DNA of 62,716 nt from Akkermansia sp. Its GTDB lineage: Bacteria; Verrucomicrobiota; Verrucomicrobiia; Verrucomicrobiales; Akkermansiaceae. Numbering within the stretch: the first letter of the stretch is position 1; each line of letters starts with the position of its first letter. The notes beneath the pieces are model-generated. The model had not been told where the DNA came from, ran no database searches, and was given only the letters and a program-made list of their open reading frames with translations. Where the stretch lies: positions 1 through 62,716 of the forward strand of contig JAFYWX010000038.1 in NCBI GenBank assembly GCA_017546445.1, in the 5' to 3' direction. The translations under genes and the position numbers were made by a program. Below, piece by piece: positions 1-62,716 of the stretch.

Positions 1-22
1 GCGGGGGGATTATTCCGGGGCC

Positions 23-172
23 TCAGCTCTGTGGATGGGAGCTCCTCCCGCTCAGGCAGTTCAGGTAGTAATGCAGCGCAAGCTTGAGCACTGAGGTGCG
101 GTCAATCTCGCGCTGCCGGGCAAATTCCTCCAGTCGCTTGAAAAGCGCCTCCGGGCATCGGAAGGTTATCAT
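23..172 (-). CDS. Ribbon-helix-helix (CopG/Arc-like) small protein
   Basis: A 49-residue protein. A short beta-strand (MITFRCP) is followed by two helices (EALFKRLEEFARQREI and DRTSVLKLALHYYLNCL), the layout of ribbon-helix-helix DNA-binding proteins, which bind operators as dimers and often repress themselves or a toxin partner. I chose the ATG at 172 because the strand begins there. GTG at 205 and ATG at 187 are in frame but would put the palindrome at 175-210 inside the gene. No partner gene is visible, but the window edge is only 22 bases beyond the stop, so a downstream toxin cannot be excluded. Fold assignment is by pattern only. Confidence 0.55.
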   Translation of the reverse strand: MITFRCPEALFKRLEEFARQREIDRTSVLKLALHYYLNCLSGRSSHPQS

Positions 173-174
173 AT

Positions 175-210
175 GAAGAGTGGGCATGCTTCTCAGTATG
201 CCCACTCTTC
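175..210. promoter_or_regulatory. Perfect 13-bp inverted repeat just upstream of the RHH gene
   Basis: Arms GAAGAGTGGGCAT (175-187) and ATGCCCACTCTTC (198-210) are perfectly complementary around a 10-nt spacer, ending 3 nt before the RHH start codon. The position suits an autoregulatory operator or a translational hairpin. No T-run follows on either side, so a terminator is less likely. The role is inferred. Confidence 0.45.
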
Positions 211-422
211 AACCTGTTTGCAAGGAATGTTATATGTGCTGCGCCTAACGGGTTGGTTGATTTATAGGGAGTGCACGGCAGCCCAATCCACATGTTCGCT
301 TTTTCCTTTGCCGAAACATTTGGGACAAGCTCCTCGCGCTGTATCCTCCTATTTTAGCTCCACCATAGCATTAGCTGCAAGGCTCCCAATAGGTTACCTT
401 CGTTTTTTGGGTATAAAACAAA

Positions 423-445
423 TCAGCCCCGTGAACGGGGGCTGA
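423..445 (-). terminator. Intrinsic terminator of the secreted ankyrin gene
   Basis: TCAGCCCC and GGGGCTGA arms with a short loop, followed on the minus strand by ATTTGTTTTAT. It lies 35 nt past the stop codon of the ankyrin gene. Between it and the palindrome at 175-210 I see no gene or clear signal. Confidence 0.7.
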
Positions 446-479
446 GAGAATTTTCGCTTTGCGGAGAGGTGAAAACGCT

Positions 480-1409
480 TTATTTAGCTCCGGCTGCCTC
501 GAGTAGTTGTACAATTTCGGTTTCCTCTTCTTCCTTCGCACGTTGAAGAGGCGTCTTTCCGTCCTTGTCTGCGATATTGAGGTTAATACCGGGAGTGGCA
601 AGTAACAGCTTGATACATTCAGCATTTTTTGCACAGTGGAGAGGAGTCCGGCCATTATTGTCCGCCTTGTTGACATCAATGCCGGGAGCTGCAAGCAACA
701 GCTTGACGTTTTCCGGGGTGTTTGTAACTGCCCAGTGGAGCGGTGTTTGTCCGAACTTATCCGCCTTGTTGACATCAATGCCGGGAGTTGCAAGCAACAG
801 CTTGACGTTTTCCGGGTAGCCTTCATTTATGGCAACTGCAAAGTGGAGAGGTGCCCGGCCATAATGGTTCTCTGCTTTGTTGACGTCAATCCCGGGAGCG
901 GTAAGCAATAGCTTGACGGTTTCCGGAGAGTTTGTAATTGTATTGTGGAGAGGAGTCCGGCCATCATTGTCCGCCTTGTTGACATCAATGCCGGGAGCTG
1001 CAAGCAACAGCCGGGCATATTTTTCTTTTCCGTAATGACATGCGCATTCAAAATCGAATTGCCTATCGCCTGGATTGGTTATGAGGTATGAATACACTGC
1101 TTTGTCGTCATCTTCTTGCATGGCAATTATTATGCCTCGATTCTTCGTTGATTCCAGGTATGCTTTGGCCTGTTCTTTCAGTTCATCTGTGGGATTGAAA
1201 ATTTTATTGGCCAATGACTTGATAGACTTTTCGGCTTTCTTCTCTTTGCCTTTCCTGGTTTTTCCCCGTTTGTTCTTTTTTTTCTTCTTGGTAGTAGGGT
1301 TAACGGTCGCTGCGATTCCCGAAAGGGGGGCAGAGAGGACGGGGGTGGGGGAGATAGGCAGTAAAATACTTGAAGCTAAGAGGATGGAGATGAGGTTACG
1401 GTGTGTCAT
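480..1409 (-). CDS. Secreted ankyrin-repeat protein with basic linker
   Basis: 309 residues. Residues 1-26 form a signal peptide (hydrophobic ILLASSILLPIS, cleavage near VLSA-PL), so export to periplasm or beyond is expected. A strongly basic stretch at about 42-62 (KKKKKNKRGK and more lysines) comes next. From about residue 130 to the end there are six ankyrin units with the consensus LLLAAPGIDVNKAD..GRTPLH, ending in EIVQLLEAAGAK. Ankyrin repeats bind proteins; no catalytic domain is present. The repeat consensus is nearly identical to that of the 1492-residue ankyrin protein near the other end of the window, which lacks a signal peptide, so the two genes share ancestry. Binding partner unknown. 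Confidence 0.85.
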   Translation of the reverse strand: MTHRNLISILLASSILLPISPTPVLSAPLSGIAATVNPTTKKKKKNKRGKTRKGKEKKAEKSIKSLANKIFNPTDELKEQAKAYLESTKNRGIIIAMQEDDDKAVYSYLITNPGDRQFDFECACHYGKEKYARLLLAAPGIDVNKADNDGRTPLHNTITNSPETVKLLLTAPGIDVNKAENHYGRAPLHFAVAINEGYPENVKLLLATPGIDVNKADKFGQTPLHWAVTNTPENVKLLLAAPGIDVNKADNNGRTPLHCAKNAECIKLLLATPGINLNIADKDGKTPLQRAKEEEETEIVQLLEAAGAK

Positions 1410-1648
1410 GGCTAAAAAGTCGTCTTCGATATCCTATCAAACAGGGGGGGTATGCAAGGCTTTTCTTTTGTATGAGTTAAAAAATCGCATGTAGATTTTC
1501 CCTGAACACGTCAGTATTTCGAGTGGAGTTCTGATGTGTCCGCACATTTCGTGAGGGGGCAATGCCTGGCCTTTTGAGGAACCCGAATATCAGGTGGAGG
1601 ATTGCATGAGAGAAGCTCCCAGTCTGCGTCTGCGAGATTTTGGGGGAC

Positions 1649-4147
1649 TCAGGGATGAACTGAAATCCACGTACGGGTGGCCGCGGGATTCAGCACAGAG
1701 GCGATGAAGCGGTTCATGCTTTCGGGGGTGACGGCGCGGAGGAGGTCGGGCACGCGGTCATCGTAGTCTGCGCCGAGACCAAGCAGGGTGTTCACGGCCA
1801 TGCCGGCGCAGCGCTTGCCGCAGCTCTGCAAGGCCAGCACTCGGGCGGTGAGGGCGGTGGAGCGGGCGCGTTCCAGCGCATCGGCGGGCATGCCTTCGCT
1901 GGCCAGGCGGTTGAGGGTACCTTCCAGCACGGTGCGGGCCTCAGCGAGCTGTTCCGGGGCAGTGCCCAGGTAGAAATACAGGCATCCGGCATCTACCCCG
2001 AGCAGGGAGGACGCTGCGGCGTAGTAGGCCAGGCCGCGCTTCTCGCGGATTTCATCGAAGAGCGGGCCGGACATGTCGCGGCACCATTCCTCGAAGAGCA
2101 GCTGGGCGGGGGCGGTGTCGGAAAGAGCGTTAGATGCTGGCACAGCCAGTGCCAGCACGGCCTGTTCCTTATCCAGAATCTCCACAGCATCGGCGGGCAT
2201 CTGGGCGGGGGTGGCGGTGCGCTGGGCAGGCATGCCGGCGGGCATGGTGCCGAAGAGCTGCTCTGCCAGGGTGAGCACGGCGGCGGGGTCGATATCGCCA
2301 GCCACGGCCAGCACGGCATTCTGCGCGCAGACCAGGCGGGCATGCTGGGCCAGCAGGGCGTCGCGGGTAAGGTTCTGCACGCTCTCCACGTAACCATCGC
2401 GGTGGTTGCCGTAGGAAACAGGGCCGAAGCAGAGGCGGCGCAGCTTGCGGAAAGCGAGGGCGGCGGGGTCTTCCTCGGCATCCATGATATCGGCTATCAT
2501 GGCGTGCTTCTCGTTCTCCACTGTTTCGGCGGGCAGGGTGGGGTGCAGGGCTGCATCTGCCAGCAGTTCCAGCAGGGCGGGCAGGTCATTTGCCAGACCG
2601 CGGATGGAGAGGTTGAAGGTGTTGTTGCCGGCAGCGCTGGAAATGGAGCCGCCCAGGTTTTCCACCTCACTGGCCAGCTGCTCGGCGCTGCGGGTGGTGG
2701 TACCCTTCAGCATGCACTCGGTGAGCAGGGAATTGATGCCGGCGTTCTCGGCGGTTTCGGTCTGACTGCCGGCACCGAACACGATTTCCGCAAAGGCCAG
2801 GGGCACGCGTTTATCCACGCGGGTGACCACGCGCAGACCGTTCGGCAGGGTGTGTACCACCGGGGCATTGGTGTCGGCCAGGCGGTCGGCGTTGCCCTCA
2901 TCGGCATTGCTGCCGGTGGGGTCCACGCTCACTTCCACCAGGCGGTCGGGGGTGAAGTAGGTGGCTGCCACCTGGGCCAGGGCTTCGTTGCTCACCTGGG
3001 CGAGGGCGGTATCCCATTCATCCATGCTGTGCGGGTTGCGGCTCAGGTGCCAGGACATGCCCAGCACATTGGCCACCCCCTGCACGGTGGAAAGTCCGCG
3101 GAGACGCCCGGTGAGCATCATGCGGCGGGACCGCCGGCGTGCTTCATCGAACTCTGCCTGGGGCAGGGTGCTCATGAACTCCAGCACGGCATCGCGCAGG
3201 GAATCGCGCTTGTCGCGGTCCACATCGAATTCCAACACCAGGGCTCCTTCGCCGGTGCGGTCCGGCACCGGCATGACGGACACATCGTGCGCCAGCCCCA
3301 GTTCATCGTGGAACTTCTTATACAGCCAGGCCGAGCGGCCATCGCCCAGGATGGAGCCCAGCATGGAGATAGCGGCGGCATCCGGGTGGTTGGAGGAAGG
3401 GGTGCGCCAGGCCAGCATGAGGGTGCTGGTGGGTTGGGCAAACTCGCAGCGGTGGGTGCGCGGCCCCCACTGGCGGGGCTCTGCGGCGGGGGCTGCAGGC
3501 TTGGCCGGGCGGGCGGCAGCGGCACCGAACTCGGCATCCACGGCCTCGAAGAGCTCCTTTGAATCAACATCGCCCGCCACGCACAGGAACATGTTGCCCG
3601 GCACATAGCGGTCGCGGTGGTAGGCTACCATGTCCTCATAGCTCAGGGTATCGAACCCGCTGCGGGTGCCGATGACCGGCTGGCGGCGCGGTGCCACCTT
3701 GAACAGTGTGCGGATGAGGGCGTGGTAGGCCGTATCCTGTGGGTCGTCGTTGTACATGCCCATCTCGCGGCGGATGACATCGCGCTCGCGTTCCCATTCA
3801 TCGCGGGGGAAGGCAGGGTGCATCGTGAGCTGGCAGAGCAGGTGCAGGAACTCGCGCCAGTGGGCGGCGGGGCCGTCAATGTAGAATACGGTGCGGTCGG
3901 TGCTGGTGTAGGCATTCCACATGCCGCCCAGTTCGGGCACGCGCTCATTCAGCTGGCGGGCACTCAGTTCTTCGGTGCCCTTGAACACCATGTGCTCCAG
4001 CAGGTGCGAAAGCCCGGCCCCCAGGTGCTCGCCCTCGTGGATGGAGCCGGTCTCAATCCAGACCTGGAGCGAAACCAGCGGAAACGCTTTCTGCGGAGCC
4101 ACTACTGTGGTGAATCCATTGGAACATACATGTACCTCGTGCTGCAT
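1649..4147 (-). CDS. M16-family zinc metalloprotease (two-domain, insulinase/pitrilysin type)
   Basis: 832 residues from the ATG at 4147, chosen because the family N-terminus (HVCSNGFTTVVAP) starts there and a promoter ends 6 nt upstream. The inverted zinc motif HxxEH is H48-L-L-E51-H52, with the distal acidic ligand expected in ERERDVIRREMGMYNDDP near residue 120-130. A second M16 unit begins near VVHTLPNGLRVVTRV; there the zinc motif is replaced by SLLTECMLKG, so this half is inactive, as usual when two units pair into one clamshell. These enzymes degrade peptides or process secreted proteins. No signal peptide is seen, so a cytoplasmic role is likely. The two units are fused in one chain, whereas many relatives encode them as adjacent genes. 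Confidence 0.9.
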   Translation of the reverse strand: MQHEVHVCSNGFTTVVAPQKAFPLVSLQVWIETGSIHEGEHLGAGLSHLLEHMVFKGTEELSARQLNERVPELGGMWNAYTSTDRTVFYIDGPAAHWREFLHLLCQLTMHPAFPRDEWERERDVIRREMGMYNDDPQDTAYHALIRTLFKVAPRRQPVIGTRSGFDTLSYEDMVAYHRDRYVPGNMFLCVAGDVDSKELFEAVDAEFGAAAARPAKPAAPAAEPRQWGPRTHRCEFAQPTSTLMLAWRTPSSNHPDAAAISMLGSILGDGRSAWLYKKFHDELGLAHDVSVMPVPDRTGEGALVLEFDVDRDKRDSLRDAVLEFMSTLPQAEFDEARRRSRRMMLTGRLRGLSTVQGVANVLGMSWHLSRNPHSMDEWDTALAQVSNEALAQVAATYFTPDRLVEVSVDPTGSNADEGNADRLADTNAPVVHTLPNGLRVVTRVDKRVPLAFAEIVFGAGSQTETAENAGINSLLTECMLKGTTTRSAEQLASEVENLGGSISSAAGNNTFNLSIRGLANDLPALLELLADAALHPTLPAETVENEKHAMIADIMDAEEDPAALAFRKLRRLCFGPVSYGNHRDGYVESVQNLTRDALLAQHARLVCAQNAVLAVAGDIDPAAVLTLAEQLFGTMPAGMPAQRTATPAQMPADAVEILDKEQAVLALAVPASNALSDTAPAQLLFEEWCRDMSGPLFDEIREKRGLAYYAAASSLLGVDAGCLYFYLGTAPEQLAEARTVLEGTLNRLASEGMPADALERARSTALTARVLALQSCGKRCAGMAVNTLLGLGADYDDRVPDLLRAVTPESMNRFIASVLNPAATRTWISVHP

Positions 4148-4153
4148 GTGGGG

Positions 4154-4182
4154 AGTATCGCACACCGCATCGCTTCGCGCAA
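4154..4182 (-). promoter_or_regulatory. Leaderless-type promoter of the M16 protease
   Basis: Minus strand: TTGCGC, 17-nt spacer, GATACT, then 6 nt to the ATG. Expected transcription start is at or next to the start codon; no Shine-Dalgarno sequence is present. Confidence 0.55.
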
Positions 4183-4194
4183 GCCATTTCGGGC

Positions 4195-4222
4195 TTGCCA
4201 CTGCCTGAAACGGGGATATAAT
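4195..4222 (+). promoter_or_regulatory. Leaderless-type promoter of the small membrane protein
   Basis: TTGCCA, 16-nt spacer, perfect TATAAT, then 6 nt to the ATG at 4229. It lies back to back with the M16 promoter in an 81-bp divergent intergenic region. Confidence 0.65.
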
Positions 4223-4228
4223 AAAGTC

Positions 4229-4582
4229 ATGTGGCGGAGATTTTTTTGTGTGCTGGCCTTTCTGGCTTCTTTCTACTGCCTGGGCGGCGCCATGCACGCC
4301 GGCTGGCTCACGGCCGCTGACCCGGAGCAGGTGGAGCTGCACCGTATGTGGTTCTATGTGTGGCTGGTGGCAGTTTTACTGAGTTATGCGGGGTTCGGTG
4401 TGTTGCTACGTCCGCGGTGCGTGCTGCATTTTGTGCTGTGCAGTCTGGCTGTGCCGGCTGCTGTAATATCCGCTCTGGCGGTGCAGTACCAGGGATGGTG
4501 CACCGTGTGGCCGGCGCTGCTCATTATTTCCTGCGGTTATCTGCTCTGGCGTGTAATCATCCTTCTGCGTCGCATCTGCTGA
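4229..4582 (+). CDS. Small four-helix membrane protein, unknown function
   Basis: 117 residues and mostly hydrophobic. Likely membrane segments are at about 4-20 (FFCVLAFLASFYCLG), 41-60 (WFYVWLVAVLLSYAGFGVLL), 64-85 (CVLHFVLCSLAVPAAVISAL) and 93-112 (VWPALLIISCGYLLWRVI), with an Arg-rich C-terminus. I do not recognise a family. The start is set by the promoter ending 6 nt upstream; longer in-frame extensions would run antisense through the M16 gene. It stands alone, divergent from the protease and followed by a repeat element. Confidence 0.65.
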   Translation: MWRRFFCVLAFLASFYCLGGAMHAGWLTAADPEQVELHRMWFYVWLVAVLLSYAGFGVLLRPRCVLHFVLCSLAVPAAVISALAVQYQGWCTVWPALLIISCGYLLWRVIILLRRIC

Positions 4583-4603
4583 TGTGCGCTTCCTTATGTT
4601 CTG

Positions 4604-4937
4604 CAAATGGCGATTTGGCGGGCTGATGGCTCGCGCAAGCGAGCGGAACATTGAGCCCGTGAAACGGGCGACATAACAATAGCGAGGCGGTGGAGCGCAC
4701 CGTGCGTCAGCATGGTGCGCGTAACCCCTCGTAAAGCAAAATAAGGAATAGGAACCCGTGGAACGGGTGACAGAGAGGGTTGCTACATATGCGCCTTAAT
4801 TTCAATATAGATTCCGATTTGGCGGGGGCTGAAATCAATCGGAGCACGGGACTTCAGTCCCGAAAACTCAAGCGATGAGGGACTAAAGTCCCTTGCTCCG
4901 ACAAAAACAGTTGCCCGATAGACTCCAATTTGGCGGG
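4604..4937 (+). repeat. Modular hairpin element, copy A
   Basis: Begins with GCAAATGGCGATTTGGCGGG. Hairpins: GCTCGCgcaaGCGAGC (4629-4644), GCCCGTgaaACGGGC (4655-4669), a long stem with GCGCACC/GGTGCGC arms (4695-4720), and ACCCGTggaACGGGT (about 4754-4768). The delimiter ATTTGGCGGG recurs near 4817 and 4928 and splits the element into modules. The first module matches, in inverse orientation, the right arm of the element at 24984-25513; the second is the cloverleaf-like module. No terminal repeat is seen, so this looks like a fragment or composite. Together with 4941-5060 it fills the gap before the AEC permease. Confidence 0.75.
4840..4900 (+). repeat. 61-bp cloverleaf-like module, copy 1
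   Basis: Outer stem CGGAGCA (4840-4846) / TGCTCCG (4894-4900) encloses two hairpins, GGGACttcaGTCCC and GGGACtaaaGTCCC, separated by a 17-nt linker. The same 61 bases recur at 60211-60271. Confidence 0.75.
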
Positions 4938-4945
4938 CTGCATGG

Positions 4946-5029
4946 ATTCATCAGGCGTTTTCTGATGAATAGCGGGTCTGGAAGTTAGAATTTTTCCCAC
5001 TATTCACTATTCATTATTCACTATTCACT
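4946..5029 (+). repeat. Hairpin plus ATTCACT direct repeats upstream of the AEC permease
   Basis: A 9-bp hairpin (ATTCATCAG / CTGATGAAT, 4946-4970) is followed by four or five imperfect copies of TATTCACT/TATTCATT at about 4998-5029. They directly precede a TACAAT -10-like box at 5040-5045. Confidence 0.5.
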
Positions 5030-5060
5030 CCAGCTGTGCTACAATCTCCCTGTTCCTGCC

Positions 5061-6053
5061 ATGTTTGACCTTGTTCTCAATTCATTCTTTGCATCCATTC
5101 CGGTATTCATCTTCTTCGGAATCGGATTCTGGCTGCGGTACAAGAAGGCCATTGCCCCGGAGCATGATAGCGTGATTCTGCAGCTGGCTATGGATGTGGG
5201 CTACCCCTGCCTGATTTTCCACAGCATCATGAAATACATGGTGGTGGAGGCGAACCCGGTGATGAGTACCTTCGGATTCTCCCTGCAAGGGATTCTCTGC
5301 GGTTTTCTGGAATTGCTGGTCGGTGTGCTGGCGGCCTATGCGGTGGCCTGGGTGCTGCGCTTGAAGATTGGCACCGGACTGCGCACCTTCACGCTCACAG
5401 CGGGCGTGCAGAACTACGTGTTCTTTGTGGTGCCCATCATCCAGATGCTCTTTTCTTCTCCCGGTGACCCCACGCTGGGTGTGCTTTTCATCCACAACAT
5501 GGGCTGCGAAATCTTTATCTGGAGCCTCGGGGTAATCCTTATGTGCGGCGGGGTGAAGGACCTGCGGCTCGGCATGCTGCTGCGCGGCCCGCTGCTGGCT
5601 GTTATAGTTTCGCTCATCATTGCATGGATTGGCCTGGGTGAGTATGTGGCACTGCCGCCCATCATGAAGGCGGCGGAGATGGTGGGTGCGGTGTCCACTC
5701 CCATCTGCCTGATTATCTTCGGTTGCTCGCTGTATGACCTGACCCGCAATTTCGTGTGGCAGCCGCGCATGCTGGCGGCAGGTGTCATCACGCGTCTCAT
5801 GATTGCACCGGCGCTCATTCTGCTGCTGGCCTGGGTGCTGCCGGTGGACCCGCTGCTCAAGCGCATCATGGTGATTCAGAGCGCTATTCCCAGCGCGGTG
5901 ATTCCGGTGATTCTGGCCAAGCGTTTCGGCGGCCGCCCGGATGTAGGCGCCCAGGTGCTGCTGGCCACCACGCTGTGCTCCTTTGTGACCCTGCCGTTCT
6001 GGCTGGCCATGGGAAGCAAGTATGTGGTGCCGCTGCTGAGCACGGCTCCGTGA
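5061..6053 (+). CDS. AEC-family permease (auxin efflux carrier/malonate-type transporter)
   Basis: 330 residues, about ten membrane helices in two five-helix halves, the usual length and topology for the AEC family. The N-terminus (SIPVFIFFGIGFWLRYKKAI) and the centre (MLLRGPLLAVIVSLIIAWIGL) are typical, as is a C-terminal half starting with a Pro-rich loop (STPICLIIFGCSLYDL). Known bacterial relatives move organic acids such as malate or malonate across the inner membrane; the substrate here cannot be told. The gene is monocistronic, with a TACAAT box 15 nt before the ATG and a strong terminator downstream. Confidence 0.85.
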   Translation: MFDLVLNSFFASIPVFIFFGIGFWLRYKKAIAPEHDSVILQLAMDVGYPCLIFHSIMKYMVVEANPVMSTFGFSLQGILCGFLELLVGVLAAYAVAWVLRLKIGTGLRTFTLTAGVQNYVFFVVPIIQMLFSSPGDPTLGVLFIHNMGCEIFIWSLGVILMCGGVKDLRLGMLLRGPLLAVIVSLIIAWIGLGEYVALPPIMKAAEMVGAVSTPICLIIFGCSLYDLTRNFVWQPRMLAAGVITRLMIAPALILLLAWVLPVDPLLKRIMVIQSAIPSAVIPVILAKRFGGRPDVGAQVLLATTLCSFVTLPFWLAMGSKYVVPLLSTAP

Positions 6054-6068
6054 GTGAATGCAGATTTC

Positions 6069-6220
6069 AGAACGCAGAATGCAGAATAATAAGTTCGTGT
6101 GCGGCGTTTGCCGCACCAGTAGACAAAATCACCTGAGATTTCTCAGGTGATTTTCCTTTTCTCGCGCAGCCGGAAGGCTGCGCACTAACCGGTGATTCTG
6201 CATTCTGAATTCTGCGTTCT
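6069..6220. repeat. Inverted pair of AGAACGCAGAAT-type repeats
   Basis: AGAACGCAGAATGCAGAAT (6069-6087) is mirrored by 6195-6220, which reads as the same motif on the minus strand with one extra 7-nt unit. Between them lie the AEC terminator and a GCGCAGCCggaaGGCTGCGC hairpin (about 6164-6183). Confidence 0.6.
6125..6158 (+). terminator. Terminator after the AEC permease
   Basis: AAAATCACCTGAG and CTCAGGTGATTTT form a 13-bp perfect stem with a 4-nt loop, followed by TCCTTTT. The A/T flanks are symmetric, so it can also serve the convergent gene ending at 6224. Confidence 0.8.
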
Positions 6221-6223
6221 ATG

Positions 6224-6964
6224 TTACCGCAGCATCAATCTGTCCCTATCCAGGCCTGTAAGCATTTCCAGCCGGGAAATCAGGTGGCGGATAACAGCCA
6301 CAAGGGTGACCAGCAGGGGCACACCGATGACCAGATAGCCCCACCAGGTCATGCGGCCCACGGCGTAGTTATACTCCAGCGCCTGCTGGGCGGCGGGGTG
6401 GTCGAGCACGGGCAGCAGGAAGCAGAGGGACAGAATGAAATTGCCCAGAGCCGAAACTACCAGCGAGAGCCCGAGGAACAGGCTGGAGCGCCAGAGCAGG
6501 GCATCGTAAGCCGTCTGCTGCTTGTTCTCTGCCACCTGTTTCTCGATGGTGGGGATATCGAAGAGGGAATCGGAGTAGAGCAGCACGCGCAGCAGGGAAT
6601 CCTGGCGGCGGGCGGTGACCATGACCGCCCCGCAGAGCAGCAGGGGAATGGCGGCCTCCTTGGCGGCATACCACCACGGGGTGTCCGGGCGAATGGCTTC
6701 GCCGCCGCCGGTGTTGGCATAAATGGTGACCACGCCGGTGAGAATCGTACCCAGCAGCCCGAAAAGCGTGAGCGGCTCTACCTTGCGGCTCTGCACAAAG
6801 GTCCACACGCCGAAGCCCAGCGGCAGCGCCAGCGCCACGCACATGGCCGCCGTGGTGCCCAGCTGCCAGAACTCCGGGCCGGAGACCGAGCAGTGGTCCA
6901 GCACCATGACCGGTGCCAGCACGCTCAGCAGAATATTCAGCAGACTTTGCGTTCCCTTGTCCAT
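6224..6964 (-). CDS. VC0807-like multi-pass membrane protein
   Basis: 246 residues with about six membrane segments, among them LLNILLSVLAPVMVLDHC (8-25), ALALPLGFGVWTFV, LFGLLGTILTGVVTIYA, IPLLLCGAVMVTA, SLFLGLSLVVSALGNFILSL and GYLVIGVPLLVTLVAVI. The pattern resembles the uncharacterised VC0807 family (septation-protein-A-like), but I assign that only from general similarity. It ends 2 nt after the rpe stop, so the two genes read minus-strand in the order rpe then this gene, probably as one operon. Confidence 0.6.
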   Translation of the reverse strand: MDKGTQSLLNILLSVLAPVMVLDHCSVSGPEFWQLGTTAAMCVALALPLGFGVWTFVQSRKVEPLTLFGLLGTILTGVVTIYANTGGGEAIRPDTPWWYAAKEAAIPLLLCGAVMVTARRQDSLLRVLLYSDSLFDIPTIEKQVAENKQQTAYDALLWRSSLFLGLSLVVSALGNFILSLCFLLPVLDHPAAQQALEYNYAVGRMTWWGYLVIGVPLLVTLVAVIRHLISRLEMLTGLDRDRLMLR

Positions 6965-6965
6965 C

Positions 6966-7616
6966 TTACTTCATGGAGGCAATGGCTGCAGCCATATCAG
7001 GAGCCTTGAAGGTGGAGGAACCGGCCACGAGGCAATCGGCTCCGGCCTCAGCGCAGAGCGGGGCCTGGGTGGCACCGATGCCGCCATCCATCTGGATGAT
7101 GAAGTTGAGCCCCTGTTCCTTGCGGGCGGCATCCAGCACGCGCACCTTATCCAGCACTTCGCCCATGAAGCTCTGGCCGCCGAAACCCGGCACCACGCTC
7201 ATGACCAGCACCATATCCAGCTCGCCGATGTAGGGCAGCACCTTTTCCACCGGGGTGGCGGGGTTCACGGCCAGACCGGCGTGAATACCGGCGGCGCGGA
7301 TGGCTGCCAGGGTGGCGTGCAGGTCTACAGCGCCCTCGCGCTCCACGTGGATGGTAATCATGTTCATGCCGGCTTTCACGAAGCGGGGCAGGTAGTGGTC
7401 CGGCGCATCAATCATGAGGTGCGCGTCCAGATACGCATCTGCCGGTACGGCAGAGCGGATGGCGGCGCAGATATCCGGGCCGAAGGAAATGTTGTCCACA
7501 AAGGAACCGTCCATCACATCCAGGTGCAGCCAGTCTGCCCCGGCTTCGAGGGCGCGGTTGGCTTCTTCACCGATGCGGCGGAAATCACAGGCAAGCATGG
7601 AAGGGGCAATCAGCAT
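6966..7616 (-). CDS. rpe: Ribulose-phosphate 3-epimerase
   Basis: 216 residues, full length for the family. It interconverts D-ribulose 5-phosphate and D-xylulose 5-phosphate in the pentose phosphate pathway. Signatures: IAPSMLACDF at the N-terminus, WLHLDVMDGSFVDNISFGP with metal-binding His and catalytic Asp, DAHLMI, SVVPGFGGQSF (phosphate loop), MDGGIG with the second catalytic Asp, and VAGSSTF. It begins a two-gene minus-strand unit with the VC0807-like membrane protein. The promoter sits 6 nt upstream of the ATG and abuts the terminator of the DUF3472 gene. Confidence 0.96.
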   Translation of the reverse strand: MLIAPSMLACDFRRIGEEANRALEAGADWLHLDVMDGSFVDNISFGPDICAAIRSAVPADAYLDAHLMIDAPDHYLPRFVKAGMNMITIHVEREGAVDLHATLAAIRAAGIHAGLAVNPATPVEKVLPYIGELDMVLVMSVVPGFGGQSFMGEVLDKVRVLDAARKEQGLNFIIQMDGGIGATQAPLCAEAGADCLVAGSSTFKAPDMAAAIASMK

Positions 7617-7622
7617 GCCCCT

Positions 7623-7651
7623 ATATTAGTGCCTTGCAGCGGATAAGGCAA
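7623..7651 (-). promoter_or_regulatory. Leaderless-type promoter of rpe
   Basis: Minus strand: TTGCCT, 17-nt spacer, TAATAT, then 6 nt to the ATG. It touches the T-run of the upstream gene's terminator. Confidence 0.65.
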
Positions 7652-7686
7652 GGAAAAACCGCCTGAGAGAGGGCTCTCAGGCGGTC
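7652..7686 (-). terminator. Terminator of the DUF3472 gene
   Basis: CCGCCTGAGAG and CTCTCAGGCGG arms with a short loop; on the minus strand a run of five T follows (GGTTTTTCC). It separates the DUF3472 gene from rpe. Confidence 0.8.
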
Positions 7687-7712
7687 TGGTTAACAGAAAA
7701 TAGTCACGAGTC

Positions 7713-8672
7713 TCAGCTGGCGGGGTATTCCACCGGCTCCAGCTTACCGCGATTGATAAGCTGCATGATGTCCTCGCCGGGCTGCTGCACAGCAGGCTGC
7801 TGGGGCAGGGGCTTGGTGGTGAACACGGGGAAGTCAGCCTCCTCCTTGATGTTGCCACCCGTGGCCAGGGAGAAGTAACCGCGCTTCGGGTCGATGCGGC
7901 AGTTGATTTCCTTCAGCGGGTTGCCATCGCGGGTGAAGCGGAACTCCGTGGCGGCGCTCCATTCCTTGCCGTCCCAGCGCAGGGCGGGGCCGAAGGTGGC
8001 GCGGCGTTCAAAGCCCTTGGAGACCACGTCGCGCTTGAAGTCCTCCACGAAACCGCAACCGCCGCCGAGACCACGGCTCAGCGCCTGAATGCGCCAGCAG
8101 CTCATCAGCGTCCACTTGTTCTCTGCGGGGTCAAAGATGTAACCGGCAATCTGGCGGAAATCGGGGCCATCCTCGTGCTCCACCACCAGGGTCTTGATGA
8201 CATCGCCTTCCTTCCAGGGGAAGGGGCGCATGGAGTTGCCGCCGGTGCCTTCGCCACCAAAGCGGCGGTGGGTCACCTTCTCGCCCTTCTGGATAAGCTT
8301 GGCGCGTTCTTCCTCGGGGGCAGCGTGGGGATTATCGCCGGAATCCTTGGCATCCCAGATGGAGAAGATAGCCACGCGCACCGGGTTGCCGTTCTCGTCC
8401 TTGTGGCCGAGTTCCTGCACGCCGATGTAGCCGCAGCCGAAGTTGTTGCAGGCAAAGTAGGTGCCGGGGGCGCTCTTTTCAATCACAGCCTCCTGGTAGG
8501 CTGCAGTGTGCTTGGGAATAGCGGGGCCGTAGCCCAGGTGCACGGAAGCGCACTGGCGCTTTGCCATGTTTTCCGGCAGCCAGTAGTCCGAATAGCGGTC
8601 AGCCTGGGCCTCCTGCATGCAGCAGGTGGCAAGCGTCACCAGGCCCGTCATCAGGGTGTAGATGCGTTTCAT
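7713..8672 (-). CDS. DUF3472-domain exported protein
   Basis: 319 residues. An N-terminal signal ([18 protein letters not shown]) has a Cys pair that could be lipidated or simply precede a signal peptidase I site at AQA-DR. The body matches the DUF3472 pattern: [35 protein letters not shown] and a Trp/Gly-rich sandwich core (TLMSCWRIQ). The C-terminus is Pro/Gln-rich ([14 protein letters not shown]). Family function is unknown; members are often extracellular in host-associated bacteria and may bind carbohydrate. It stands alone, divergent from ahcY. Confidence 0.75.
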
Positions 8673-8680
8673 CGCCTGTG

Positions 8681-8708
8681 ATTATAACTGATTTTCTTCT
8701 ATTTTCAA
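8681..8708 (-). promoter_or_regulatory. Leaderless-type promoter of the DUF3472 gene
   Basis: Minus strand: TTGAAA, 16-nt spacer, TATAAT, 8 nt to the ATG. Confidence 0.6.
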
Positions 8709-8731
8709 GTCTAAAGCGGTGTGGATTAGCA

Positions 8732-8760
8732 TTGACTCTGCGGGTGATTCGCGGTAAACT
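8732..8760 (+). promoter_or_regulatory. Near-leaderless promoter of ahcY
   Basis: TTGACT, 17-nt spacer, TAAACT, 10 nt to the ATG at 8771, giving an expected leader of only about 3-4 nt. Confidence 0.6.
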
Positions 8761-8770
8761 CGCCGCCGTC

Positions 8771-10183
8771 ATGACTTCTACAGCTGATTATAAGGTGGCC
8801 GATATTGCCCTGAAGGATTGGGGACGCAAGGAAATTGCCGTGTCGGAATACGAGATGCCGGGCCTGATGGCCTGCCGTGAGAAATACGGCGAGCAGAAGC
8901 CGCTGGCCGGGGTGCGTATCACTGGTTCGCTGCACATGACGATTCAGACCGCTGTGCTCATCGAGACGCTGGTTGCCCTGGGGGCCGAGGTGCGTTGGGC
9001 CAGCTGCAACATTTTCTCTACGCAGGATCACGCTGCCGCCGCCATTGCGGCCACGGGTGTGCCGGTGTTTGCCTGGAAGGGCGAGACGCTTACGGAATAC
9101 TGGGATTGCACCTGGGCTGCCCTGAGCCACCGTGATGGTCTGGGCCCGCAGCTGGTGGTGGACGACGGCGGCGACGTGACGCTGCTGCTGCACCGCGGTT
9201 ATGAGATGGAAGAGGGTTCCGACTGGGTGAATACCCCCTCCGACAGCGAGGAAGAGGGCGTTATCAAGGCTCTGCTGAAGCGCATTGCTGCCGAGCAGCC
9301 CGGTGTGTTCCACCGCTGGATGCCGGAGTGGAAGGGTGTTTCCGAGGAAACGACCACCGGTGTGCACCGCCTCTACCAGATGGAGCGCGAGGGCCGTCTG
9401 CTGGTGCCCGCCATCAATGTGAATGACTCTGTGACCAAGAGCAAGTTTGATAACCTGTACGGCTGCCGCGAAAGCCTGACGGACGGTATCAAGCGCGCCA
9501 CGGACGTGATGATTGCCGGTAAGGTGGCTGTTATCTGCGGTTATGGCGATGTGGGCAAGGGCTGCGCCCAGGCTCTGCGCGGGCTGGGTGCCCAGGTGAT
9601 TGTGACCGAGGTGGACCCCATCTGCGCTCTGCAGGCTGCCATGGAAGGCTACCGTGTGCTGACGGTGGAGGATACCCTCGGCATGGCCGACATTTACGTA
9701 ACCACTACGGGTAACTGCGATATCATTACCCTGGAGCACATGGAGAAGATTAAGGACCAGGCTATCGTCTGCAACATCGGCCACTTCGACAACGAGATTC
9801 AGGTGGCCCGCCTGCAGGCCTACCCCGGCATTGTGTGCACGAACATCAAGCCGCAGGTGGACAAGTACACCTTCCCGGATGGTCACAGCCTCTATCTGCT
9901 GGCCGAAGGCCGCCTGGTGAACCTGGGCTGCGCCACGGGCCACGCCTCCTTCGTGATGAGCAACAGCTTCACCAACCAGGTGCTGGCTCAGATTGCCCTC
10001 TGGCAGGACCGCGAAACCGCCAAGCCTTCCGTGACCGTGCTTCCCAAGAAGCTCGACGAAGAGGTGGCCCGCTTGCACCTGGCCAAGCTCGGTGTGCGCC
10101 TTACCACCCTCACCCAGAAGCAGGCCGACTACATCGGCGTGCCCGTAGAAGGCCCCTTCAAGGCTGAAGCGTATAGATATTGA
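8771..10183 (+). CDS. ahcY: Adenosylhomocysteinase (S-adenosyl-L-homocysteine hydrolase)
   Basis: 470 residues, the long bacterial form. It reversibly splits S-adenosylhomocysteine into adenosine and homocysteine in the activated methyl cycle, using tightly bound NAD. Signatures: [35 protein letters not shown], the substrate loop [14 protein letters not shown], the NAD-binding [10 protein letters not shown], and the C-terminal motif ending in YRY. The ATG at 8771 fits the family N-terminus ([17 protein letters not shown]); an in-frame extension to 8561 would run antisense into the DUF3472 gene. The stop codon lies inside the left ATTGAC repeat of the next element. Oddity: the normal polar end is preserved although the adjacent DNA is repeat-derived. 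Confidence 0.97.
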
Positions 10184-10604
10184 CGATTGACTATTGACAA
10201 TTGACGATTGGTATGGATGCGCGGGAATTGCGAGAACGGACACTGGAGTTCGGGCTGCGCATAGTCCGCTTGTGTCAATACTTGCAACGCCGCCCTGTGG
10301 CTGAGGTGCTGGGTAAACAGCTGCTGCGCTGCGGCACCTCGGTCGGGGCGAATTACAGAGCTGCGAGTCTCGCTAAGAGTCCTGCTGACTTCGTGTCAAA
10401 AATCAAAATATGTGAGGAGGAAGCTGATGAGAGCATCTACTGGCTGGAGCTTTTAATACGCTCCGGCGAGATTGATGCTGAACGTGTAAAAACGTTGCAG
10501 ACGGAGGCAACAGAACTCCGCAATATCATGTCTGCCAGTGCAAAAACTGCGCGCAACAATTTAAAGTAAAACAATGGTCAATAGTCAATTGTCATTAGTC
10601 AATG
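10179..10604 (+). mobile_element. S23/four-helix-bundle element bounded by ATTGAC inverted repeats
   Basis: The left end (10179-10210) carries four ATTGAC/ATTGAC-like units (ATTGACGATTGACTATTGAC and on); the right end (10572-10604) carries the same units inverted (GGTCAATAGTCAATTGTCA and on). Between them lies one S23-family gene. The ahcY stop codon lies within the left repeat and the folC start codon within the right, so ahcY, the element and folC form one co-directional run. I infer an inserted cassette; no transposase and no target duplication are visible. Confidence 0.6.
10213..10569 (+). CDS. Four-helix-bundle protein (S23/IVP family)
   Basis: 118 residues from the ATG at 10213; a TTG at 10201 inside the repeat is a less likely start. 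The pattern is that of the S23 family first seen in intervening sequences of 23S rRNA: TLEFGLRIVRLCQYL, a central GKQLLRCGTSVGANYRAAS, KSPADFVSKIKICEEEADES, WLELLIRSG and a final Leu-rich helix. Members form pentameric helical bundles, and the retroelement accessory protein Avd of diversity-generating retroelements belongs to this fold; the cellular function of stand-alone members is unknown. No reverse transcriptase or rRNA is nearby. It lies inside the ATTGAC inverted repeats. Confidence 0.85.
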   Translation: MDARELRERTLEFGLRIVRLCQYLQRRPVAEVLGKQLLRCGTSVGANYRAASLAKSPADFVSKIKICEEEADESIYWLELLIRSGEIDAERVKTLQTEATELRNIMSASAKTARNNLK

Positions 10605-11791
10605 CCCTTGATTGGCTGTATTCTACTCAGGCTTTTGGTATCAAGCTGGGGCTGGAGGGGGTGACGCGGCTGCTTTCTGCCTGCGGTGTGCTGTATCCGC
10701 GTGCGCAGGTCATTCATGTGGCCGGCACAAATGGCAAAGGCAGCACATGCGCCTTCTGCGAGAGCGTGGCGCGGGCTGCCGGATACAAGACCGGCTTGTT
10801 CACCTCGCCGCATCTGGTGGAGTTCAGTGAGCGCATCCGCGTGAATGGGCAGAATATCCCGGATGCGGATGCCGCCCGCCTTATCGGCAAGGTGCGCTCC
10901 ATCGTGCAGGGGTGGGACCCATGCCCGACTTTCTTTGAGCTGGTGCTGGCTGTGGCTATGCTCTGGTTTGCGGAGCAGGAGGTGGAGCTTATCGTGCTGG
11001 AAACCGGCATGGGTGGCCGCCTGGATGCCACAAATGCTGTGCCCAAGGATGTGGCAGTGCTCACCCCCATCGGGCTGGACCACACCCAGTACCTGGGCGA
11101 GACGCTTTACGAGGTGGCCGGCGAGAAGGCTGCCATTCTTTCCTGGCACCGCCCCTCCGTGTCGGCTCCGCAGGAGCCGGAGGCCATGCGGGCTATTCAG
11201 GAGGCTGCAGAGCGCATGAATACCTATTGCCGCGTGGTGGGTGGCGAATGTGACCAGCCGCTGGGGCTGAAAGGTGTGCATCAGCGCCGCAATGCTGCGC
11301 TGGCACTGGCCGCGCTGCGTGCGCTGCCGCATTTCCTCTGCAGTGCAGAGGAGGAAGCCCGCGGACTGGCCCAGGTAAGCTGGCCCGGGCGCTTCGAGGA
11401 AGTGCAGCCCGGTGTCATCATGGATGGCGCGCACAATCCGCATGCCATGCAGGTGCTCACCCGCACCTGGCGAGAGACTTTTGGCGAGCAGAAGGCCCGC
11501 TGCATCTATGCCGGCTCGGCAGATAAAGCTCTGGATGAAGTGCTGGAGCTGCTTTCCCCCATTGTAGGTGAGTGGGTGCTGCCGCCGGTGCAATCTCCCC
11601 GCATTCTTTCCCCTGTTGAGATGGCAGCCAAGGTGCAGGCAGTGTCCGCTGCCCCCGTTTCCACCCCCGCCACGCTGGCCGAATGCCTGACAGATATGCC
11701 CGCCGGCACCCTCATCTGCGGTTCCTTCTTCCTCCTCGGCGAGGCGAAGGCCATCCTCCGCAGTACCGATTATCGCACTACGGTGCAGTGA
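10574..11791 (+). CDS. folC: Folylpolyglutamate synthase / dihydrofolate synthase
   Basis: 405 residues. This Mur-ligase-like enzyme adds glutamate to dihydropteroate and to folates. Signatures: HVAGTNGKGSTCAFCESV (P-loop), TGLFTSPHLVEFSERIRVNG, LETGMGGRLDATN, LTPIGLDHTQYLG, WPGRFEEV and the C-terminal MDGAHNP. The first ten residues (MVNSQLSLVN) are encoded by the right-hand ATTGAC repeat; family homology starts at ALDWLYSTQAFGIKLGLE. No in-frame ATG or GTG exists between the repeat and the conserved core, so the repeat now supplies the start codon and N-terminus. It follows the S23 gene by 4 nt and is probably co-transcribed. Confidence 0.95.
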   Translation: MVNSQLSLVNALDWLYSTQAFGIKLGLEGVTRLLSACGVLYPRAQVIHVAGTNGKGSTCAFCESVARAAGYKTGLFTSPHLVEFSERIRVNGQNIPDADAARLIGKVRSIVQGWDPCPTFFELVLAVAMLWFAEQEVELIVLETGMGGRLDATNAVPKDVAVLTPIGLDHTQYLGETLYEVAGEKAAILSWHRPSVSAPQEPEAMRAIQEAAERMNTYCRVVGGECDQPLGLKGVHQRRNAALALAALRALPHFLCSAEEEARGLAQVSWPGRFEEVQPGVIMDGAHNPHAMQVLTRTWRETFGEQKARCIYAGSADKALDEVLELLSPIVGEWVLPPVQSPRILSPVEMAAKVQAVSAAPVSTPATLAECLTDMPAGTLICGSFFLLGEAKAILRSTDYRTTVQ

Positions 11792-11803
11792 TGCATGTAT
11801 CTT

Positions 11804-12141
11804 ACATGTGCGCAGCACATGTTTTCATTCTTCATTTATCATACGAACGCGCAGCGTGAGTTTTCATGATAGGAAGCGTAGAGAAAATGAAAACGTCCGC
11901 TTACGCGGCCGAATGAAAAATGAAAGGTGAAAACGCGCCTTTCGGCGCGTGAGAAGTATGCCCTTGGGTGTAATGCCGCGCGGGTATCTCACATGTGCGC
12001 AGCACATGTTTTCATTTTTCATTCATCATACGAACGCGCAGCGTGAGTTTTCATGATAGGAAGAGCGTAGAAGAAATGAAAACGCCCGCTTACGCGGGCG
12101 AGTGAAAAATGAAGGATGAAAACGCGCCTTGCGGCGTGTGA
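11804..12141. repeat. Tandem hairpin-rich repeat, about 187-bp period
   Basis: Two imperfect copies begin with ACATGTGCgcaGCACATGT at 11804 and 11991. Each copy carries further mini-hairpins: ACGCgcaGCGT, CCGCttacGCGG (extended to CCCGCttacGCGGG in copy 2) and CGCGCCtttcGGCGCG in copy 1, joined by A/T-rich linkers of the type TTTTCATTTTTCATT or GAAAAATGAAA. This fills the whole folC-rubrerythrin gap apart from the terminator; no gene is visible. Confidence 0.7.
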
Positions 12142-12174
12142 GAAGAAAAACACGCCCGCGATTGCGGGCGTGTG
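12142..12174 (-). terminator. Rubrerythrin terminator
   Basis: CACGCCCGC and GCGGGCGTG arms with loop GATT; on the minus strand it is followed by TTTTTCTTC. It starts about 10 nt beyond the rubrerythrin stop. Confidence 0.8.
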
Positions 12175-12182
12175 AAAAATTC

Positions 12183-12725
12183 TTAGATCTCGATGTACTT
12201 ACCCTTGGGCATGTTGCAGAGCGGGCAGCGCTCCGGCTCGGTGCCTTCGGCAAAGGTGTCGCCGCAGAGGGGGCACACGTAGTACTTGGCGGGCAGGTCG
12301 AGCTTCTCACCGGCTTCCAGCTGGGCGAGGGCCTTGCTGTACAGGTCGGCGTGCTCCTTTTCGGCCTCGTTGGCCCAGGTGAAGCTGCGCACGGCATCGG
12401 TGATTTCCTCCTCCTGAGCCTGAGCAATCATGGGGGGATACATATCGGTGAACTCGTAGGTCTCGCCGGCGATGGCGGCCTTCAGGTTCTCGACGGTGTT
12501 GCCCACCTCGATGTGCATCTCGATGTCGATGGGGGCCTGGCCCAGCTTCACGAGCACCTTGTTGTGGTTGGTGGCGTGAATGCGCTCAGCGCGGCTGGCA
12601 GCGGCGAAGAGCTTTTCGATGAGGGGGTAGCCCTCCTGGGCGGCGCGGGTGGCATAAGCAGCGTACTTGGCGCTGGCGGTGCTTTCGCCGATAATGGCGG
12701 TCTTGAGGTTGTCGATCGTTGTCAT
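12183..12725 (-). CDS. Rubrerythrin (di-iron peroxide reductase with rubredoxin tail)
   Basis: 180 residues. The ferritin-like helical domain (1-140) carries the di-iron ligand motifs GESTAS (Glu), AERIH (ExxH), GETYEF and EAEKEH (ExxH). The C-terminal 35 residues form a rubredoxin-like knuckle with CPLCGDTF and CPLCNMPKG, two CxxC pairs for one iron. Known members reduce hydrogen peroxide in the cytoplasm of anaerobes, taking electrons from rubredoxin or NAD(P)H donors. It fits an anaerobic or microaerophilic lifestyle. Monocistronic, with its own promoter and terminator. Confidence 0.94.
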   Translation of the reverse strand: MTTIDNLKTAIIGESTASAKYAAYATRAAQEGYPLIEKLFAAASRAERIHATNHNKVLVKLGQAPIDIEMHIEVGNTVENLKAAIAGETYEFTDMYPPMIAQAQEEEITDAVRSFTWANEAEKEHADLYSKALAQLEAGEKLDLPAKYYVCPLCGDTFAEGTEPERCPLCNMPKGKYIEI

Positions 12726-12731
12726 GGCCGT

Positions 12732-12760
12732 AGTGTAATCCTATTTTAGAATAATTACAA
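12732..12760 (-). promoter_or_regulatory. Leaderless-type promoter of rubrerythrin
   Basis: Minus strand: TTGTAA, 17-nt spacer, TACACT, 6 nt to the ATG. Confidence 0.6.
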
Positions 12761-12799
12761 GAAAAATCTGCGAATTATTGAAAAATAATTTATTTTTAC

Positions 12800-13960
<1,161 letters not shown>

Positions 13961-13973
13961 TCAGGTGGGCAAA

Positions 13974-14363
13974 TTACTGCTGAAAGCAGCTGCGGGGAAA
14001 ATACAGTGGCTCCGAAATGAAGGGGGCGCCCAGTTCATCGTTGCCGAAGAGGCGGAGCTCCATGGCCACGGGCGGGGCGTCGAACTCATGGCAGCCGCTG
14101 CAGGAAAACACCGCCCCGGGAGCCAGGGTGGGGTAGTCGTTGAATACTTTTGAGGCCTCAATGATGCGGGTGTTGCCGCTGCGGTCGCGCAGGGTCCACT
14201 TGCGGCCCAGCAGGCGCACCGCCTGGTCTCCGGTGTTGCAGATGCTGATGCGGAAGAGCGTGCGGTACACCGGGCGGGGACGTCGCAGCGCCTGCACCCC
14301 GGACATGACGAGGCGCAGCTCCAGCGGAGCATAAACCGGGAGACTGGGGCATTTAGTGCTCAT
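13974..14363 (-). CDS. apaG: ApaG-domain protein
   Basis: 129 residues, the usual ApaG length. It shows the FN3-like ApaG core: YRTLFRISICNTGDQAVRLL, GRKWTLRDRSGNTRII, YPTLAPGAVFSCSGCHEFDAPPVAMEL. ApaG is a small cytoplasmic protein linked to cobalt/magnesium homeostasis by genetics, and a bacterial ApaG has diphosphatase activity on nucleotides in some species; the role here is not shown. It overlaps the end of the upstream secreted protein gene by 11 nt, so the two are co-transcribed. A second Cys-containing strand (SCSGCHE) is unusual but not diagnostic. Confidence 0.8.
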   Translation of the reverse strand: MSTKCPSLPVYAPLELRLVMSGVQALRRPRPVYRTLFRISICNTGDQAVRLLGRKWTLRDRSGNTRIIEASKVFNDYPTLAPGAVFSCSGCHEFDAPPVAMELRLFGNDELGAPFISEPLYFPRSCFQQ

Positions 14364-15282
14364 AACCTTCGCCCACGGCGATGGTGGAAATGGAACCTGC
14401 GGCCTCCCGGATGCGGCGAACCTTCTCCAGCGTGGGGGCTTCGCCGGGAGCCAGGCTCATCTGGTCAATGAGCGTCTCCATATGGCGGCTCATGGACTCC
14501 ACCTTCAGGCGGCGGGCGATGCGGGGATGAAGCCCGCTGAGAATTTCATTGAAATAAGCGGGGGCATCTGCATAGAAAATGGCGGCCGCCTGGTCGGCAT
14601 CGAAGCGCTGCTCCAGCGCGGCAGCGGCAGCCTCCAGTGCGCGCACCCAGCCGCCCAGAGCCAGCAGGTGCGCCAGGTCCGGGTCGCGCAGGGCGGTCAG
14701 TTCGTCATTCACGGCGCTCTGGGTAGAGGCGAGAATGCGTTTGAATTCCTCCAGCTGTCCCTTTTCTGCATGCTCCAGCAGGCTGGCGGAGTAGGTGTTC
14801 ATCTTGCCGCCCACGCCCATGGCCTTGCCATAGCGGGAGAGATCCAGCGCAATGGGCTTGATATCGTTCATGTGGCCACTGCGCACGGCAATGAAACCAT
14901 CTGCCAGGATGTAGCCCATCTCCAGTGCCAGCTTGCCGGCATTCAGCGGCAGGTGCTCGGGGCGGCGGCGCAGTACATAGTCCTCCGGGATGGAGGGCAG
15001 GTTATCCAGCTGGGCGAAAATCTTGCTGATGGAGGGGGCGGTGTATACATTGATGCCCAGCTCCTGGTTGGAGTGGGAGTCATCCAGCATCGAATCATCG
15101 CGGAACATGGCGGGAACCTCGCCCGGGCGGCGGGCGGAATCCTCCTGTGTCGCAATCTCCGGCATGCCATCAAATGCCGTGTCTACGGCTTCTTCGCTGA
15201 ACTCAGGCATTTCCTGTGCGTTAAGCAGGGGCATGCCCAGCAGGGCGGCGGCGAGGAGCAGGTGAGGGAATGTCGGTTTCAT
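14353..15282 (-). CDS. Secreted protein of unknown function
   Basis: 309 residues. A signal peptide (MKPTFPHLLLAAALLGMPLLNA-QE) is followed by an acidic, probably disordered stretch (22-75) and a largely helical body with repeated Ala/Leu-rich helices (GGWVRALEAAAAALEQRF, ADAPAYFNEILSGLHPRI). The C-terminus (STIAVGEGYEH) is short and polar. I recognise no family. It is the first gene of a unit with apaG, and diverges from the glycosyltransferase across about 150 bp. Confidence 0.7.
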   Translation of the reverse strand: MKPTFPHLLLAAALLGMPLLNAQEMPEFSEEAVDTAFDGMPEIATQEDSARRPGEVPAMFRDDSMLDDSHSNQELGINVYTAPSISKIFAQLDNLPSIPEDYVLRRRPEHLPLNAGKLALEMGYILADGFIAVRSGHMNDIKPIALDLSRYGKAMGVGGKMNTYSASLLEHAEKGQLEEFKRILASTQSAVNDELTALRDPDLAHLLALGGWVRALEAAAAALEQRFDADQAAAIFYADAPAYFNEILSGLHPRIARRLKVESMSRHMETLIDQMSLAPGEAPTLEKVRRIREAAGSISTIAVGEGYEH

Positions 15283-15309
15283 CGTGGAGACGGAGTGGTT
15301 ACTTTAGGC

Positions 15310-15338
15310 TTGACTCAACTCTCAGTTTACCTTACTAT
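15310..15338 (+). promoter_or_regulatory. Promoter of the cellulose-synthase-like gene
   Basis: TTGACT, 17-nt spacer, TACTAT, with an expected start near 15345 and therefore a leader of about 90 nt, unlike the leaderless promoters elsewhere in the window. Confidence 0.55.
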
Positions 15339-15435
15339 CGGCGCGCGTCAAGTATCTGCTGGAGTGCTGACGCAAAAATGGCCTGTTCCGCGCGGAGATG
15401 CGGGCCGATTCGTCTCATCTGAAATAATTAGTTCT

Positions 15436-16968
15436 ATGGAATTGTCTGACCAATGGTTTGATTTTCTCTGGCTGGCTGCCTATTTTCTTGTGCTTATCGG
15501 CATGTCCGGCTATGGGTGTCACCGCCTGCTGATGGTGATGCTGTACATCAAGCACCGTAAGGATGTGCCGCAGCCCAAGGCTCAGTGGGATGAGTGGCCT
15601 ATGGTGACGGTTCAGCTGCCCATGTTCAATGAGAAGTTCGTGGTGGAGGGCCTGCTCAAGAAGGTAACAGCCATTGATTATCCCAAGGATAAGCTGGAAA
15701 TTCAGATTCTGGATGACTCTACCGATGATACCTATGAGCTTTGCAAACAGCAGGTGGAGTATTATCGCGCCCAAGGCTTTGATATCGTGTGCCTGCACCG
15801 CGAGGACCGCACCGGTTTCAAGGCTGGTGCACTGGAGGCTGCGGATGCTGTGGCCAAGGGTGAGTTTCTGTTGATTCTGGATGCCGACTTCCGCCCGGAG
15901 CCGGATATCCTGAAGGTCTGTGTGCCGTATTTCACCGACCCGCAGATTGGCGTGGTGCAGACCCGCTGGGCTCACATCAACCGTAATTACAACATGCTGA
16001 CCCGCCTGCAGAGCATTTTCCTGGATGGTCACTTTGCGCTGGAGCAGACCTGCCGCAACCGTTCCGGCCGTTTCTTCACTTTCAACGGCACCGCTGGTAT
16101 GTGGCGCAAGAGCACCATTATCGATGCCGGTGGTTGGGAGCACGACACCATCACCGAGGATATGGACCTTTCCTACCGTGCTCAGATGAAGGGCTGGCGC
16201 TTCGTGTATCTCAATGATTACGAGACTCCCGCAGAGCTGCCGGTGGATATGGACGGCTTCAAGGCCCAGCAGCACCGCTGGACCAAGGGCTGCATTCAGG
16301 TCTGCCGCAAGATGTTCTTCGATATCTGGCGCTCCAATGCTCCATTCAAGGCCAAGATGGAAGCCACTACGCATCTTACCTGCAACTACTCGTACCTGGC
16401 TCTTATTCTGCTTTGCTTCCTGGTGATGCCGGTGTGCACCCACATGGTGACCCCCACCGGGGCATGGGCCTGGGACCAGTGGCCTATGATTCTGCTGACC
16501 TTCACGTTGTTCTTCTTTGCAACGGTATCTGTTTGCTTGTTCTATATTACAGCTGAGATGATTGTGCGTCCCCGCCGCTGGTATATGGTATTCCCCCTCC
16601 TGCTGCCGCTTCTGGCACTGGGTGTGGGTATGGCTGTGAATAATGCCAAGGCTGTGCTGGAGGCCATGGCCGGGCAGCAGAGCGAATTTGTGCGTACTCC
16701 CAAGTTCGGCGAGTCTAACCAGGGTGCTCTTTCCATTGAGAAGCGCGCCAAGGGTTACAAGGCCATCAAGTCTGTGCTGGTTCCGGTGTTGGAGCTCTGC
16801 TTTGCGCTGTTCTTTACCTATGTGGAGTGTATGAATCTGAGCAATGGTGACTATCTCACCTTTGTGCTCATGACTCCCTTCCTTGGATTCTACTACACCA
16901 GTATTGCTTCTATTGCCCGCCTGGTGGATGGCGCGATGCAGAAACGCCGCGCTGCTGTTCAGGCGTAA
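15436..16968 (+). CDS. GT2 cellulose-synthase-like glycosyltransferase
   Basis: 510 residues. N-terminal membrane helix (FLWLAAYFLVLIGMSGYG), then a processive GT-A domain: VTVQLPMFNEKFVVEGLL, the nucleotide-binding DD (QILDDSTDDT), LILDADFRPE (DxD), the acceptor motif TEDMDLSYRAQ, and QQHRW, the Q(Q/R)xRW signature of processive beta-glycan synthases. At least three membrane helices follow. It probably makes a beta-linked polysaccharide at the inner membrane from a UDP- or GDP-sugar; product unknown. No PilZ domain is evident. An L,D-transpeptidase gene starts 29 nt downstream, suggesting an envelope unit. In-frame extension upstream of 15436 is antisense to the secreted protein gene and rejected. 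Confidence 0.9.
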   Translation: MELSDQWFDFLWLAAYFLVLIGMSGYGCHRLLMVMLYIKHRKDVPQPKAQWDEWPMVTVQLPMFNEKFVVEGLLKKVTAIDYPKDKLEIQILDDSTDDTYELCKQQVEYYRAQGFDIVCLHREDRTGFKAGALEAADAVAKGEFLLILDADFRPEPDILKVCVPYFTDPQIGVVQTRWAHINRNYNMLTRLQSIFLDGHFALEQTCRNRSGRFFTFNGTAGMWRKSTIIDAGGWEHDTITEDMDLSYRAQMKGWRFVYLNDYETPAELPVDMDGFKAQQHRWTKGCIQVCRKMFFDIWRSNAPFKAKMEATTHLTCNYSYLALILLCFLVMPVCTHMVTPTGAWAWDQWPMILLTFTLFFFATVSVCLFYITAEMIVRPRRWYMVFPLLLPLLALGVGMAVNNAKAVLEAMAGQQSEFVRTPKFGESNQGALSIEKRAKGYKAIKSVLVPVLELCFALFFTYVECMNLSNGDYLTFVLMTPFLGFYYTSIASIARLVDGAMQKRRAAVQA

Positions 16969-16997
16969 GGAAAAACAGTTTTTCTGATTTTGGATAT

Positions 16998-17816
16998 ATG
17001 ACTAAAGGATTTATCAATGGTGTGATGCTCTGCCTGTTGGTGGGGGGAAGCGCCTTTTTGAGTTCGTGCCGCGTGTTTCGACCGGAGCGGACGCTGTATG
17101 CTGAGGATATTCCGCCGAAGGCAGTTGTCCGCGATGGCGTGGCTGTGACACTGAGTGACCAGAAGCTTACCGTGTTCAAGGAGGGGAAGAAGGTTAAGGA
17201 TTACAGCATCAGCTCCTCTAAATTCGGTATCGGTAACACCAATGGCAGCAACCGCACGCCGCTGGGTATTCATGCCATTTCTCAGAAGAATGGTGAAGGC
17301 CAGCCGCAGGGTATGGTGTTCAAAGGCTGCAAGCCCACTGGTGAGGTGGTGGATGTGGATGCCGCGGGTCGCGACCCGGTGGTGACACGCGTGATTCAGC
17401 TGGCTGGTCTGGAGAGCGATAATCGCTCGACTCACCGCCGCCGTATCTATATTCACGGCACTCCGGAAGAGCGTTATATCGGCCAGCCTGCTTCTTACGG
17501 CTGCATCCGCATGAAGAGTGATGATATTGTTGACCTTTTCGGCCGTGTGCATCGGGGTATGCCGGTAGCTATTGAAAGCTGTACCCAGGAAACTTACCTG
17601 AAGGCCGAAATGGATAACAGCAAGGGAAGTATTCAGGTGCCCATGGAGGCGGTGGCTAAGCTGCCAGTGGATGGTCTGAGACCTACGCGCCGCTACAGAG
17701 CTCGCAGGACAAACCGTTGGTCTTCGCGTGGCGGGATGGCTACCAGCCGTTTCAAGAAGCGCACGGTAAACGGCAAGAATACCCGCCGACTCGCGCTTCG
17801 CAAACGCGCACAATGA
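16998..17816 (+). CDS. L,D-transpeptidase lipoprotein (YkuD)
   Basis: 272 residues. Lipobox LSSC with Cys24 predicts an outer- or inner-membrane lipoprotein. The YkuD domain spans about 50-195: the substrate strand VAVTLSDQKLTVFKEGKKVKDY, HGTPEE with the conserved His, and ASYGCIRM with the catalytic Cys. Such enzymes make 3-3 peptidoglycan cross-links or attach proteins to the wall. The C-terminal 60 residues are very basic (RYRARRTNRWSSR to the end), which may bind the sacculus or anionic polymer. It follows the GT2 gene closely. A CCGGGCTG/CAGCCCGG hairpin follows the stop. Confidence 0.9.
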   Translation: MTKGFINGVMLCLLVGGSAFLSSCRVFRPERTLYAEDIPPKAVVRDGVAVTLSDQKLTVFKEGKKVKDYSISSSKFGIGNTNGSNRTPLGIHAISQKNGEGQPQGMVFKGCKPTGEVVDVDAAGRDPVVTRVIQLAGLESDNRSTHRRRIYIHGTPEERYIGQPASYGCIRMKSDDIVDLFGRVHRGMPVAIESCTQETYLKAEMDNSKGSIQVPMEAVAKLPVDGLRPTRRYRARRTNRWSSRGGMATSRFKKRTVNGKNTRRLALRKRAQ

Positions 17817-17833
17817 GACACTGAAATTTTATA

Positions 17834-17858
17834 CCGGGCTGTCCGCAGGGCAGCCCGG
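17834..17858 (+). terminator. Hairpin after the L,D-transpeptidase gene
   Basis: CCGGGCTG and CAGCCCGG arms, 9-nt loop, no T-run. It could terminate weakly or protect the 3' end. Confidence 0.4.
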
Positions 17859-17901
17859 CTGCTATCCCTGCTACATATATAATATTCTGTTCTGATATCT
17901 G

Positions 17902-19509
17902 ATGAATACTCTTCTGGAGAACCCGACCTTTGTACTGTTTGCCATTCTCTTCACCGGCCTTGCGCTGGGAAATATTTCCATTAAAGGCGTGTCGCTGGGC
18001 GCATCCGGCGTATTGTTCACGGCGCTTCTGGCGGGGCACCTCAAGCTGCAGGTGCCGCAGGGTGTTTCGGAAATCGGTACGGCCTTCTTTGTGTACGCTG
18101 TCGGTCTGGGGGTAGGTAATCGCTTTTTCTCCTCGCTGCGCAGCCGTGGGCGCAATCTGATTCTGGTGGCGCTGGTCATTGTGCTGAGTGGCTGGCTTTG
18201 CGCCTGGGCATGCTGCCTGATGCTCGGGATTGATTTGAGCGTGGGTGCTGGTCTTTTTGCCGGTGCCTGCACCAGTACACCGGCTCTGGCCGCTGCGCTG
18301 GATGCTGCTCAACTGAAGGGGCTGGATGAATCAGTGCTCAATATCGCGTACGGTGTAGCCTATCCCGTGGGGGTGGTGGGAATCATTCTTTTTGTGCAGC
18401 TGCTTCCTCGTTTGCTGCGGAAGGATTTGAACGAGGCCAAGGGTGCCACCGCCGCCGGAGGTGCAGAGGATGCCCATATTCAGTCCCGCCTGGTGAAGGT
18501 AGAGAACGCAGCGGTGTTCGGCAAGAGCCCGCACGTGGTCGAACAGCTGCACCACATGAGCTGCCGCATTACCCGTATGCGTCGTGGGGAGCATCTGGAA
18601 CCCCTGCATTCTACTGATGTGTTGCACGAGGGGGATGAGGTGCTCATGGTGGGTGAACCGGAGAAATTGCAGCATGATGCCGCCCTGCTGGGGCAGATGC
18701 TGGAAACAGATACCCGCCTGTCGCTCCTGCGCGATGAATCTGCGGATTTGATTGTGCTGGCTGACCACATGGACAACAAGACGCTCGCGCAGCTTGATAC
18801 ACTGGGCAGCTTCGGCATTATCATCTCCCGCGTTTCTCGACTGGGGAATACCTTTGTGCCCAGGGAGGAGACCCAGATTCAGCGAAACGATGTGGTGCAC
18901 GTGGTGGGTACGCCGGATGCCATTGCGGCCTTCAAGAAGGAATGCGGTCACCGTGAAACCGCGTTGAATATGGTGGATATGCTTTCCTTTGTCGGCGGTC
19001 TGCTGCTGGGCATTATGGTGGGTAAGCTGAACTTCAGCTTCGGCGGGGGAGACGGCTTTTCGCTGGGTATGGCGGGTGGCCCCCTGGTTGTGGCTCTCAT
19101 CATGGGGCATTTCGGCAAGGTGGGTCCCATTGCCGGCTACATGCCGCGTCCCTCCCGCATTCTGGTGATGAATCTGGGTCTGATGCTTTTCCTGGCAGGT
19201 GCCGGCGTGAAGGGCGGCGAGCAGCTGGTGTCGACTCTGGCATCGCAAGGTTTGAGTATGGTGCTGGTTGCCGTGGTTGTCACTACGCTTCCTCTGGTGT
19301 TGGGGTATGTCTTTGCCAGCAAGGTTATGCGCATGGAGTTGCCGGAAATTCTGGGGTGCTGCTGCGGTGCTCAGACCTCCACTCCGGCTCTTGGCGCCAT
19401 TACGGCCAAGACAGATAGCCAGGACCCGGTTATCGCCTATTCCACGGCATATCCCCTGGCGCTGATTCTTATGACAGTGCTTGCGCAGCTGCTTGTGCAG
19501 CTTGCATGA
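17902..19509 (+). CDS. AspT/YidE-type putative transporter with two TrkA-C domains
   Basis: 535 residues. Two blocks of about five membrane helices (1-170 and 355-535) flank two cytoplasmic RCK/TrkA-C domains (about 190-350, with SRLVKVENAAVFGKSPHVVEQL and a second copy beginning DLIVLADHMDNKTLAQL). Each membrane block has the family motif ACTSTPALAAALDAA or CGAQTSTPALGAI. Architecture and length match the aspartate:alanine exchanger family (AspT, YidE, YbjL). Substrate here is unknown; AspT itself exchanges aspartate for alanine. A TATAAT box lies 18 nt before the ATG, but no good -35 is seen. Confidence 0.85.
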   Translation: MNTLLENPTFVLFAILFTGLALGNISIKGVSLGASGVLFTALLAGHLKLQVPQGVSEIGTAFFVYAVGLGVGNRFFSSLRSRGRNLILVALVIVLSGWLCAWACCLMLGIDLSVGAGLFAGACTSTPALAAALDAAQLKGLDESVLNIAYGVAYPVGVVGIILFVQLLPRLLRKDLNEAKGATAAGGAEDAHIQSRLVKVENAAVFGKSPHVVEQLHHMSCRITRMRRGEHLEPLHSTDVLHEGDEVLMVGEPEKLQHDAALLGQMLETDTRLSLLRDESADLIVLADHMDNKTLAQLDTLGSFGIIISRVSRLGNTFVPREETQIQRNDVVHVVGTPDAIAAFKKECGHRETALNMVDMLSFVGGLLLGIMVGKLNFSFGGGDGFSLGMAGGPLVVALIMGHFGKVGPIAGYMPRPSRILVMNLGLMLFLAGAGVKGGEQLVSTLASQGLSMVLVAVVVTTLPLVLGYVFASKVMRMELPEILGCCCGAQTSTPALGAITAKTDSQDPVIAYSTAYPLALILMTVLAQLLVQLA

Positions 19510-19520
19510 GTTATTTGCCC

Positions 19521-19549
19521 TTGCCCCGTACGCGTAAATGTGGTAGAAT
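19521..19549 (+). promoter_or_regulatory. Near-leaderless promoter of purD
   Basis: TTGCCC, 17-nt spacer, TAGAAT, 9 nt to the ATG at 19559. Confidence 0.55.
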
Positions 19550-19558
19550 GACGGCAAC

Positions 19559-20803
19559 ATGAAAATTGCCGTCATTGGAAAAGGTGGGCGTGAGCAGGCT
19601 CTTGTAGAGACCCTGGCTGCCAGCCCGTGCAAACCCGAGCTCTTCACTTTCCCCGGTAGCGATGCTATCTGCCGGACTGCTACGCGCATTGAGGCCGATG
19701 GTCTTGATGGCCTGATTCAGTGGATGGTGGATAACAAGATTGACCTTTGCGTAGCTGGCGAGGAAAGCTACCTCGTGAAGGGCGAAGGTCTGGCCAACCG
19801 CTGCGCTGCTGTTGGTATTCCCTGCTGGGGCCCGCAGAAGGAAAGTGCTCAGCTGGAGGCTTCCAAGGAATTTGCCAAGAATTTCCTGCTGCGTCACAAC
19901 ATCCCCACGGGCATGGCTACTGCCGTGGAGAGCTATGATGAGGCTGTTGCCGCCATCAACGGCCAGTATCCCACTGTGCTGAAGTTTGATGGCCTGGCCG
20001 CCGGCAAGGGTGTGGCTGTGTGCCCGGACGCCGCCAGCGCAGAGGAGTTCCTGAACGAGGTGTTCATTCAGAAGCGCTTCGGTGAGGGCCGCATGCTGGT
20101 GGAGGAATTTCTCACGGGGCCGGAAATTTCCATCTTCGGAGCTATCTGTGATGATAAGTACCTCATTCTCTGCCCCGCCCGTGACTATAAGCGCCTGGAA
20201 GTGGGCGATGCCGGCCCCAACACTGGAGGCATGGGTGCTGTGGCTTCCCGCCAGCTGGCTTCTGCGGAGCTTATCAAGACAATTGAGGAAACAATCGTGG
20301 CCCCCACGGTGCGCGGCCTGCAGGCAGATGGCCTGCCCTACCGCGGCTTCTTGTATTTCGGCCTGATGCTGACCCCGCAGGGCCCCAAGGTGATTGAGTA
20401 CAACTGCCGCTTTGGCGACCCCGAGTGCGAGGCTGTGATGCCCCTGCTGCAGGGTGACCTGGCCACCTTCTGCCTGAAGGGTGCCAAGGGCGAGTTTGCT
20501 CCTGAGCTTATCTCCTTCAGCGATGGCTGGAGCATCTGCTGCATTCTGGCCAGTGCCGGTTATCCCGCCAGCTCTCACAGCGGTGACCTTATCTCCGGCC
20601 TGGAGGATTGCGCTGCCCGCGTGTTCCACTGCGGCACCAGGCTTACCCCTGAAGGGTGGGTGACAGCCGGCGGCCGCGTGCTGGCTATCGTGGCTCAGGG
20701 CGATACGCTCGATGCCGCCCGCACCCTCGCCCATGCTGAGGCTGCCAAGGTGAATTTCGATGGCTCCCAGCGCCGCAGCGATATTGGCTACGCCAACATG
20801 TAA
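19559..20803 (+). CDS. purD: Phosphoribosylamine-glycine ligase (GAR synthetase)
   Basis: 414 residues, full length. It catalyses ATP-dependent joining of glycine to phosphoribosylamine, the second step of purine synthesis. Signatures: KIAVIGKGGREQAL at the N-terminus, the ATP-grasp core TVLKFDGLAAGKGV, VEEFLTGPEISIF, the family signature DAGPNTGGMGAV, FLYFGLMLTPQGPKVIEYNCRFGDPECEAVMPLL. Small deviations from the usual motif (VIGKGGREQ for VLGSGGREH; KFDG for KADG) do not remove ligands. It is monocistronic, with a strong terminator. Confidence 0.96.
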   Translation: MKIAVIGKGGREQALVETLAASPCKPELFTFPGSDAICRTATRIEADGLDGLIQWMVDNKIDLCVAGEESYLVKGEGLANRCAAVGIPCWGPQKESAQLEASKEFAKNFLLRHNIPTGMATAVESYDEAVAAINGQYPTVLKFDGLAAGKGVAVCPDAASAEEFLNEVFIQKRFGEGRMLVEEFLTGPEISIFGAICDDKYLILCPARDYKRLEVGDAGPNTGGMGAVASRQLASAELIKTIEETIVAPTVRGLQADGLPYRGFLYFGLMLTPQGPKVIEYNCRFGDPECEAVMPLLQGDLATFCLKGAKGEFAPELISFSDGWSICCILASAGYPASSHSGDLISGLEDCAARVFHCGTRLTPEGWVTAGGRVLAIVAQGDTLDAARTLAHAEAAKVNFDGSQRRSDIGYANM

Positions 20804-20825
20804 GCCTGACCAAACTATCAACTCC

Positions 20826-20856
20826 GGCTCCCCAATTCGGGGAGCCTGCTTTTTAT
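20826..20856 (+). terminator. purD terminator
   Basis: GGCTCCCC and GGGGAGCC arms, 5-nt loop, then TGCTTTTTATT. The next start codon follows 2 nt later at 20858, so the peptidase gene either needs read-through or a promoter inside the purD end. Confidence 0.85.
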
Positions 20857-20857
20857 T

Positions 20858-21940
20858 ATGAACGAACAATCTGCTGAATTCTTAAGCGAATATCTGGAAA
20901 CTCCGGCGCCTACGGGGCTGGAGATGGATGCCCAGCGCCTCTGGGCAGAATACATCAAGTCTTATACGGATGAGGTCCAGTGCGATGCCTATGGCTCCAC
21001 CTGGGCTGTGCTGCGTGCTGCAGAGGAGAATGCCCCCACGCTGATGCTGGATGCCCATGCCGATGAAATCGGCTTCTCCATCCGCTATATTGATGATAAC
21101 GGCTTTGCCCGTGTGGAGCGAGTGGGCGGCAGCGATGTGGCCATTGCCCGTGGCCGCCGTATCCGCTTTATCGGTACGGATGGTGAGGTGATTGGCATCA
21201 CCGGCAACACGGCTATTCATTTGCGCGGTGGTGCTGCGGATGAAAAGGCACCCAAGCTCCATGAGCTGTATGTGGATTTCGGCTGCGATTCCCGCGAGGA
21301 GGTGGAGGCTCTGGGCCTGCGCGTAGGCTCAGTGGGTGTGTATTGCGATGGCCCGCTCATGCTGAACGATGGGCGCCGCCTGGTGTGCCGCGCGCTGGAT
21401 GACCGCCTGTGCGGCTTTATTCTGGCAGAAGTGGCCCGCACCCTGGCAGAGAAGGGAATCAAGCCCGCATGGAATGTGGTCTTTGCCAATACCGTGCAGG
21501 AGGAAATCGGTTGCGTAGGTGCCGGTATGCTGGCTTTCCGCCTGCAGCCGGATGCCGCTATCTGTCTGGATGTGACTCATGCCACGGATTCCCCCGGGCT
21601 GGATAAGGGTCGCTATGGTGATGTGCGCCTGGGGCAGGGCGCCTGCCTGAGTTTCGGCCCGGTTTGCCACCCGAATCTCAATGCCCGCCTGGAGCTGGTG
21701 TCCTTTGAGCAGGAAATTCCCATGCAGCGCGAGGTGACCGGCCGCTCCACCGGAACTAATACGGACCAGGTTTACCGATCCCGCAGCGGTGTGCCCGCCA
21801 CCTGCCTTTCCCTGCCGCTTCGCTATATGCACAGTCCGGTGGAAACGGCAGATATGCGGGATGTGCAGAGTTGTGTTGACCTGCTGGTTTCGTTTGTGAA
21901 ATCGCTTAAAATTCATGATGATTTCCGGCACAGACTCTGA
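20858..21940 (+). CDS. M42-family aminopeptidase (first copy)
   Basis: 360 residues. Co-catalytic metal peptidase of the M42 (glutamyl aminopeptidase/endoglucanase-like) family; known members form dodecameric cytoplasmic shells that trim peptides. Motifs: LDAHADEIGFSI (first His/Asp), RALDDRLCGF (bridging Asp), NTVQEEIGCVGA (catalytic and metal Glu), CLDVTHATD (Asp) and PLRYMHSPVE (final His). The PA-like insert lies between about 75 and 165. A second M42 gene at 27054 has the same motifs but is only distantly similar. Its ATG sits directly behind the purD terminator. Confidence 0.92.
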   Translation: MNEQSAEFLSEYLETPAPTGLEMDAQRLWAEYIKSYTDEVQCDAYGSTWAVLRAAEENAPTLMLDAHADEIGFSIRYIDDNGFARVERVGGSDVAIARGRRIRFIGTDGEVIGITGNTAIHLRGGAADEKAPKLHELYVDFGCDSREEVEALGLRVGSVGVYCDGPLMLNDGRRLVCRALDDRLCGFILAEVARTLAEKGIKPAWNVVFANTVQEEIGCVGAGMLAFRLQPDAAICLDVTHATDSPGLDKGRYGDVRLGQGACLSFGPVCHPNLNARLELVSFEQEIPMQREVTGRSTGTNTDQVYRSRSGVPATCLSLPLRYMHSPVETADMRDVQSCVDLLVSFVKSLKIHDDFRHRL

Positions 21941-21963
21941 TTTGTGCTCAGTGTCTCCTCTTT

Positions 21964-21997
21964 CAGCCACTCCCTGCCGGGGTGGCTGATTTTTTTT
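21964..21997 (+). terminator. Terminator of the first M42 gene
   Basis: CAGCCAC and GTGGCTG arms followed by A and eight T. Confidence 0.85.
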
Positions 21998-22020
21998 GTG
22001 CGCGAAGTACTATTTTTTGC

Positions 22021-22048
22021 TTGATTCCTGCGTTCGCCATGATAGACT
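22021..22048 (+). promoter_or_regulatory. Promoter of the Gly-rich lipoprotein gene
   Basis: TTGATT, 16-nt spacer, TAGACT; the ATG is 41 nt further, so this gene has a leader of ordinary length. Confidence 0.45.
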
Positions 22049-22089
22049 TGGGAGAGTAAGGCATTTCACCTTTTAATTATCTACAACGT

Positions 22090-22707
22090 ATGAAAAAGAT
22101 CTTTCTCCCCCTTCTTGCCGCAGTAGGCGTGGCTCTTGGTTTGACTCTGAGCTCCTGTGGTGGCGGCGGTACTGATAAGGGCTACGAGCCCGCCCGCGCT
22201 CTTGTTGGTACTTCCATTACGGTGGTCAGCGGTACTCCCAGCTTCAGCATTGATTTTGAGACGGCTAACACGGGTTGGACAGTGGGTTCCTCTTTCACGT
22301 CTGGTAGTCGGAAAAGCTTCCCTTGCTACTTTAACCTGACCCGTGATCCCAAGCTGGAGAAGGGTGCCTGGCAATTCTGGGGTTCTGTCGGTTGGGCAGA
22401 TATTGACATTCTGAAGGATAACAACTTCCTTGCCCTGATTGGTGTGAACCAGGCTGCCTCTTCCTGCGTGCTGGATAAGTTTGAGCTGTTGCTCAACATT
22501 CCTGCTGGTGAGCAGCAGGGTGTTTATGCCGGTACCGGGCAGTTGTCGGTTGCCGGCCGGTACTTTATGTACGAAGGTGAGTCTGAGGGTACCAAGCTCA
22601 AGCAAGAGGCCCGTGCAATCACTTTTGAGATGACTGGCCTGCTCAAGAAGGAGTATCTTGCTCCCTTTACTGTGGAGGAAGAGCAGGATAAGCCTTTCGA
22701 TTACTAA
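22090..22707 (+). CDS. Putative lipoprotein, unknown function
   Basis: 205 residues. Signal and lipobox LTLSSCGGGG with Cys23 as the acylated residue, followed by Gly as in outer-membrane lipoproteins. The rest is predicted beta-rich (TSITVVSGTPSFSIDFE, ADIDILKDNNFLALIGVNQ, GVYAGTGQLSVAGRYFMYEG) with an acidic tail (VEEEQDKPFDY). I recognise no family. Monocistronic between its own promoter and a strong terminator. Confidence 0.7.
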   Translation: MKKIFLPLLAAVGVALGLTLSSCGGGGTDKGYEPARALVGTSITVVSGTPSFSIDFETANTGWTVGSSFTSGSRKSFPCYFNLTRDPKLEKGAWQFWGSVGWADIDILKDNNFLALIGVNQAASSCVLDKFELLLNIPAGEQQGVYAGTGQLSVAGRYFMYEGESEGTKLKQEARAITFEMTGLLKKEYLAPFTVEEEQDKPFDY

Positions 22708-22730
22708 AGAGAATTCAGCTTTGTTATCAT

Positions 22731-22765
22731 AAAAAGAGCGGAGCGCATTTGCGCTCCGCTCTTTT
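22731..22765. terminator. Bidirectional terminator between the lipoprotein gene and ychF
   Basis: AAAAAGAGCGGAGCGC and GCGCTCCGCTCTTTT form a 15-bp stem with loop ATTT; A/T runs lie on both sides. It can serve the convergent genes ending at 22707 and 22827. Confidence 0.9.
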
Positions 22766-22826
22766 ATTGGTACGATTGAATGAATCAGCTCAGTAAGCTG
22801 GGAAACAGATATATTCTTGCGGCTGG

Positions 22827-23948
22827 TTACTTGGATACGTTGAAGCGGAATTCGATGACGTCGCCGTCCTGCACCACGTATTCCTTGCCTTCGATGCGCA
22901 GCTTGGCCTGCTCCTTTGCCTTGGCCAGGGAACCGCAGGCAACCAGATCCTCGTAGGAAACCACCTGGGCTGCAATGAAGCCGCGTTCAAAATCGGTGTG
23001 GATGACACCGGCGGCACGGGGGGCCTTATCGCCGGCGTGGATGGTCCAGGCGCGGGTTTCCTTCACGCCGGTGGTGATGTAAGTGCGCAGGCCGAGCAGG
23101 TGGTACACGGCGCGGATAAGGTCGCTCACGCCGGAGTCCTCCACGCCGATGTCGTTGAGATATTCGCGAGCCTCGGCGGGGTCGAGCTCGGAAAGTTCCT
23201 CTTCAATGCGGGCGGAAATAACCACGGCCTCGGCGTTGTGGTGCTCTGCCACGTACTTACGCACGGCGGAAACGTAGGGGTGGGCATCCGGGTTCTTCAC
23301 GGCGTCTGCCAGTTCCTCTTCGCTTACATTGCAGGCGAAAATGCTCTTCTTGTCGGAAAGCAGGAAGAACGTGCGCAGCAGGCGGCGTTCTTCTTCGCTC
23401 AGCTCCAGGGTGATGGCGGGGTTGCCGGCATCCAGGTGCGGCAGGAGCTTCTCGATGAGCTCCACCTCTGCCTTGGCTTCCTTATCGCCGCCTCGGGCCT
23501 TCTTGATGCGGCTTTCCTTGCGCTTTTCCATGGCGGCAAGGTCGGCCAGGATGAGCTCGGCATTGATGATTTCGATATCGCGCACGGGGTCGACAGACCC
23601 GAGTTCGTGGATGATGTCGTCATTCTCAAAGCAGCGGACAACCTGCACGATGGCGTCTGTCTCGCGGATGTTGGAAAGGAACTTGTTGCCCAGGCCTGCG
23701 CCTTCTGCGGCGCCTTTCACCAGGCCGGCGATATCGACGAATTCGATGGCGGTGGGCACGATGCGCTCGCACTTGCTGATTTCGGCCAGCACGGCCAGAC
23801 GCTCATCCGGCACTTCCACCATGCCCACGTTGGGGTCGATGGTGCAGAACGGATAATTAGCTGCCTCTGCCTTGCGGGAGCGGGTGACAGCGTTGAAAAG
23901 GGTGGATTTACCTACGTTCGGGAGACCTACAATACCTGCCTGTAACAT
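22827..23948 (-). CDS. ychF: YchF/OLA1-type ribosome-associated ATPase
   Basis: 373 residues. TRAFAC GTPase fold that prefers ATP: G1 GLPNVGKSTLFNA, G3 DIAGLVKGA, the altered G4 NVSEEE, and the C-terminal TGS-like domain ending in VVQDGDVIEFRFNVSK. A coiled-coil insert (AEVELIEKLLPHLDAG) sits in the usual place. YchF binds ribosomes and is linked to redox stress responses. Promoter: TTTTAA, 17-nt spacer, TAGAAT, 9 nt to the ATG (23958-23986), with a weak -35. Confidence 0.96.
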   Translation of the reverse strand: MLQAGIVGLPNVGKSTLFNAVTRSRKAEAANYPFCTIDPNVGMVEVPDERLAVLAEISKCERIVPTAIEFVDIAGLVKGAAEGAGLGNKFLSNIRETDAIVQVVRCFENDDIIHELGSVDPVRDIEIINAELILADLAAMEKRKESRIKKARGGDKEAKAEVELIEKLLPHLDAGNPAITLELSEEERRLLRTFFLLSDKKSIFACNVSEEELADAVKNPDAHPYVSAVRKYVAEHHNAEAVVISARIEEELSELDPAEAREYLNDIGVEDSGVSDLIRAVYHLLGLRTYITTGVKETRAWTIHAGDKAPRAAGVIHTDFERGFIAAQVVSYEDLVACGSLAKAKEQAKLRIEGKEYVVQDGDVIEFRFNVSK

Positions 23949-23988
23949 AACAGCGGTATTCTACACTAAATGGCAGAGCATTAAAAGC

Positions 23989-24918
23989 CTAATCTGCGCC
24001 ATGGGTCAGAATGCGGAGCATTTCTGCCACCTGGGTGCAGCGGCGGAGCTGGTATTCCTGCTCAGGTGTGAAATCCGGGTAGCAGAAGGCCAGGTATTTT
24101 TTCATGCGGTTGCAGTGTCCCTTCTCTGTTCTCTTGTGCAGCAGGACTCGGCCTGTTTCCTCTGCCAGGATGCAGTAGTATTCTGCCATTTCCTCCCGGG
24201 TAGGGGCCGGGCCGCCTCTCAGCTGGCGGAACAGGTAAGGATTGCGCACTGCACCGCGCCCCAGCATGAGGCCGGCGGCACCTGTGGCAGCCAGGCACTC
24301 TGTGGCATGTTCCGGGGTGTTCAGATCCCCGTTGGCCAGCACCGGGCAGGGCAGGGTGGATACCGCGGTGCTTGCATAGCTGAAATCCGGGGCTCCGCCA
24401 TAGAGCTGGCGGCGGGTGCGGGCATGAATACCCACTTCATCCGGCCCGGCGGCTGCCAGGCAGCTCAGGATATCCGGAAACTCGTTTTCCGCATGTTCCC
24501 AGCCCAGCCGGCACTTGACGCTGAATTGCCCGGCAGGTACACAGGCGCGCAGCTCCTGCATGATGTGAAGAAAACGCGGGATATCCCGCAGCAGCCCTGC
24601 TCCGGCACCGTGGCGGTTTACCAGTGGGGAGGGGCAGCCGGCGTTCAGGTTGATGCCTGCCACCCCTGGCCGCTTCAGCAGCATCTCAGCATCCCGCACC
24701 AGGGCAGGGGCATCACTGCCAGCCAGCTGGGCCAGCACGGGAACCCCGGTCTCGTTTTCGTCTATGCAGCGTAAATTATGCTCTGCCAGAGCGCAGGTGG
24801 TGGCGGTGCTCCGGAAATATGCCGTGATGAAGGCATCCGGCAGGGAGTGAATGCGCTGCAGCGTTCGCATGAATGCCAGGTCTGTAACATCCTGCATGGG
24901 GGCCAGGATTAATTTCAT
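23989..24918 (-). CDS. tRNA-dihydrouridine synthase
   Basis: 309 residues. FMN enzyme that reduces uridine in the tRNA D-loop or elsewhere. Motifs: ILAPMQDVTDLAFMRTL, the active-site GINLNAGCPSPLV with catalytic Cys, SVKCRLGWE, VGIHARTRRQLYGG and GLMLGRGAVRNPYLF. The C-terminal helical tRNA-binding domain is present. Which Dus subfamily (A, B, C) applies cannot be decided by eye. It is monocistronic and reads away from a large repeat element. Confidence 0.93.
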   Translation of the reverse strand: MKLILAPMQDVTDLAFMRTLQRIHSLPDAFITAYFRSTATTCALAEHNLRCIDENETGVPVLAQLAGSDAPALVRDAEMLLKRPGVAGINLNAGCPSPLVNRHGAGAGLLRDIPRFLHIMQELRACVPAGQFSVKCRLGWEHAENEFPDILSCLAAAGPDEVGIHARTRRQLYGGAPDFSYASTAVSTLPCPVLANGDLNTPEHATECLAATGAAGLMLGRGAVRNPYLFRQLRGGPAPTREEMAEYYCILAEETGRVLLHKRTEKGHCNRMKKYLAFCYPDFTPEQEYQLRRCTQVAEMLRILTHGAD

Positions 24919-24924
24919 GCGCTT

Positions 24925-24953
24925 ATGCTAACATGATATACACCGGGAGGCAA
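24925..24953 (-). promoter_or_regulatory. Leaderless-type promoter of the dus gene
   Basis: Minus strand: TTGCCT, 17-nt spacer, TAGCAT, 6 nt to the ATG. It is the same arrangement as the rpe promoter. Confidence 0.6.
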
Positions 24954-24983
24954 GGGAATCATGTGTCTATTCGATGCTAAAAT

Positions 24984-25513
24984 CACATGTGTCCCAAAGA
25001 TTGCTGCGCCAAATGGGAGTTTGTCGGGCAGCTGGCTCGCGTCAGCGAGCGGAACTTAGAGCCCGTGAAACGGGCGACATAACAATAGCGAGTGGTGCAG
25101 CGGCGTCAGCCGCGAAACCACTCGTTTTAGCGTAAAAAGTTATTAGAACCCGTGAAACGGGTGACAGAAACGCGTGGCTTAAAAATCGTGTCAGGACGAA
25201 CAAATAGCTATTCTTTCACAGAGAATTTATATTGAAATTAAGGCGCATATGTAGCAACCCTCTCTGTCACCCGTTCCACGGGTTCCTATTCCTTATTTTT
25301 TTTCTTTACGAGGGGTTCCGCGCACCATGCTGACGCACGGTGCGCTCCACCGCCTCGCTATTGATAGGCCGCCCGTTTCACGGGCTTTTGAATTCCGCTC
25401 GCTTGCGCGAGCCATCAGCCCCACAAATCGCCATCTTTAGCGGATAAAGAGAGAGCAGGCTCCAAGACGGTGTTGATTATGCAGTCAATTGTGAAATCTT
25501 TGGGTCACATGTG
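24984..25513. mobile_element. 530-bp MITE-like element with TIRs and 9-bp target duplication
   Basis: Terminal inverted repeats CACATGTGTCCCAAAGATT (24984-25002) and its mirror (25495-25513) match at 18 of 19 positions. The element is bounded exactly by TGCTAAAAT on both sides (24975-24983 and 25514-25522), a 9-bp direct repeat expected from transposition. Inside, two long inverted arms (about 25035-25175 and 25255-25420) each carry hairpins: GCTCGCgtcaGCGAGC, GCCCGTgaaACGGGC, a longer nested stem (25089-25124, partner 25309-25357) and ACCCGTgaaACGGGT or its variant. No coding sequence is present; a transposase would act in trans. This fills almost the whole dus to Ldt gap. Confidence 0.8.
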
Positions 25514-25544
25514 TGCTAAAATAGGGTGCCTTAGTGGAATGAGC

Positions 25545-25573
25545 TTGACAAAACGGCGTTATGCGTGCATAAA
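25545..25573 (+). promoter_or_regulatory. Promoter of the L,D-transpeptidase pair
   Basis: Perfect TTGACA, 17-nt spacer, CATAAA; the ATG is about 60 nt further, so there is a normal leader. Confidence 0.5.
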
Positions 25574-25635
25574 TGCTCAGAAGTCCACTGCTCCCGTAAT
25601 ACCGGAGGGTGGAATAGTATTCAATCAGTCGTCAT

Positions 25636-26232
25636 ATGAATAAGCTCTTTCTCATATCTGCTGCCGCTGCGCTTGTGGTGACCTCATGTGTGAATTCCCC
25701 CAATGACCTGGCCCAGATGGCAACAGGGTATGCATTTGCCCGCCCGAGGATTAAGGTGGATGTGATTGATACGGTGAGTACCGGGCAGTGGGATGTGCCG
25801 GCTGGTCTGGATGGCCCCCGCCGCATCGTGATTGATACAGAATTGCAGCAGGCTCATTACTACATAGCGGGCCGCCGCGTGGGGTGGAGCACAATTTCCT
25901 CTGGCAAGGCTGGCAAGGACACCCCTAAAGGCGTGTTCCCCATTATTGCAAAGGATGAGGATCATATCTCCTCCACCTATGGCAGTGTGGTGGATGCTGA
26001 TGGAAACACGCTCATTGCCAACTACACGAAGGGTGAGCCGATGCCGCCCGGTGGTATTTACAAGGGCGCCCCGATGACTCATGGTATGCAGCTGACCTGG
26101 GGCGGTATCTGGATGCATGAAGGCCTGGTGACCTCTGCCCCGGAAAGCCACGGGTGCATCCGCCTGCCCAAGCGCATGGCTAAGATATTCTTCGATAACA
26201 CGCCGGTGGGTACACCGGTGGAGATTAAGTGA
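25636..26232 (+). CDS. L,D-transpeptidase lipoprotein (YkuD), first of a tandem pair
   Basis: 198 residues. Lipobox VVTSC with Cys18. YkuD core: RRIVIDTELQQAHYYIAGRRVGWSTISSG, DTPKGVFPI, the His-bearing IWMHEGLV and ESHGCIRLPKRMAKIFF with catalytic Cys174. It should cross-link peptidoglycan in the periplasm, either 3-3 bridges or lipoprotein attachment. The second transpeptidase gene starts 7 nt after its stop, so both are co-transcribed. Confidence 0.92.
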   Translation: MNKLFLISAAAALVVTSCVNSPNDLAQMATGYAFARPRIKVDVIDTVSTGQWDVPAGLDGPRRIVIDTELQQAHYYIAGRRVGWSTISSGKAGKDTPKGVFPIIAKDEDHISSTYGSVVDADGNTLIANYTKGEPMPPGGIYKGAPMTHGMQLTWGGIWMHEGLVTSAPESHGCIRLPKRMAKIFFDNTPVGTPVEIK

Positions 26233-26239
26233 CTCGGTT

Positions 26240-26974
26240 ATGAACATAAAGCAATTATCTTTCCTTATTCTGTGCGGGGCTGCATGTCTCGTGTCGTGCA
26301 CCAGTCAGTCGCACCCGGCCTTGGTTGCAGAAACTCCGGAGCTGAGTGCCTATGAGAAGTTTGTGTTTCGCAGTGCGGATTACCCCACGGTGATGGAGGT
26401 GTATCTGGATGATGCATTGCTGGAACGCGCAGATAAGAAATGCCCGATTGTCATATGCCTGGAGCAGCAGCGCGGCCGCCTTTATGTGGATAATCAGGTG
26501 GCGGCAGACTGGCCTGTTTCCACCGGGGCGGATACGCATCCTACACCCACGGGGGCATATCGCGTGCGATTCAAGGAAAAGGAGCATTCCTCTAATCGCT
26601 ACGGCAGGATGTATAATGCTGCAGGTAAGTGTATTGATAATAATGCAGATGCTTTCACGCAGCCGGTTCCGGAGGGCGGGCGCTTTGAGGGGTCTCCCAT
26701 GCCGAACTGGATGCGCCTGACTGCAGATGGCGTGGGTATGCACACGGGTAAGGTAGTGGCAGGTAAGCGTTTGTCGCATGGCTGCATACGCCTGCCGCAT
26801 GTGGTATCCACGATGCTGTTCGATATTGTGGAGTACGGCACGCCGGTCATCATCTCGGAGGAGGTGGAATCTAATTACCCCGTGGCCTATATTATGGCTC
26901 ATCGTGAGATTGAAGCTGCTGAGGACAGAGCGGCGCAGGCTGCTTCCACGGCAGGGCCGGAAGGAGAGCTCTGA
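26240..26974 (+). CDS. L,D-transpeptidase lipoprotein (YkuD), second of a tandem pair
   Basis: 244 residues. Lipobox ACLVSC with Cys20. YkuD core: CPIVICLEQQRGRLYVDNQVAADWPVSTG, HPTPTGAYRVRFKEKEHSS, VGMHTG and LSHGCIRLPHVVSTMLF with the catalytic Cys, then GTPVIISEE. A C-terminal tail of 40 residues ends in an Ala-rich acidic stretch. It is paralogous to the preceding gene but diverged, so the two may use different donor stems or partners. Confidence 0.92.
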   Translation: MNIKQLSFLILCGAACLVSCTSQSHPALVAETPELSAYEKFVFRSADYPTVMEVYLDDALLERADKKCPIVICLEQQRGRLYVDNQVAADWPVSTGADTHPTPTGAYRVRFKEKEHSSNRYGRMYNAAGKCIDNNADAFTQPVPEGGRFEGSPMPNWMRLTADGVGMHTGKVVAGKRLSHGCIRLPHVVSTMLFDIVEYGTPVIISEEVESNYPVAYIMAHREIEAAEDRAAQAASTAGPEGEL

Positions 26975-26984
26975 TTTATCTTTC

Positions 26985-27010
26985 ACCCGCCGGAAATGGC
27001 GGGTTTTTTT
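26985..27010 (+). terminator. Terminator after the transpeptidase pair
   Basis: ACCCGCC and GGCGGGT arms, 6-nt loop, seven T. Confidence 0.85.
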
Positions 27011-27018
27011 GTATCTGC

Positions 27019-27047
27019 TTGACCCGCTGCACTGCCGGGTGTAAAGT
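27019..27047 (+). promoter_or_regulatory. Leaderless-type promoter of the second M42 gene
   Basis: TTGACC, 17-nt spacer, TAAAGT, 6 nt to the ATG at 27054. Confidence 0.6.
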
Positions 27048-27053
27048 AGGGGC

Positions 27054-28094
27054 ATGCTGAACAGAGAATTGCTTGAGCGCTGCAGCAATGCAGCTGGTGT
27101 ATCCGGCTTTGAGGATGAGGTGCGTGCTATCATCCGGGAGGAACTGCGGGATTGCTGCGATATCACGGAAACGGTAGCCGGTAACATTGTCTGCCAGATG
27201 AAGGGCAGCGGGGATGGCCCTGTGGTGGCCCTGCTGGCGCATATGGATGAAATCGGCTTCATGGTTCAGGGTATTACGCCGGATGGTTTTCTGTTGATTG
27301 TGCCGCTGGGTGGCTGGTGGAACCACACGCTGCCCAGCCAGCGGGTGCTGGTGCACACGCGCGATGGCCGCCGCATTCCCGGGCAGATTGGCACGCGCCC
27401 GCCGCACCTGCTGCCGGAATCTCAGCGCAACCAGGTGATGGGTAATGATTCGCTGTTCATTGATATCGGCGCTTCCAGTGCAGACGAGGTGGCGGCCTGC
27501 GGTATCCGCATCGGCTGCGCGGTGACCCCGGATGTGGAGCTGCAGCCGCTGGAGATTCCCCACCGCTGGATGGGCAAGGCATTTGATAACCGCGCCGGCG
27601 TGTATTGCATGATTGAGGTGATGCGCCGCCTGGCCGGTGAGGAGCTGGATTGCACGCTGCAGGCTATCGGCACGGTGCAGGAGGAGGTGGGCACCCGCGG
27701 TGCCCGCGCGCTGGAGCAGACTCCGGATTTAGCCATTGTGCTCGAAGGGCCGCCTGCGGATGATACCCATGGCCAGAGCGGTATCTGCCGCCAGGGTGTG
27801 CTGGGTAAGGGGGTGCAGGTGCGCTTGTTTGACCCCACCAACATCACGCCCCCGGCGCTGGCAGATACGGTGCTGGAACTGGCAGAGAAGGAGGAGATTG
27901 CCTGCCAGCCCACGGTGCGCCGCACGGGTGGCACAGATGCCGCTGCCGCTTACCCGCACTGGTTCGGCTGCCCGGCTATCGTGTTCGGTGTGCCGGTGCG
28001 TTACATCCACTCGCACAATGGCATACTGGATGACCGTGACCTGGAATCCTGCATTGAACTGACCTGCGCGCTGGTGCGCAGCGTGAGCAAATGA
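27054..28094 (+). CDS. M42-family aminopeptidase (second copy)
   Basis: 346 residues, closer to the canonical M42 pattern than the copy at 20858. Metal and catalytic motifs: ALLAHMDEIGFMV, KAFDNRAGVYCMIEV, GTVQEEVGTRGAR, LEGPPADD, RRTGGTDAAAAY and YIHSHNGILD. Residues 1-40 carry the usual ERCSNAAGVSGFEDEVRAII start. It should cleave N-terminal residues from peptides in the cytoplasm. The stop overlaps the start of the acyltransferase gene (ATGA), indicating translational coupling. Confidence 0.93.
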   Translation: MLNRELLERCSNAAGVSGFEDEVRAIIREELRDCCDITETVAGNIVCQMKGSGDGPVVALLAHMDEIGFMVQGITPDGFLLIVPLGGWWNHTLPSQRVLVHTRDGRRIPGQIGTRPPHLLPESQRNQVMGNDSLFIDIGASSADEVAACGIRIGCAVTPDVELQPLEIPHRWMGKAFDNRAGVYCMIEVMRRLAGEELDCTLQAIGTVQEEVGTRGARALEQTPDLAIVLEGPPADDTHGQSGICRQGVLGKGVQVRLFDPTNITPPALADTVLELAEKEEIACQPTVRRTGGTDAAAAYPHWFGCPAIVFGVPVRYIHSHNGILDDRDLESCIELTCALVRSVSK

Positions 28095-29035
28095 GCACTG
28101 CCCGCAGAGCTGTGTGGGTGGACTGTGCCCGCGCGCTGGCTATGTTTTTCATTGTCTGGCTGCATGCGAATGCCGCGCCGGGCTGGGTAGGCAAGGTGGT
28201 GGGCGGCGCAATAGCGTTGTTCTTCCTGCTGGCTGGGTATTTTCTGCCGTCATCTGCCGGCAGGGTGGTGGAGCGCACTGGCCGCCTGGCGCTTGCCTGG
28301 GGGCTCTGGTCGCTGATGAGTGTACTCTTTCTGCTGGTGGTGAAACCGTATGTGGACATTACCTGGCAGCGGGTGGTGGGCTGGGGTGTGGCGGCATATA
28401 ATACGCCCCTGTGGTTCCTGAAGACGCTGATAGCCTACCAGCTGGTGCTTGCCGGGCTCATGGCGCTGCGTCTGCTGCCTCGCTATGCCTGGGTGGCGGT
28501 GGTGTTTCTGGCGCTGTGCAGCTATACCACAGCGCCATCCCAGCACCTGAGTGTGCGGTTTGATTATCTGTGGATTTTCCTGCTCGGTTTTGCTGCAAAG
28601 CAGGCGCCTCTGGAGCTTGTGCGGGGGTATATGGTGCAGAATAAGTGGATTCTGCTGCTGGTGATTGTGGGGGTGTTTGCCCAGCCGGAGTGCCTGGAGG
28701 AATATGCGGAGGAGTTCGATGTTTCCTGGAGGCATTGCAATCTGCCGCTGAAGAGTCTGGCGTTCATGACCTCTTTTCTGCTGGCGGGTGTGCTGCTGGA
28801 TGAATACCTGCCGCGGGTAGCGGATTTGTTTGCCCGGTGCGGGCAGTGGATGCTCTTCATCTATGCCGGGCATATCTATCTGCTTTCTCCTCTGTATCAA
28901 CACAAAGGGCTGAGCTTGTGCTGGAATGTGTGGGTGCCGCTGGTGGTGCTGCCGGTGATGGTGGTGCTGGGTTGGCTTCTCTCGCGCTGCTTTCCGCGTG
29001 CCATGGCATGCCTGCTGGCGCAGCGCTGGAGGTGA
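28091..29035 (+). CDS. Acyltransferase-3 family membrane protein
   Basis: 314 residues with about nine or ten membrane helices. The N-terminal signature WVDCARALAMFFIVWLHANAA carries the conserved His of acyltransferase-3 proteins, which transfer acetyl or succinyl groups to extracytoplasmic sugars. Further features: a short cytoplasmic loop after AIALFFLLAGYFLP and the TPLWFLKTLIAYQ segment. The acceptor is unknown but envelope polysaccharide is plausible. ATGA overlap with the M42 gene suggests an operon of convenience. Confidence 0.85.
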   Translation: MSTARRAVWVDCARALAMFFIVWLHANAAPGWVGKVVGGAIALFFLLAGYFLPSSAGRVVERTGRLALAWGLWSLMSVLFLLVVKPYVDITWQRVVGWGVAAYNTPLWFLKTLIAYQLVLAGLMALRLLPRYAWVAVVFLALCSYTTAPSQHLSVRFDYLWIFLLGFAAKQAPLELVRGYMVQNKWILLLVIVGVFAQPECLEEYAEEFDVSWRHCNLPLKSLAFMTSFLLAGVLLDEYLPRVADLFARCGQWMLFIYAGHIYLLSPLYQHKGLSLCWNVWVPLVVLPVMVVLGWLLSRCFPRAMACLLAQRWR

Positions 29036-29041
29036 AAGCGA

Positions 29042-29070
29042 TTGACCTGTGCCTTAAAACAGGGTATTAT
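29042..29070 (+). promoter_or_regulatory. Near-leaderless promoter of nrnA
   Basis: TTGACC, 17-nt spacer, TATTAT, 8 nt to the ATG at 29079. Confidence 0.65.
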
Positions 29071-29078
29071 ATCCCCGC

Positions 29079-30050
29079 ATGTACGAGAATCTCTATTCCC
29101 TCATACAACAGTGTGGCACGATTGGTGTCACGTCTCATTTCCGCCCGGATGGCGATGCCATTGGCTCCACCCTGGGGCTCGGCCTTGCCTTGCAGGCCAT
29201 GGGCAAGAAGGTTTATATGTGGAACGAGGACGGTGTGCCCGCCCGCTATGCGTTCCTGGAGGGGGCAGAGCAGATTGTGCCCGTGCCGGAGGAGATTCCC
29301 GCTGACCTGGAGATGCTGATTTGTGTGGATACGGGCGATTGGAAACGCCTGGGCGACCGCACGCAGAAGCTTTTTGCTGATTTTCCGCAGATTGTCAATA
29401 TTGACCACCACGGTACCAACAGCCGCTATGGGCATGTGCATGTGATTGAACCGGAGACGGCTGCGTGTGCCTATGTGCTGTTCAATGTGCTGAAGTCCTG
29501 GGGAGTGCAGCTTACTAAAGCCATGGCTGATGCGCTTTATGTGGGCATCAGCACGGATACGGGGTCGTTCCAGTATGGCAGCACCACCCCGGAGGTGATG
29601 CACGCTGCCGGTGAACTGCTGGCTGCCGGGGTGGATGTGGCGGATGTGAACCGCCGCGTTTATCAGGAGATTCCCTATTCCTCCCTGCTGATGCAGCGTG
29701 AGGTGCTGAACCACATGGTGGTGGAGTGTGAGGGGATGCTGGCTCACTATTCCATGCCCGCAGGCCGCAAGGCGGAGCTGGGTGTGGGGCTGGAGGATAC
29801 CAAGGACCTGGTGGATGTGGTGCGCGTGCTCCAGGGGGTGCGCGTGGCGGTGATTATCGAGGATTTGGAGGATGGCCGCATCCGCATGTCTCTGCGCAGC
29901 AAGGACCCGTCCGTCAGCGTGGCGGCCATTGCTGCTCAGTTCGGCGGTGGTGGGCATGCCATGGCTTCTGGTATCCGCATGGCCGGACAGCTGGAGGATT
30001 GCCGCGAACGCGTGCTGAACGCTATCAGAAAGGAGCTGAGCCATGAGTGA
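29079..30050 (+). CDS. nrnA: DHH/DHHA1 phosphoesterase (NrnA-type oligoribonuclease/pAp phosphatase)
   Basis: 323 residues. The DHH domain has SHFRPDGDAIGSTLGL (metal Asp), ICVDTGDW, VNIDHHGTNSRYG (DHH) and GISTDTGSFQYG. The DHHA1 domain ends with QFGGGGHAMASGIRM. Known NrnA enzymes degrade 2-5-mer RNA and pAp in the cytoplasm. It begins a unit with truB (8-nt overlap) and ribF (5-nt gap), a common RNA-metabolism neighbourhood in bacteria. Confidence 0.93.
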   Translation: MYENLYSLIQQCGTIGVTSHFRPDGDAIGSTLGLGLALQAMGKKVYMWNEDGVPARYAFLEGAEQIVPVPEEIPADLEMLICVDTGDWKRLGDRTQKLFADFPQIVNIDHHGTNSRYGHVHVIEPETAACAYVLFNVLKSWGVQLTKAMADALYVGISTDTGSFQYGSTTPEVMHAAGELLAAGVDVADVNRRVYQEIPYSSLLMQREVLNHMVVECEGMLAHYSMPAGRKAELGVGLEDTKDLVDVVRVLQGVRVAVIIEDLEDGRIRMSLRSKDPSVSVAAIAAQFGGGGHAMASGIRMAGQLEDCRERVLNAIRKELSHE

Positions 30051-30765
30051 TGAAGCGCCGAGTGGAGTGCTGCTGGTGGATAAGGACCCCGGCTTCACCT
30101 CGCACAATGCCGTGGCGCTGTGCCGCCGTATTCTGCAGACCAAGAAGGTGGGGCACTGCGGCACGCTGGACCCCATGGCCACGGGCATGCTGATTGTGGT
30201 GATTGGCAAGGCCACGAAGATGCAGGATTTGCTCATGTGCGAGGATAAGGTGTACACCGCCACGATGAAGCTGGGGGTGGAGACCAACAGCCAGGATGCC
30301 GATGGCGAGGTGGTGGCGGAAAAGCCGACCGATGCGCTGACGGAGGATGCCATTCGCGCGGCATTTGAGCATTTTTCCGGCGAGTTTGACCAGGTTCCGC
30401 CCATGTATTCGGCGGTCAAGATTAACGGCGTTCCCTGCTACAAGCTGGCCCGCAAGGGTAAGGAGGTGGAGCGCAAGGCCCGCCACGTGGCGGTGCTGGA
30501 TTATGAGATTACCCGCATTGACCTGGTTGCCGCTGAGGTGGATTTCCGCGTGCATTGCACCAAGGGCTTCTATGTGCGCACCTATGCGCATGATATTGGC
30601 CAGTTCCTGGGCTGCGGCGCGCATCTGACGGCGCTGCGCCGCATCCGCAGCGGGCATTTTGATATTGCAGAGGCGGTGGATGTGCCCACGCTGAAGGCGG
30701 CATCCCGCGATGAATTGCTGGCGCGCCTGCTGCCGGTGGAAAAGGTGCTGGCCGACCGGGCCTGA
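30043..30765 (+). CDS. truB: tRNA pseudouridine(55) synthase
   Basis: 240 residues. It makes the invariant pseudouridine 55 of the T-loop. Motifs: GVLLVDKDPGFTSHNAV, KVGHCGTLDPMATGMLIV with catalytic Asp in TLDP, QVPPMYSAVKINGVPCYKLARKGKEVE, VHCTKGFYVRTYAHDIG and GAHLTALRRIRSG. It lacks a long C-terminal PUA-like domain, as in shorter TruB forms. It overlaps nrnA by 8 nt. Confidence 0.96.
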   Translation: MSDEAPSGVLLVDKDPGFTSHNAVALCRRILQTKKVGHCGTLDPMATGMLIVVIGKATKMQDLLMCEDKVYTATMKLGVETNSQDADGEVVAEKPTDALTEDAIRAAFEHFSGEFDQVPPMYSAVKINGVPCYKLARKGKEVERKARHVAVLDYEITRIDLVAAEVDFRVHCTKGFYVRTYAHDIGQFLGCGAHLTALRRIRSGHFDIAEAVDVPTLKAASRDELLARLLPVEKVLADRA

Positions 30766-30770
30766 GGAGG

Positions 30771-31673
30771 ATGTTGATTCTGCATTCCATGGATGAGCTT
30801 GCAGCCCTGCACCAGCCGGTGCACTGGGCCATGGGCTTTTTCGATGGCGTGCACCGCGGGCACCAGCAGGTGATTGCCTCGGCCGATACGCCGGGAAGCC
30901 TGCGCGGCGTGCTTACTTTTGCTGCACATCCGCTGGCGGTGCTGGCCCCGCAGAAGCAGCCGAAACTGATTACCCCGGAAACGGAGCAGAAGCGTGCTCT
31001 GCTGGCTGCAGCCGGTGTGCAGGTGCTGCTGGAGCTGCCTTTTACGGCGGAGCTGGCCGCCATGGAGCCGCGCGCCTTTCTGGATGCGCTGCGGGCTGCG
31101 TGCCCGTTGGCAGGTATTTCCGTGGGGCGTAACTGGCATTTCGGCAAGGGCGGTGTGGGCAATGCCGCCTTTGTGGAGCTGTATGCCGCGGAGCACGAGC
31201 TGCGTGCCTGTGTGCAGGATATGGCGGAGCACGAGGGAGAGCGCATTTGCTCCACCCGCATCCGCGAGGTGCTGGCGGCGGGGAACCTGCCGCTGGCTCA
31301 GGCTATGCTGGGGCATCCCTTCAGCATTGCCGGCGAGGTGGAGCAGGGGCAGAAGCTGGCCCGCCGCCTTGGCTTCCCCACGGCGAATATGCGCGTGCAT
31401 CCGCAGGCAGTGCTGCCGCCTGCCGGTGTGTATGAGGTGCAGACTCTGGTGGACGGCGTGCTGTGCCGCGGTATTGCGAACCTGGGCATCCGGCCTACTA
31501 TTGATGAGGCGCATAAAGTGGTGCGCTTGGAAACCCACCTGCTGGATTGGCAGGGGAATTTATATGGGCGCAGAATGCAGATGGAATTACTGCGATTTCT
31601 GCGCCCGGAAAAGAAGTTCGGCTCTGTGGATGAACTTCGCGCTCAGATTGAGGCGGATGTTCAGATGCTGTGA
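30771..31673 (+). CDS. ribF: Bifunctional riboflavin kinase / FAD synthetase
   Basis: 300 residues. N-terminal adenylyltransferase domain: WAMGFFDGVHRGHQQVI, GVLTFAAHPLAVLAP, AGISVGRNWHFGKGGVGN, CSTRIREVLAAGNL. C-terminal flavokinase domain: RRLGFPTANMRVHPQAVLPPAGVYEV and the catalytic-Glu segment VVRLETHLLDW. It converts riboflavin to FMN and FAD. An AGGAGG sequence ends directly against the ATG at 30771, which is too close for a normal Shine-Dalgarno; TTG at 30774 or ATG at 30789 could be used instead. It ends tail-to-tail with thiD, overlapping by 13 nt. Confidence 0.95.
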   Translation: MLILHSMDELAALHQPVHWAMGFFDGVHRGHQQVIASADTPGSLRGVLTFAAHPLAVLAPQKQPKLITPETEQKRALLAAAGVQVLLELPFTAELAAMEPRAFLDALRAACPLAGISVGRNWHFGKGGVGNAAFVELYAAEHELRACVQDMAEHEGERICSTRIREVLAAGNLPLAQAMLGHPFSIAGEVEQGQKLARRLGFPTANMRVHPQAVLPPAGVYEVQTLVDGVLCRGIANLGIRPTIDEAHKVVRLETHLLDWQGNLYGRRMQMELLRFLRPEKKFGSVDELRAQIEADVQML

Positions 31674-32443
31674 TTCACGGCAAATTGCTCACCCAGCTTG
31701 TGGGAGGTGGCAATGGCGTTGGCAATGTAGCTGAGACCATTCTCCACGGCCTGTTCCAGCGGCTGGCCTTTGGCAAGGAAGGCGGTGATGGCGCTGGAAA
31801 GCGTGCAGCCGGTGCCGTGGGTGGAGATGCCTTCGGTGCGGGGGTGGCTCCAGCGCAGGGTGGGTTTGCCGGGCTGAACCAGAATATCGGTGCAGGTGCT
31901 GCCGCCCACATGCCCGCCCTTGGCCAGGATGGCGCAGTTGTAGCGGGCGCAAAGCTTGTCGGCGGCGGCCTCCAGCTCCTCCACGGTGGTGATGGGTGCG
32001 GTGCCGGCCAGCTTGGCAAGTTCATCGCCATTCGGCGTGAGCAGCGTGGTGCGGGGGATGAGCACTTCCTCGTACACGGATATGGCTTCCTGCAGGATGA
32101 GGGCCTCGCCGGCGGTGGCAATCATGACCGGATCCACCACGATGGGGCCGGTGAAGCCCTCCAGTGCGGCTACGGTGGCGCGCACAATCTCCGGGGAGTA
32201 GAGCATGCCGGTTTTCACGGCCTTCACCGGGAAACTGCGCAGGCAGATGCTGACCTGTTCTGCCACGAAGGCGGGCTCCATGGCCACGATGCCTTCCACC
32301 AGTCCGGGAACTTCGCTCACCACGCAGGTGACGGCGGTGAGGGGGTAGCACCCCAGGGCAAAGCCGGTCTTGAGGTCGGCCTGCAGGCCGGCGCCGGCGG
32401 AGCAGTCGGACCCGGCAATGCTGATGTAGACGGGTGTTTCCAT
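31661..32443 (-). CDS. thiD: Hydroxymethylpyrimidine / phosphomethylpyrimidine kinase
   Basis: 260 residues. It phosphorylates HMP and HMP-P in thiamine synthesis or salvage. Ribokinase-like motifs: ISIAGSDCSAGAGLQADLKTG, KTGMLYSPEIV, VVDPVMIATAGEALI, LTPNGDELAKL and THGTGCTLSSAI, with the anion-hole GTGC. It is last in a minus-strand run gatC-gatA-thiD, 3 nt after the gatA stop. Its 3' end overlaps that of ribF. No TPP riboswitch is seen in the window. Confidence 0.95.
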   Translation of the reverse strand: METPVYISIAGSDCSAGAGLQADLKTGFALGCYPLTAVTCVVSEVPGLVEGIVAMEPAFVAEQVSICLRSFPVKAVKTGMLYSPEIVRATVAALEGFTGPIVVDPVMIATAGEALILQEAISVYEEVLIPRTTLLTPNGDELAKLAGTAPITTVEELEAAADKLCARYNCAILAKGGHVGGSTCTDILVQPGKPTLRWSHPRTEGISTHGTGCTLSSAITAFLAKGQPLEQAVENGLSYIANAIATSHKLGEQFAVNHSI

Positions 32444-32446
32444 GGT

Positions 32447-33856
32447 TCAGCTGAAGGCTTTTTCGAGGGCGGCTGCGGCCTGGAGCAGGCGGGTCTCCTG
32501 GAAATGCGGGGCCAGGAGCTGGATGCCGACCGGGTGGGCACCTGCCTCCACGGGGCAGGGGATGGAGATGCCGGGCAGGCCGGACAGGTTGGCCGGAATG
32601 GTGTAGATATCTGCCAGGTAGGTCTGCAGCGGGGTCATGCTGTCATCATTCAGCTTCGGGGCGCTGGTGGGGGCCACTGGGCCAAGGATGAGGTCCACCT
32701 GCTCGAAAGCGGAGGCGAAGTCGCTGGCCACGAGGGAGCGCACCTTCTGTGCCTTGGCATAGTAGGCATCATAGAAACCGCTGGAGAGCACATAGGTGCC
32801 CAGGATGATGCGGCGCTTCACCTCAGAGCCGAACCCGGTCTCGCGGGTCTTGCTGTACAAATCGTCCAGCCCGTTGGTGCCGGCGGCGCGGTAGCCATAG
32901 CGGATGCCGTCGAAGCGGGAAAGGTTGGAGGAGGCCTCAGCACAGGCGATGATGTAGTAGGCTGCTACCACAGCCTCGGCATGCGGCAGGGAAATTTCCA
33001 CAATCTCTGCGCCGAGGTCGGTGAGCTTCTGCACGGCCTGCTGCAGGGCTGCTGCCACGGCGGGGCTGTTGCCGCTGGAGAGGTATTCCTTGGGCAGGCC
33101 GATGCGCATACCCTTGATTTCCTTGCCAAGCCCGGCGGTGAAGTCCTCCGTGGCTACGGTGGAAGAGGTGGAGTCCTTGGCATCGTGCCCGCAGATGGCG
33201 TTCAGGATGGTGGCGGCGTCCTCCACATTCTGGGTGATGGGGCCAATCTGGTCCAGAGAGGAAGCGAAGGCTACCAGACCATAGCGGGAAACGCGGCCAT
33301 ACGTGGGCTTGATGCCGACCACGCCGCAGTGCGAGGCGGGCTGGCGGATGGAACCGCCGGTATCTGACCCCAGGGCGGCGATGGCCATGCCACCGGCTAC
33401 GGCGGCGGCGGAACCACTGGAGGAGCCTCCGGGCACATGACCGGGGGCTGCGGGGTTCTGCGTCTCACCGAATGCGGAGTTCTGGCCATAGGAGCCCATG
33501 GCGAATTCATCCATGTTCGTGCGGCCGAAGGGGATGGCGCCGGCGGCGGTCAGTTTTGTGACGGCGGTGGCATCATACGGAGAGACGAAGTTCTCCAGCA
33601 TGCGGGAGGCGCAGCGGGTGGGCTGCCCCAGCATGGCGATGTTGTCCTTCACGGCGATGGGAATGCCGCCGAGCGGCTTGCTGAGGTCTGCCTTGGCGGC
33701 AGCGGCCAGTGCGGCCTCGGTGTCCCAGGAAAGGTAAGCATTGATGGCGGGGTTGCGTTCCTCCATGGAGCGGGCGATTTCCTGCACCAGTTCGGTGGGG
33801 GAGATAGCGCCGCCGGTGAGCTGCTTGCGCCAGTGTGAAATGGTTCCGTTGAGCAT
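32447..33856 (-). CDS. gatA: Asp-tRNA(Asn)/Glu-tRNA(Gln) amidotransferase subunit A
   Basis: 469 residues. Glutaminase subunit that releases ammonia for transamidation of mischarged tRNA. Ser-cisSer-Lys triad: IPIAVKDNI (Lys), GGSSSGSAAAVAGGMAIAALGSD and DTGGSIRQPASHCG (the two Ser). Substrate region KPTYGRVSRYGLVAFASSLDQIG is canonical. It lies 20 nt after gatC; gatB is not in this window, so the trimeric enzyme is encoded at two loci. Confidence 0.97.
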   Translation of the reverse strand: MLNGTISHWRKQLTGGAISPTELVQEIARSMEERNPAINAYLSWDTEAALAAAAKADLSKPLGGIPIAVKDNIAMLGQPTRCASRMLENFVSPYDATAVTKLTAAGAIPFGRTNMDEFAMGSYGQNSAFGETQNPAAPGHVPGGSSSGSAAAVAGGMAIAALGSDTGGSIRQPASHCGVVGIKPTYGRVSRYGLVAFASSLDQIGPITQNVEDAATILNAICGHDAKDSTSSTVATEDFTAGLGKEIKGMRIGLPKEYLSSGNSPAVAAALQQAVQKLTDLGAEIVEISLPHAEAVVAAYYIIACAEASSNLSRFDGIRYGYRAAGTNGLDDLYSKTRETGFGSEVKRRIILGTYVLSSGFYDAYYAKAQKVRSLVASDFASAFEQVDLILGPVAPTSAPKLNDDSMTPLQTYLADIYTIPANLSGLPGISIPCPVEAGAHPVGIQLLAPHFQETRLLQAAAALEKAFS

Positions 33857-33876
33857 ATGCGGAAAAGGTAAAGGGT

Positions 33877-34176
33877 TTAGTGTGCGGATTCTACAACCTT
33901 GGGTACGCGGAATTGTCCGTCTTCCTGGGCGGGAGCGTTGCTCAGGGCTGCTTCGTTGCTCAGGCTGGTGCCGGGGGTGTCCTCGCGCAGGGCGTCAAAG
34001 ACGGGAAGCGGGTGGTACATGGGCTCCACGCCGGTGGTGTCCCACTGATCCAGCTGGGCCACATAGGCCAGCACCTGGTTCAGGTCTTCGGAAAAACGGG
34101 TGGTCTCCTCCTCGGTGAGTTCCAGCTTGGCTAAGCGGGCGATGTAGGCGACATCGATGAGATTGTTCTGTGCCAT
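33877..34176 (-). CDS. gatC: Asp-tRNA(Asn)/Glu-tRNA(Gln) amidotransferase subunit C
   Basis: 99 residues, usual length. Family pattern: DVAYIARLAKLELTEEETTRFSEDLNQVLAYVAQLDQWDTTGVEPMYHP, then LREDTPG and the C-terminal FRVPKVVE. GatC is the belt that wraps GatA and GatB. It sits 20 nt upstream of gatA and 9 nt after the small membrane protein gene. Confidence 0.96.
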   Translation of the reverse strand: MAQNNLIDVAYIARLAKLELTEEETTRFSEDLNQVLAYVAQLDQWDTTGVEPMYHPLPVFDALREDTPGTSLSNEAALSNAPAQEDGQFRVPKVVESAH

Positions 34177-34185
34177 GGTTGTGTA

Positions 34186-34488
34186 TCAGTGGTGTGAAAG
34201 CAGGTAGATGATGAGGCTGTACAGCCCCCAGATGGAGACTGCCAGGAAAACGAGAATGGCAATGTTCTCCTTCAGTATGTTGCGGTTCTGCGGTGCTGCC
34301 CCGGTTATGCTGACGTGGTTCCGTCTCTGCCCGCGGCGCCGGGCAATCAGCTCATCATTTGGTCCGAGCGTGTTGGCAGGGTAACGTCGGGCGTGGTCCT
34401 GCCGCGGGTGTGCTGCACCGTTGCTGCGCATATACCGGCGCTGTTCCAGCTCGCGCAGGCGATCAAAGGAATGGTGGGAATGAGACAT
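34186..34488 (-). CDS. Small single-pass membrane protein, unknown
   Basis: 100 residues from the ATG at 34488, two nucleotides after the stop of the upstream coiled-coil gene; an earlier in-frame start would overlap that gene by 34 nt. A polar, Arg/His-rich N-terminus (SHSHHSFDRLRELEQRRYMR) is followed by one C-terminal membrane helix (IAILVFLAVSIWGLYSLIIYLL). This tail-anchored layout resembles the C-terminal helix of the neighbouring protein, suggesting a pair that meets in the membrane. No family recognised. Confidence 0.6.
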   Translation of the reverse strand: MSHSHHSFDRLRELEQRRYMRSNGAAHPRQDHARRYPANTLGPNDELIARRRGQRRNHVSITGAAPQNRNILKENIAILVFLAVSIWGLYSLIIYLLSHH

Positions 34489-34490
34489 TG

Positions 34491-35102
34491 TCAGATCAGA
34501 GAGATAAGTGTGTATACTCCCCACGTGATGAGAAGTAGTATGAAGAGGGGCAGGTGGAAGAAGAAGCCTTGTGATGCCTTGCTGCGCAGGGTGTCCCAGT
34601 CGATTCCACGCCGCTCGTCTATTCCGGGCTTGTAGCGGAATATTTCTGTGTGCCGGTAGCGGCCCGGCACAGAGTACGCTTCCTCGAAATCGTTGATGGC
34701 GCGGTCCAGCTTGGGGATGGCTTCGTTCAACCGCTCATGGAAGGTCTCCGGACTCCATGTCTGGGGGCGCATGCTCGACAATATCTGGAGGTGGCGTTTC
34801 AGACATTCGTTTATCTGCGCTATCTCTGCCTGTTCCCGATCCATGGATTCGAGCTCTCTCTCCAGACGCCGAACGGCATTGTGCAATTTCATGCCAATCT
34901 CGTTCAGGCTTTCATTGAACAAGGTTTTCCTTTCGGTGCTTTCCTCCAGCTCTCTGCGTTGTGCCTCATAGTATTCCGCCTGCTGCCTTGCCTGCTCCAC
35001 TTGCTGCCGCATTTGCTCAGGCGAATGCATGTCCCCCTCGCTTGCTCGCGGGGATAACTCCATCTGGCGGTATGGTGTAGCCTGTCTCATGTGTTGCGGC
35101 AT
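34491..35102 (-). CDS. Coiled-coil protein with C-terminal membrane anchor, unknown
   Basis: 203 residues. Residues about 28-110 form a heptad-rich coiled coil (EQMRQQVEQARQQAEYYEAQ, NAVRRLERELESMDREQAEI), followed by a helix with an acidic face (FHERLNEAIPKLDRAINDFE) and one hydrophobic C-terminal helix (FFFHLPLFILLLITWGVYTLISLI). Tail-anchored in the inner membrane is the simplest reading. It heads a minus-strand run with the small membrane protein, gatC, gatA and thiD; functional connection to translation is not implied. No family recognised. Confidence 0.6.
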   Translation of the reverse strand: MPQHMRQATPYRQMELSPRASEGDMHSPEQMRQQVEQARQQAEYYEAQRRELEESTERKTLFNESLNEIGMKLHNAVRRLERELESMDREQAEIAQINECLKRHLQILSSMRPQTWSPETFHERLNEAIPKLDRAINDFEEAYSVPGRYRHTEIFRYKPGIDERRGIDWDTLRSKASQGFFFHLPLFILLLITWGVYTLISLI

Positions 35103-35180
35103 AGGCTGGTTGTTTCGGGGAAATTAAGAGTTTCGCGGATGTTTGTCAAGTTTATAGGTGAAACTGTTACGATACGATGA

Positions 35181-35215
35181 ACGGCAGAGTCGCCGGGCGT
35201 CTCTGCCGTTGTTTT
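35181..35215. terminator. Hairpin downstream of tRNA-Gly(CCC)
   Basis: ACGGCAGAG and CTCTGCCGT arms, 11-nt loop. The T-rich side (TGTTTTAT) is on the plus strand; on the minus strand, where the tRNA reads, only TCATCG follows. It may act as a processing or termination signal. Confidence 0.4.
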
Positions 35216-35216
35216 A

Positions 35217-35287
35217 TACGGGCGACGGGAATCGAACCCGTGTCTCATGCTTGGGAAGCACGCGTCCTACCATTGAACGACGCCCGC
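35217..35287 (-). tRNA. tRNA-Gly(CCC)
   Basis: 71 nt. The acceptor stem GCGGGCG pairs with CGCCCGT (first pair G-U), with discriminator A. The D arm contains AATGG, the anticodon arm is CGTGC-TTCCCAA-GCATG with anticodon CCC, and the T arm ACGGGTTCGATTCCCGT is perfect. CCA is not encoded. It diverges from the second glycine tRNA. Confidence 0.92.
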
Positions 35288-35370
35288 GTATGAAGCGGGC
35301 AGATTCTAGCGCGAGAATGGGGCTCTGTCAAGTTTAAATAAAAAAAATGTATGTATGTTGAAAATTCTGC

Positions 35371-35399
35371 TTGATATGCGTGTGGGGATGTGTTACCTT
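35371..35399 (+). promoter_or_regulatory. Promoter of tRNA-Gly(TCC)
   Basis: TTGATA, 17-nt spacer, TACCTT, 12 nt before the mature 5' end. Confidence 0.45.
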
Positions 35400-35411
35400 A
35401 CAGCCGAGTTT

Positions 35412-35482
35412 GCGGGTATAGCTTAATGGCAAAGCTCCAGCCTTCCAAGCTGATCATGCGGGTTCGATTCCCGCTACCCGCT
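35412..35482 (+). tRNA. tRNA-Gly(TCC)
   Basis: 71 nt. Acceptor GCGGGTA / TACCCGC, discriminator T. The anticodon arm is CCAGC-CTTCCAA-GCTGA with anticodon TCC and one C-A mismatch at the base of the stem; the T arm GCGGGTTCGATTCCCGC is perfect. CCA not encoded. The gene for a secreted protein begins 28 nt downstream and may be co-transcribed. Confidence 0.93.
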
Positions 35483-35510
35483 TACCCTGTAACAAAAGGG
35501 TGATGCGCGT

Positions 35511-36071
35511 ATGAAAAAGGTACTTTCCATGATTCTGCTTGCTGGCGTGTTGGCCGGTCCGGTCTACTCGGCAGATGTGAATGTCTCCAGTCTGGCTGCA
35601 ATGGCTCAGAAGAACTCTGGAGTGTCTATTGATAAGCTCAGCCTGGCTGTGTATGATGCAGTTAAGGCTCAGCCGGATAAGGCTGCTGATATTTTCCGCA
35701 GTGTGATGTCTCAGCGTTCCAGTTGGAATGTGACCGAGACGTATGCAGTGCTTCGCTCTGTTCTGCTTGCGTCCCCGTCTCTGGAGGCTTCCTTTGTGGA
35801 GGGTATCGCATCTTACCAGGGTGGTTCCTATGACGCTTCTGTAGTTACTTCCAGTGGTTATCAGCTGGTGACAGCTCTGTTCACCATGTCTCAGACTCAG
35901 TCTGTGGCTGCTGCTGTAGCTCAGGGTGTTGTTGGTAGCGCTGTTTCCGGTCGTGCTTCTGCTGGTAATGGTGTCTCTCAGTCTGCCCTTGAGGCGTATG
36001 TGCCTGAGGCTCCCGTTGCTCCTGAGTACTCGGTAACCCCGACTCCGCCTCCCACATCTGCAAATAACTAA
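35511..36071 (+). CDS. Secreted Ala/Ser/Val-rich protein, unknown
   Basis: 186 residues. Signal peptide MKKVLSMILLAGVLAGPVYS-AD, a helical core with regularly spaced small residues (MAQKNSGVSIDKLSLAVYDAVKAQPDKAADIFRS region), then a low-complexity segment (AAAVAQGVVGSAVSGRASAG) and a Pro-rich C-terminus (TPTPPPTSANN). It is the first gene of the exopolysaccharide block, 29 nt ahead of the outer-membrane barrel, so a periplasmic accessory role is plausible but unproven. Confidence 0.65.
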   Translation: MKKVLSMILLAGVLAGPVYSADVNVSSLAAMAQKNSGVSIDKLSLAVYDAVKAQPDKAADIFRSVMSQRSSWNVTETYAVLRSVLLASPSLEASFVEGIASYQGGSYDASVVTSSGYQLVTALFTMSQTQSVAAAVAQGVVGSAVSGRASAGNGVSQSALEAYVPEAPVAPEYSVTPTPPPTSANN

Positions 36072-36100
36072 GGTGTTTGCAGTGTGTAATTGAAGATTGT

Positions 36101-37303
36101 ATGAAGTCTTACTTTTATAAATCGCTTCTGCTTTCCTGTGTGTTTGCAGCAAGCGCAGGTGCTATATCTCTGTATGATATGGCTCCCTCTGTGGGGTTGC
36201 CGGTGTCTCATGCGGTTAAATATAACGCGTATGGGCGCCTGGGCTATGACTCTAACGTGGGGTCGGATACACATGCGGAGGGTCGCTCATCGCTTTATGT
36301 TAATGGTGGGTTCGGAGCATCGTATGCTGATTACGAGTCGGTTGATAAGATTTCATACAGTATCAACATAGGAGCTACCCGTTATCTGCAATCTGCCTCT
36401 TCGGATGATAAGAGGATGTTTGCGGACTGCGGTCTCAGAGCCAGTCTGGTGCATGCATTCACTGCCCGCTCGACCTACACTGGTAGTCTTCACGTTTCCT
36501 ATAGTCCGGAGCCTGATTACGCAAACGGTATTTCGGCGGCTAGTCGACAGGGTGATTGCCTGAACTGGTCTTTCAGTAACGCGTATAATCATTCCATTGA
36601 CAGCCGTCTGTCCTGGAATGTAAGTGCCGGTTACAGTGGTAACACGTATAGCGAGTCTCAATATCAGGATGATGACCGGCAGTATTTGAATACCGGCATC
36701 GGTGCGCGGTACCGCTCATCTGAGTTACTGAGCTACAATGCGAATTTTTCGTATCGCTACGATATTCGTCAGACTGGTTATAATTCCAATAACCTGACGC
36801 TGACTTTAGGATTTAACCGTTCGCTTGACCCGGTTTCCAGCTGTCATGGTAGTATTGGTTTGCAGACCAAATATATCTCAGGTAAGTCACTTTTGACCCC
36901 GAATCTGAATCTGGGGTATAACCGGAAGGTGGCCGAAGGTCTGAACATGAATGCATACCTGACGCTTTCCAATGAGAACGTTGATACGTATCGCGGGGCG
37001 GGGCAGAACTATCTTTCTGACGTAACCTGGCGTGTCGGGGTGAGCTGCAGTTATGTGCTGTCTCCGGATGTATCGTTTTCCTTTGGTATGACGGTGATGC
37101 GCAGGCAGTACTCAGAGGGTACCGGGCGTTTGGAGGATGAAGTGAATACGACAATCAACCCGTCGCTTGGTTTCACATATCGGTTCTCGGATGACCTTGT
37201 GGGCAATATCAACTACCAGTACACGTGGTATGATACTGACCGGAAGGGGGCAGAAGGGTATACTCGTCACAACATTTCAACTGGCTTGACATACAATTTT
37301 TAA
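36101..37303 (+). CDS. Outer-membrane beta-barrel protein
   Basis: 400 residues from the ATG at 36101, where a signal peptide begins (MKSYFYKSLLLSCVFAASAGA); an ATG 24 nt upstream adds only polar residues. The mature chain alternates aromatic/polar strands and turns about every ten residues (GRLGYDSNVGSDTHAEG, LSYNANFSYRYDIRQTGYNS) and ends in GLTYNF, a C-terminal Phe signature for BAM insertion. Similar barrels sit beside Wzc/Wza in PEP-CTERM-associated polysaccharide loci. Its place between a secreted protein and the Wzc kinase suggests a role in polysaccharide secretion. Confidence 0.8.
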   Translation: MKSYFYKSLLLSCVFAASAGAISLYDMAPSVGLPVSHAVKYNAYGRLGYDSNVGSDTHAEGRSSLYVNGGFGASYADYESVDKISYSINIGATRYLQSASSDDKRMFADCGLRASLVHAFTARSTYTGSLHVSYSPEPDYANGISAASRQGDCLNWSFSNAYNHSIDSRLSWNVSAGYSGNTYSESQYQDDDRQYLNTGIGARYRSSELLSYNANFSYRYDIRQTGYNSNNLTLTLGFNRSLDPVSSCHGSIGLQTKYISGKSLLTPNLNLGYNRKVAEGLNMNAYLTLSNENVDTYRGAGQNYLSDVTWRVGVSCSYVLSPDVSFSFGMTVMRRQYSEGTGRLEDEVNTTINPSLGFTYRFSDDLVGNINYQYTWYDTDRKGAEGYTRHNISTGLTYNF

Positions 37304-37316
37304 CTCATACCTGTTA

Positions 37317-37355
37317 AGCAGGAGGTGATGTAGGAACATCTCCTCCTGCTTTTTT
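37317..37355 (+). terminator. Terminator after the beta-barrel gene
   Basis: AGCAGGAGGTGATGT pairs with ACATCTCCTCCTGCT around a 5-nt loop, followed by TTTTTAC. It separates the barrel gene from the kinase gene, whose ATG lies 21 nt further. Confidence 0.85.
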
Positions 37356-37375
37356 ACATCTTCGCTAAGCTATAT

Positions 37376-39604
37376 ATGGAAAAGGAAGCTAATTCTTCAA
37401 TACAGTCAGAGGCAATCTTGCATGCGCAGGACTACATGCAGGTGTTGCGCAGTCGTTGGAAGACAATTCTGCTTGTCTTCTTGCTTGTGTTTGTAAGTAG
37501 TGCCGTCATCACCAAGATGATGACGCCTAAGTACATGAGCGGTATGTCCTTTGAAATTAAGCAGCCGCGAGACTTGATTAATGTGGCAGTGGGTGGCGAA
37601 GGTAATCCGATTGCTGCAATGGGGGATAGCGCTGCTTACATGCAGACCCAGTTCGAAATTCTGGTATCTCAGCAGAATTTGATTGCAGTGGCAAACAAGC
37701 TTGACCTTCCGAATGAGTGGCAGGTGGATGAGACCACCGCTTCCGGTATTCTGATGGGGATGATTCGAGTGATGCCCCGTAAGAACACCAACCTGGTTGA
37801 CATTACCGTTACCTCGAATGACCCCCGTGTTTCGCAACAGGTGTGCCAGGCTGTAGTGGATTGCTATAAGGAGCTTCGTGAGGAAAAGGAAAATGCCGTT
37901 ATCAACGAGGCTATTAACAAGCGCTACGAGGTGCTGCGTTCGCGCCAGGATGAACTGGAGCGCAAGGCTGATGTAGTGCGCCAGTATATTCGCTCTGGTA
38001 AATATATTCAGGGTATGTGGAATGATAATGGGCATGGGGTGCCTATTTCGACTGGTGCAGAGGAACAGTCCCTTCAGCAGCTGAATAATTCCAAGCTCGC
38101 CATGGAGACAGAGATTGCCCAGATGACGGTGCATATTGGTAAGCTGCAGGATTTGAAGGATGCCGAGCTGCTGAGCTATGTAACCCGCACGGGCTTGCTG
38201 ACTGCAGAGTCATACTGCTCTGCGAAGGTGCGTGAGCTCAACAACCGTTACACGGAAGAGGAAACAAACCGTGCTCAGATGCTTCTGAGTGGTTACGGTG
38301 CCCGCCACCCCAATGTGGTTCGCCTTGATGAGCAGCACAAGACCACGCGTGACCAGCTGTATGCAGAATTGGTCGGTATGCGTGATGCCATGGTGGACCA
38401 GCTTGACGTGAAGAAGTCTGAATTGAAGGACGTGGAGAGCCGCTATGCCCAGGCTCGCGATAATCTGCGTGATAAGACTCTTGAAGACCAGAAGGTGAAG
38501 AATGCCTTGCAGGAATATGCAGCTGAAAAGGCCCGTTACGATAAGCTTGAGAACGACTACATTGCAGATAAGATGCGTCTGATGGCTCCTCGTACCAGCC
38601 TGGAGGTATACAGCCGCCCCGGTCTGCCCGGCGCTCCCAGCAGCCCCAATTATCGACTGAACCTTATTGTGGGTGCTGTGATTGGCCTGCTGGCCGGTAT
38701 CGTGGTAGCCTTCATTGGTAACTACTTTGATACGTCCATTAAGACTCTTGAGGACGCAGAGCGTAGCCTGGGTCTGCCGGTGCTGGGTGTGATTCCCCAG
38801 GATGCAGGTCTGCTGATTATGCAGGGTGGCGATAGCCCGGATGCTGAGGCCTACCGTATTCTGCGAACGAATATCGAGCTTAAGAAAGATTTGTACAAGG
38901 CTACGACGATTGTTGTTGTCTCTGCTAACGCAGGTGAAGGTAAGACAACTACGCTGAGTAATCTGGCATTCGTGTTCGCCCAGGCTGGCTACAGTACGCT
39001 GATGATGGACGCAGACTTGCGCCGTCCCCGCCTGGCTCGTTACGCAGAGCTCAAGAGTGACGTGGGGCTGTCTTCCTACCTGGCAGAGGGTGTCGACCTG
39101 AAGGATGTTGTGTTCCAGACCGGGCATCCCAACCTTTACATGCTGCCCAGCGGTCCGATTCCTGTTGACCCCAGTGGTCTGATTGGTTCCCACCGCATGC
39201 AGACGCTTATCTCTGAGGTTTCCAGACGATTCGATATTGTGCTGGTTGACTCTCCGCCTGTGCTGGGTGTGAGCGATGCATCCCTGCTGGTGAGCCGGGC
39301 AGATGCCACGTTGCTGGTGCTTCAGCCTCGTAAGATGCCGATTAAGGCTCTGCAGCGTGCAAAGACCCTGGTTCAGAACGCAGGTGGCCAGATTATGGGC
39401 CTCGTGATGAATAATGTGGATATCAGCGGTGATACGCAGTACCAGTATTACACCACATACTACTCTTACTACAGCAAGGGTGATGTCCGCAAGGAACCCA
39501 AGCCTTCTGATCGTAAGTCTTCCGAGAGTCAGGCTGCTGACCGCAAGCCGGAGACGAAGGTGGCTTCCCGTTCTGCTTCTCATTCGAACGATGAACTGTA
39601 TTAA
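37376..39604 (+). CDS. Wzc-type polysaccharide co-polymerase / BY-kinase
   Basis: 742 residues. An N-terminal Wzz domain has membrane helices near 28-48 (WKTILLVFLLVFVSSAVITKM region) and 427-450, with a long periplasmic coiled coil between them. The cytoplasmic bacterial tyrosine kinase domain has Walker A ANAGEGKTT (about 518), Walker A' LMMDADLRRPRLARY (about 545) and Walker B IVLVDSPPVLGVSD (about 622). A C-terminal tyrosine cluster (YQYYTTYYSYY, about 687) is the autophosphorylation site. It sets chain length and drives export of capsule or exopolysaccharide. The Wza-type gene follows 9 nt later. Confidence 0.93.
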   Translation: MEKEANSSIQSEAILHAQDYMQVLRSRWKTILLVFLLVFVSSAVITKMMTPKYMSGMSFEIKQPRDLINVAVGGEGNPIAAMGDSAAYMQTQFEILVSQQNLIAVANKLDLPNEWQVDETTASGILMGMIRVMPRKNTNLVDITVTSNDPRVSQQVCQAVVDCYKELREEKENAVINEAINKRYEVLRSRQDELERKADVVRQYIRSGKYIQGMWNDNGHGVPISTGAEEQSLQQLNNSKLAMETEIAQMTVHIGKLQDLKDAELLSYVTRTGLLTAESYCSAKVRELNNRYTEEETNRAQMLLSGYGARHPNVVRLDEQHKTTRDQLYAELVGMRDAMVDQLDVKKSELKDVESRYAQARDNLRDKTLEDQKVKNALQEYAAEKARYDKLENDYIADKMRLMAPRTSLEVYSRPGLPGAPSSPNYRLNLIVGAVIGLLAGIVVAFIGNYFDTSIKTLEDAERSLGLPVLGVIPQDAGLLIMQGGDSPDAEAYRILRTNIELKKDLYKATTIVVVSANAGEGKTTTLSNLAFVFAQAGYSTLMMDADLRRPRLARYAELKSDVGLSSYLAEGVDLKDVVFQTGHPNLYMLPSGPIPVDPSGLIGSHRMQTLISEVSRRFDIVLVDSPPVLGVSDASLLVSRADATLLVLQPRKMPIKALQRAKTLVQNAGGQIMGLVMNNVDISGDTQYQYYTTYYSYYSKGDVRKEPKPSDRKSSESQAADRKPETKVASRSASHSNDELY

Positions 39605-39613
39605 AAGTAATAT

Positions 39614-40231
39614 ATGAAAAATCTGATTATGAAATATTTGATGCTGGCAGTGGTAGGGCTGCTTCTGATGCCGGTGTTCGCCCAGGACGCCGCAACGGAG
39701 CCTCGTGCTACAAAGGGTGGTACGGTGACGGTCCAGTTCAAGAATATTCCCAGTGAGGATGTTAACAATGTGAATGGCGATTATCCCGTAAGCCGTGAAG
39801 ATGGCACCATTTCCATGCCTTACTTGTCTGGGCGTGTGAGCGTGACTGGGCTGACCGCCCGCCAGGTGGAGAATAAACTCCGCTCACTGTACCTTGCTCA
39901 GGAGATATACTCTGACCCCATCATTATGGCAAATGTCGGCCCGAAGGGTGAGGCTGCTGTTGACTCCCGCTATGTGCAGGTGGCAGGTTATGTGGCCGGT
40001 AAGAAGAATCTGCCGTACCGTGAAGGTATGACCCTGATTCAGGCTCTGATTGAGTGCGGTGATATCACGGACTTCGGCTCTCGTAAGATTCAGGTGACCC
40101 GTGGCAAGGTGACTCGTACGTACGATTATTTCAGTGCCCGAGACCGTTCCATCAAGCTGCTGCCGAGCGACTCGATTTACGTGCCTCGCAGACCTGCGTT
40201 TGAAGGGCGCCCGGACAAGATTGGTCCGTAA
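39614..40231 (+). CDS. Polysaccharide export protein (Wza-like, single SLBB)
   Basis: 205 residues. Signal peptide ending VFA-QD; there is no lipobox Cys, unlike E. coli Wza. Poly_export domain about 30-100 (GTVTVQFKNIPSEDVNNVNGDYPVS, ISMPYLSGRVSVTGLT), then one SLBB domain (VQVAGYVAGKKNLPYREGMTLIQAL). The short chain lacks the C-terminal helix that forms the Wza outer-membrane pore, so the outer-membrane conduit may be another protein, perhaps the beta-barrel two genes upstream. It is followed by a strong terminator. Confidence 0.9.
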   Translation: MKNLIMKYLMLAVVGLLLMPVFAQDAATEPRATKGGTVTVQFKNIPSEDVNNVNGDYPVSREDGTISMPYLSGRVSVTGLTARQVENKLRSLYLAQEIYSDPIIMANVGPKGEAAVDSRYVQVAGYVAGKKNLPYREGMTLIQALIECGDITDFGSRKIQVTRGKVTRTYDYFSARDRSIKLLPSDSIYVPRRPAFEGRPDKIGP

Positions 40232-40252
40232 TCTCTGAGAAGAAACGACAAT

Positions 40253-40287
40253 AGCTCCGGACTCTGTGCCGGAGCTTATTTTTATTT
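40253..40287 (+). terminator. Terminator after the Wza-like gene
   Basis: AGCTCCGG and CCGGAGCT arms, then TATTTTTATTTAT. Confidence 0.85.
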
Positions 40288-40299
40288 ATATTTCCGGCC

Positions 40300-41412
40300 G
40301 TGCGGGGGCAGTGCAAAAAGAAACTGCTTATATTGAGCATCGGGTATGGGCAGGGGCATCATGCTGCTGCTGCTGCGGTGCAGGAGCATTATGCAGCTCA
40401 TGGGTGGAGCACCCGCGTGGTAGATGTCTGCGAGCATGCTCAGCCGCGGGCGTTTCGCCTCACTCAGCATTTTTATGATTTCTGTGTTCGCCGTGCTCCC
40501 TGGTTGTGGGGGGTCACCTATTCGCTCACGGATACCGCGGATTGGTCACTTCTGGTGAGGAGCCCGTTCTTGCGGAGGGTGCTTGCCTGCCTGCGGGATA
40601 TACTGCATGAGGAAACTCCGGAGCTGGTAATATGCACGTATCCGCTATTTGCCTACATGCTGGATGAGTTGAAGCGCCGCGGGGAAAGCACGCCTCCTTA
40701 CGCAGTGTTGGTGACGGATGCCATAGAAATCAGTCGTCCGTGGATGCGTTCCAGGTGCCCGCTGGTGCTGCTGCCGGATGCCTTTTCGTGCAACATGGTG
40801 AGGGCACGCTATGGCCTGGGGGAGGATAATGCAGTTGCTGCTGGTTTCCCGGTGCGAGAGGCCTTTGTGCCGTCTGCGGACAGGTTGCCTCCAGGCGCGG
40901 ACTATTTGCGGATAGTCTACGGTGCTTACCGGCAGACTGGCGGGGTGCTGGCAGATATACGCGGGCTATTGGATACCTTTCCCCAGTTGCGCCTGAGTGT
41001 CATTGCGGGGCGCCGCTACCGGATGCTTCAGAGATATTTTGCGGCGTATTGTGAGGCCGGGCGGCTGGAGGTGTTTGCCTCCACTACGCGCATGGCAGAG
41101 CTGCTGGCGCAGAGTCATTTTTATGTGGGAAAAGCAGGGGCTGCAACGTTGTTTGAGTGTTATGCTGCTCATGTGCCGGTTCTTGTGAATTTTACTCTGC
41201 CGGGGCAGGAGCGCGGGAATCTGGACCTGCTGCTGCAGGATGGCGCAGGCTGTCATGTGGAATCCACAGCTCATTTGATTGCGACGGTGCAGGGCATGCT
41301 TCGCAGTGGGGCGCGTGGATGGTTGTTGCTGCATGCTGCGATGCTGCAGGCCGGCCGCTCTGGCAGCGCCGCACGCATTGCCCAGGCTGTGAGACAGAAA
41401 TACGGAATATGA
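40300..41412 (+). CDS. MGDG-synthase-like glycosyltransferase
   Basis: 370 residues from a GTG start 12 nt past the terminator stem-loop. The N-terminal domain matches MGDG synthase (LLILSIGYGQGHHAAAAAVQEHY, CTYPLFAYMLDELKRRG, VLVTDAIEISRPWM). The C-terminal GT28-like donor site is LLAQSHFYVGKAGAATLFECYAAHVPVLV. Relatives (UgtP, MurG kin) add hexose to diacylglycerol or lipid carriers; the acceptor here is unknown. The stop overlaps the coaX start (ATGA). The usual glycine- and glutamate-containing donor motif is changed (GAATLFE, PGQERGN), but is present. Confidence 0.85.
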   Translation: MRGQCKKKLLILSIGYGQGHHAAAAAVQEHYAAHGWSTRVVDVCEHAQPRAFRLTQHFYDFCVRRAPWLWGVTYSLTDTADWSLLVRSPFLRRVLACLRDILHEETPELVICTYPLFAYMLDELKRRGESTPPYAVLVTDAIEISRPWMRSRCPLVLLPDAFSCNMVRARYGLGEDNAVAAGFPVREAFVPSADRLPPGADYLRIVYGAYRQTGGVLADIRGLLDTFPQLRLSVIAGRRYRMLQRYFAAYCEAGRLEVFASTTRMAELLAQSHFYVGKAGAATLFECYAAHVPVLVNFTLPGQERGNLDLLLQDGAGCHVESTAHLIATVQGMLRSGARGWLLLHAAMLQAGRSGSAARIAQAVRQKYGI

Positions 41413-42158
41413 AGAAGCTGGATACATGTTTGCTGATAGATAACTCAAACTCCCGCACAAAGTTTGCACTGAGCACTGCGGATGGTATTGGTGCGCCCCG
41501 TATTCTCCCTACGGAGGAATTAGCTGCACCGGCAATCAGGACTTTGCTTGCTGATTGGTGCTTCGGCCGCGTTTATGCTTGCTCTGTAGTGCCGGCCGCC
41601 AGGGAGATTATATCAGATGCTCTGGCTGAATATCCTGTCCGCTGGCTGACTCATGATTCCGTTTCCCTGGTCGATTTTTCTGCGTATCCGGGGGTATCAA
41701 CCCTGGGGGCTGATCGCATAGCCAATGCTCTGGCGGCTGTTGCTCATGCCCCGTTGCCCCTGGTGGCGGTTGATATGGGCACGGCGACCACCTTCGAGGT
41801 GGTGGTGCAGGGCGGGGGTGCCCCAATCTTTGTCGGGGGTATTATAACCCCAGGTTTTAAATCATTTGCGGCGTGCCTGCCTGCAAACACGGCCATGCTG
41901 CCTGCTGTGGAGTCCGGCGCCCCGTCTCATTTCATTGGCCGCTCCACCCGTGAGGCTATGTCGGCTGGTGTGGTGGCCGGTTATGCCGGTTTGCTTGATT
42001 CTTTGCTGGATGGTATTGAAAATGAACTGGGAGAAAGCGTTTCTGTTGTGTTCACGGGTGGGGATGCTTCTCTGTTCGCACCGCTGATGCGTCATCGTGG
42101 TAAATGCGTTGCATCCCTTACGCTTCAAGGTCTTGCGCGCTGGGCCTGCTCGCTCTGA
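41409..42158 (+). CDS. coaX: Type III pantothenate kinase
   Basis: 249 residues; the ATG at 41409 overlaps the upstream stop by 4 nt. It phosphorylates pantothenate, the first step of CoA synthesis. Motifs: LLIDNSNSRTKFAL (phosphate loop, Asn/Asp), STLGADRIANALAAV, LVAVDMGTATTFEVV and FVGGIITPGFKSF. CoaX-type kinases are feedback-resistant and need a monovalent cation. The next gene, acpP, uses the CoA-derived prosthetic group, though it has its own promoter. Confidence 0.93.
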   Translation: MKKLDTCLLIDNSNSRTKFALSTADGIGAPRILPTEELAAPAIRTLLADWCFGRVYACSVVPAAREIISDALAEYPVRWLTHDSVSLVDFSAYPGVSTLGADRIANALAAVAHAPLPLVAVDMGTATTFEVVVQGGGAPIFVGGIITPGFKSFAACLPANTAMLPAVESGAPSHFIGRSTREAMSAGVVAGYAGLLDSLLDGIENELGESVSVVFTGGDASLFAPLMRHRGKCVASLTLQGLARWACSL

Positions 42159-42201
42159 AATGCCTTTTTTCGTTTTTTTGAGCACGCTTTAGTTTTTTTT
42201 G

Positions 42202-42230
42202 TTGCAAGAACGTGTGGAACGCGCTAGAAT
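42202..42230 (+). promoter_or_regulatory. acpP promoter
   Basis: TTGCAA, 17-nt spacer, TAGAAT; ATG 27 nt later, so a leader of about 20 nt. Confidence 0.6.
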
Positions 42231-42257
42231 GATGGCACCTAAAATCTGTCAATTCTT

Positions 42258-42497
42258 ATGTCCGACAATATTGAATCCCAGGTAAAAGAAATCATCGCTG
42301 CTCAGCTCAGCGTTGATCCCGAAAAAGTGACCTCCGATGCCAAGTTCATCGAAGATCTCGGTGCAGACTCTCTTGACACCGTAGAGCTCGTGATGGCTTT
42401 CGAGGATAAGTTCTCCGTGGAGGTTCCCGACGAAGACGCTGAGAAGCTTAAGTCTGTGGCCGACGTGGTTGCTTACATTGAGGCAAACAAGGCCTGA
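42258..42497 (+). CDS. acpP: Acyl carrier protein
   Basis: 79 residues, very acidic, four helices. The phosphopantetheine attachment site is [16 protein letters not shown] with Ser38. It carries growing acyl chains in fatty acid synthesis. Clear stop and a GC-rich terminator-like hairpin downstream. No other fab gene is in the window, unusual compared with the common fabD-fabG-acpP-fabF order. Confidence 0.97.
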
Positions 42498-42522
42498 TAG
42501 GCCCGGTGACTTTTTCGCTAAC

Positions 42523-42562
42523 GGGCGGTTCCTCCATGCAGGCGGGGCCGCCCTTTGTTTTC
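42523..42562 (+). terminator. acpP terminator
   Basis: GGGCGG and CCGCCC arms around a 19-nt loop, followed by TTTGTTTT. It helps set the start of the next gene at 42566, after the stem. Confidence 0.55.
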
Positions 42563-42565
42563 CCG

Positions 42566-43090
42566 ATGAACCGGAGCTCCATAGAATATGCGTTGCATCA
42601 CACCCGGGTGCTCTATGTGCCTGATCGGCGCATCGATTCATTCGGTGATACCCGGTTCAATTTCCGGTTGATAACTGAACCCATGGATGAGGTGGGTGCG
42701 TGCCGGGTGCGCAGTGGCTGGGTGGAGGCATGCCGTCCGCGTATTTTGCGCCCTGCGGATTTATGTGGGGTGGAGACAGAAGGATTCAGTGCGGATGCAG
42801 CGCGCTTCTTTGAATGGATGGAGGCGCATGGTGCGGGCATGAAGGCCCTGTTTGAATACGGGTTTCGTTTTGGCCGTTCGGATGTGCAGGAAGAGCTGGT
42901 GCATGATGCATTTCCGGAGGTGGAAGAGCGGGTGGTGAAGGAAGCCTTGTCTTCTGGAGACCCTTTCAGAGCAGTTGTTGCCGGGGTGGATGATGCCTGG
43001 GAGGTGTCTCTGCTTTGCTTTATGATGGAAATGATACAGAATTCTCATGAAATCAATATTTTCGATTTTCGCCGTCGCGGGCTTATTTAG
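42566..43090 (+). CDS. Hypothetical cytoplasmic protein
   Basis: 174 residues from the ATG at 42566; GTG at 42506 and ATG at 42536 are in frame but lie before or within the acpP terminator stem. No membrane segment or signal. The chain is acidic with alternating helix-rich stretches (FSADAARFFEWMEAHGAGMKALFEYG, EELVHDAFPEVEERVVKEAL) and ends in INIFDFRRRGLI. I do not recognise a family. It overlaps the LysM gene by 44 nt, so translation of the two is probably coupled. Confidence 0.55.
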   Translation: MNRSSIEYALHHTRVLYVPDRRIDSFGDTRFNFRLITEPMDEVGACRVRSGWVEACRPRILRPADLCGVETEGFSADAARFFEWMEAHGAGMKALFEYGFRFGRSDVQEELVHDAFPEVEERVVKEALSSGDPFRAVVAGVDDAWEVSLLCFMMEMIQNSHEINIFDFRRRGLI

Positions 43091-43814
43091 TTTGGTGCTT
43101 CCTGCGTATTCGACTGATAATTACTCGCTCTGGCCCCGGCGGCCGGATGAGCTGGAACAGGCGCGCCAGTTGATGCGTGAGCAGAAGGGCGGTGAGGCAG
43201 TGCTCTTGCTGCAGCCGTATGTTGCAGATGATGGGATTGCCGGCAGAGAGGCCCGGCAGATTTGCGGGCGGGTGAACGTGCCGCGGTATTTATCCCGCAT
43301 GCACCCGGGGGCTGTAGTGTACACCGTGCGCAAGGGGGATAACATGGCGCGCATTGCTGCCACGCAGAAATGCCCGCAGGATGTCATCATGATGCTCAAC
43401 GGCATTGTGAAGCCCTCTGCCTTGCAGGTGGGGCAGAAGCTGGTAGTGGTGCCCATGCGCCTGCGTATGGAAATCCGCCCCCTGCAGCGTGAGGTTTCTG
43501 TGTGGGATGGTGAGCAGCTTGTGGCGGATTATCCCCTCCTTGAAATAGACGATATACCGGCAGAACGCCGCAAGACCACTGAAGTGAAGGTGGCTGCCAG
43601 GGAAGGGTACCTGGACGGATTGGCTGTGTCGCTGCGTTCTCCTCATTTCCCGGCGTCTGAGCGTGTTCTGGTCTTATCTAACGGAATGTGCCTCGTTGGC
43701 GGCCAGAACGGGCATTCCGGCATTCGGCTGCGCATGGCTCAGAAAGACCTGAATGAGCTGGCAATGATGCTGGATAGCGGCAATGAAGTGAAGCTTATAT
43801 ACCCGGAGCGCTGA
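43047..43814 (+). CDS. LysM protein with degenerate L,D-transpeptidase domain
   Basis: 255 residues. Signal peptide to about residue 22, then a helical spacer, LysM at 91-136 (VYTVRKGDNMARIAATQKCP, ending QVGQKLVVVP), which binds peptidoglycan. Residues 145-253 follow the YkuD layout (REVSVWDGEQLVADYPL, VLVLSNGMCLVGG, GHSGIRLRMAQKDLNELAMM, SGNEVKLIY), but the catalytic HGCIR motif reads HSGIR and the upstream HG pair is missing. A wall-binding pseudoenzyme is the best reading. It lies 140 nt before ilvB and shares 44 nt with the upstream gene. Confidence 0.75.
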   Translation: MKSIFSIFAVAGLFSLVLPAYSTDNYSLWPRRPDELEQARQLMREQKGGEAVLLLQPYVADDGIAGREARQICGRVNVPRYLSRMHPGAVVYTVRKGDNMARIAATQKCPQDVIMMLNGIVKPSALQVGQKLVVVPMRLRMEIRPLQREVSVWDGEQLVADYPLLEIDDIPAERRKTTEVKVAAREGYLDGLAVSLRSPHFPASERVLVLSNGMCLVGGQNGHSGIRLRMAQKDLNELAMMLDSGNEVKLIYPER

Positions 43815-43917
43815 TGCTGCCGTGTATAAAGCTGTGTATGTAGTGAAAAATATGCTTTCCAAGCCGAATCAGGTTTGATACAATACCTGCCTGATACGGA
43901 GTCATAAAATAAGAACT

Positions 43918-43928
43918 CCCCCCCCCCC
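43918..43928 (+). repeat. Poly-C tract (11 C) upstream of ilvB
   Basis: Eleven consecutive C, 26 nt before the ilvB ATG. Such tracts slip during replication. Whether it lies in the promoter or leader of ilvB is uncertain; a TTGATA box is at 43874-43879. Confidence 0.7.
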
Positions 43929-43954
43929 TGTAACAAACTAACTGAATACATATC

Positions 43955-45808
43955 ATGAACAACGAGTCCACTTGTAAGTCCAAGTCTGAGGGTATAATGA
44001 TGACCGGGGCCGAGGCCCTTGTCCAGAGCCTAGTGCGCGAGGGGGTGGATGTTGTCTTTGCGTATCCGGGTGGCGCCAGCATGCCTATTCACCAGGCTCT
44101 GAGTCATGAGCCCTCCATTCGCACCATTCTGCCGCGTCATGAGCAGGGCGGTGCCTTTGCTGCTGAGGGGTATGGTCGTGTGACTGGCAAGGTTGGTGTC
44201 TGTATGTCGACTTCCGGTCCCGGTGCCACTAACCTGATTACCGGTATCGCAGATGCCATGCTGGACTCCATTCCCATGGTTGCCATTACGGCCCAAGTGG
44301 GCAGCGGCATGATTGGTACCTCCGCTTTCCAGGAGACGGACGTGTTCGGTATGACTGCTCCCATTGTGAAGCATAGTTACCTGGTAACCCAGCTGGAGGA
44401 TATTCCCCGTATCGTTCGCGAGGCTTTCCACGTGGCTCGCACGGGGCGTCCCGGTCCCGTGGTGATTGATATTCCCAAGAATTTCCAGGAGGGTAAGTTC
44501 GTTCCCGATTTTGATGCCCCCATGGACCTGCCCGGCTACCAGCCGGAGATTGAGCTGAACACCGCTGCTCTGGATGAGGTGTTGCCGCTTATTCTTTCCG
44601 CTAAGCGCCCTGCCATTTATGCTGGTGGTGGTATTGTTATTTCTGAGGCTGCCGAGCAGCTGCGCGAGTTCGCAGAGCGTACCCAGATTCCCGTGGCTAC
44701 CACGCTGATGGGTATCGGTGCCATGCCGGAGGATCATCCCCTCTCCGTGCGCTGGCTGGGTATGCATGGTGCCGTGTATGCCAACAACACCGTAAATGAG
44801 GCTGATGTGGTCATTGCCATCGGTGCCCGTTTCGATGACCGCGTCACCGGCGCCGTGCGCACTTTCTGTGAGCATTCCCGTATCATCCACATCGATTATG
44901 ATGCCGCCGAGCTCAATAAGAACAAGAAGGTGGATTTCGCCATCCGTGCAGATGCCGGCGCCGCTCTTGCTTACCTGAACTCCAGGCTGGAGTCCATGGG
45001 CATGGCACCGCGTGAATACGCCGTTTCCAACCGTCCCGAGTGGTTCGGCATCATTGAGGCCTGGAAGAAGCAGTACCCGCTCACCTATGTGAAGAATGAG
45101 CGCGAGATTGCTCCCCAGCAGGCTATCGAGGAGCTGTACAACCAGCTGAAGGATGAGGATGCCATCATCTGCACCGGCGTAGGCCAGCACCAGATGTTTG
45201 CTGCCCAGTTCTACAAGTTCAAGCAGACCCGCCGCCTTTCCACCTCTGGCGGTCTCGGTTCCATGGGCTATGGCCTGCCCGCCGCCATGGGCGCCCATGT
45301 GGCTTACCCGGATAAGCAGGTGGTCAATATCGATGGCGACGGCTCCTTCTTGATGAATGTGCAGGAGCTTGCCACCATCCATGTGGAGAAGATGCCGATT
45401 AAGTGCCTCATCCTGGATAACCAGCACCTTGGCATGGTGGTGCAGTGGGAAGACCTGAAGTATGACTCCAACCGCGCTCAGACCTTCCTGGCTGACCCCG
45501 CTGATGAGTACGACCGCACCCACCGCACAGAGGAAATTCTCTACCCGAACTTCCCGGTGCTTTGCGCTGGCTTCGGTATCAAGTGCGAGCGCGTGGTAGA
45601 CCCCGCAGACCTTCCCGGCGCCATTAAGCGCATGCTGGAGTCCAAGGAAGCATACGTGCTGGACGTAATGGTGCCGTACGATGTGCATGTGCTGCCCATG
45701 ATTCCCGGTGGTATGGGGTATCGTGATGTGCTCCTTGAGCGAATTGCCGGCGATGGCAAGGGCCGCAAGGCCTCGGAGCTCGGCAAGGAGATTCCTTCTG
45801 CTCTGTAA
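43955..45808 (+). CDS. ilvB: Acetolactate synthase, large catalytic subunit
   Basis: 617 residues. A ThDP- and FAD-dependent enzyme that condenses two pyruvates, or pyruvate and 2-ketobutyrate, to start valine/isoleucine synthesis. Motifs: GAEALVQSLVREGVDVVFAYPGGAS, catalytic-Glu region PRHEQGGAFAAEGYGR, GPGATNLITGIADAM, FAD region IGARFDDRVTG and the ThDP motif GDGSFLMNVQELATI. It has a C-terminal extension (DGKGRKASELGKEIPSAL). The small regulatory subunit is not adjacent, which is unusual for ilvB/ilvN. A terminator hairpin follows. Confidence 0.95.
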   Translation: MNNESTCKSKSEGIMMTGAEALVQSLVREGVDVVFAYPGGASMPIHQALSHEPSIRTILPRHEQGGAFAAEGYGRVTGKVGVCMSTSGPGATNLITGIADAMLDSIPMVAITAQVGSGMIGTSAFQETDVFGMTAPIVKHSYLVTQLEDIPRIVREAFHVARTGRPGPVVIDIPKNFQEGKFVPDFDAPMDLPGYQPEIELNTAALDEVLPLILSAKRPAIYAGGGIVISEAAEQLREFAERTQIPVATTLMGIGAMPEDHPLSVRWLGMHGAVYANNTVNEADVVIAIGARFDDRVTGAVRTFCEHSRIIHIDYDAAELNKNKKVDFAIRADAGAALAYLNSRLESMGMAPREYAVSNRPEWFGIIEAWKKQYPLTYVKNEREIAPQQAIEELYNQLKDEDAIICTGVGQHQMFAAQFYKFKQTRRLSTSGGLGSMGYGLPAAMGAHVAYPDKQVVNIDGDGSFLMNVQELATIHVEKMPIKCLILDNQHLGMVVQWEDLKYDSNRAQTFLADPADEYDRTHRTEEILYPNFPVLCAGFGIKCERVVDPADLPGAIKRMLESKEAYVLDVMVPYDVHVLPMIPGGMGYRDVLLERIAGDGKGRKASELGKEIPSAL

Positions 45809-45823
45809 CCGGAGCCGCATTAT

Positions 45824-45858
45824 AGCCGCGTGCTGGTTTATCCGGCATGCGGCTTTTG
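45824..45858 (+). terminator. ilvB terminator
   Basis: AGCCGCGTGC and GCATGCGGCT arms (one mismatch), then TTTTGTC. Confidence 0.7.
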
Positions 45859-45886
45859 TCAGCCCAGTTGAACAACTTGTACCAAT

Positions 45887-47410
45887 ATGCCCAATTCTAT
45901 CGTTAAGAATGTTCTCATAACACTTCTCCTTGTTGTGCTGTGTATTTACATCGGTGCAGAAGTGGCAGAGGATAGAGTAGTTGCCTTGGGGGTTGTCTGT
46001 GTTCTGCTTGGTACAGTGTTCATGATTTGGATTGGTAAGCGTGCCTGGGTATTGATTTACCTGGTTCCGCCGGTCATCTCGCTGTTGCCGTTGCCGGATA
46101 AGTTGAGCTCTGTGCCAGTTATGTTCCTGGTGTCGGCGCTGGTGCTGGTGTACTGGTGTATCATGTGGGGCATGGGGTATGTGCGTCTCAAGTGGCGGAG
46201 CCTGCTGGTATTGGATCTTCTGGTGCTGGTGATGTTTTGCTACATGGTAGCCTCGTATGTACGTAATCCGGTATCTATGGCTATATTCGGTTATGATACC
46301 GAGTACATTGGTGGTAAGGAATATGTGTGGTGTATTGTGGCAACTCTGCATTACCTGACAATCAGCAGCATTCCGTGTGATTATGAACAGCTCCGGAAGG
46401 TTACTCGCTGGGGTGTTCGTGTGAGCGTGGCTGCCTGTTTGCTGGGTATTCTTCTGGCCTTGGCGGGTGTTCGCGGTTCTACGGATATTACTGAGCTGGC
46501 TGATGCTGCGACCGGTACACGCTTTACCATGTTTGTGATGATAGGTACCTATGGTATCTACTGCTTGTACGGGCGTTATCCCATTTTGCAGATTCTGACT
46601 TCGCCTGTTGTTTTGTTCGGCTGTGCGCTATCTTTGTTCGGCGTGGTTCTTTCGGGTGCCCGTGAATATATGATGGGTAAATGCTTCCTGATTGCGACGC
46701 TGGGTATTATTAAGCGAGAACTCTGGTGCCTGACCATAATGGGGGTGACGTGTTATGGTGCATTGTTATATCTGAGCGCGGAGGGTGTGGTAGAAAAGTT
46801 TCCTCACGGTGTGCAGCGCTGTTTTTCGATGCTGCCGGGCGTGGAGATTGACCGAGATATCCGCCAGGGCGCAGAGCACTCCAGTGATTGGCGTGTGGAA
46901 ATGTGGAAATGGGCTCTGGACCCCCGAACCGGCTATATCCACGATTATGTCTGGGGTGACGGCTTCGGGCAGTCTGTTGCATATTTGCGCCGTGAGACCA
47001 CCGCCATGATGCGAGGAACGGTTCGTTATGGTGACCAGGACTTCTTCGCCAGCACTGGCACCTGGCACAGTGGTGTTATTACTACGATTCATCGTCTGGG
47101 GTATGTGGGGCTTGTGTTGGTTGCTCTGGTTTCCCTGGCTGGTACGGTATTCATGTATCGCGCGGCCTTTGCGTGGTATGGTACGAGTCTGTTCCTGCCA
47201 TTTATGTTCTACTCCCTGTCGTTTGCAGAAGATGTGCCGATTTATTTCATTTCGGCAGGTGCGTTGCCATACTTCTTCAAAATGTACCTGGCTCTTTCCT
47301 TCATCAAGCTTTTTTATTGCGTAGGCCGGGAGCACGGGCGTATTGCACCTTGGTTAATGCCGCAGCGTTATGTGCCTCTGGTTATTCGGGAGCACGAATC
47401 ACGCGCTTGA
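45887..47410 (+). CDS. Polymerase-like (Wzy/O-antigen ligase type) membrane protein
   Basis: 507 residues with about eleven or twelve membrane helices and one large extracytoplasmic loop (about 305-385, VEIDRDIRQGAEHSSDWRVEM, RTGYIHDYVWGDGFGQ, SVAYLRRETTAMMRG, TGTWHSGVITTIHRLG). The loop with conserved Arg/His and the helix count match the O-antigen ligase/polymerase fold. It probably polymerises or ligates repeat units in the periplasm for the exopolysaccharide whose Wzc and Wza lie 6-8 kb upstream. No close motif identifies a subfamily. Confidence 0.65.
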   Translation: MPNSIVKNVLITLLLVVLCIYIGAEVAEDRVVALGVVCVLLGTVFMIWIGKRAWVLIYLVPPVISLLPLPDKLSSVPVMFLVSALVLVYWCIMWGMGYVRLKWRSLLVLDLLVLVMFCYMVASYVRNPVSMAIFGYDTEYIGGKEYVWCIVATLHYLTISSIPCDYEQLRKVTRWGVRVSVAACLLGILLALAGVRGSTDITELADAATGTRFTMFVMIGTYGIYCLYGRYPILQILTSPVVLFGCALSLFGVVLSGAREYMMGKCFLIATLGIIKRELWCLTIMGVTCYGALLYLSAEGVVEKFPHGVQRCFSMLPGVEIDRDIRQGAEHSSDWRVEMWKWALDPRTGYIHDYVWGDGFGQSVAYLRRETTAMMRGTVRYGDQDFFASTGTWHSGVITTIHRLGYVGLVLVALVSLAGTVFMYRAAFAWYGTSLFLPFMFYSLSFAEDVPIYFISAGALPYFFKMYLALSFIKLFYCVGREHGRIAPWLMPQRYVPLVIREHESRA

Positions 47411-47434
47411 TAGCGCGCTGAAACCGGGCAACAG

Positions 47435-47467
47435 AAAAGCCGCAGAGTTCGACCTCTCTGCGGCTTT
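47435..47467. terminator. Bidirectional terminator between the polymerase-like gene and rpsO
   Basis: AAAAGCCGCAGAG and CTCTGCGGCTTTT, 13-bp stem, 7-nt loop, A/T runs on both sides. Confidence 0.9.
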
Positions 47468-47516
47468 TCTGTAATTAGCGTGCGGCTTCTTGCGAAGCCC
47501 CTGCGCGCACCGTTGA

Positions 47517-47768
47517 TTAGTGGCGGAGGGAAAGACGCACCAGCAGATCCTTGTACAGATCCGGGTTCGTGCGCTTGGCATAGTCCAGCATCTTACGACG
47601 GCGAGCCACCATCATAAGCAGACCGCGGCGGGAAGCGTGGTCGTGCTTGTTAGCGATGAGGTGCTGGGTAAGGTGGGCGATGCGCTTGGTAAGCACAGCA
47701 ACCTGGAAACCGGTGGAGCCGGTGTCGTTCTCGTTCGTCTTGAAGTCGTTAACGTTGATTTCGCTCAT
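47517..47768 (-). CDS. rpsO: 30S ribosomal protein S15
   Basis: 83 residues from the ATG at 47768. It binds the central domain of 16S rRNA early in assembly. Motifs: NENDTGSTGFQVAVLTKRIAHLTQHL, HDHASRRGLLMMVARRRKMLDYAKR. In-frame codons upstream of the ATG have no family similarity. pnp, the common neighbour, is not present; the convergent gene is a polymerase-like membrane protein. Confidence 0.97.
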   Translation of the reverse strand: MSEINVNDFKTNENDTGSTGFQVAVLTKRIAHLTQHLIANKHDHASRRGLLMMVARRRKMLDYAKRTNPDLYKDLLVRLSLRH

Positions 47769-47923
47769 TTTAGTATCTTGTGTTAGTGGTTGATTTTTCG
47801 TGGCTGCGGCAAATCGACCTACAAGGTGAGTGGATAATAGCACTAATTGCCGCATTTGCAAGCCTAAAAGAGCAAAAATGCGCTGAAAAACAATCGAACA
47901 GCTACCTGTGGCTTATTTTCTGC

Positions 47924-47951
47924 TTGCCACTGCGGGCAACTATGGTAAGCT
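47924..47951 (+). promoter_or_regulatory. Leaderless-type promoter of the NfeD-like gene
   Basis: TTGCCA, 16-nt spacer, TAAGCT, 6 nt to the ATG at 47958. Confidence 0.5.
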
Positions 47952-47957
47952 TGTGCC

Positions 47958-48500
47958 ATGGAACTACTCATGCCCGGATTTGATTCTGCCCGCGCTATTT
48001 TCTGCACCATAGCCTGGGTTGCCACATTGCTGGCCGCACTGGTGTTTGTTATCTCGTTTTTTACAGATTTTGATGATGCCGCTGCAGATGGGGCAGATGT
48101 CGGCATGTTCTCGTTCCGCGCGGTGCTGGGTTTCTTCCTGGGTTTCGGCTGGGGTGGTTATATCTGCCAGCAGCTCACGGGTGAGGTCATGTGGTCCTGC
48201 GGCGTTGGTCTGGGGGCAGGGTTGCTCATGTTCATGCTGGTGGCCATGCTCATCCGCATGATATACGGCCTGCGGTCCGATGGTAATATTGCCCCTGCCA
48301 GCCTGGTTGGGCTTACCGGCACGGTCTATGTAACCATTCCGCCGCAGGGTGAAACCGGCGGCCAGGCGCAGATTGCGCACCCGAACCAGCTTATCACCAT
48401 TGCTGCCGTGCAGCAGGGCAGTGAGCCGCTTCCTGCCGGCACCCGCGTGGTAGTCACCGAATCTGCCGTGGGCGTGGTCACGGTGAAATCCCTTTCCTGA
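47958..48500 (+). CDS. NfeD/YqiJ-like membrane protein, flotillin partner
   Basis: 180 residues. Three or four membrane helices (about 14-35, 52-70, 76-100), then a soluble C-terminal beta-barrel of OB type (LVGLTGTVYVTIPPQGETGG, ITIAAVQQGSEPLPAGTRVV, VGVVTVKSL). This is the layout of YqiJ/YuaF proteins that accompany flotillins in bacterial membrane microdomains. The flotillin gene starts 28 nt downstream, supporting the assignment. Confidence 0.8.
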   Translation: MELLMPGFDSARAIFCTIAWVATLLAALVFVISFFTDFDDAAADGADVGMFSFRAVLGFFLGFGWGGYICQQLTGEVMWSCGVGLGAGLLMFMLVAMLIRMIYGLRSDGNIAPASLVGLTGTVYVTIPPQGETGGQAQIAHPNQLITIAAVQQGSEPLPAGTRVVVTESAVGVVTVKSLS

Positions 48501-48528
48501 ATAAACAACAACCCAAAAACGATACGTT

Positions 48529-50025
48529 ATGATTGAACGCGCAATCCAGATAGCTGAAGCCCCTGTGGCAACAAGCAATATTGTGGCCATCATCATCCTG
48601 GTGGCTTTCCTCCTGGGCACGGTCGTGTGGCTGTTCAGCCGCTACAAGATGTGCCCGTCCGATAAAATTCTCATTGTCTACGGTAATGTGGGCGCCGGGC
48701 GTTCTGCCAAGTGCATTCATGGCGGTGCCACCTTCATCATGCCCGTGGTGCAGAGCTACGCCTTCATGGACCTGAACCCCATCAACATCGACGTGCCGCT
48801 CAAGGGGGCTCTCTCCAGCCAGAATATCCGTGTGGATGTGCCTTCCTCCTTCATTGTGGGTATCAGCACCCAGCCGGAAATCATGCAGAATGCCGCCAGC
48901 CGCCTGCTGGGTCGCACCCGCCAGGATATCCGCGACCTCGCCTCTGAAATCATCATGGGCCAGATGCGCGTGGTCATCGCTTCCCTCACCATCGAGGAAA
49001 TCAACGCCGACCGCGAAAAACTCATCAAGGGTATCACCGGCGGTGTGGATGTGGAGCTGCACAAGGTGGGCCTCTACCTCATCAATGCCAATATCACCGA
49101 TATCCGCGATGCTTCCGGCTATATCGCCGCTCTTGGCCAGGAGGCCGCTGCCCGTGCCATCAATGATGCTATGATTAAGGTGGCCGAGGAAACCCGCCGC
49201 GGCGAAATCGGCAAGGCTGAGGCCCTGCGCGAGCAGACCGTGCAGGTGGCCATGGCCAATGCCGCCGCTGTGGAAGGCAACAACGAAGCCCAGATGAAGG
49301 TGGCCGATTCCAATGCCCGCCTCAAGGTGCGCCAGGCAGAGGCTGCCCGTATTGCCCTGGTGGCCGAGAAGGAACAGGCCGCCCAGGCAGAGGCCGCCGG
49401 CTACATCGCCAACCGTGAGGCCGAAATGAAGCGCGCCGAGCTCGAGCGCGCCACCCAGACCGCCAATGAAATCGTGAAGGCTGAAATCCTGAAGCGCAAG
49501 CAGGAAATCGCCGCAGAAGCCGTGGCCTCCGTCATGGTGAAGGAGCAGCAGGGTAAGGCTGATGCCCTGGTGATTGAGAAGGAAGCTGAAGGTCTTGCCG
49601 CCACCAAGCTGGCAAAGGGTGAGGCAGATGCCCTCCTCCTCAAGAAGAAGGCCGAGGGTGAAGGTCTGGAGCTTGTGGGCCGCGGTAACGCCGCCGCCAT
49701 TCAGGCTGCGCTGGAAGCCAAGGCCACCGGTTTCCGCCAGATTGTGGCCGCCGCCGGCGATGCCCGCGCCGCCTCCGGCCTGCTCGTTACGGAGCAGCTG
49801 CCCACCATCGTGGAAACCCAGGCCAGCGCCATCCGCAACCTCTCCTTCGATAAGGTGGTGGTCATGGGCGGTGGCGACAGCAAGAGCGGCTCTGTGGGCG
49901 GCTTTGTGCAGAACCTGGTCACCGGTACCCTCCCGCTGCATGAACTGGCCCAGAGCGTGGGCGTGCAGCTCCCGGATTACCTGGGCAAGAGCACAGAGAC
50001 CCCCGATGCCACCCCGAAGGCCTGA
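48529..50025 (+). CDS. Flotillin-like (YqiK/FloT) SPFH protein
   Basis: 498 residues. One N-terminal membrane helix (IVAIIILVAFLLGTVVWLF, 18-38), SPFH/band-7 domain about 45-220 (ILIVYGNVGAGRSAKCIHGG, DVPSSFIVGISTQPE, LYLINANITDIRDASGYI), then a long Ala/Glu/Lys coiled coil (220-400) with EAxA repeats, and the flotillin C-terminus (QIVAAAGDARAASGLLVTEQLP). Flotillins assemble rings on the membrane that organise signalling and fluidity. Paired with the NfeD-like gene, which is the usual operon. Confidence 0.93.
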   Translation: MIERAIQIAEAPVATSNIVAIIILVAFLLGTVVWLFSRYKMCPSDKILIVYGNVGAGRSAKCIHGGATFIMPVVQSYAFMDLNPINIDVPLKGALSSQNIRVDVPSSFIVGISTQPEIMQNAASRLLGRTRQDIRDLASEIIMGQMRVVIASLTIEEINADREKLIKGITGGVDVELHKVGLYLINANITDIRDASGYIAALGQEAAARAINDAMIKVAEETRRGEIGKAEALREQTVQVAMANAAAVEGNNEAQMKVADSNARLKVRQAEAARIALVAEKEQAAQAEAAGYIANREAEMKRAELERATQTANEIVKAEILKRKQEIAAEAVASVMVKEQQGKADALVIEKEAEGLAATKLAKGEADALLLKKKAEGEGLELVGRGNAAAIQAALEAKATGFRQIVAAAGDARAASGLLVTEQLPTIVETQASAIRNLSFDKVVVMGGGDSKSGSVGGFVQNLVTGTLPLHELAQSVGVQLPDYLGKSTETPDATPKA

Positions 50026-50044
50026 GCCCCATTCAACCTGTAAT

Positions 50045-50081
50045 AAAAATCCCCTGCGCCGCTGCGGCTCAGGGGATTTTT
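50045..50081. terminator. Bidirectional terminator between flotillin and HAD genes
   Basis: AAAAATCCCCTG and CAGGGGATTTTT arms, 13-nt loop. Confidence 0.85.
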
Positions 50082-50086
50082 ATTCA

Positions 50087-50962
50087 TCAATGTTTAGGCG
50101 CCCGTTGCATAGGTGAGGGTTGAACCCGCTGCGTATGCACAATGGAATCGGCCATGTTGCGCACGGTTTCCTCCAGTATGTTGCAGAGGTGGCTGCCGGC
50201 GCGGAAATCTGCCGGGGCAAAGAAATCCACCCGGTGCTGGGTTGATTTCAGTGCGTAGCACTTCTGGAAACTGCGGCGCGATTCATCATCCGGGTTGTAC
50301 ACGGCCACACTCAGGCCACCCTGCTGGCGCATCACGGTGAAACAGGGCACATCTGTGGGGCCGTCGCCAATATAAATCATGTGCTCAAAGGGAATGGGGC
50401 GCAAATCGCTGTCCATGTGGTCGTTCACATCCTCCATGTAGTTGAGCATCCCCTTGTTGATGCGGAAGAGATACTGCGTCTTGCTGGTGTGGGAAATCAC
50501 CCGCTTCGGGAAGCTGATGCGGCCGTCCTGCTCGCTGAATTCGCAGCCGAATACCTCCCGCATGTAGGGGCGGATGATGGAGCCGTCCAGAATGCTCTTG
50601 ATACCGCTGGAAATGATGTAGAACTCCACCCGCACCCCGGCATACCGGTGTTCCTGGGTCAGTGCCCGTTCCTCGAATTTCTGGAAGAACTCCGGTATGC
50701 CCTTGTAGTAAGTAAGCTTCTTGCCAAGCTCGCGCAGGTGCTCATTGCTCACGCCGTCCAGACTCAGGGTGTCCAGAATCTCCTTCAGGTAGCTCAACTC
50801 GCCATCCCAGCCCTCTTCCTTGCTGCGTTCGTTGCACTTTCGCCAGAATTGCTCGGCGTCGATGCCATATTCCGGAAACAGGGTGTCCTCCTGCATATTG
50901 CGGGGACTCAGGGTCTGGTCAAAGTCGAAAATAAGCGCGATAGTATTCTGCGGAACTGCCAT
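50087..50962 (-). CDS. HAD-superfamily hydrolase
   Basis: 291 residues. HAD motif I is DFDQTL with Asp13 and Asp15; motif II region is [13 protein letters not shown]; motif III/IV is [13 protein letters not shown]. The helical cap (about 25-105) makes it a C1-cap member similar to phosphoserine-phosphatase-like proteins. Substrate unknown. An extra basic stretch precedes a C-terminus rich in Pro/Gln. It is monocistronic with its own promoter. Confidence 0.88.
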
Positions 50963-50969
50963 ATACTAC

Positions 50970-50998
50970 CTTATAGCTTGTTCATTGCCTTTCTGCAA
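50970..50998 (-). promoter_or_regulatory. Leaderless-type promoter of the HAD gene
   Basis: Minus strand: TTGCAG, 17-nt spacer, TATAAG, 7 nt to the ATG. Confidence 0.6.
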
Positions 50999-51095
50999 GT
51001 AAAAAGCATCATTATTAAGGGGGATGAGCAGAGTAATCTGGCAGATGACTCAAATAACAGCGGTTCCGCACTTTTGGGAATAATGAACCTCTCCG

Positions 51096-54000
51096 TCAAC
51101 GGTCTTCTTCTTCCCGGTATTCACCCCCTGCAGCCTGCAGAAGTTTTACACACTCTGCATGACCATTCCATGCAGCATAAGAAAGAGGAGTACTGCCATT
51201 CTCTACCCCTTTGTTCACATTTATGCCGGGTGCAGCCAGCAGAAGTTTCACACACCCCGCATGGCCTTTCCCTGCAGCAAAAGAAAGCGGAGTAATGCCA
51301 TTCTCCTCCCCTTTGTTCACATCTATACCGGGAGCTGCCAGCAGTAACTTCACACACACCGCATGGTCATTATATGCAGCCTCAATAAGCGGCGTTTCAC
51401 CCTTCGCATTCGCCTGATTCACATCTATGCCGGGCGCCGACAGCAGTTGCTTCACACACTCTGCATGACCGATCATTGCAGCAACCAGAAGCGGAGTGTT
51501 GCCATTCTCTGCCCCTTTGTTCACATCTATACCGGGAGCAGCCAGCAGAAGCTTCACATACGCCACATGGCCTTTCCAGGCAGCATGGAAAAGCGGCGTA
51601 GCGCCATACTTATTCGCCTTGTTCACATCTATACCGGGAGCAGCCAGCAGGAGTTTCACACACTCCGCATGGCCTTTTCCTACAGCCATGAAGAGCGGTG
51701 TTTCGCCCTCCGCATCCGCTTTGTTCACATCTATACCGGGAGCAGCCAGCAGGAGTTTCACACACTCCGCATGGCCTTTTCCTACAGCCTTGAAGAGCGG
51801 TGTTTCGCCCTCCGCATCCGCTTTGTTCACATCTATGCCAGGAACCTCCAGCAGAGCCCCCACAGACTTCGAATTGCCATCACATGCAGCATGGTGCAGC
51901 TTAGTCCACCCATCAGCATCCTCCTGATTCACATCTATGCCAGAAGCTGCCAGCAGAAGGCTTATGCACTCTTTAGAGCCGTGCAGCATAGCCATACGAA
52001 GCGGCGTGTAGCTGCTCCCCACTTTTTCTACCTCTATTCCAGGAGCTGCCAGCAGAAGTTTCACACACTCCGCATGGCCCTTCCATGCAGCAAACAGAAG
52101 CGGCGTTGTGACGGACTTAGACGCTTTGTTCACCTCTATACCGGGAGCAGCCAGCAGAAGTTTCACACACCCCGCATGCCCATTCGCAGCAGCCTTGATG
52201 AGCGGTGTTTTGCCCTCCGCATCTGCCATATTCACCTCTATACCGGGAGCAGCCAGCAGATGACTCACACACTCCGCATGGCCATTCGCAGCAGCCTTGA
52301 TGAGCGGTGTTTTACCCTCCGCATCTGCCATATTCACCTCTATACCGGGAGCAGCCAGCAGAAGTTTCACACTCCCCGCATGCCCATTCGCAGCAGCCTT
52401 GATGAGCGGTGTTTCTCCCTCCGCATCTGCCATATTCACCTCTATGCCGGGAGCCGCCAGCAGATGACTCACACACTCCGCATGACCTTTACCTGCAGCC
52501 TTGATGAGCGGCGTTTCGCCCGCTGCATCCGCCTGGTTCACCTCTATACCGGGAGCCCCCAGCAGGAGTTTCACACATTCCGCATAGTCATTATATACAG
52601 CCTTGATGAGCGGCGTTTCACCCTTATCATCCGCCCGGTTCGCCTCTATGCCGGGCGCCGACAGCAAAAGCTGAACGCACACTTCATAACCCGCAGATGC
52701 AGCCGTCATGAGCGAAGTTATACCCTTTTCCGTCGCCTTGTTCACCTCTATGCCGGGAATCGCCAGCAGATGATTCACACACTCCGCAAGGCCTCTACCT
52801 GCAGCCTTGATGAGCGGCGTTTCGCCCGCCGCATTCGCCTTGTGCACATCTATGCCGGGAATCGCCAGCAGATGATTCACACACTCCGCATGGCCTCTAC
52901 CTGCAGCCTTGAAGAGCGGCGTTTCGCCCGCCGCATTCGCCTTGTTCACATCTATACCGGGTGCCCCCAGCAGAAGCTTCACACACTCCACATGACCATA
53001 CTCAGCAGCCTTGAAGAGCGGCGTTTCGCCCGCCGCATTCGCCTTGTTCACATCTATACCGGGTGCCCCCAGCAGAAGCTTCATACACTTCACATTACCA
53101 TACTCAGCAGCCTTGAAGAGCGGCGTTTCGCCCGCCGCATTCGCCTTGTTCACCTCTATGCCGGGTGCCCCCAGCAGAAGCTTCACACACTCTGCATGAC
53201 CATCCTCAGCAGCCTCGATGAGCGGCGTTTCACCCTCCGCATTCGCCTTGTTCACCTCTATGCCGGGTGCCCCCAGCAGAAGCTTCACACACTCTGCATG
53301 ACCGTTCATTGCAGCAATCAGAAGCGGCGTTTGGCCATAATCATCCGCCTTGTTCACCTCTATGCCGGGAGCAGCCAGCAGAAGCCTCACACATTCCACG
53401 TGACCATCATCAGCAGCCTTGGTGAGCGGCGTTTCGCCCGCTGCATCTGCCATATTCACATCTATACCGGGAGCCGCCAGCAGAAGCTTCACACACTCCG
53501 CATGGCCTTTTTCTACAGCCTTGGAGAGCGGCGTTCTACCCTTCGCAGTCGCCTGATTCACATCTATGCCGGGTGCAGCCAGCAGAAGTTTCACACACCC
53601 CGCATAACCATTCCATGCAGCAAAAGAAAGCGGAGTAAAGCCATTCTCCTCCCCTTTGTTCACATCTATACCGGGAGCTGCCAGCAGTAACTTCACACAC
53701 TCCACGTGGTCATTATATGCAGCCTCAATAAGCGGCGTTCCACCCTTCGAATCCTCCTGATTCACCTCTATGCCAGGAGCCGCCAGCAGAAGCTTCACAC
53801 ACGCTGCATGACCGTTCATTGCAGCAACCAGAAGCGGAGTTTTTCCGCTCTTCGGCACGCGGTTCACCTCTATGCCGGGAGCCGCCAGCAGAAGCTTCAA
53901 ACACTCCACCTGGCCTTCCCAGGCAACATGGAAAAGCGGCGTTTCACCATGCTTATTCGCCTTATTCACCTCTATGCCGGGAGCTGCCAGCAGAAGTTTC

Positions 54001-55574
54001 ATACACTCCACATGGCCTTTATCAGCAGCCTTGATGAGCGGCGTAGCGCCATGCTTATTCGCCTTATTCACGTCTATGCCGGGAGCCGCCAGCAGAAGTT
54101 TCACACACTCCGCACGGTTAAAATAGGAAGCATAGAAAAGCGGCGTAGCGCCATGCTTATTCGCCTTATTCACGTCTATGCCGGGAGCCGCCAGCAGAAG
54201 CTTCATACACTCCACTTGGACTCCCCAGGCAACATAGAAAAGCGGCGTTTCACCCTCCTCATCCGCCTTATTCACGTCTATGCCGGGAGCCGCCAGCAGA
54301 AGCTTCAAACACTCCACATTACGGTTACCTCCAGCAGCCTTGAAGAGCGGCGTTACGCCATAATCACCCGCCTTATTCACGTCTATGCCGGGAGCCGCCA
54401 GCAGAAGTTTCATACACTCCACATGGCCTTTATCAGCAGCCTTGATGAGCGGCGTTGCGCCATAATCATCCGCCTTATTCACGTCTATGCCGGGAGCCGC
54501 CAGCAGAACCTTCACACAATCCACATTACCTTCACCTACAGCAACCTGAAGTGGCGTTTCACCCTCATCATCCGCCTGATTCACATCTATGCCGGGAAGT
54601 TCCAGCAGTAACTTCATATACTCCGCGGGATTCTCTTCTGCTGCTCTTTGCAGCATAGTCCTCCCATCGTCCTCAGCCGGGCTCACATCCATACCCAGAG
54701 CCTGCAGCAGAAGATGAACGCACTCCGCATGACCCTTGCCTACAGCAATCAGAAGCGGAGCCATTCCGTTCTTTATCACCTTGTTCACATCTATACCGGG
54801 TGCCCCCAGCAGAAGCTTCACACACTCTGCATGACCACTCCAGGCTGCATAGTAAAGCGGAGTCCATGGTGCCGGAAACTCTTTATTATTCAAATCGATG
54901 CCGGGAGCCGCCAGCAGGAGCTTCACACACTCCACATGGCCTTTCAACGCAGCCTCTACGAGCGGCGTTGTGCCGAACACTGACGGCTTGTTCACCTCTA
55001 TGCCGGGAGCTGCCAGCAGTAACTTCACACACTCCGCATGGCCCTTTTCCACAGCCCTGTAAAGCGAAGTCCGGCCATCCCAATCCACAACATTCAAATC
55101 GATGCCGGGAGCAGCCAGCAGGAGCTTCACACACTCCACATGGTTCTTTTCTACAGCATCCATAAGCGGAGAGTCTTGCCCATCCTCATGGTTCACCTTT
55201 ATACCGGGCTCCGCCAGCAGCAGCTTCATACACTCCGCCTGGCCTTCCCATGCGGCACGCCGGAGCGGCGTTATGCCAATCGTGTCGTTTATCTCTATGC
55301 CGGGCACCGCCAGCAGAAGCTTCACGCACTCCGCATGGCCTTTTTCTACAGCCTTGAAGAGCGGAGTTTCGCCGTTCTCATCCGCCTGATTCACCTCTAT
55401 GCCGGGCACCGCCAGCAGGTGTTTGAGTTGCTGTATATCCCCCTTTTTCGCAGCCTCAGCAAGCTCTGCCGTTAATTTTTCTGACTCCTCCTCTGACAGC
55501 TGGGGAAGCAGGTTGGTGTGGCTGACCTGAGGATTACTGGTGCCGGATTCGGAGTCTATGTGATGACTGCTCAT
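51096..55574 (-). CDS. Giant ankyrin-repeat protein, 42 repeats
   Basis: 1492 residues. A 50-residue polar N-terminus (SSHHIDSESGTSNPQVSHT onwards) has no signal peptide. By eye I count 42 consecutive ankyrin units of 33-35 residues (102 bp), consensus LLAAPGIDVNKADAEGETPL followed by FKAAGKGHAECVKL, then a short acidic tail (GGEYREEEDR). Units 22-26, 30-32 and 36-37 are nearly identical within each block, and units 16-18 resemble 39-41, so arrays grew by unequal recombination. No enzyme domain. It should form a long solenoid that binds proteins. Secretion is not evident; if exported it would need a non-Sec route. Repeat identity makes assembly errors in copy number possible. Confidence 0.92.
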   Translation of the reverse strand: MSSHHIDSESGTSNPQVSHTNLLPQLSEEESEKLTAELAEAAKKGDIQQLKHLLAVPGIEVNQADENGETPLFKAVEKGHAECVKLLLAVPGIEINDTIGITPLRRAAWEGQAECMKLLLAEPGIKVNHEDGQDSPLMDAVEKNHVECVKLLLAAPGIDLNVVDWDGRTSLYRAVEKGHAECVKLLLAAPGIEVNKPSVFGTTPLVEAALKGHVECVKLLLAAPGIDLNNKEFPAPWTPLYYAAWSGHAECVKLLLGAPGIDVNKVIKNGMAPLLIAVGKGHAECVHLLLQALGMDVSPAEDDGRTMLQRAAEENPAEYMKLLLELPGIDVNQADDEGETPLQVAVGEGNVDCVKVLLAAPGIDVNKADDYGATPLIKAADKGHVECMKLLLAAPGIDVNKAGDYGVTPLFKAAGGNRNVECLKLLLAAPGIDVNKADEEGETPLFYVAWGVQVECMKLLLAAPGIDVNKANKHGATPLFYASYFNRAECVKLLLAAPGIDVNKANKHGATPLIKAADKGHVECMKLLLAAPGIEVNKANKHGETPLFHVAWEGQVECLKLLLAAPGIEVNRVPKSGKTPLLVAAMNGHAACVKLLLAAPGIEVNQEDSKGGTPLIEAAYNDHVECVKLLLAAPGIDVNKGEENGFTPLSFAAWNGYAGCVKLLLAAPGIDVNQATAKGRTPLSKAVEKGHAECVKLLLAAPGIDVNMADAAGETPLTKAADDGHVECVRLLLAAPGIEVNKADDYGQTPLLIAAMNGHAECVKLLLGAPGIEVNKANAEGETPLIEAAEDGHAECVKLLLGAPGIEVNKANAAGETPLFKAAEYGNVKCMKLLLGAPGIDVNKANAAGETPLFKAAEYGHVECVKLLLGAPGIDVNKANAAGETPLFKAAGRGHAECVNHLLAIPGIDVHKANAAGETPLIKAAGRGLAECVNHLLAIPGIEVNKATEKGITSLMTAASAGYEVCVQLLLSAPGIEANRADDKGETPLIKAVYNDYAECVKLLLGAPGIEVNQADAAGETPLIKAAGKGHAECVSHLLAAPGIEVNMADAEGETPLIKAAANGHAGSVKLLLAAPGIEVNMADAEGKTPLIKAAANGHAECVSHLLAAPGIEVNMADAEGKTPLIKAAANGHAGCVKLLLAAPGIEVNKASKSVTTPLLFAAWKGHAECVKLLLAAPGIEVEKVGSSYTPLRMAMLHGSKECISLLLAASGIDVNQEDADGWTKLHHAACDGNSKSVGALLEVPGIDVNKADAEGETPLFKAVGKGHAECVKLLLAAPGIDVNKADAEGETPLFMAVGKGHAECVKLLLAAPGIDVNKANKYGATPLFHAAWKGHVAYVKLLLAAPGIDVNKGAENGNTPLLVAAMIGHAECVKQLLSAPGIDVNQANAKGETPLIEAAYNDHAVCVKLLLAAPGIDVNKGEENGITPLSFAAGKGHAGCVKLLLAAPGINVNKGVENGSTPLSYAAWNGHAECVKLLQAAGGEYREEEDR

Positions 55575-55690
55575 ACGAGAATAAGTGTTTCTTTCAAGGG
55601 TAACAGGTACAACAGCATGTGCTGCTACTGCATTCTACGATACCATGTAACCTTTTGAAAGCAAAAACTGCCCGCCGCTGCGTCATTTTC

Positions 55691-56136
55691 CACATGTGTC
55701 CCAAGGATTGCTGCGCTAAATGGGAGTTTAGCGAGCTGGAACAGCTCGTCGTTGCTGCGGTGTAAACGCAGCAATTTAGACCACTTTTAAGTGGATTTAG
55801 ATGCCTCGTAAGAGGCAATTTCATCTGCCAAAGGCAGATTTCGATGCAGCTCATCAAGAGCTGCAATGCAGGTGAAATAAATTCCTGCGGGCCATAGGCC
55901 CGCACTATCTCTAAACAACTTACATTGCAGGGCAGAATGCCCTGCAGTGAAATTGCGGGCAGAGGCCCGCAATGAAACCCGCCACTATCGTGACGGTCTA
56001 AATCCGGTTATCACCGGTCTAAATTGCCCGGCTTCCGCCGGGCAGTGTTTCATCCCGCTTAGCGCATAAAGAGGGGGGCTGGCTCCAAAACGGTGTTGGT
56101 AATGCAGTCAATTGTGAAATCCTTGGGACACATGTG
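55691..56136. mobile_element. 446-bp element with CACATGTG ends carrying a hairpin array
   Basis: Ends CACATGTGTCCCAAGGATTG (left) and a right end mirroring CACATGTGTCCCAAGGATTT match the TIRs of the element at 24984. The internal sequence is different: instead of the two-armed module it carries a string of mini-hairpins (see separate entry). The inner right end (GGTGTTGRTTATGCAGTCA type, R = A or G) is also shared. No 9-bp target duplication is visible, so the flanks have decayed or recombined. It fills the gap between the giant ankyrin gene and the lipoprotein gene; 55575-55690 holds no other feature I can see. Confidence 0.75.
55733..56044. repeat. Array of about 13 consecutive mini-hairpins
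   Basis: Perfect or near-perfect stems in order: GAGCTGgaaCAGCTC, TTGCTGCG/CGCAGCAA, CCACTTttaAAGTGG, TGCCTCgtaaGAGGCA, ATCTGCCaaaGGCAGAT, TGCAGCTC/GAGCTGCA, GCAGG/CCTGC, GCGGGCCataGGCCCGC, TGCAGGGC/GCCCTGCA, TTGCGGGCagagGCCCGCAA, CCGcCAC/GTGaCGG, CCGGTtatcACCGG, TGCCCGGCttccGCCGGGCA. Most are joined by A/T linkers such as AATTTAGA, ATTTAGA, AATTTC or TCTAAAT. Stem sequences differ from one another. Confidence 0.8.
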
Positions 56137-56178
56137 GCAGCAGGGTGGGCAGCAGCAGTCTTGTCCGAATAAATTACA

Positions 56179-56207
56179 TTGACAAATGCCCGCTGATGGT
56201 ATTGAAT
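56179..56207 (+). promoter_or_regulatory. Leaderless-type promoter of the 159-residue lipoprotein
   Basis: TTGACA, 17-nt spacer, TTGAAT, 7 nt to the ATG at 56215. Confidence 0.5.
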
Positions 56208-56214
56208 AGAGTGC

Positions 56215-56694
56215 ATGAGAATCTGCCTTACTCTCTCCTCCCTTGCGATTGCTTTGCTGGCCTCCTGTTCCCAGTATCAGACCACCTGTATCACGGGTAT
56301 GGCAGACCTCCCGCTCAAGACGACGGAGCTGCCCAGCGACCGCTGGCAGGAGGCTCCTCTGCGCGCCAATGCCCAGTACATCTTGTATGGGGCTAATTCC
56401 AAGGCCGAAAAGAAGCTGCGTATCGGCGACTACTATTTCTTGCGCTGGTATGATGCAGAGCCTTCCCGTCCGGTAAAGATAGAGATGCTGTACACGCAGG
56501 CACTCACCGGGGCAGATGTGCTTACCCGCACGGTGGAGTACAACGAGCCGCGAGAGGACGCCTGCGAGCGCAAGGAAAAGTTCCAGTTCTCCGGCGCAGA
56601 TTATGCCAAGCGTGGTGATATCATGACCTGGAAGGTGAACCTCTACTGCGGCGGCGAGCTTGTGGACTCGCTGCAGTCCTACCTCTGGGAGTAA
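56215..56694 (+). CDS. Small lipoprotein, unknown function
   Basis: 159 residues. Signal and lipobox LLASC with Cys18 (then Ser), predicting an outer-membrane lipoprotein. The mature part is beta-rich (QYILYGANSKAEKKLRIGDYYFLRWYD, VKIEMLYTQALTGADVLTRTVEY, WKVNLYCGGELVDSLQSYLWE). No family recognised. It is monocistronic, between an element of the CACATGTG family and a terminator. Confidence 0.7.
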   Translation: MRICLTLSSLAIALLASCSQYQTTCITGMADLPLKTTELPSDRWQEAPLRANAQYILYGANSKAEKKLRIGDYYFLRWYDAEPSRPVKIEMLYTQALTGADVLTRTVEYNEPREDACERKEKFQFSGADYAKRGDIMTWKVNLYCGGELVDSLQSYLWE

Positions 56695-56717
56695 AAAGAA
56701 TGCAGATTGATGTGTGC

Positions 56718-56783
56718 GGGACTTAAAGAGTCCCGTGCTTCGAAAGTTTAAACAAAACACCCGCGCCGGAGCGCGGGTGTTTT
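56718..56783. terminator. Hairpin pair; bidirectional terminator at 56754-56783
   Basis: AAAACACCCGCGC and GCGCGGGTGTTTT form a perfect stem with loop CGGA, serving the lipoprotein gene and the convergent sulfatase gene. Just before it is GGGAC/GTCCC (56718-56737 region), reminiscent of the hairpins in the cloverleaf-like module. Confidence 0.85.
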
Positions 56784-56804
56784 GTAATCTGTTGCCAGGC
56801 GGCT

Positions 56805-59051
56805 TTAGTGGCTGTAGGCCTCTGCCGGCACGGGAACTACGGGAGTCTGGGTGCCCTGCTGCGGGCCGCGGTTCCACTCCAGCTTGAAGCTGCCGGGGGC
56901 GCTGGCGCCCTGTACCACGGTGATGGTGATGGCGTGCTTACCGGCCTTCAGCGGAATACCCTTCTTGCCGGTCTGCTCTGCGATGGCCTCGTCCGTGTTG
57001 ATGGCGGCGGATTCATTCACCGTGCTGCCCGGGGTGTAGTTGAAGTCGGCATCCACCAGCTGGAAGTTGTGCAGCTTGATGTAGGCCTTGGTGCCGGGCA
57101 CATTGCTCAGGGTGAGGTAGAAGTGCCAGTGGTTGCCATCATTCGGCACGTTGATGTAGCCCTTGTACTCCGTGATACTGCCTGCGGGCAGCTGCTCAGC
57201 GGCGGGGTCGGCCACGGTGCCGGTGGCGGCAGTGGCAGCGCCGGGCAGGGTATCAAACTCCGGCACCCAGGGGCTGGTGGCCTGCAGGCGGCGCATGGCA
57301 AGCCCGGGCGTGGTGGCGGCGGGGGTGTTGGCCGGCACCAGGGTCATATCATAGTTGCGGAAACCACCGCAGCCGTTGTTGCGGCGCCCGGCGGCGGGGT
57401 CGCGGGTGTAGTCATAGGCGCGGCGGGTGTGCAGCACCGCGGCCTTCAGCTTGTCCTGAATACCGGGCAGCTGGGCGGCAATGTTGGTGGTCTCGTGGGA
57501 GTCTGCCTCCACGTCGTACACCTCGAAATCCGCCTGGGCATTGGCCATGTTGGTGCGGATAGCTTTCAGGTAGCGGCCATCCTCTGCGCGGAACATGATG
57601 ACCTGCTGCTCACCGCGGCTGCGGCCCTTCTTGTTGGCCGCATAGTCCTGATACTGGGCCATGCCGCCGCCGAAGCAGTATTCGGAGTACACCACGCCAT
57701 CCTGCTGGGCGGCATCATTACCCTGCAGCGTGGGCAGCAGCGAAACGCCGTCGCAGCGCATGGGCTTGGGCAGTTTTGCCAGGTCCGCAAAGGTGGCCAT
57801 CCAGTCGTGGAACTGGCTCGGGAAATTGCTGTTGTGATTCTGCTTGATATAGCCGGGGGCATACACCAGGCAGGGCACGCGCAGGCCGCCTTCCCACAGG
57901 TCGCGCTTAATGCCGTCCATGGGGCCGTAGCTGCGGAAGAATGCCGGGTTCTGGGCCGGGGCGGGGTGGTCCTTGAAGCCCCACACGGCGCCGGGTTCGT
58001 TGTGCGGGCCGTTGTCGCTGGTGAATACCACAAAGGTGTTCTGGTCGATATTCAGATCCTTGAGCAGCTGCAGCAGGTCGCCCATGGCATCATCCACGCG
58101 GGTAATCATGGTAGCGTGGCGCTGGGCGGATTCAATGGCACCCCTGGCGCCGCCGCCGAAGCGCCTGGCGGCGTATTCCTGCCACTCGGCATTATTCTGG
58201 TACTGCGGGTAAATGTAGGAATCCCACTGGCCGGTGGCGGTGTTAATCATCTTACCGGGGGTGCCCAGCCACTGCACGCCGCCGTTCAGACCGCCGCCGG
58301 CGGGGTAGGGGGCGCTGGGCACAGCCAGGCGGGCATGCGGCGCAATGAGCGTGAGCGCCAGGAAGAAAGGCTTGTCCGGCGTGGCCTTCACGTGGTCGGT
58401 AATCCACTTCTTGCCGCGGGCGGTGAACAAGTCGGTGCTGTAGCAGGTATCCAGCTGCGGGGTGATGAGCTCCTCGCCGTCCCAGATGGCGTTCATGTGG
58501 GTCTCCGGGTCGGCATTGCTCTCCTCCTTGGCGTAGTGGCGGTGGCCGGCCAGGTGGTTGTTGTAGCCGAAGAAGTAGTCGAACCCGCGCAGCGTGGGCC
58601 AGGCGGCTGCGGTGGTGGGGGTGCCGCCGCTTTCCATGCCGCCGCCAATACCCCACTTGCCGATAAGGGCTGTGGTGTAGCCGGCCTCGCGCAGCACGCT
58701 GGCCAGCGTGTGGGAGTTCTCCAGCGCGGCGTCAAAGCTGTTGTTGCGAATCACCTCCGTGTGGCCCTGGTGGGTGCCGCTGAAGAGCGAGGCGCGGGCC
58801 GGTGCGCACACCGGGGCTGCGGTGTAGTGGCGGCGCAGCTGCACGCCCTGCTGGGCCATCTGGGCCAGGCTCGGGGTGCTGATGCTCGGCGGGCGCACTG
58901 TGCCGTCGGCGCAGGTGTCGGGCACATTGATGCTCATGTCGCCCCAGCCCATATCATCCACCAGCACCAGAATGATATTCGGCTTCTCTGCCGCGGAAAA
59001 AGCCTGCCCGGCAGCCAGCAGCAGGCTCATGGCTAATGCTCGTAATTTCAT
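56805..59051 (-). CDS. Secreted S1-type sulfatase with C-terminal beta domain
   Basis: 748 residues. Signal peptide to about residue 20 (LLLAAGQAFSA). Sulfatase fold: calcium site ILVLVDDMGWGDMS, active site VCAPARASLFSG where Cys82 of CxPxR is matured to formylglycine, then IGKWGIGGGMES, and ALTLIAPHARLAVP. A second calcium site is FTSDNGPHNEPG. Residues about 600-748 form an added beta-sandwich (GSITEYKGYINVPNDGNHWH region) resembling a PA14-like or carbohydrate-binding module. It removes sulfate from host or algal glycans in the periplasm or outside. A formylglycine-generating maturase is required in trans and is not in the window. Confidence 0.93.
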   Translation of the reverse strand: MKLRALAMSLLLAAGQAFSAAEKPNIILVLVDDMGWGDMSINVPDTCADGTVRPPSISTPSLAQMAQQGVQLRRHYTAAPVCAPARASLFSGTHQGHTEVIRNNSFDAALENSHTLASVLREAGYTTALIGKWGIGGGMESGGTPTTAAAWPTLRGFDYFFGYNNHLAGHRHYAKEESNADPETHMNAIWDGEELITPQLDTCYSTDLFTARGKKWITDHVKATPDKPFFLALTLIAPHARLAVPSAPYPAGGGLNGGVQWLGTPGKMINTATGQWDSYIYPQYQNNAEWQEYAARRFGGGARGAIESAQRHATMITRVDDAMGDLLQLLKDLNIDQNTFVVFTSDNGPHNEPGAVWGFKDHPAPAQNPAFFRSYGPMDGIKRDLWEGGLRVPCLVYAPGYIKQNHNSNFPSQFHDWMATFADLAKLPKPMRCDGVSLLPTLQGNDAAQQDGVVYSEYCFGGGMAQYQDYAANKKGRSRGEQQVIMFRAEDGRYLKAIRTNMANAQADFEVYDVEADSHETTNIAAQLPGIQDKLKAAVLHTRRAYDYTRDPAAGRRNNGCGGFRNYDMTLVPANTPAATTPGLAMRRLQATSPWVPEFDTLPGAATAATGTVADPAAEQLPAGSITEYKGYINVPNDGNHWHFYLTLSNVPGTKAYIKLHNFQLVDADFNYTPGSTVNESAAINTDEAIAEQTGKKGIPLKAGKHAITITVVQGASAPGSFKLEWNRGPQQGTQTPVVPVPAEAYSH

Positions 59052-59089
59052 AATCGTTTCAGGGAAAGGTTGCGTTGTCTCATTCTAGC

Positions 59090-59118
59090 GGATTTGCCGC
59101 CACGTGGCAACCGCTAAT
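59090..59118 (-). promoter_or_regulatory. Sulfatase promoter
   Basis: Minus strand: TTGCCA, 17-nt spacer, TAGAAT, about 30 nt to the ATG. Here a leader exists but no clear Shine-Dalgarno is visible. Confidence 0.5.
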
Positions 59119-59121
59119 TCA

Positions 59122-59168
59122 GGAAAAATGCCCGCAGGTGGCCATGAGCGGCTTCCTGCGGGCATGAA
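59122..59168 (-). terminator. Terminator of the PEP-CTERM gene
   Basis: ATGCCCGCAGG and CCTGCGGGCAT arms around 16 nt; minus-strand T-run TTTTTCC. Confidence 0.75.
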
Positions 59169-59188
59169 AAACAGAATCTTGCTCGCTT

Positions 59189-59869
59189 TTACTTGCGGCG
59201 GCGGCGGGCAGCCAGACCACAGAGGGCCAGCAGGCTCAGCGTAGCCGTAGCTGGCTCGGGAACAACGGGGCTGGAGGCAATTGTGACGCACCCGGCTGTG
59301 GCCAGGGAGATGTCGTAAAGCTTCTCGGCGCCGCCATTGGTCCATACATTGTTGTTGACACCCTTGTTGAACACGGTGTTGTCGAAGTTCTCCACCACGT
59401 AGGTGGCGGAAGCATCGCCCACCGTCAGGGTGAACTCGCCGCTCAGGTCTGCGCCGGCTTCGTCAACATACTTCACGAACTGCAGGGTAATAGCCACAGC
59501 CGAATCATCGGCGGTGTAGGAACCCACCGTCAGCACATTGTTGCTCTTGTTCTGGTTGAGGGCGATGGCGCCTGCGCTGGTGGTGGAAAGGGTGTAACCA
59601 TCTGCACCGCTGCTTCCCTTTACCGTACCAAAGAGGTAAGCGTTTGCTGCGCGGGAGGGATCAAGCGTGAAGCTCAGGGCCCAGCTTTCGGTCAGGTTAC
59701 CGGTTTCCTCGCTCCAGTCGATGGCGGAGTTGCCGCTGGTCAGCTGGTTGTTTGCCGGGGTGGTCAGGGTAAGGGCGGTCCAGGTCAGCTCAGAGGCGTC
59801 TGTTACCAGACCCTCTGCCCCCATGGAAATACCGGCCATTGCTACCAATGCGATAAGTGTCTTTTTCAT
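59189..59869 (-). CDS. PEP-CTERM surface protein
   Basis: 226 residues from the ATG at 59869, where the signal peptide begins (MKKTLIALVAMAGISMGAEG). A beta-rich, Thr/Asn/Ala-rich body (about 25-200; LTWTALTLTTPANNQLTSGN onward) resembles concanavalin-like passenger domains. The C-terminus is a sorting signal: VPEP, a hydrophobic helix (ATLSLLALCGLAA) and a final RRRRK. Such proteins are processed by an exosortase and linked to the cell surface or released; they correlate with exopolysaccharide loci. No exosortase is in the window. It is adjacent to the sulfatase gene, both minus strand. Confidence 0.93.
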   Translation of the reverse strand: MKKTLIALVAMAGISMGAEGLVTDASELTWTALTLTTPANNQLTSGNSAIDWSEETGNLTESWALSFTLDPSRAANAYLFGTVKGSSGADGYTLSTTSAGAIALNQNKSNNVLTVGSYTADDSAVAITLQFVKYVDEAGADLSGEFTLTVGDASATYVVENFDNTVFNKGVNNNVWTNGGAEKLYDISLATAGCVTIASSPVVPEPATATLSLLALCGLAARRRRK

Positions 59870-59982
59870 GATGAGTATGAATCGGATATAGTAATGTATA
59901 GAATTGAATTGTGCAGGGGTATCCAGTTCCACGCGCGTCGGAATGCTGAAATACCTGCGTACAACCCAACGGCGTCACAATA

Positions 59983-60145
59983 CAGCATTGCCAATGCTGA
60001 TGCCTAATCTGTGTATTGAAAATCTGTAAGTTAGGAACAATAAACCGTTCTAATACTCGCTATTCATGCATTCCTTGCATTGTCGCAACTCATAAAATTC
60101 TCATCTTTTACGGCTTTTAGGCTTGCATCAGCATTGGCAATGCTG
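59983..60145. repeat. REPIN-like inverted pair of palindromic repeats
   Basis: A 21-bp sequence (CAGCATTGCCAATGCTGATGC, shown here as CAGCATTGCCAATGCTG plus ATGC; 59983-60003) is repeated perfectly in inverse orientation at 60125-60145. The core CAGCATTGCCAATGCTG is itself an odd palindrome. The 121 bp between are A/T-rich. A TTCAGGTagcACCTGAA hairpin follows at about 60152. The layout is that of paired REP sequences. Confidence 0.6.
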
Positions 60146-60177
60146 TCTGTGCTTCAGGTAGCACCTGAAAGACCAAC

Positions 60178-60330
60178 ACAAATGGCGATTTGGCGGGGTT
60201 AGAAATCAATCGGAGCACGGGACTTCAGTCCCGAAAACTCAAGCGATGAGGGACTAAAGTCCCTTGCTCCGACAAAAAACAGTTGCTCGCCAAACTCCCA
60301 TCTGGCGCAGCAATCTTTGGGACACATGTG
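60178..60330. repeat. Truncated CACATGTG-family element with cloverleaf-like module
   Basis: The right end matches the left end of the element at 24984 in inverse orientation (GGCGCAGCAATCTTTGGGA then CACATGTG at 60323-60330). The left end begins with AAATGGCGATTTGGCGGGG and lacks the outer 70 nt and TIR. Between them lies the 61-bp cloverleaf-like module at 60211-60271, identical to 4840-4900. The stop codon of the GH16 gene is 10 nt past the element. Confidence 0.75.
60211..60271 (+). repeat. 61-bp cloverleaf-like module, copy 2
   Basis: Outer stem CGGAGCA/TGCTCCG with two inner GGGAC/GTCCC hairpins, identical in sequence to the module at 4840-4900, 55 kb away. Confidence 0.8.
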
Positions 60331-60340
60331 GTGTAGAGAA

Positions 60341-61285
60341 CTACTTCTTTACACTACGCTTTTTCTTCTTCTTTTTCTTTTTGGGTGTGGGGCTTTTGTC
60401 TTCCTCCGGCTCCTGAGCCTGCGCATTGGGGGTGCCCTTGGTGTAGTAGCGCACGTAGTCGATTTCGAACTGCACGGGGTAATCAGCCGGGTTGGGGGCC
60501 TCTGCCCAGCCGCCGATGGCGGTGTTCATGATGAGGTAGCAGGGGGTGCGGAGCGGGTTGTTGCCGTCCGGGTAGTTAGCCTCTTCCATGCGGATGCGGC
60601 CTACCTCCTTGTCATCAATGAGGATGCGCATAATCTGTTCATCCCATTCCAGCACGTAGGTGTGGAAATCCTTGCTGTAATCGGGCAGGTTGGTGGTGCG
60701 GATGACCTTGTGCTCCTGGTTGCCGCCATTCACACCCCAGCGGAAAATGGAGTAACAGGTATTGGGCTCCTGGGAAATGTGCTCCAGAATATCAATCTCG
60801 CCGTTGGCCGGCCAGCCGTACTGGTTCACATGCATGGTCCACAGGGCAGGCCACACGCCCTTGGCCTTGGGGATTTTGGCGCGAATCTCCAGGCGTCCGG
60901 GGCATTCAAAGTGCTTCACATCGCGCGTGGTGACCGAGCCGCTGGCATAGGGCATGGTCTTGAGCTGGTGGGTCCAGTGCTCCTTTTTGGGGTCGTAATT
61001 GCTGTTTCTGGTGGTTTTGGCCTTGGAGGTGAGGATGAGCTTGCCGCCCTGCACGCGCACGCAGTCCTTCGTGTAGGTCTGCACGGCATCGCGGTTGCGG
61101 ATAACGCCCAGCTCATGCTTCCATTTTTTCAGGTCGAGCCTGGAGCCGTTGAACTCATCTGCCCAGTCCAGGTGCCAGCCGCCCTCCAGGGTGCGGGGGG
61201 CATCTGCGGCAGCCAGCGGGGCCAGCCCCAGCAGCAGGGGCATGAGCAGGCCGGGTATCGATGTGCGGCGCGATATGCGGAACAT
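60341..61285 (-). CDS. Glycoside hydrolase family 16 endo-glucanase/galactanase
   Basis: 314 residues. Signal peptide to about 28 (LLMPLLLGLAPLAAA-DA). GH16 beta-jellyroll (about 36-285): DWADEFNGSRLDLKKW, GGKLILTSKA, RLEIRAKIPKAKGVWPALWT, and the catalytic motif GEIDILEH with Glu163 (nucleophile), Asp165 and Glu168 (acid/base), then YVLEWDEQIMRILID. Substrates in the family are beta-1,3/1,4-glucans, agarose and host O-glycans; which one applies is not visible. The last 13 residues are almost all Lys/Arg (PKKKKKKKKRSVKK), an unusual tail. It follows the aldo/keto reductase gene by 4 nt (61286-61289). Confidence 0.93.
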   Translation of the reverse strand: MFRISRRTSIPGLLMPLLLGLAPLAAADAPRTLEGGWHLDWADEFNGSRLDLKKWKHELGVIRNRDAVQTYTKDCVRVQGGKLILTSKAKTTRNSNYDPKKEHWTHQLKTMPYASGSVTTRDVKHFECPGRLEIRAKIPKAKGVWPALWTMHVNQYGWPANGEIDILEHISQEPNTCYSIFRWGVNGGNQEHKVIRTTNLPDYSKDFHTYVLEWDEQIMRILIDDKEVGRIRMEEANYPDGNNPLRTPCYLIMNTAIGGWAEAPNPADYPVQFEIDYVRYYTKGTPNAQAQEPEEDKSPTPKKKKKKKKRSVKK

Positions 61286-61289
61286 AGGC

Positions 61290-62243
61290 TTATTCTGCGT
61301 TGAGAAGGTTCATCAATTCATCATCCAGCGCGGGCTGGCCGGCAGCTGCGGCGCATTCCTCCAGCTGGGCCACCGTGCGCGCGCCGATGAGCACGCTGGT
61401 TACCTCCCCGCGCTGCAGCAGCCAGCGCAGCGCCAGCTGGGTGAGGGGTATGCCGGCCTTCTCGGCCACGGCATGCAGCCTGGCAACGCGCTCGGCATCG
61501 GCGGCCACCTTGGCGGCATCCAGGAAGATGGAATCGCTGCGCTCGGCGCGGGAGCCTGCGGGCAGGGCGGTGGTGTTCAGGTACTTGCCGGTAAGCATGC
61601 CCTGCGCCAGGGGGGAGAAGACGATGCTGCCTGTACCCTGCGCCTTGACGGCGGGAAGCTGGCCGGCCTCGCAGGCGCGGTCCAGCAGGTTGTAGCGCAG
61701 CTGGTGCAGCAGGCAGGGCACATGCGCCTCTGCCAGCAGGGTGCAGGCGCGGTTGAACAACGCAGGCGGGTATTTGGAAAGACCGATGTAGAGCGCCTTG
61801 CCGCTGCGCACAATCTGCACCAGCGCCTCCACCGTCTCCTCGATGGGCGTATCGGGATCCGGGCGGTGGTGGTAGAACACATCCACATAATCCAGCTGCA
61901 GGCGGCGCAGGCTCTGGTCCAGCCCGGAAATGAGGTGTTTGCGGCTGCCCCAGTCGCCATACGGCCCCGGCCACATGAGGTGCCCCGCCTTGGTGGCAAT
62001 GAACATCTCATCCCGGTGCCCGGCGAACTCCTGCTTCAGCAGGCTGCCGAAGCGCTCCTCTGCGCTGCCGGGGGGCGGCCCGTAATTATCTGCCAGGTCA
62101 AAATGGCAGATGCCCAGCTCCATGGCGCGGCCGATGATGGCCACATTCTGCACCCGGTCATCGCCCCCGCCGAAATTGTGCCAGAGCCCCAGTGATATCT
62201 CCGGCAGCAGCACGCCGCTGCGCCCGCATCGTCTGTACTTCAT
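61290..62243 (-). CDS. Aldo/keto reductase, YghZ/GPR type
   Basis: 317 residues from the ATG at 62243 (an ATG 9 nt upstream overlaps the promoter). TIM-barrel NADPH enzyme: SLGLWHNFGG, catalytic DLADNYGPPPGSAEERFG (Asp/Tyr), ATKAGHLMWPGPYGDWGSRK (Lys), DVFYHHRPDPDTPIEE (His), and the C-terminal NADP site LIGARTVAQLEECAAA. YghZ reduces L-glyceraldehyde 3-phosphate and other aldehydes. It heads a unit with the GH16 gene, so it might act on products of glycan breakdown, but this is inference from adjacency. Confidence 0.92.
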   Translation of the reverse strand: MKYRRCGRSGVLLPEISLGLWHNFGGGDDRVQNVAIIGRAMELGICHFDLADNYGPPPGSAEERFGSLLKQEFAGHRDEMFIATKAGHLMWPGPYGDWGSRKHLISGLDQSLRRLQLDYVDVFYHHRPDPDTPIEETVEALVQIVRSGKALYIGLSKYPPALFNRACTLLAEAHVPCLLHQLRYNLLDRACEAGQLPAVKAQGTGSIVFSPLAQGMLTGKYLNTTALPAGSRAERSDSIFLDAAKVAADAERVARLHAVAEKAGIPLTQLALRWLLQRGEVTSVLIGARTVAQLEECAAAAGQPALDDELMNLLNAE

Positions 62244-62250
62244 GGGTATC

Positions 62251-62279
62251 ACTATAGCCTATGCGGCGCTCCTTGTAAA
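62251..62279 (-). promoter_or_regulatory. Leaderless-type promoter of the aldo/keto reductase
   Basis: Minus strand: TTTACA, 17-nt spacer, TATAGT, 7 nt to the ATG at 62243. Confidence 0.55.
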
Positions 62280-62288
62280 GCCAAAGTC

Positions 62289-62393
62289 CTGCCCCGCAGG
62301 GGCAGGATATCGTCCCGAAGGGATTTCGTCCTGCCGCAGGCAGGATTTCGTCCGGCGTCAGCCGGATTTCGTTCCCCGGTAGGGCGGGGCAGA
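62289..62393. repeat. Mini-hairpin array with ATTTCG linkers
   Basis: Hairpins CTGCCCCgcaGGGGCAG, TCCCgaaGGGA, TCCTGCCgcaGGCAGGA and TCCGGCgtcaGCCGGA are joined by TTTCG-type linkers (first linker GATATCG). A final GGGGCAG can also pair with the first CTGCCCC, closing the array into one multibranched structure. A GTTTTTT run follows on the plus strand. It lies directly upstream of the aldo/keto reductase promoter. Confidence 0.75.
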
Positions 62394-62423
62394 GTTTTTT
62401 CAATCATTGGGAAAAGGGGCAAT

Positions 62424-62716
62424 GACGATTTGGCGGGAATGATGGCGAGCCATAGGCTCGCGGAATTCAGAAGCCCGTGAAACGGGCGGCCTATCAATAG
62501 CGAGGCGGTTACGCGCACCGTGCGTCAGCATGGTGCGCGTAACCCCTCGTAAGGAAAAATAAGGAATAGGAACCCGTGGAACGGGTGACAGAAACGCGTG
62601 GCTTAAAATCGTGACAGGGCGAACAAATAACGACTATGTAGCCCCCCCTCACTGTCACCCGGTCCACGGGTTCCTATTCCTTATTTTTCCTTACGAGGGG
62701 TTACGCGCACCATGCA
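62424..62716. repeat. Modular hairpin element, copy D (cut by the window end)
   Basis: Begins with GACGATTTGGCGGG. Hairpins: GCGAGCCataGGCTCGC, GCCCGTgaaACGGGC, a long stem CGAGG.GGTTACGCGCACC/GGTGCGCGTAACC.CTCG (62501-62549) and ACCCGTggaACGGGT. After a centre near 62605-62645 the second arm begins in inverse orientation and runs off the window. It has the same two-armed order as the element at 24984, with different stem sequences. Confidence 0.75.

Follow-up and report, generated by a model that had tools for sequence, protein, structure and literature searches.

A hairpin string in an Akkermansia genome resembles the mirrored arms flanking a Y1 transposase gene

The window (the whole stretch of DNA analysed here, 62,716 nucleotides of Akkermansia sp.) contains at 55733-56044 a 312-bp string of short and mutually different hairpins, which raises the question of what such a string is and what keeps so many unlike stems paired. 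A strict search (perfect stem of at least 5, loop of 3-8, at least 3 G/C per arm) detected 11 perfect hairpins, covering 202 of the 312 bases, whereas 300 dinucleotide shuffles of the same 312 bp averaged 0.93 and never exceeded 4. When 1201 segments of 312 bp along the 62.7-kb window were ranked by hairpin density (median 1), the top four overlapped 55733-56044. A twelfth hairpin (CCGCCACTATCGTGACGG, 55979-55996) is imperfect, with one G-T pair, and is present in the minus-strand DNA fold; the preliminary description had counted about 13 mini-hairpins, which comes close. Both strands fold as DNA far better than shuffled sequences (z-scores of -14.3 for the plus strand and -12.4 for the minus strand). 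The string is composed of two mirrored arms, five hairpins each, around one middle hairpin; the linkers are ATTTAGA/ATTTCGA-like in the left half, and the right half has their reverse complements. Linkers of the window copy are 53% alike by an ungapped measure, compared to 86-100% in some relatives. The features of the string, together with a second array at the end of the window, are:

55733..55747, plus strand: boundary hairpin GAGCTGGAACAGCTC
55752..55865, plus strand: left arm, five hairpin slots (55752-55774, 55781-55794, 55802-55817, 55823-55839, 55845-55865) with the linkers TTTAGA / ATTTAGA / ATTTC / TTCGA; aligned with arms flanking tnpA
55886..55904, plus strand: middle hairpin between the arms
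55926..56044, minus strand: right arm (mirror), five slots (55926-55946, 55952-55973, 55979-55996 (imperfect), 56004-56017, 56025-56044)
62287..62716, plus strand: second hairpin array, its linkers TTTCGT-like; proximal-type hairpins come next, and the window end truncates the feature

Across nine distinct runs of at least four hairpins, the linkers are 45-100% alike and the stems 26-47%, so that recurring linkers alternate with unique palindromes; at locus L141, for instance, the linker ATTTCAC occurs three times. A CRISPR array was rejected, its constant unit here being only about 7 nt and its variable units palindromes, and so was simple tandem duplication, the stems being just 26-47% alike. 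The preliminary description had excluded both, correctly, but its further statement that nothing constant alternates with the hairpins does not stand: near-constant linkers recur between the unique hairpins.

A DNA search with the array matched 6/76 genomes of the genus: the window's own genome and G042 closely, and G019, G020, G027 and G034 as diverged copies (E-values from 9e-9 to 2e-5, the G020 matches being 32 bases long). In G027 the arrays lie in mirror orientation on both sides of a gene encoding a Y1 transposase (TnpA), and in G034 (L137) they likewise flank tnpA in mirror orientation. Slot by slot, the window array resembles these arms, a likeness that the preliminary description had overlooked. 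All 11 arms examined, drawn from four genomes and counting each half of the window array as an arm, fall into five slots when split at the linkers. Pairing is almost absent from slot 2 of two G019 arms, and slot 5 of the G034 right arm is broken, though it lies beside an open tnpA frame; the per-slot test is biased towards pairing, as every hairpin is first cut back to the best palindrome within it. In the alignment of these distal arms (8/11 arms, the other three having been located later) stems change and linkers hardly vary. In slots 2, 3 and 5, those counted, 99.1% of the cells are paired; 14 cells are double-changed, compared to 3.5 in shuffled alignments and at most 2 when slid, and the number of further pair types was reached by 33/500 shuffles. 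The earlier proposal that something must preserve the perfect palindromes is therefore supported between species, stems changing on both sides while linkers stay.

The G027 TnpA has 149 aa and matches Pfam Y1_Tnp with 68.8 bits (68.1 and 68.8 bits for the relatives' TnpA), and the array element itself contains no such gene. The match of TnpA to the solved ISDra2 TnpA is weak (E 4e-4), and scores against the NCBIfam IS200 model (39.5 and 46.4 bits) are below the 55-bit cut-off. At 52 fetched loci the HUH motif and catalytic tyrosine were present in 52/52, WQ in 51/52 and exact Y...Q..HH in 49/52; judged by this Y...Q..HH and WQ motif signature, TnpA would belong to TnpA-Y1 subclass 1.2, which in PMC6006769 shares the DH[IV]H, WQ and Y...Q..HH motifs and a length of about 149 aa. 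The same source describes this subclass as generally without terminal IS200 structures, with REP given as "no", and as occurring mostly in Cyanobacteria and Bacteroidetes; in contrast to this description, most of the Verrucomicrobiales loci examined here have mirrored hairpin arms. Relatives of TnpA were found in 30/76 genomes of the genus and in 165/288 genomes drawn from the order; viral contigs gave 0 pattern matches and no relative by protein, and phages one 26% match only.

The flanks of tnpA are mirrored beyond all 100 shuffles at 26/29 Akkermansia loci and 17/19 other Verrucomicrobiales loci, and the same test on outer flanks of such loci gave 0/19 and 1/19 (the genus control used the 19/30 loci of at least 3000 bases). 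The loci failing were L133, L139 and L150 in the genus and L170 and L171 in the order; L134 (short flank) and L163 (contig end) were left out. Of three Bacteroidota plasmid loci, two (L187, L188) also passed and one, the Bernardetia locus L198, failed, 23/100 shuffles being as good. The number of hairpins exceeded all 40 shuffles at 26/29 genus loci, and at only 9/19 order loci. The tnpA of the window's own genome (L133) has one recognisable arm, and 6/100 shuffles were as good in the mirror test.

Three further hairpins adjoin tnpA and form the proximal arm. A pattern asking for paired outer hairpins recognised 30/60 proximal arms, and 24 of these 30 (all except L134_3, L140_5, L140_3, L142_3, L145_3 and L158_3) were aligned together with one arm from the window. 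The middle stem, which played no part in the selection of the arms, pairs in 98% of the cells of these 25 aligned arms; 41 cells are double-changed, compared to 13.2 when shuffled and 1-7 when slid, and 6 pairs show a double change, a number reached by 44/500 shuffles. The tetranucleotide NTAG stands directly before the middle stem in 22/25 proximal arms (GTAG in 8), at the place that in published descriptions belongs to the REP tetranucleotide or the IS200 guide (PMC6006769, PMC8266576). The 530-bp element of the window resembles a pair of proximal arms without tnpA.

Slot order, linkers, mirror symmetry, covarying stems, the spread of copies and the placement in an element with terminal inverted repeats (TIR) are the observations to be explained. 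On these sequence comparisons we hold it probable that the array matches the mirrored five-hairpin arms flanking tnpA, as a likely tnpA-less derivative whose hairpins the transposase is predicted to recognise by their shape and a near-constant linker; the array is likely a tnpA-less hairpin-arm module inside a second, TIR-type miniature element. Recognition of linker and hairpin shape, mobilisation in trans and a role as DNA are what we infer. Arms and tnpA together would constitute a Y1 element, and every hairpin plus its linker (in the arrays), or plus the NTAG at its foot (in the proximal arms), would be a TnpA site when the DNA is single-stranded, a model built by analogy with IS200/IS605 and REP systems. 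Stems read by shape could diverge freely while remaining paired, and many different perfect palindromes between fixed linkers would be found because stem sequence would matter little. The array element would consist of arms joined without tnpA and nested in the TIR element, and would spread in trans by TnpA or as a passenger of the TIR element, either enzyme being presumed; framed copies may move only by the TIR transposase. According to PMC8266576, exchanging the upper stem or the loop of the substrate did not prevent an Escherichia coli TnpA-REP from binding and cutting it. For a second group of TnpA-REP the same source reports harm from a change in the loop, so that shape reading is offered as a model, not as a result.

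Among the literature matches listed, judged by title and the start of the abstract, none dealt with hairpin arrays around Akkermansia transposases; several known systems share parts of the arrangement. IS200/IS605-like Y1 elements share, at the tnpA loci, a TnpA with HUH motif and tyrosine and hairpins on both flanks. REP/REPIN systems share inverted hairpin pairs, the REPIN organisation. They also share, as described with their RAYT in PMC6006769 and PMC8266576, a hairpin with a fixed foot tetranucleotide and many copies without tnpA; they differ in that here NTAG is not strictly GTAG, the arms are long and multi-hairpin, the TnpA is of another class and the linkers of the window array are ATTT-type. 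TIRtrons (TIRYT) are characterised in PMC3733652 by a tyrosine transposase gene between inverted repeats, some of them self-complementary, and by dispersed repeat copies in some genomes, and their motif GGGGWSAS also occurs here (for example GGGGTGAC at the foot of an L141 proximal hairpin). In contrast to TIRtrons, whose enzymes are RAYT-like in that source, the present elements have hairpin arrays with recurring linkers and a Y...Q..HH enzyme. The PATEs of Haloquadratum are described as transposase-less IS605-type derivatives keeping just their palindromic ends, that is, near-terminal palindromes (PMC3119063), whereas a distal arm here has five hairpins and, in other copies, a proximal arm has three. 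The array is a real, ordered structure and, in our reading, a variant of Y1/TIRtron-type elements.

The array is enclosed in a frame, whose features, with those of the related 530-bp element, are:

55690..56137: the CACATGTG-ended miniature element as a whole, bounded by perfect terminal inverted repeats of 20 bp
55690..55709, plus strand: left terminal inverted repeat CCACATGTGTCCCAAGGATT, 100% complementary to the right repeat
56118..56137, minus strand: right terminal inverted repeat
55713..55733, plus strand: left inner end, a CAAATGGGAGTTTG-type palindrome of a kind also found outside the frame
24984..25513, plus strand: 530-bp element with the same kind of ends; its cargo resembles a mirrored pair of tnpA-proximal arms

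A transposon-like frame had been proposed in the preliminary description, and the perfect 20-bp inverted repeat bounding the array element confirms it. The ends of the 530-bp element, which is flanked by the repeat TGCTAAAAT, differ from those of the array element by one and two mismatches, and CACATGTGTCCCAAAGATT-like ends (up to 3 mismatches) number 126 in the 2.62-Mb assembly. At 21/30 end-to-end elements in the fetched stretches the flanks repeat each other over 8 bp exactly or over 9 bp with no more than one mismatch, compared to a mean of 0.11 for mismatched flanks, and the frame therefore behaves like a classical TIR element; the copy at 55690-56137 itself shows no target duplication. 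No gene-sized pair of CACATGTG ends that could hold a transposase was seen by eye among the matches listed in this fragmented assembly. The right end of the frame was also found in two genome records of Akkermansia sp., from yak and water buffalo.

That the same ends carry alternative hairpin cargoes, as had been suggested, proved correct: CACATGTG-type ends enclose the hairpin array, the 530-bp cargo or a stretch of about 110 bp that contains two small hairpins, and two further cargo elements measure 484 and 424 bp in total, one end of the 424-bp element being degenerate. Inversion of units, which the preliminary description had proposed to look for, was detected for whole cargoes inside the frame: L191 compared with L189 (86% reversed, 75% direct) and L041 compared with the 530-bp copy of the window (91% reversed, 75% direct). 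The inner module is also present without the CACATGTG frame; the base following its right end, a boundary of uncertain position, is G at 19/20 places, the search pattern itself having ended in that G. Other arrangements were observed: a variant of the frame, of the CACACGTG type, whose proximal-arm cargo is a different one (L189, L190, L191; the cargo inverted in L191); a different outer sequence (GCTTCTAATAAG ... TTTTTAGAAG) around the same inner module (L093, L094, L100, L101; clearest at L094 and L101); at 4604-4945 of the window, the GGGACTTCAGTCCC cargo immediately after one half of a 530-type cargo, the inner ends being alike in kind, which is a tandem or recombinant module; and at 60170-60331 of the window, a minus-strand element end without the right frame arm, a truncated or recombined copy.

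A second Y1 gene was observed in the window's own genome (L108, C27, 1003-1956, minus strand, 317 aa), its nearest NCBIfam model being the REP-associated tyrosine transposase, below cut-off. Hairpins of the GGGACTTCAGTCCC type lie beside or within this gene and resemble those in the frame elements of 217-234 bp, whose cargo is ~110 bp long. That cargo may be the REPIN of the L108 gene, and the L108 gene may instead be the mover of the array.

The families Gut-1 and Acido-Lenti-1 are catalogued as small RNAs, and arms and arrays of relatives score above their curated cut-offs: Gut-1 (RF01706) five times at L141, on both sides of tnpA, and also at L116, L121 and L123; Acido-Lenti-1 (RF01687) at L137, L116 and six order loci. 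Within the window, the only known RNAs at curated Rfam cut-offs are two tRNAs; the array reached 26.1 bits against Gut-1 (cut-off 50; E 0.0074 over 601 bases), hence below the cut-off, and is absent from the listing of the whole-window scan. A permissive scan of the G027 element placed Acido-Lenti-1 on the proximal hairpins and Gut-1 on the distal array, both below cut-off. In the locus scan, which left out L134, Acido-Lenti-1 (E up to 0.05) was found at 6/29 genus and 9/20 order tnpA loci and Gut-1 at 3/29 genus loci, most loci having no Rfam match. Six order loci carry Acido-Lenti-1 on both sides of tnpA in opposite orientation, pointing outwards; the L176 match does not point outwards. A scan of the genus detected Acido-Lenti-1 in 31/76 genomes, with up to 33 matches in one. 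Acido-Lenti-1 and TnpA occur together in 25 of the 76 genomes, Acido-Lenti-1 only in 6, TnpA only in 5 and neither in 40 (Fisher p 1e-9, relatedness not corrected).

These matches raise the alternative that the array is a structured non-coding RNA like its Rfam relatives, its covariation resulting from RNA selection and its transposase neighbourhood being incidental. The 2010 source calls both families likely RNAs, with Gut-1 coming from human gut only (PMC2864571), relatives exceed both curated cut-offs, and covariation alone cannot separate RNA from DNA. We nevertheless regard this alternative as unlikely, since there are mirror copies on both sides of tnpA and Acido-Lenti-1 is oppositely oriented at the six order loci, both strands of the array fold about equally well, and Acido-Lenti-1 co-occurs with TnpA (both in 25/76 genomes, neither in 40, only one in 11). 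A 2026 paper states that little is known of Acido-Lenti-1 (PMC13298647), which is also named in PMC10059132; among the literature matches listed, none was found with the phrase "Gut-1 RNA". Extending the transposon reading to the families themselves, we see evenly balanced chances that Gut-1 and Acido-Lenti-1, rather than being RNAs, represent the end arms, as single-stranded DNA, of a single transposon superfamily, which would be moved by TnpA-Y1 subclass 1.2, an enzyme that would read linker plus hairpin shape and thereby leave a rapidly diversifying library of perfect palindromes separated by fixed linkers.

Copies within species give another view of the stems. A query with the element and its flanks matched at least 49 places in the own genome; among the matches listed, 27 include part of the array and 22 frame ends only. 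Many matches in this assembly begin or stop at contig ends, which makes copy numbers uncertain. Alignment of 31 whole or partial copies (27 from the own genome and 4 from G042; some partial copies at contig ends might be the two halves of a single copy) gave changes against the consensus at 28/3311 stem bases, 26/916 loop bases and 52/2453 linker bases. Among the 28 stem changes, 18 break a pair, 10 give G-T and 0 are compensated; variable sites amount to 16/160 in stems compared to 31/170 elsewhere (p = 0.04), and among A/T sites the two do not differ. Individual copies are therefore drifting, and their stems are protected mildly at most. Drift with loss of pairing had been named in the preliminary description as evidence against its reading, and this applies in part: stems vary less than the other bases (28/3311 compared to 78/3369), but 0/28 changes are compensated. 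The one-armed tnpA of the own genome and these near-identical copies, in which 18/28 stem changes break pairs, count against the transposon reading.

No element match was found beside the matching gene in G042, where an empty site was sought and only the right-flank gene matched, with no clean empty site. The gene next to this right-flank gene in G042 reads like the gene at 50087-50962 of the window, which suggests that G042 lacks, at this place, the stretch containing the ankyrin gene and the element. The ankyrin gene (51096-55574, minus strand), which encodes a 1492-aa ankyrin-repeat-like protein, adjoins the array; its pre-start sequence and the array recur at 99% in C40 (L009), with a different right end.

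Replication template switching at imperfect palindromes could also make and keep perfect stems, without recognition or selection; it has been reported to create and maintain RNA hairpins (PMC8794818), and the somewhat lower variation of the stems among copies agrees with it. We think it improbable nonetheless as the explanation here, since 0/28 stem changes in the 31 copies are compensated, broken slots persist, and the recurring linkers, the five slots per arm and the tie to tnpA would be left unexplained. Serial insertion of unrelated mini-elements into a MITE, to which the differing stem sequences and the nested or modular elements of the genome might point, was rejected as very improbable, the five-slot register being fixed, with the same register and linkers in 11/11 arms from four genomes, and the halves being mirrored.

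With the array read as a tnpA-less module of transposase-flanking arms, a transposase subclass said generally to lack a DNA substrate would gain one, and the natural library of variable hairpins between fixed linkers makes shape reading as opposed to sequence reading by HUH enzymes testable. If Gut-1 and Acido-Lenti-1 are indeed such arms, two orphan RNA families found by covariation would be reinterpreted, and strong covariation need not mean RNA.
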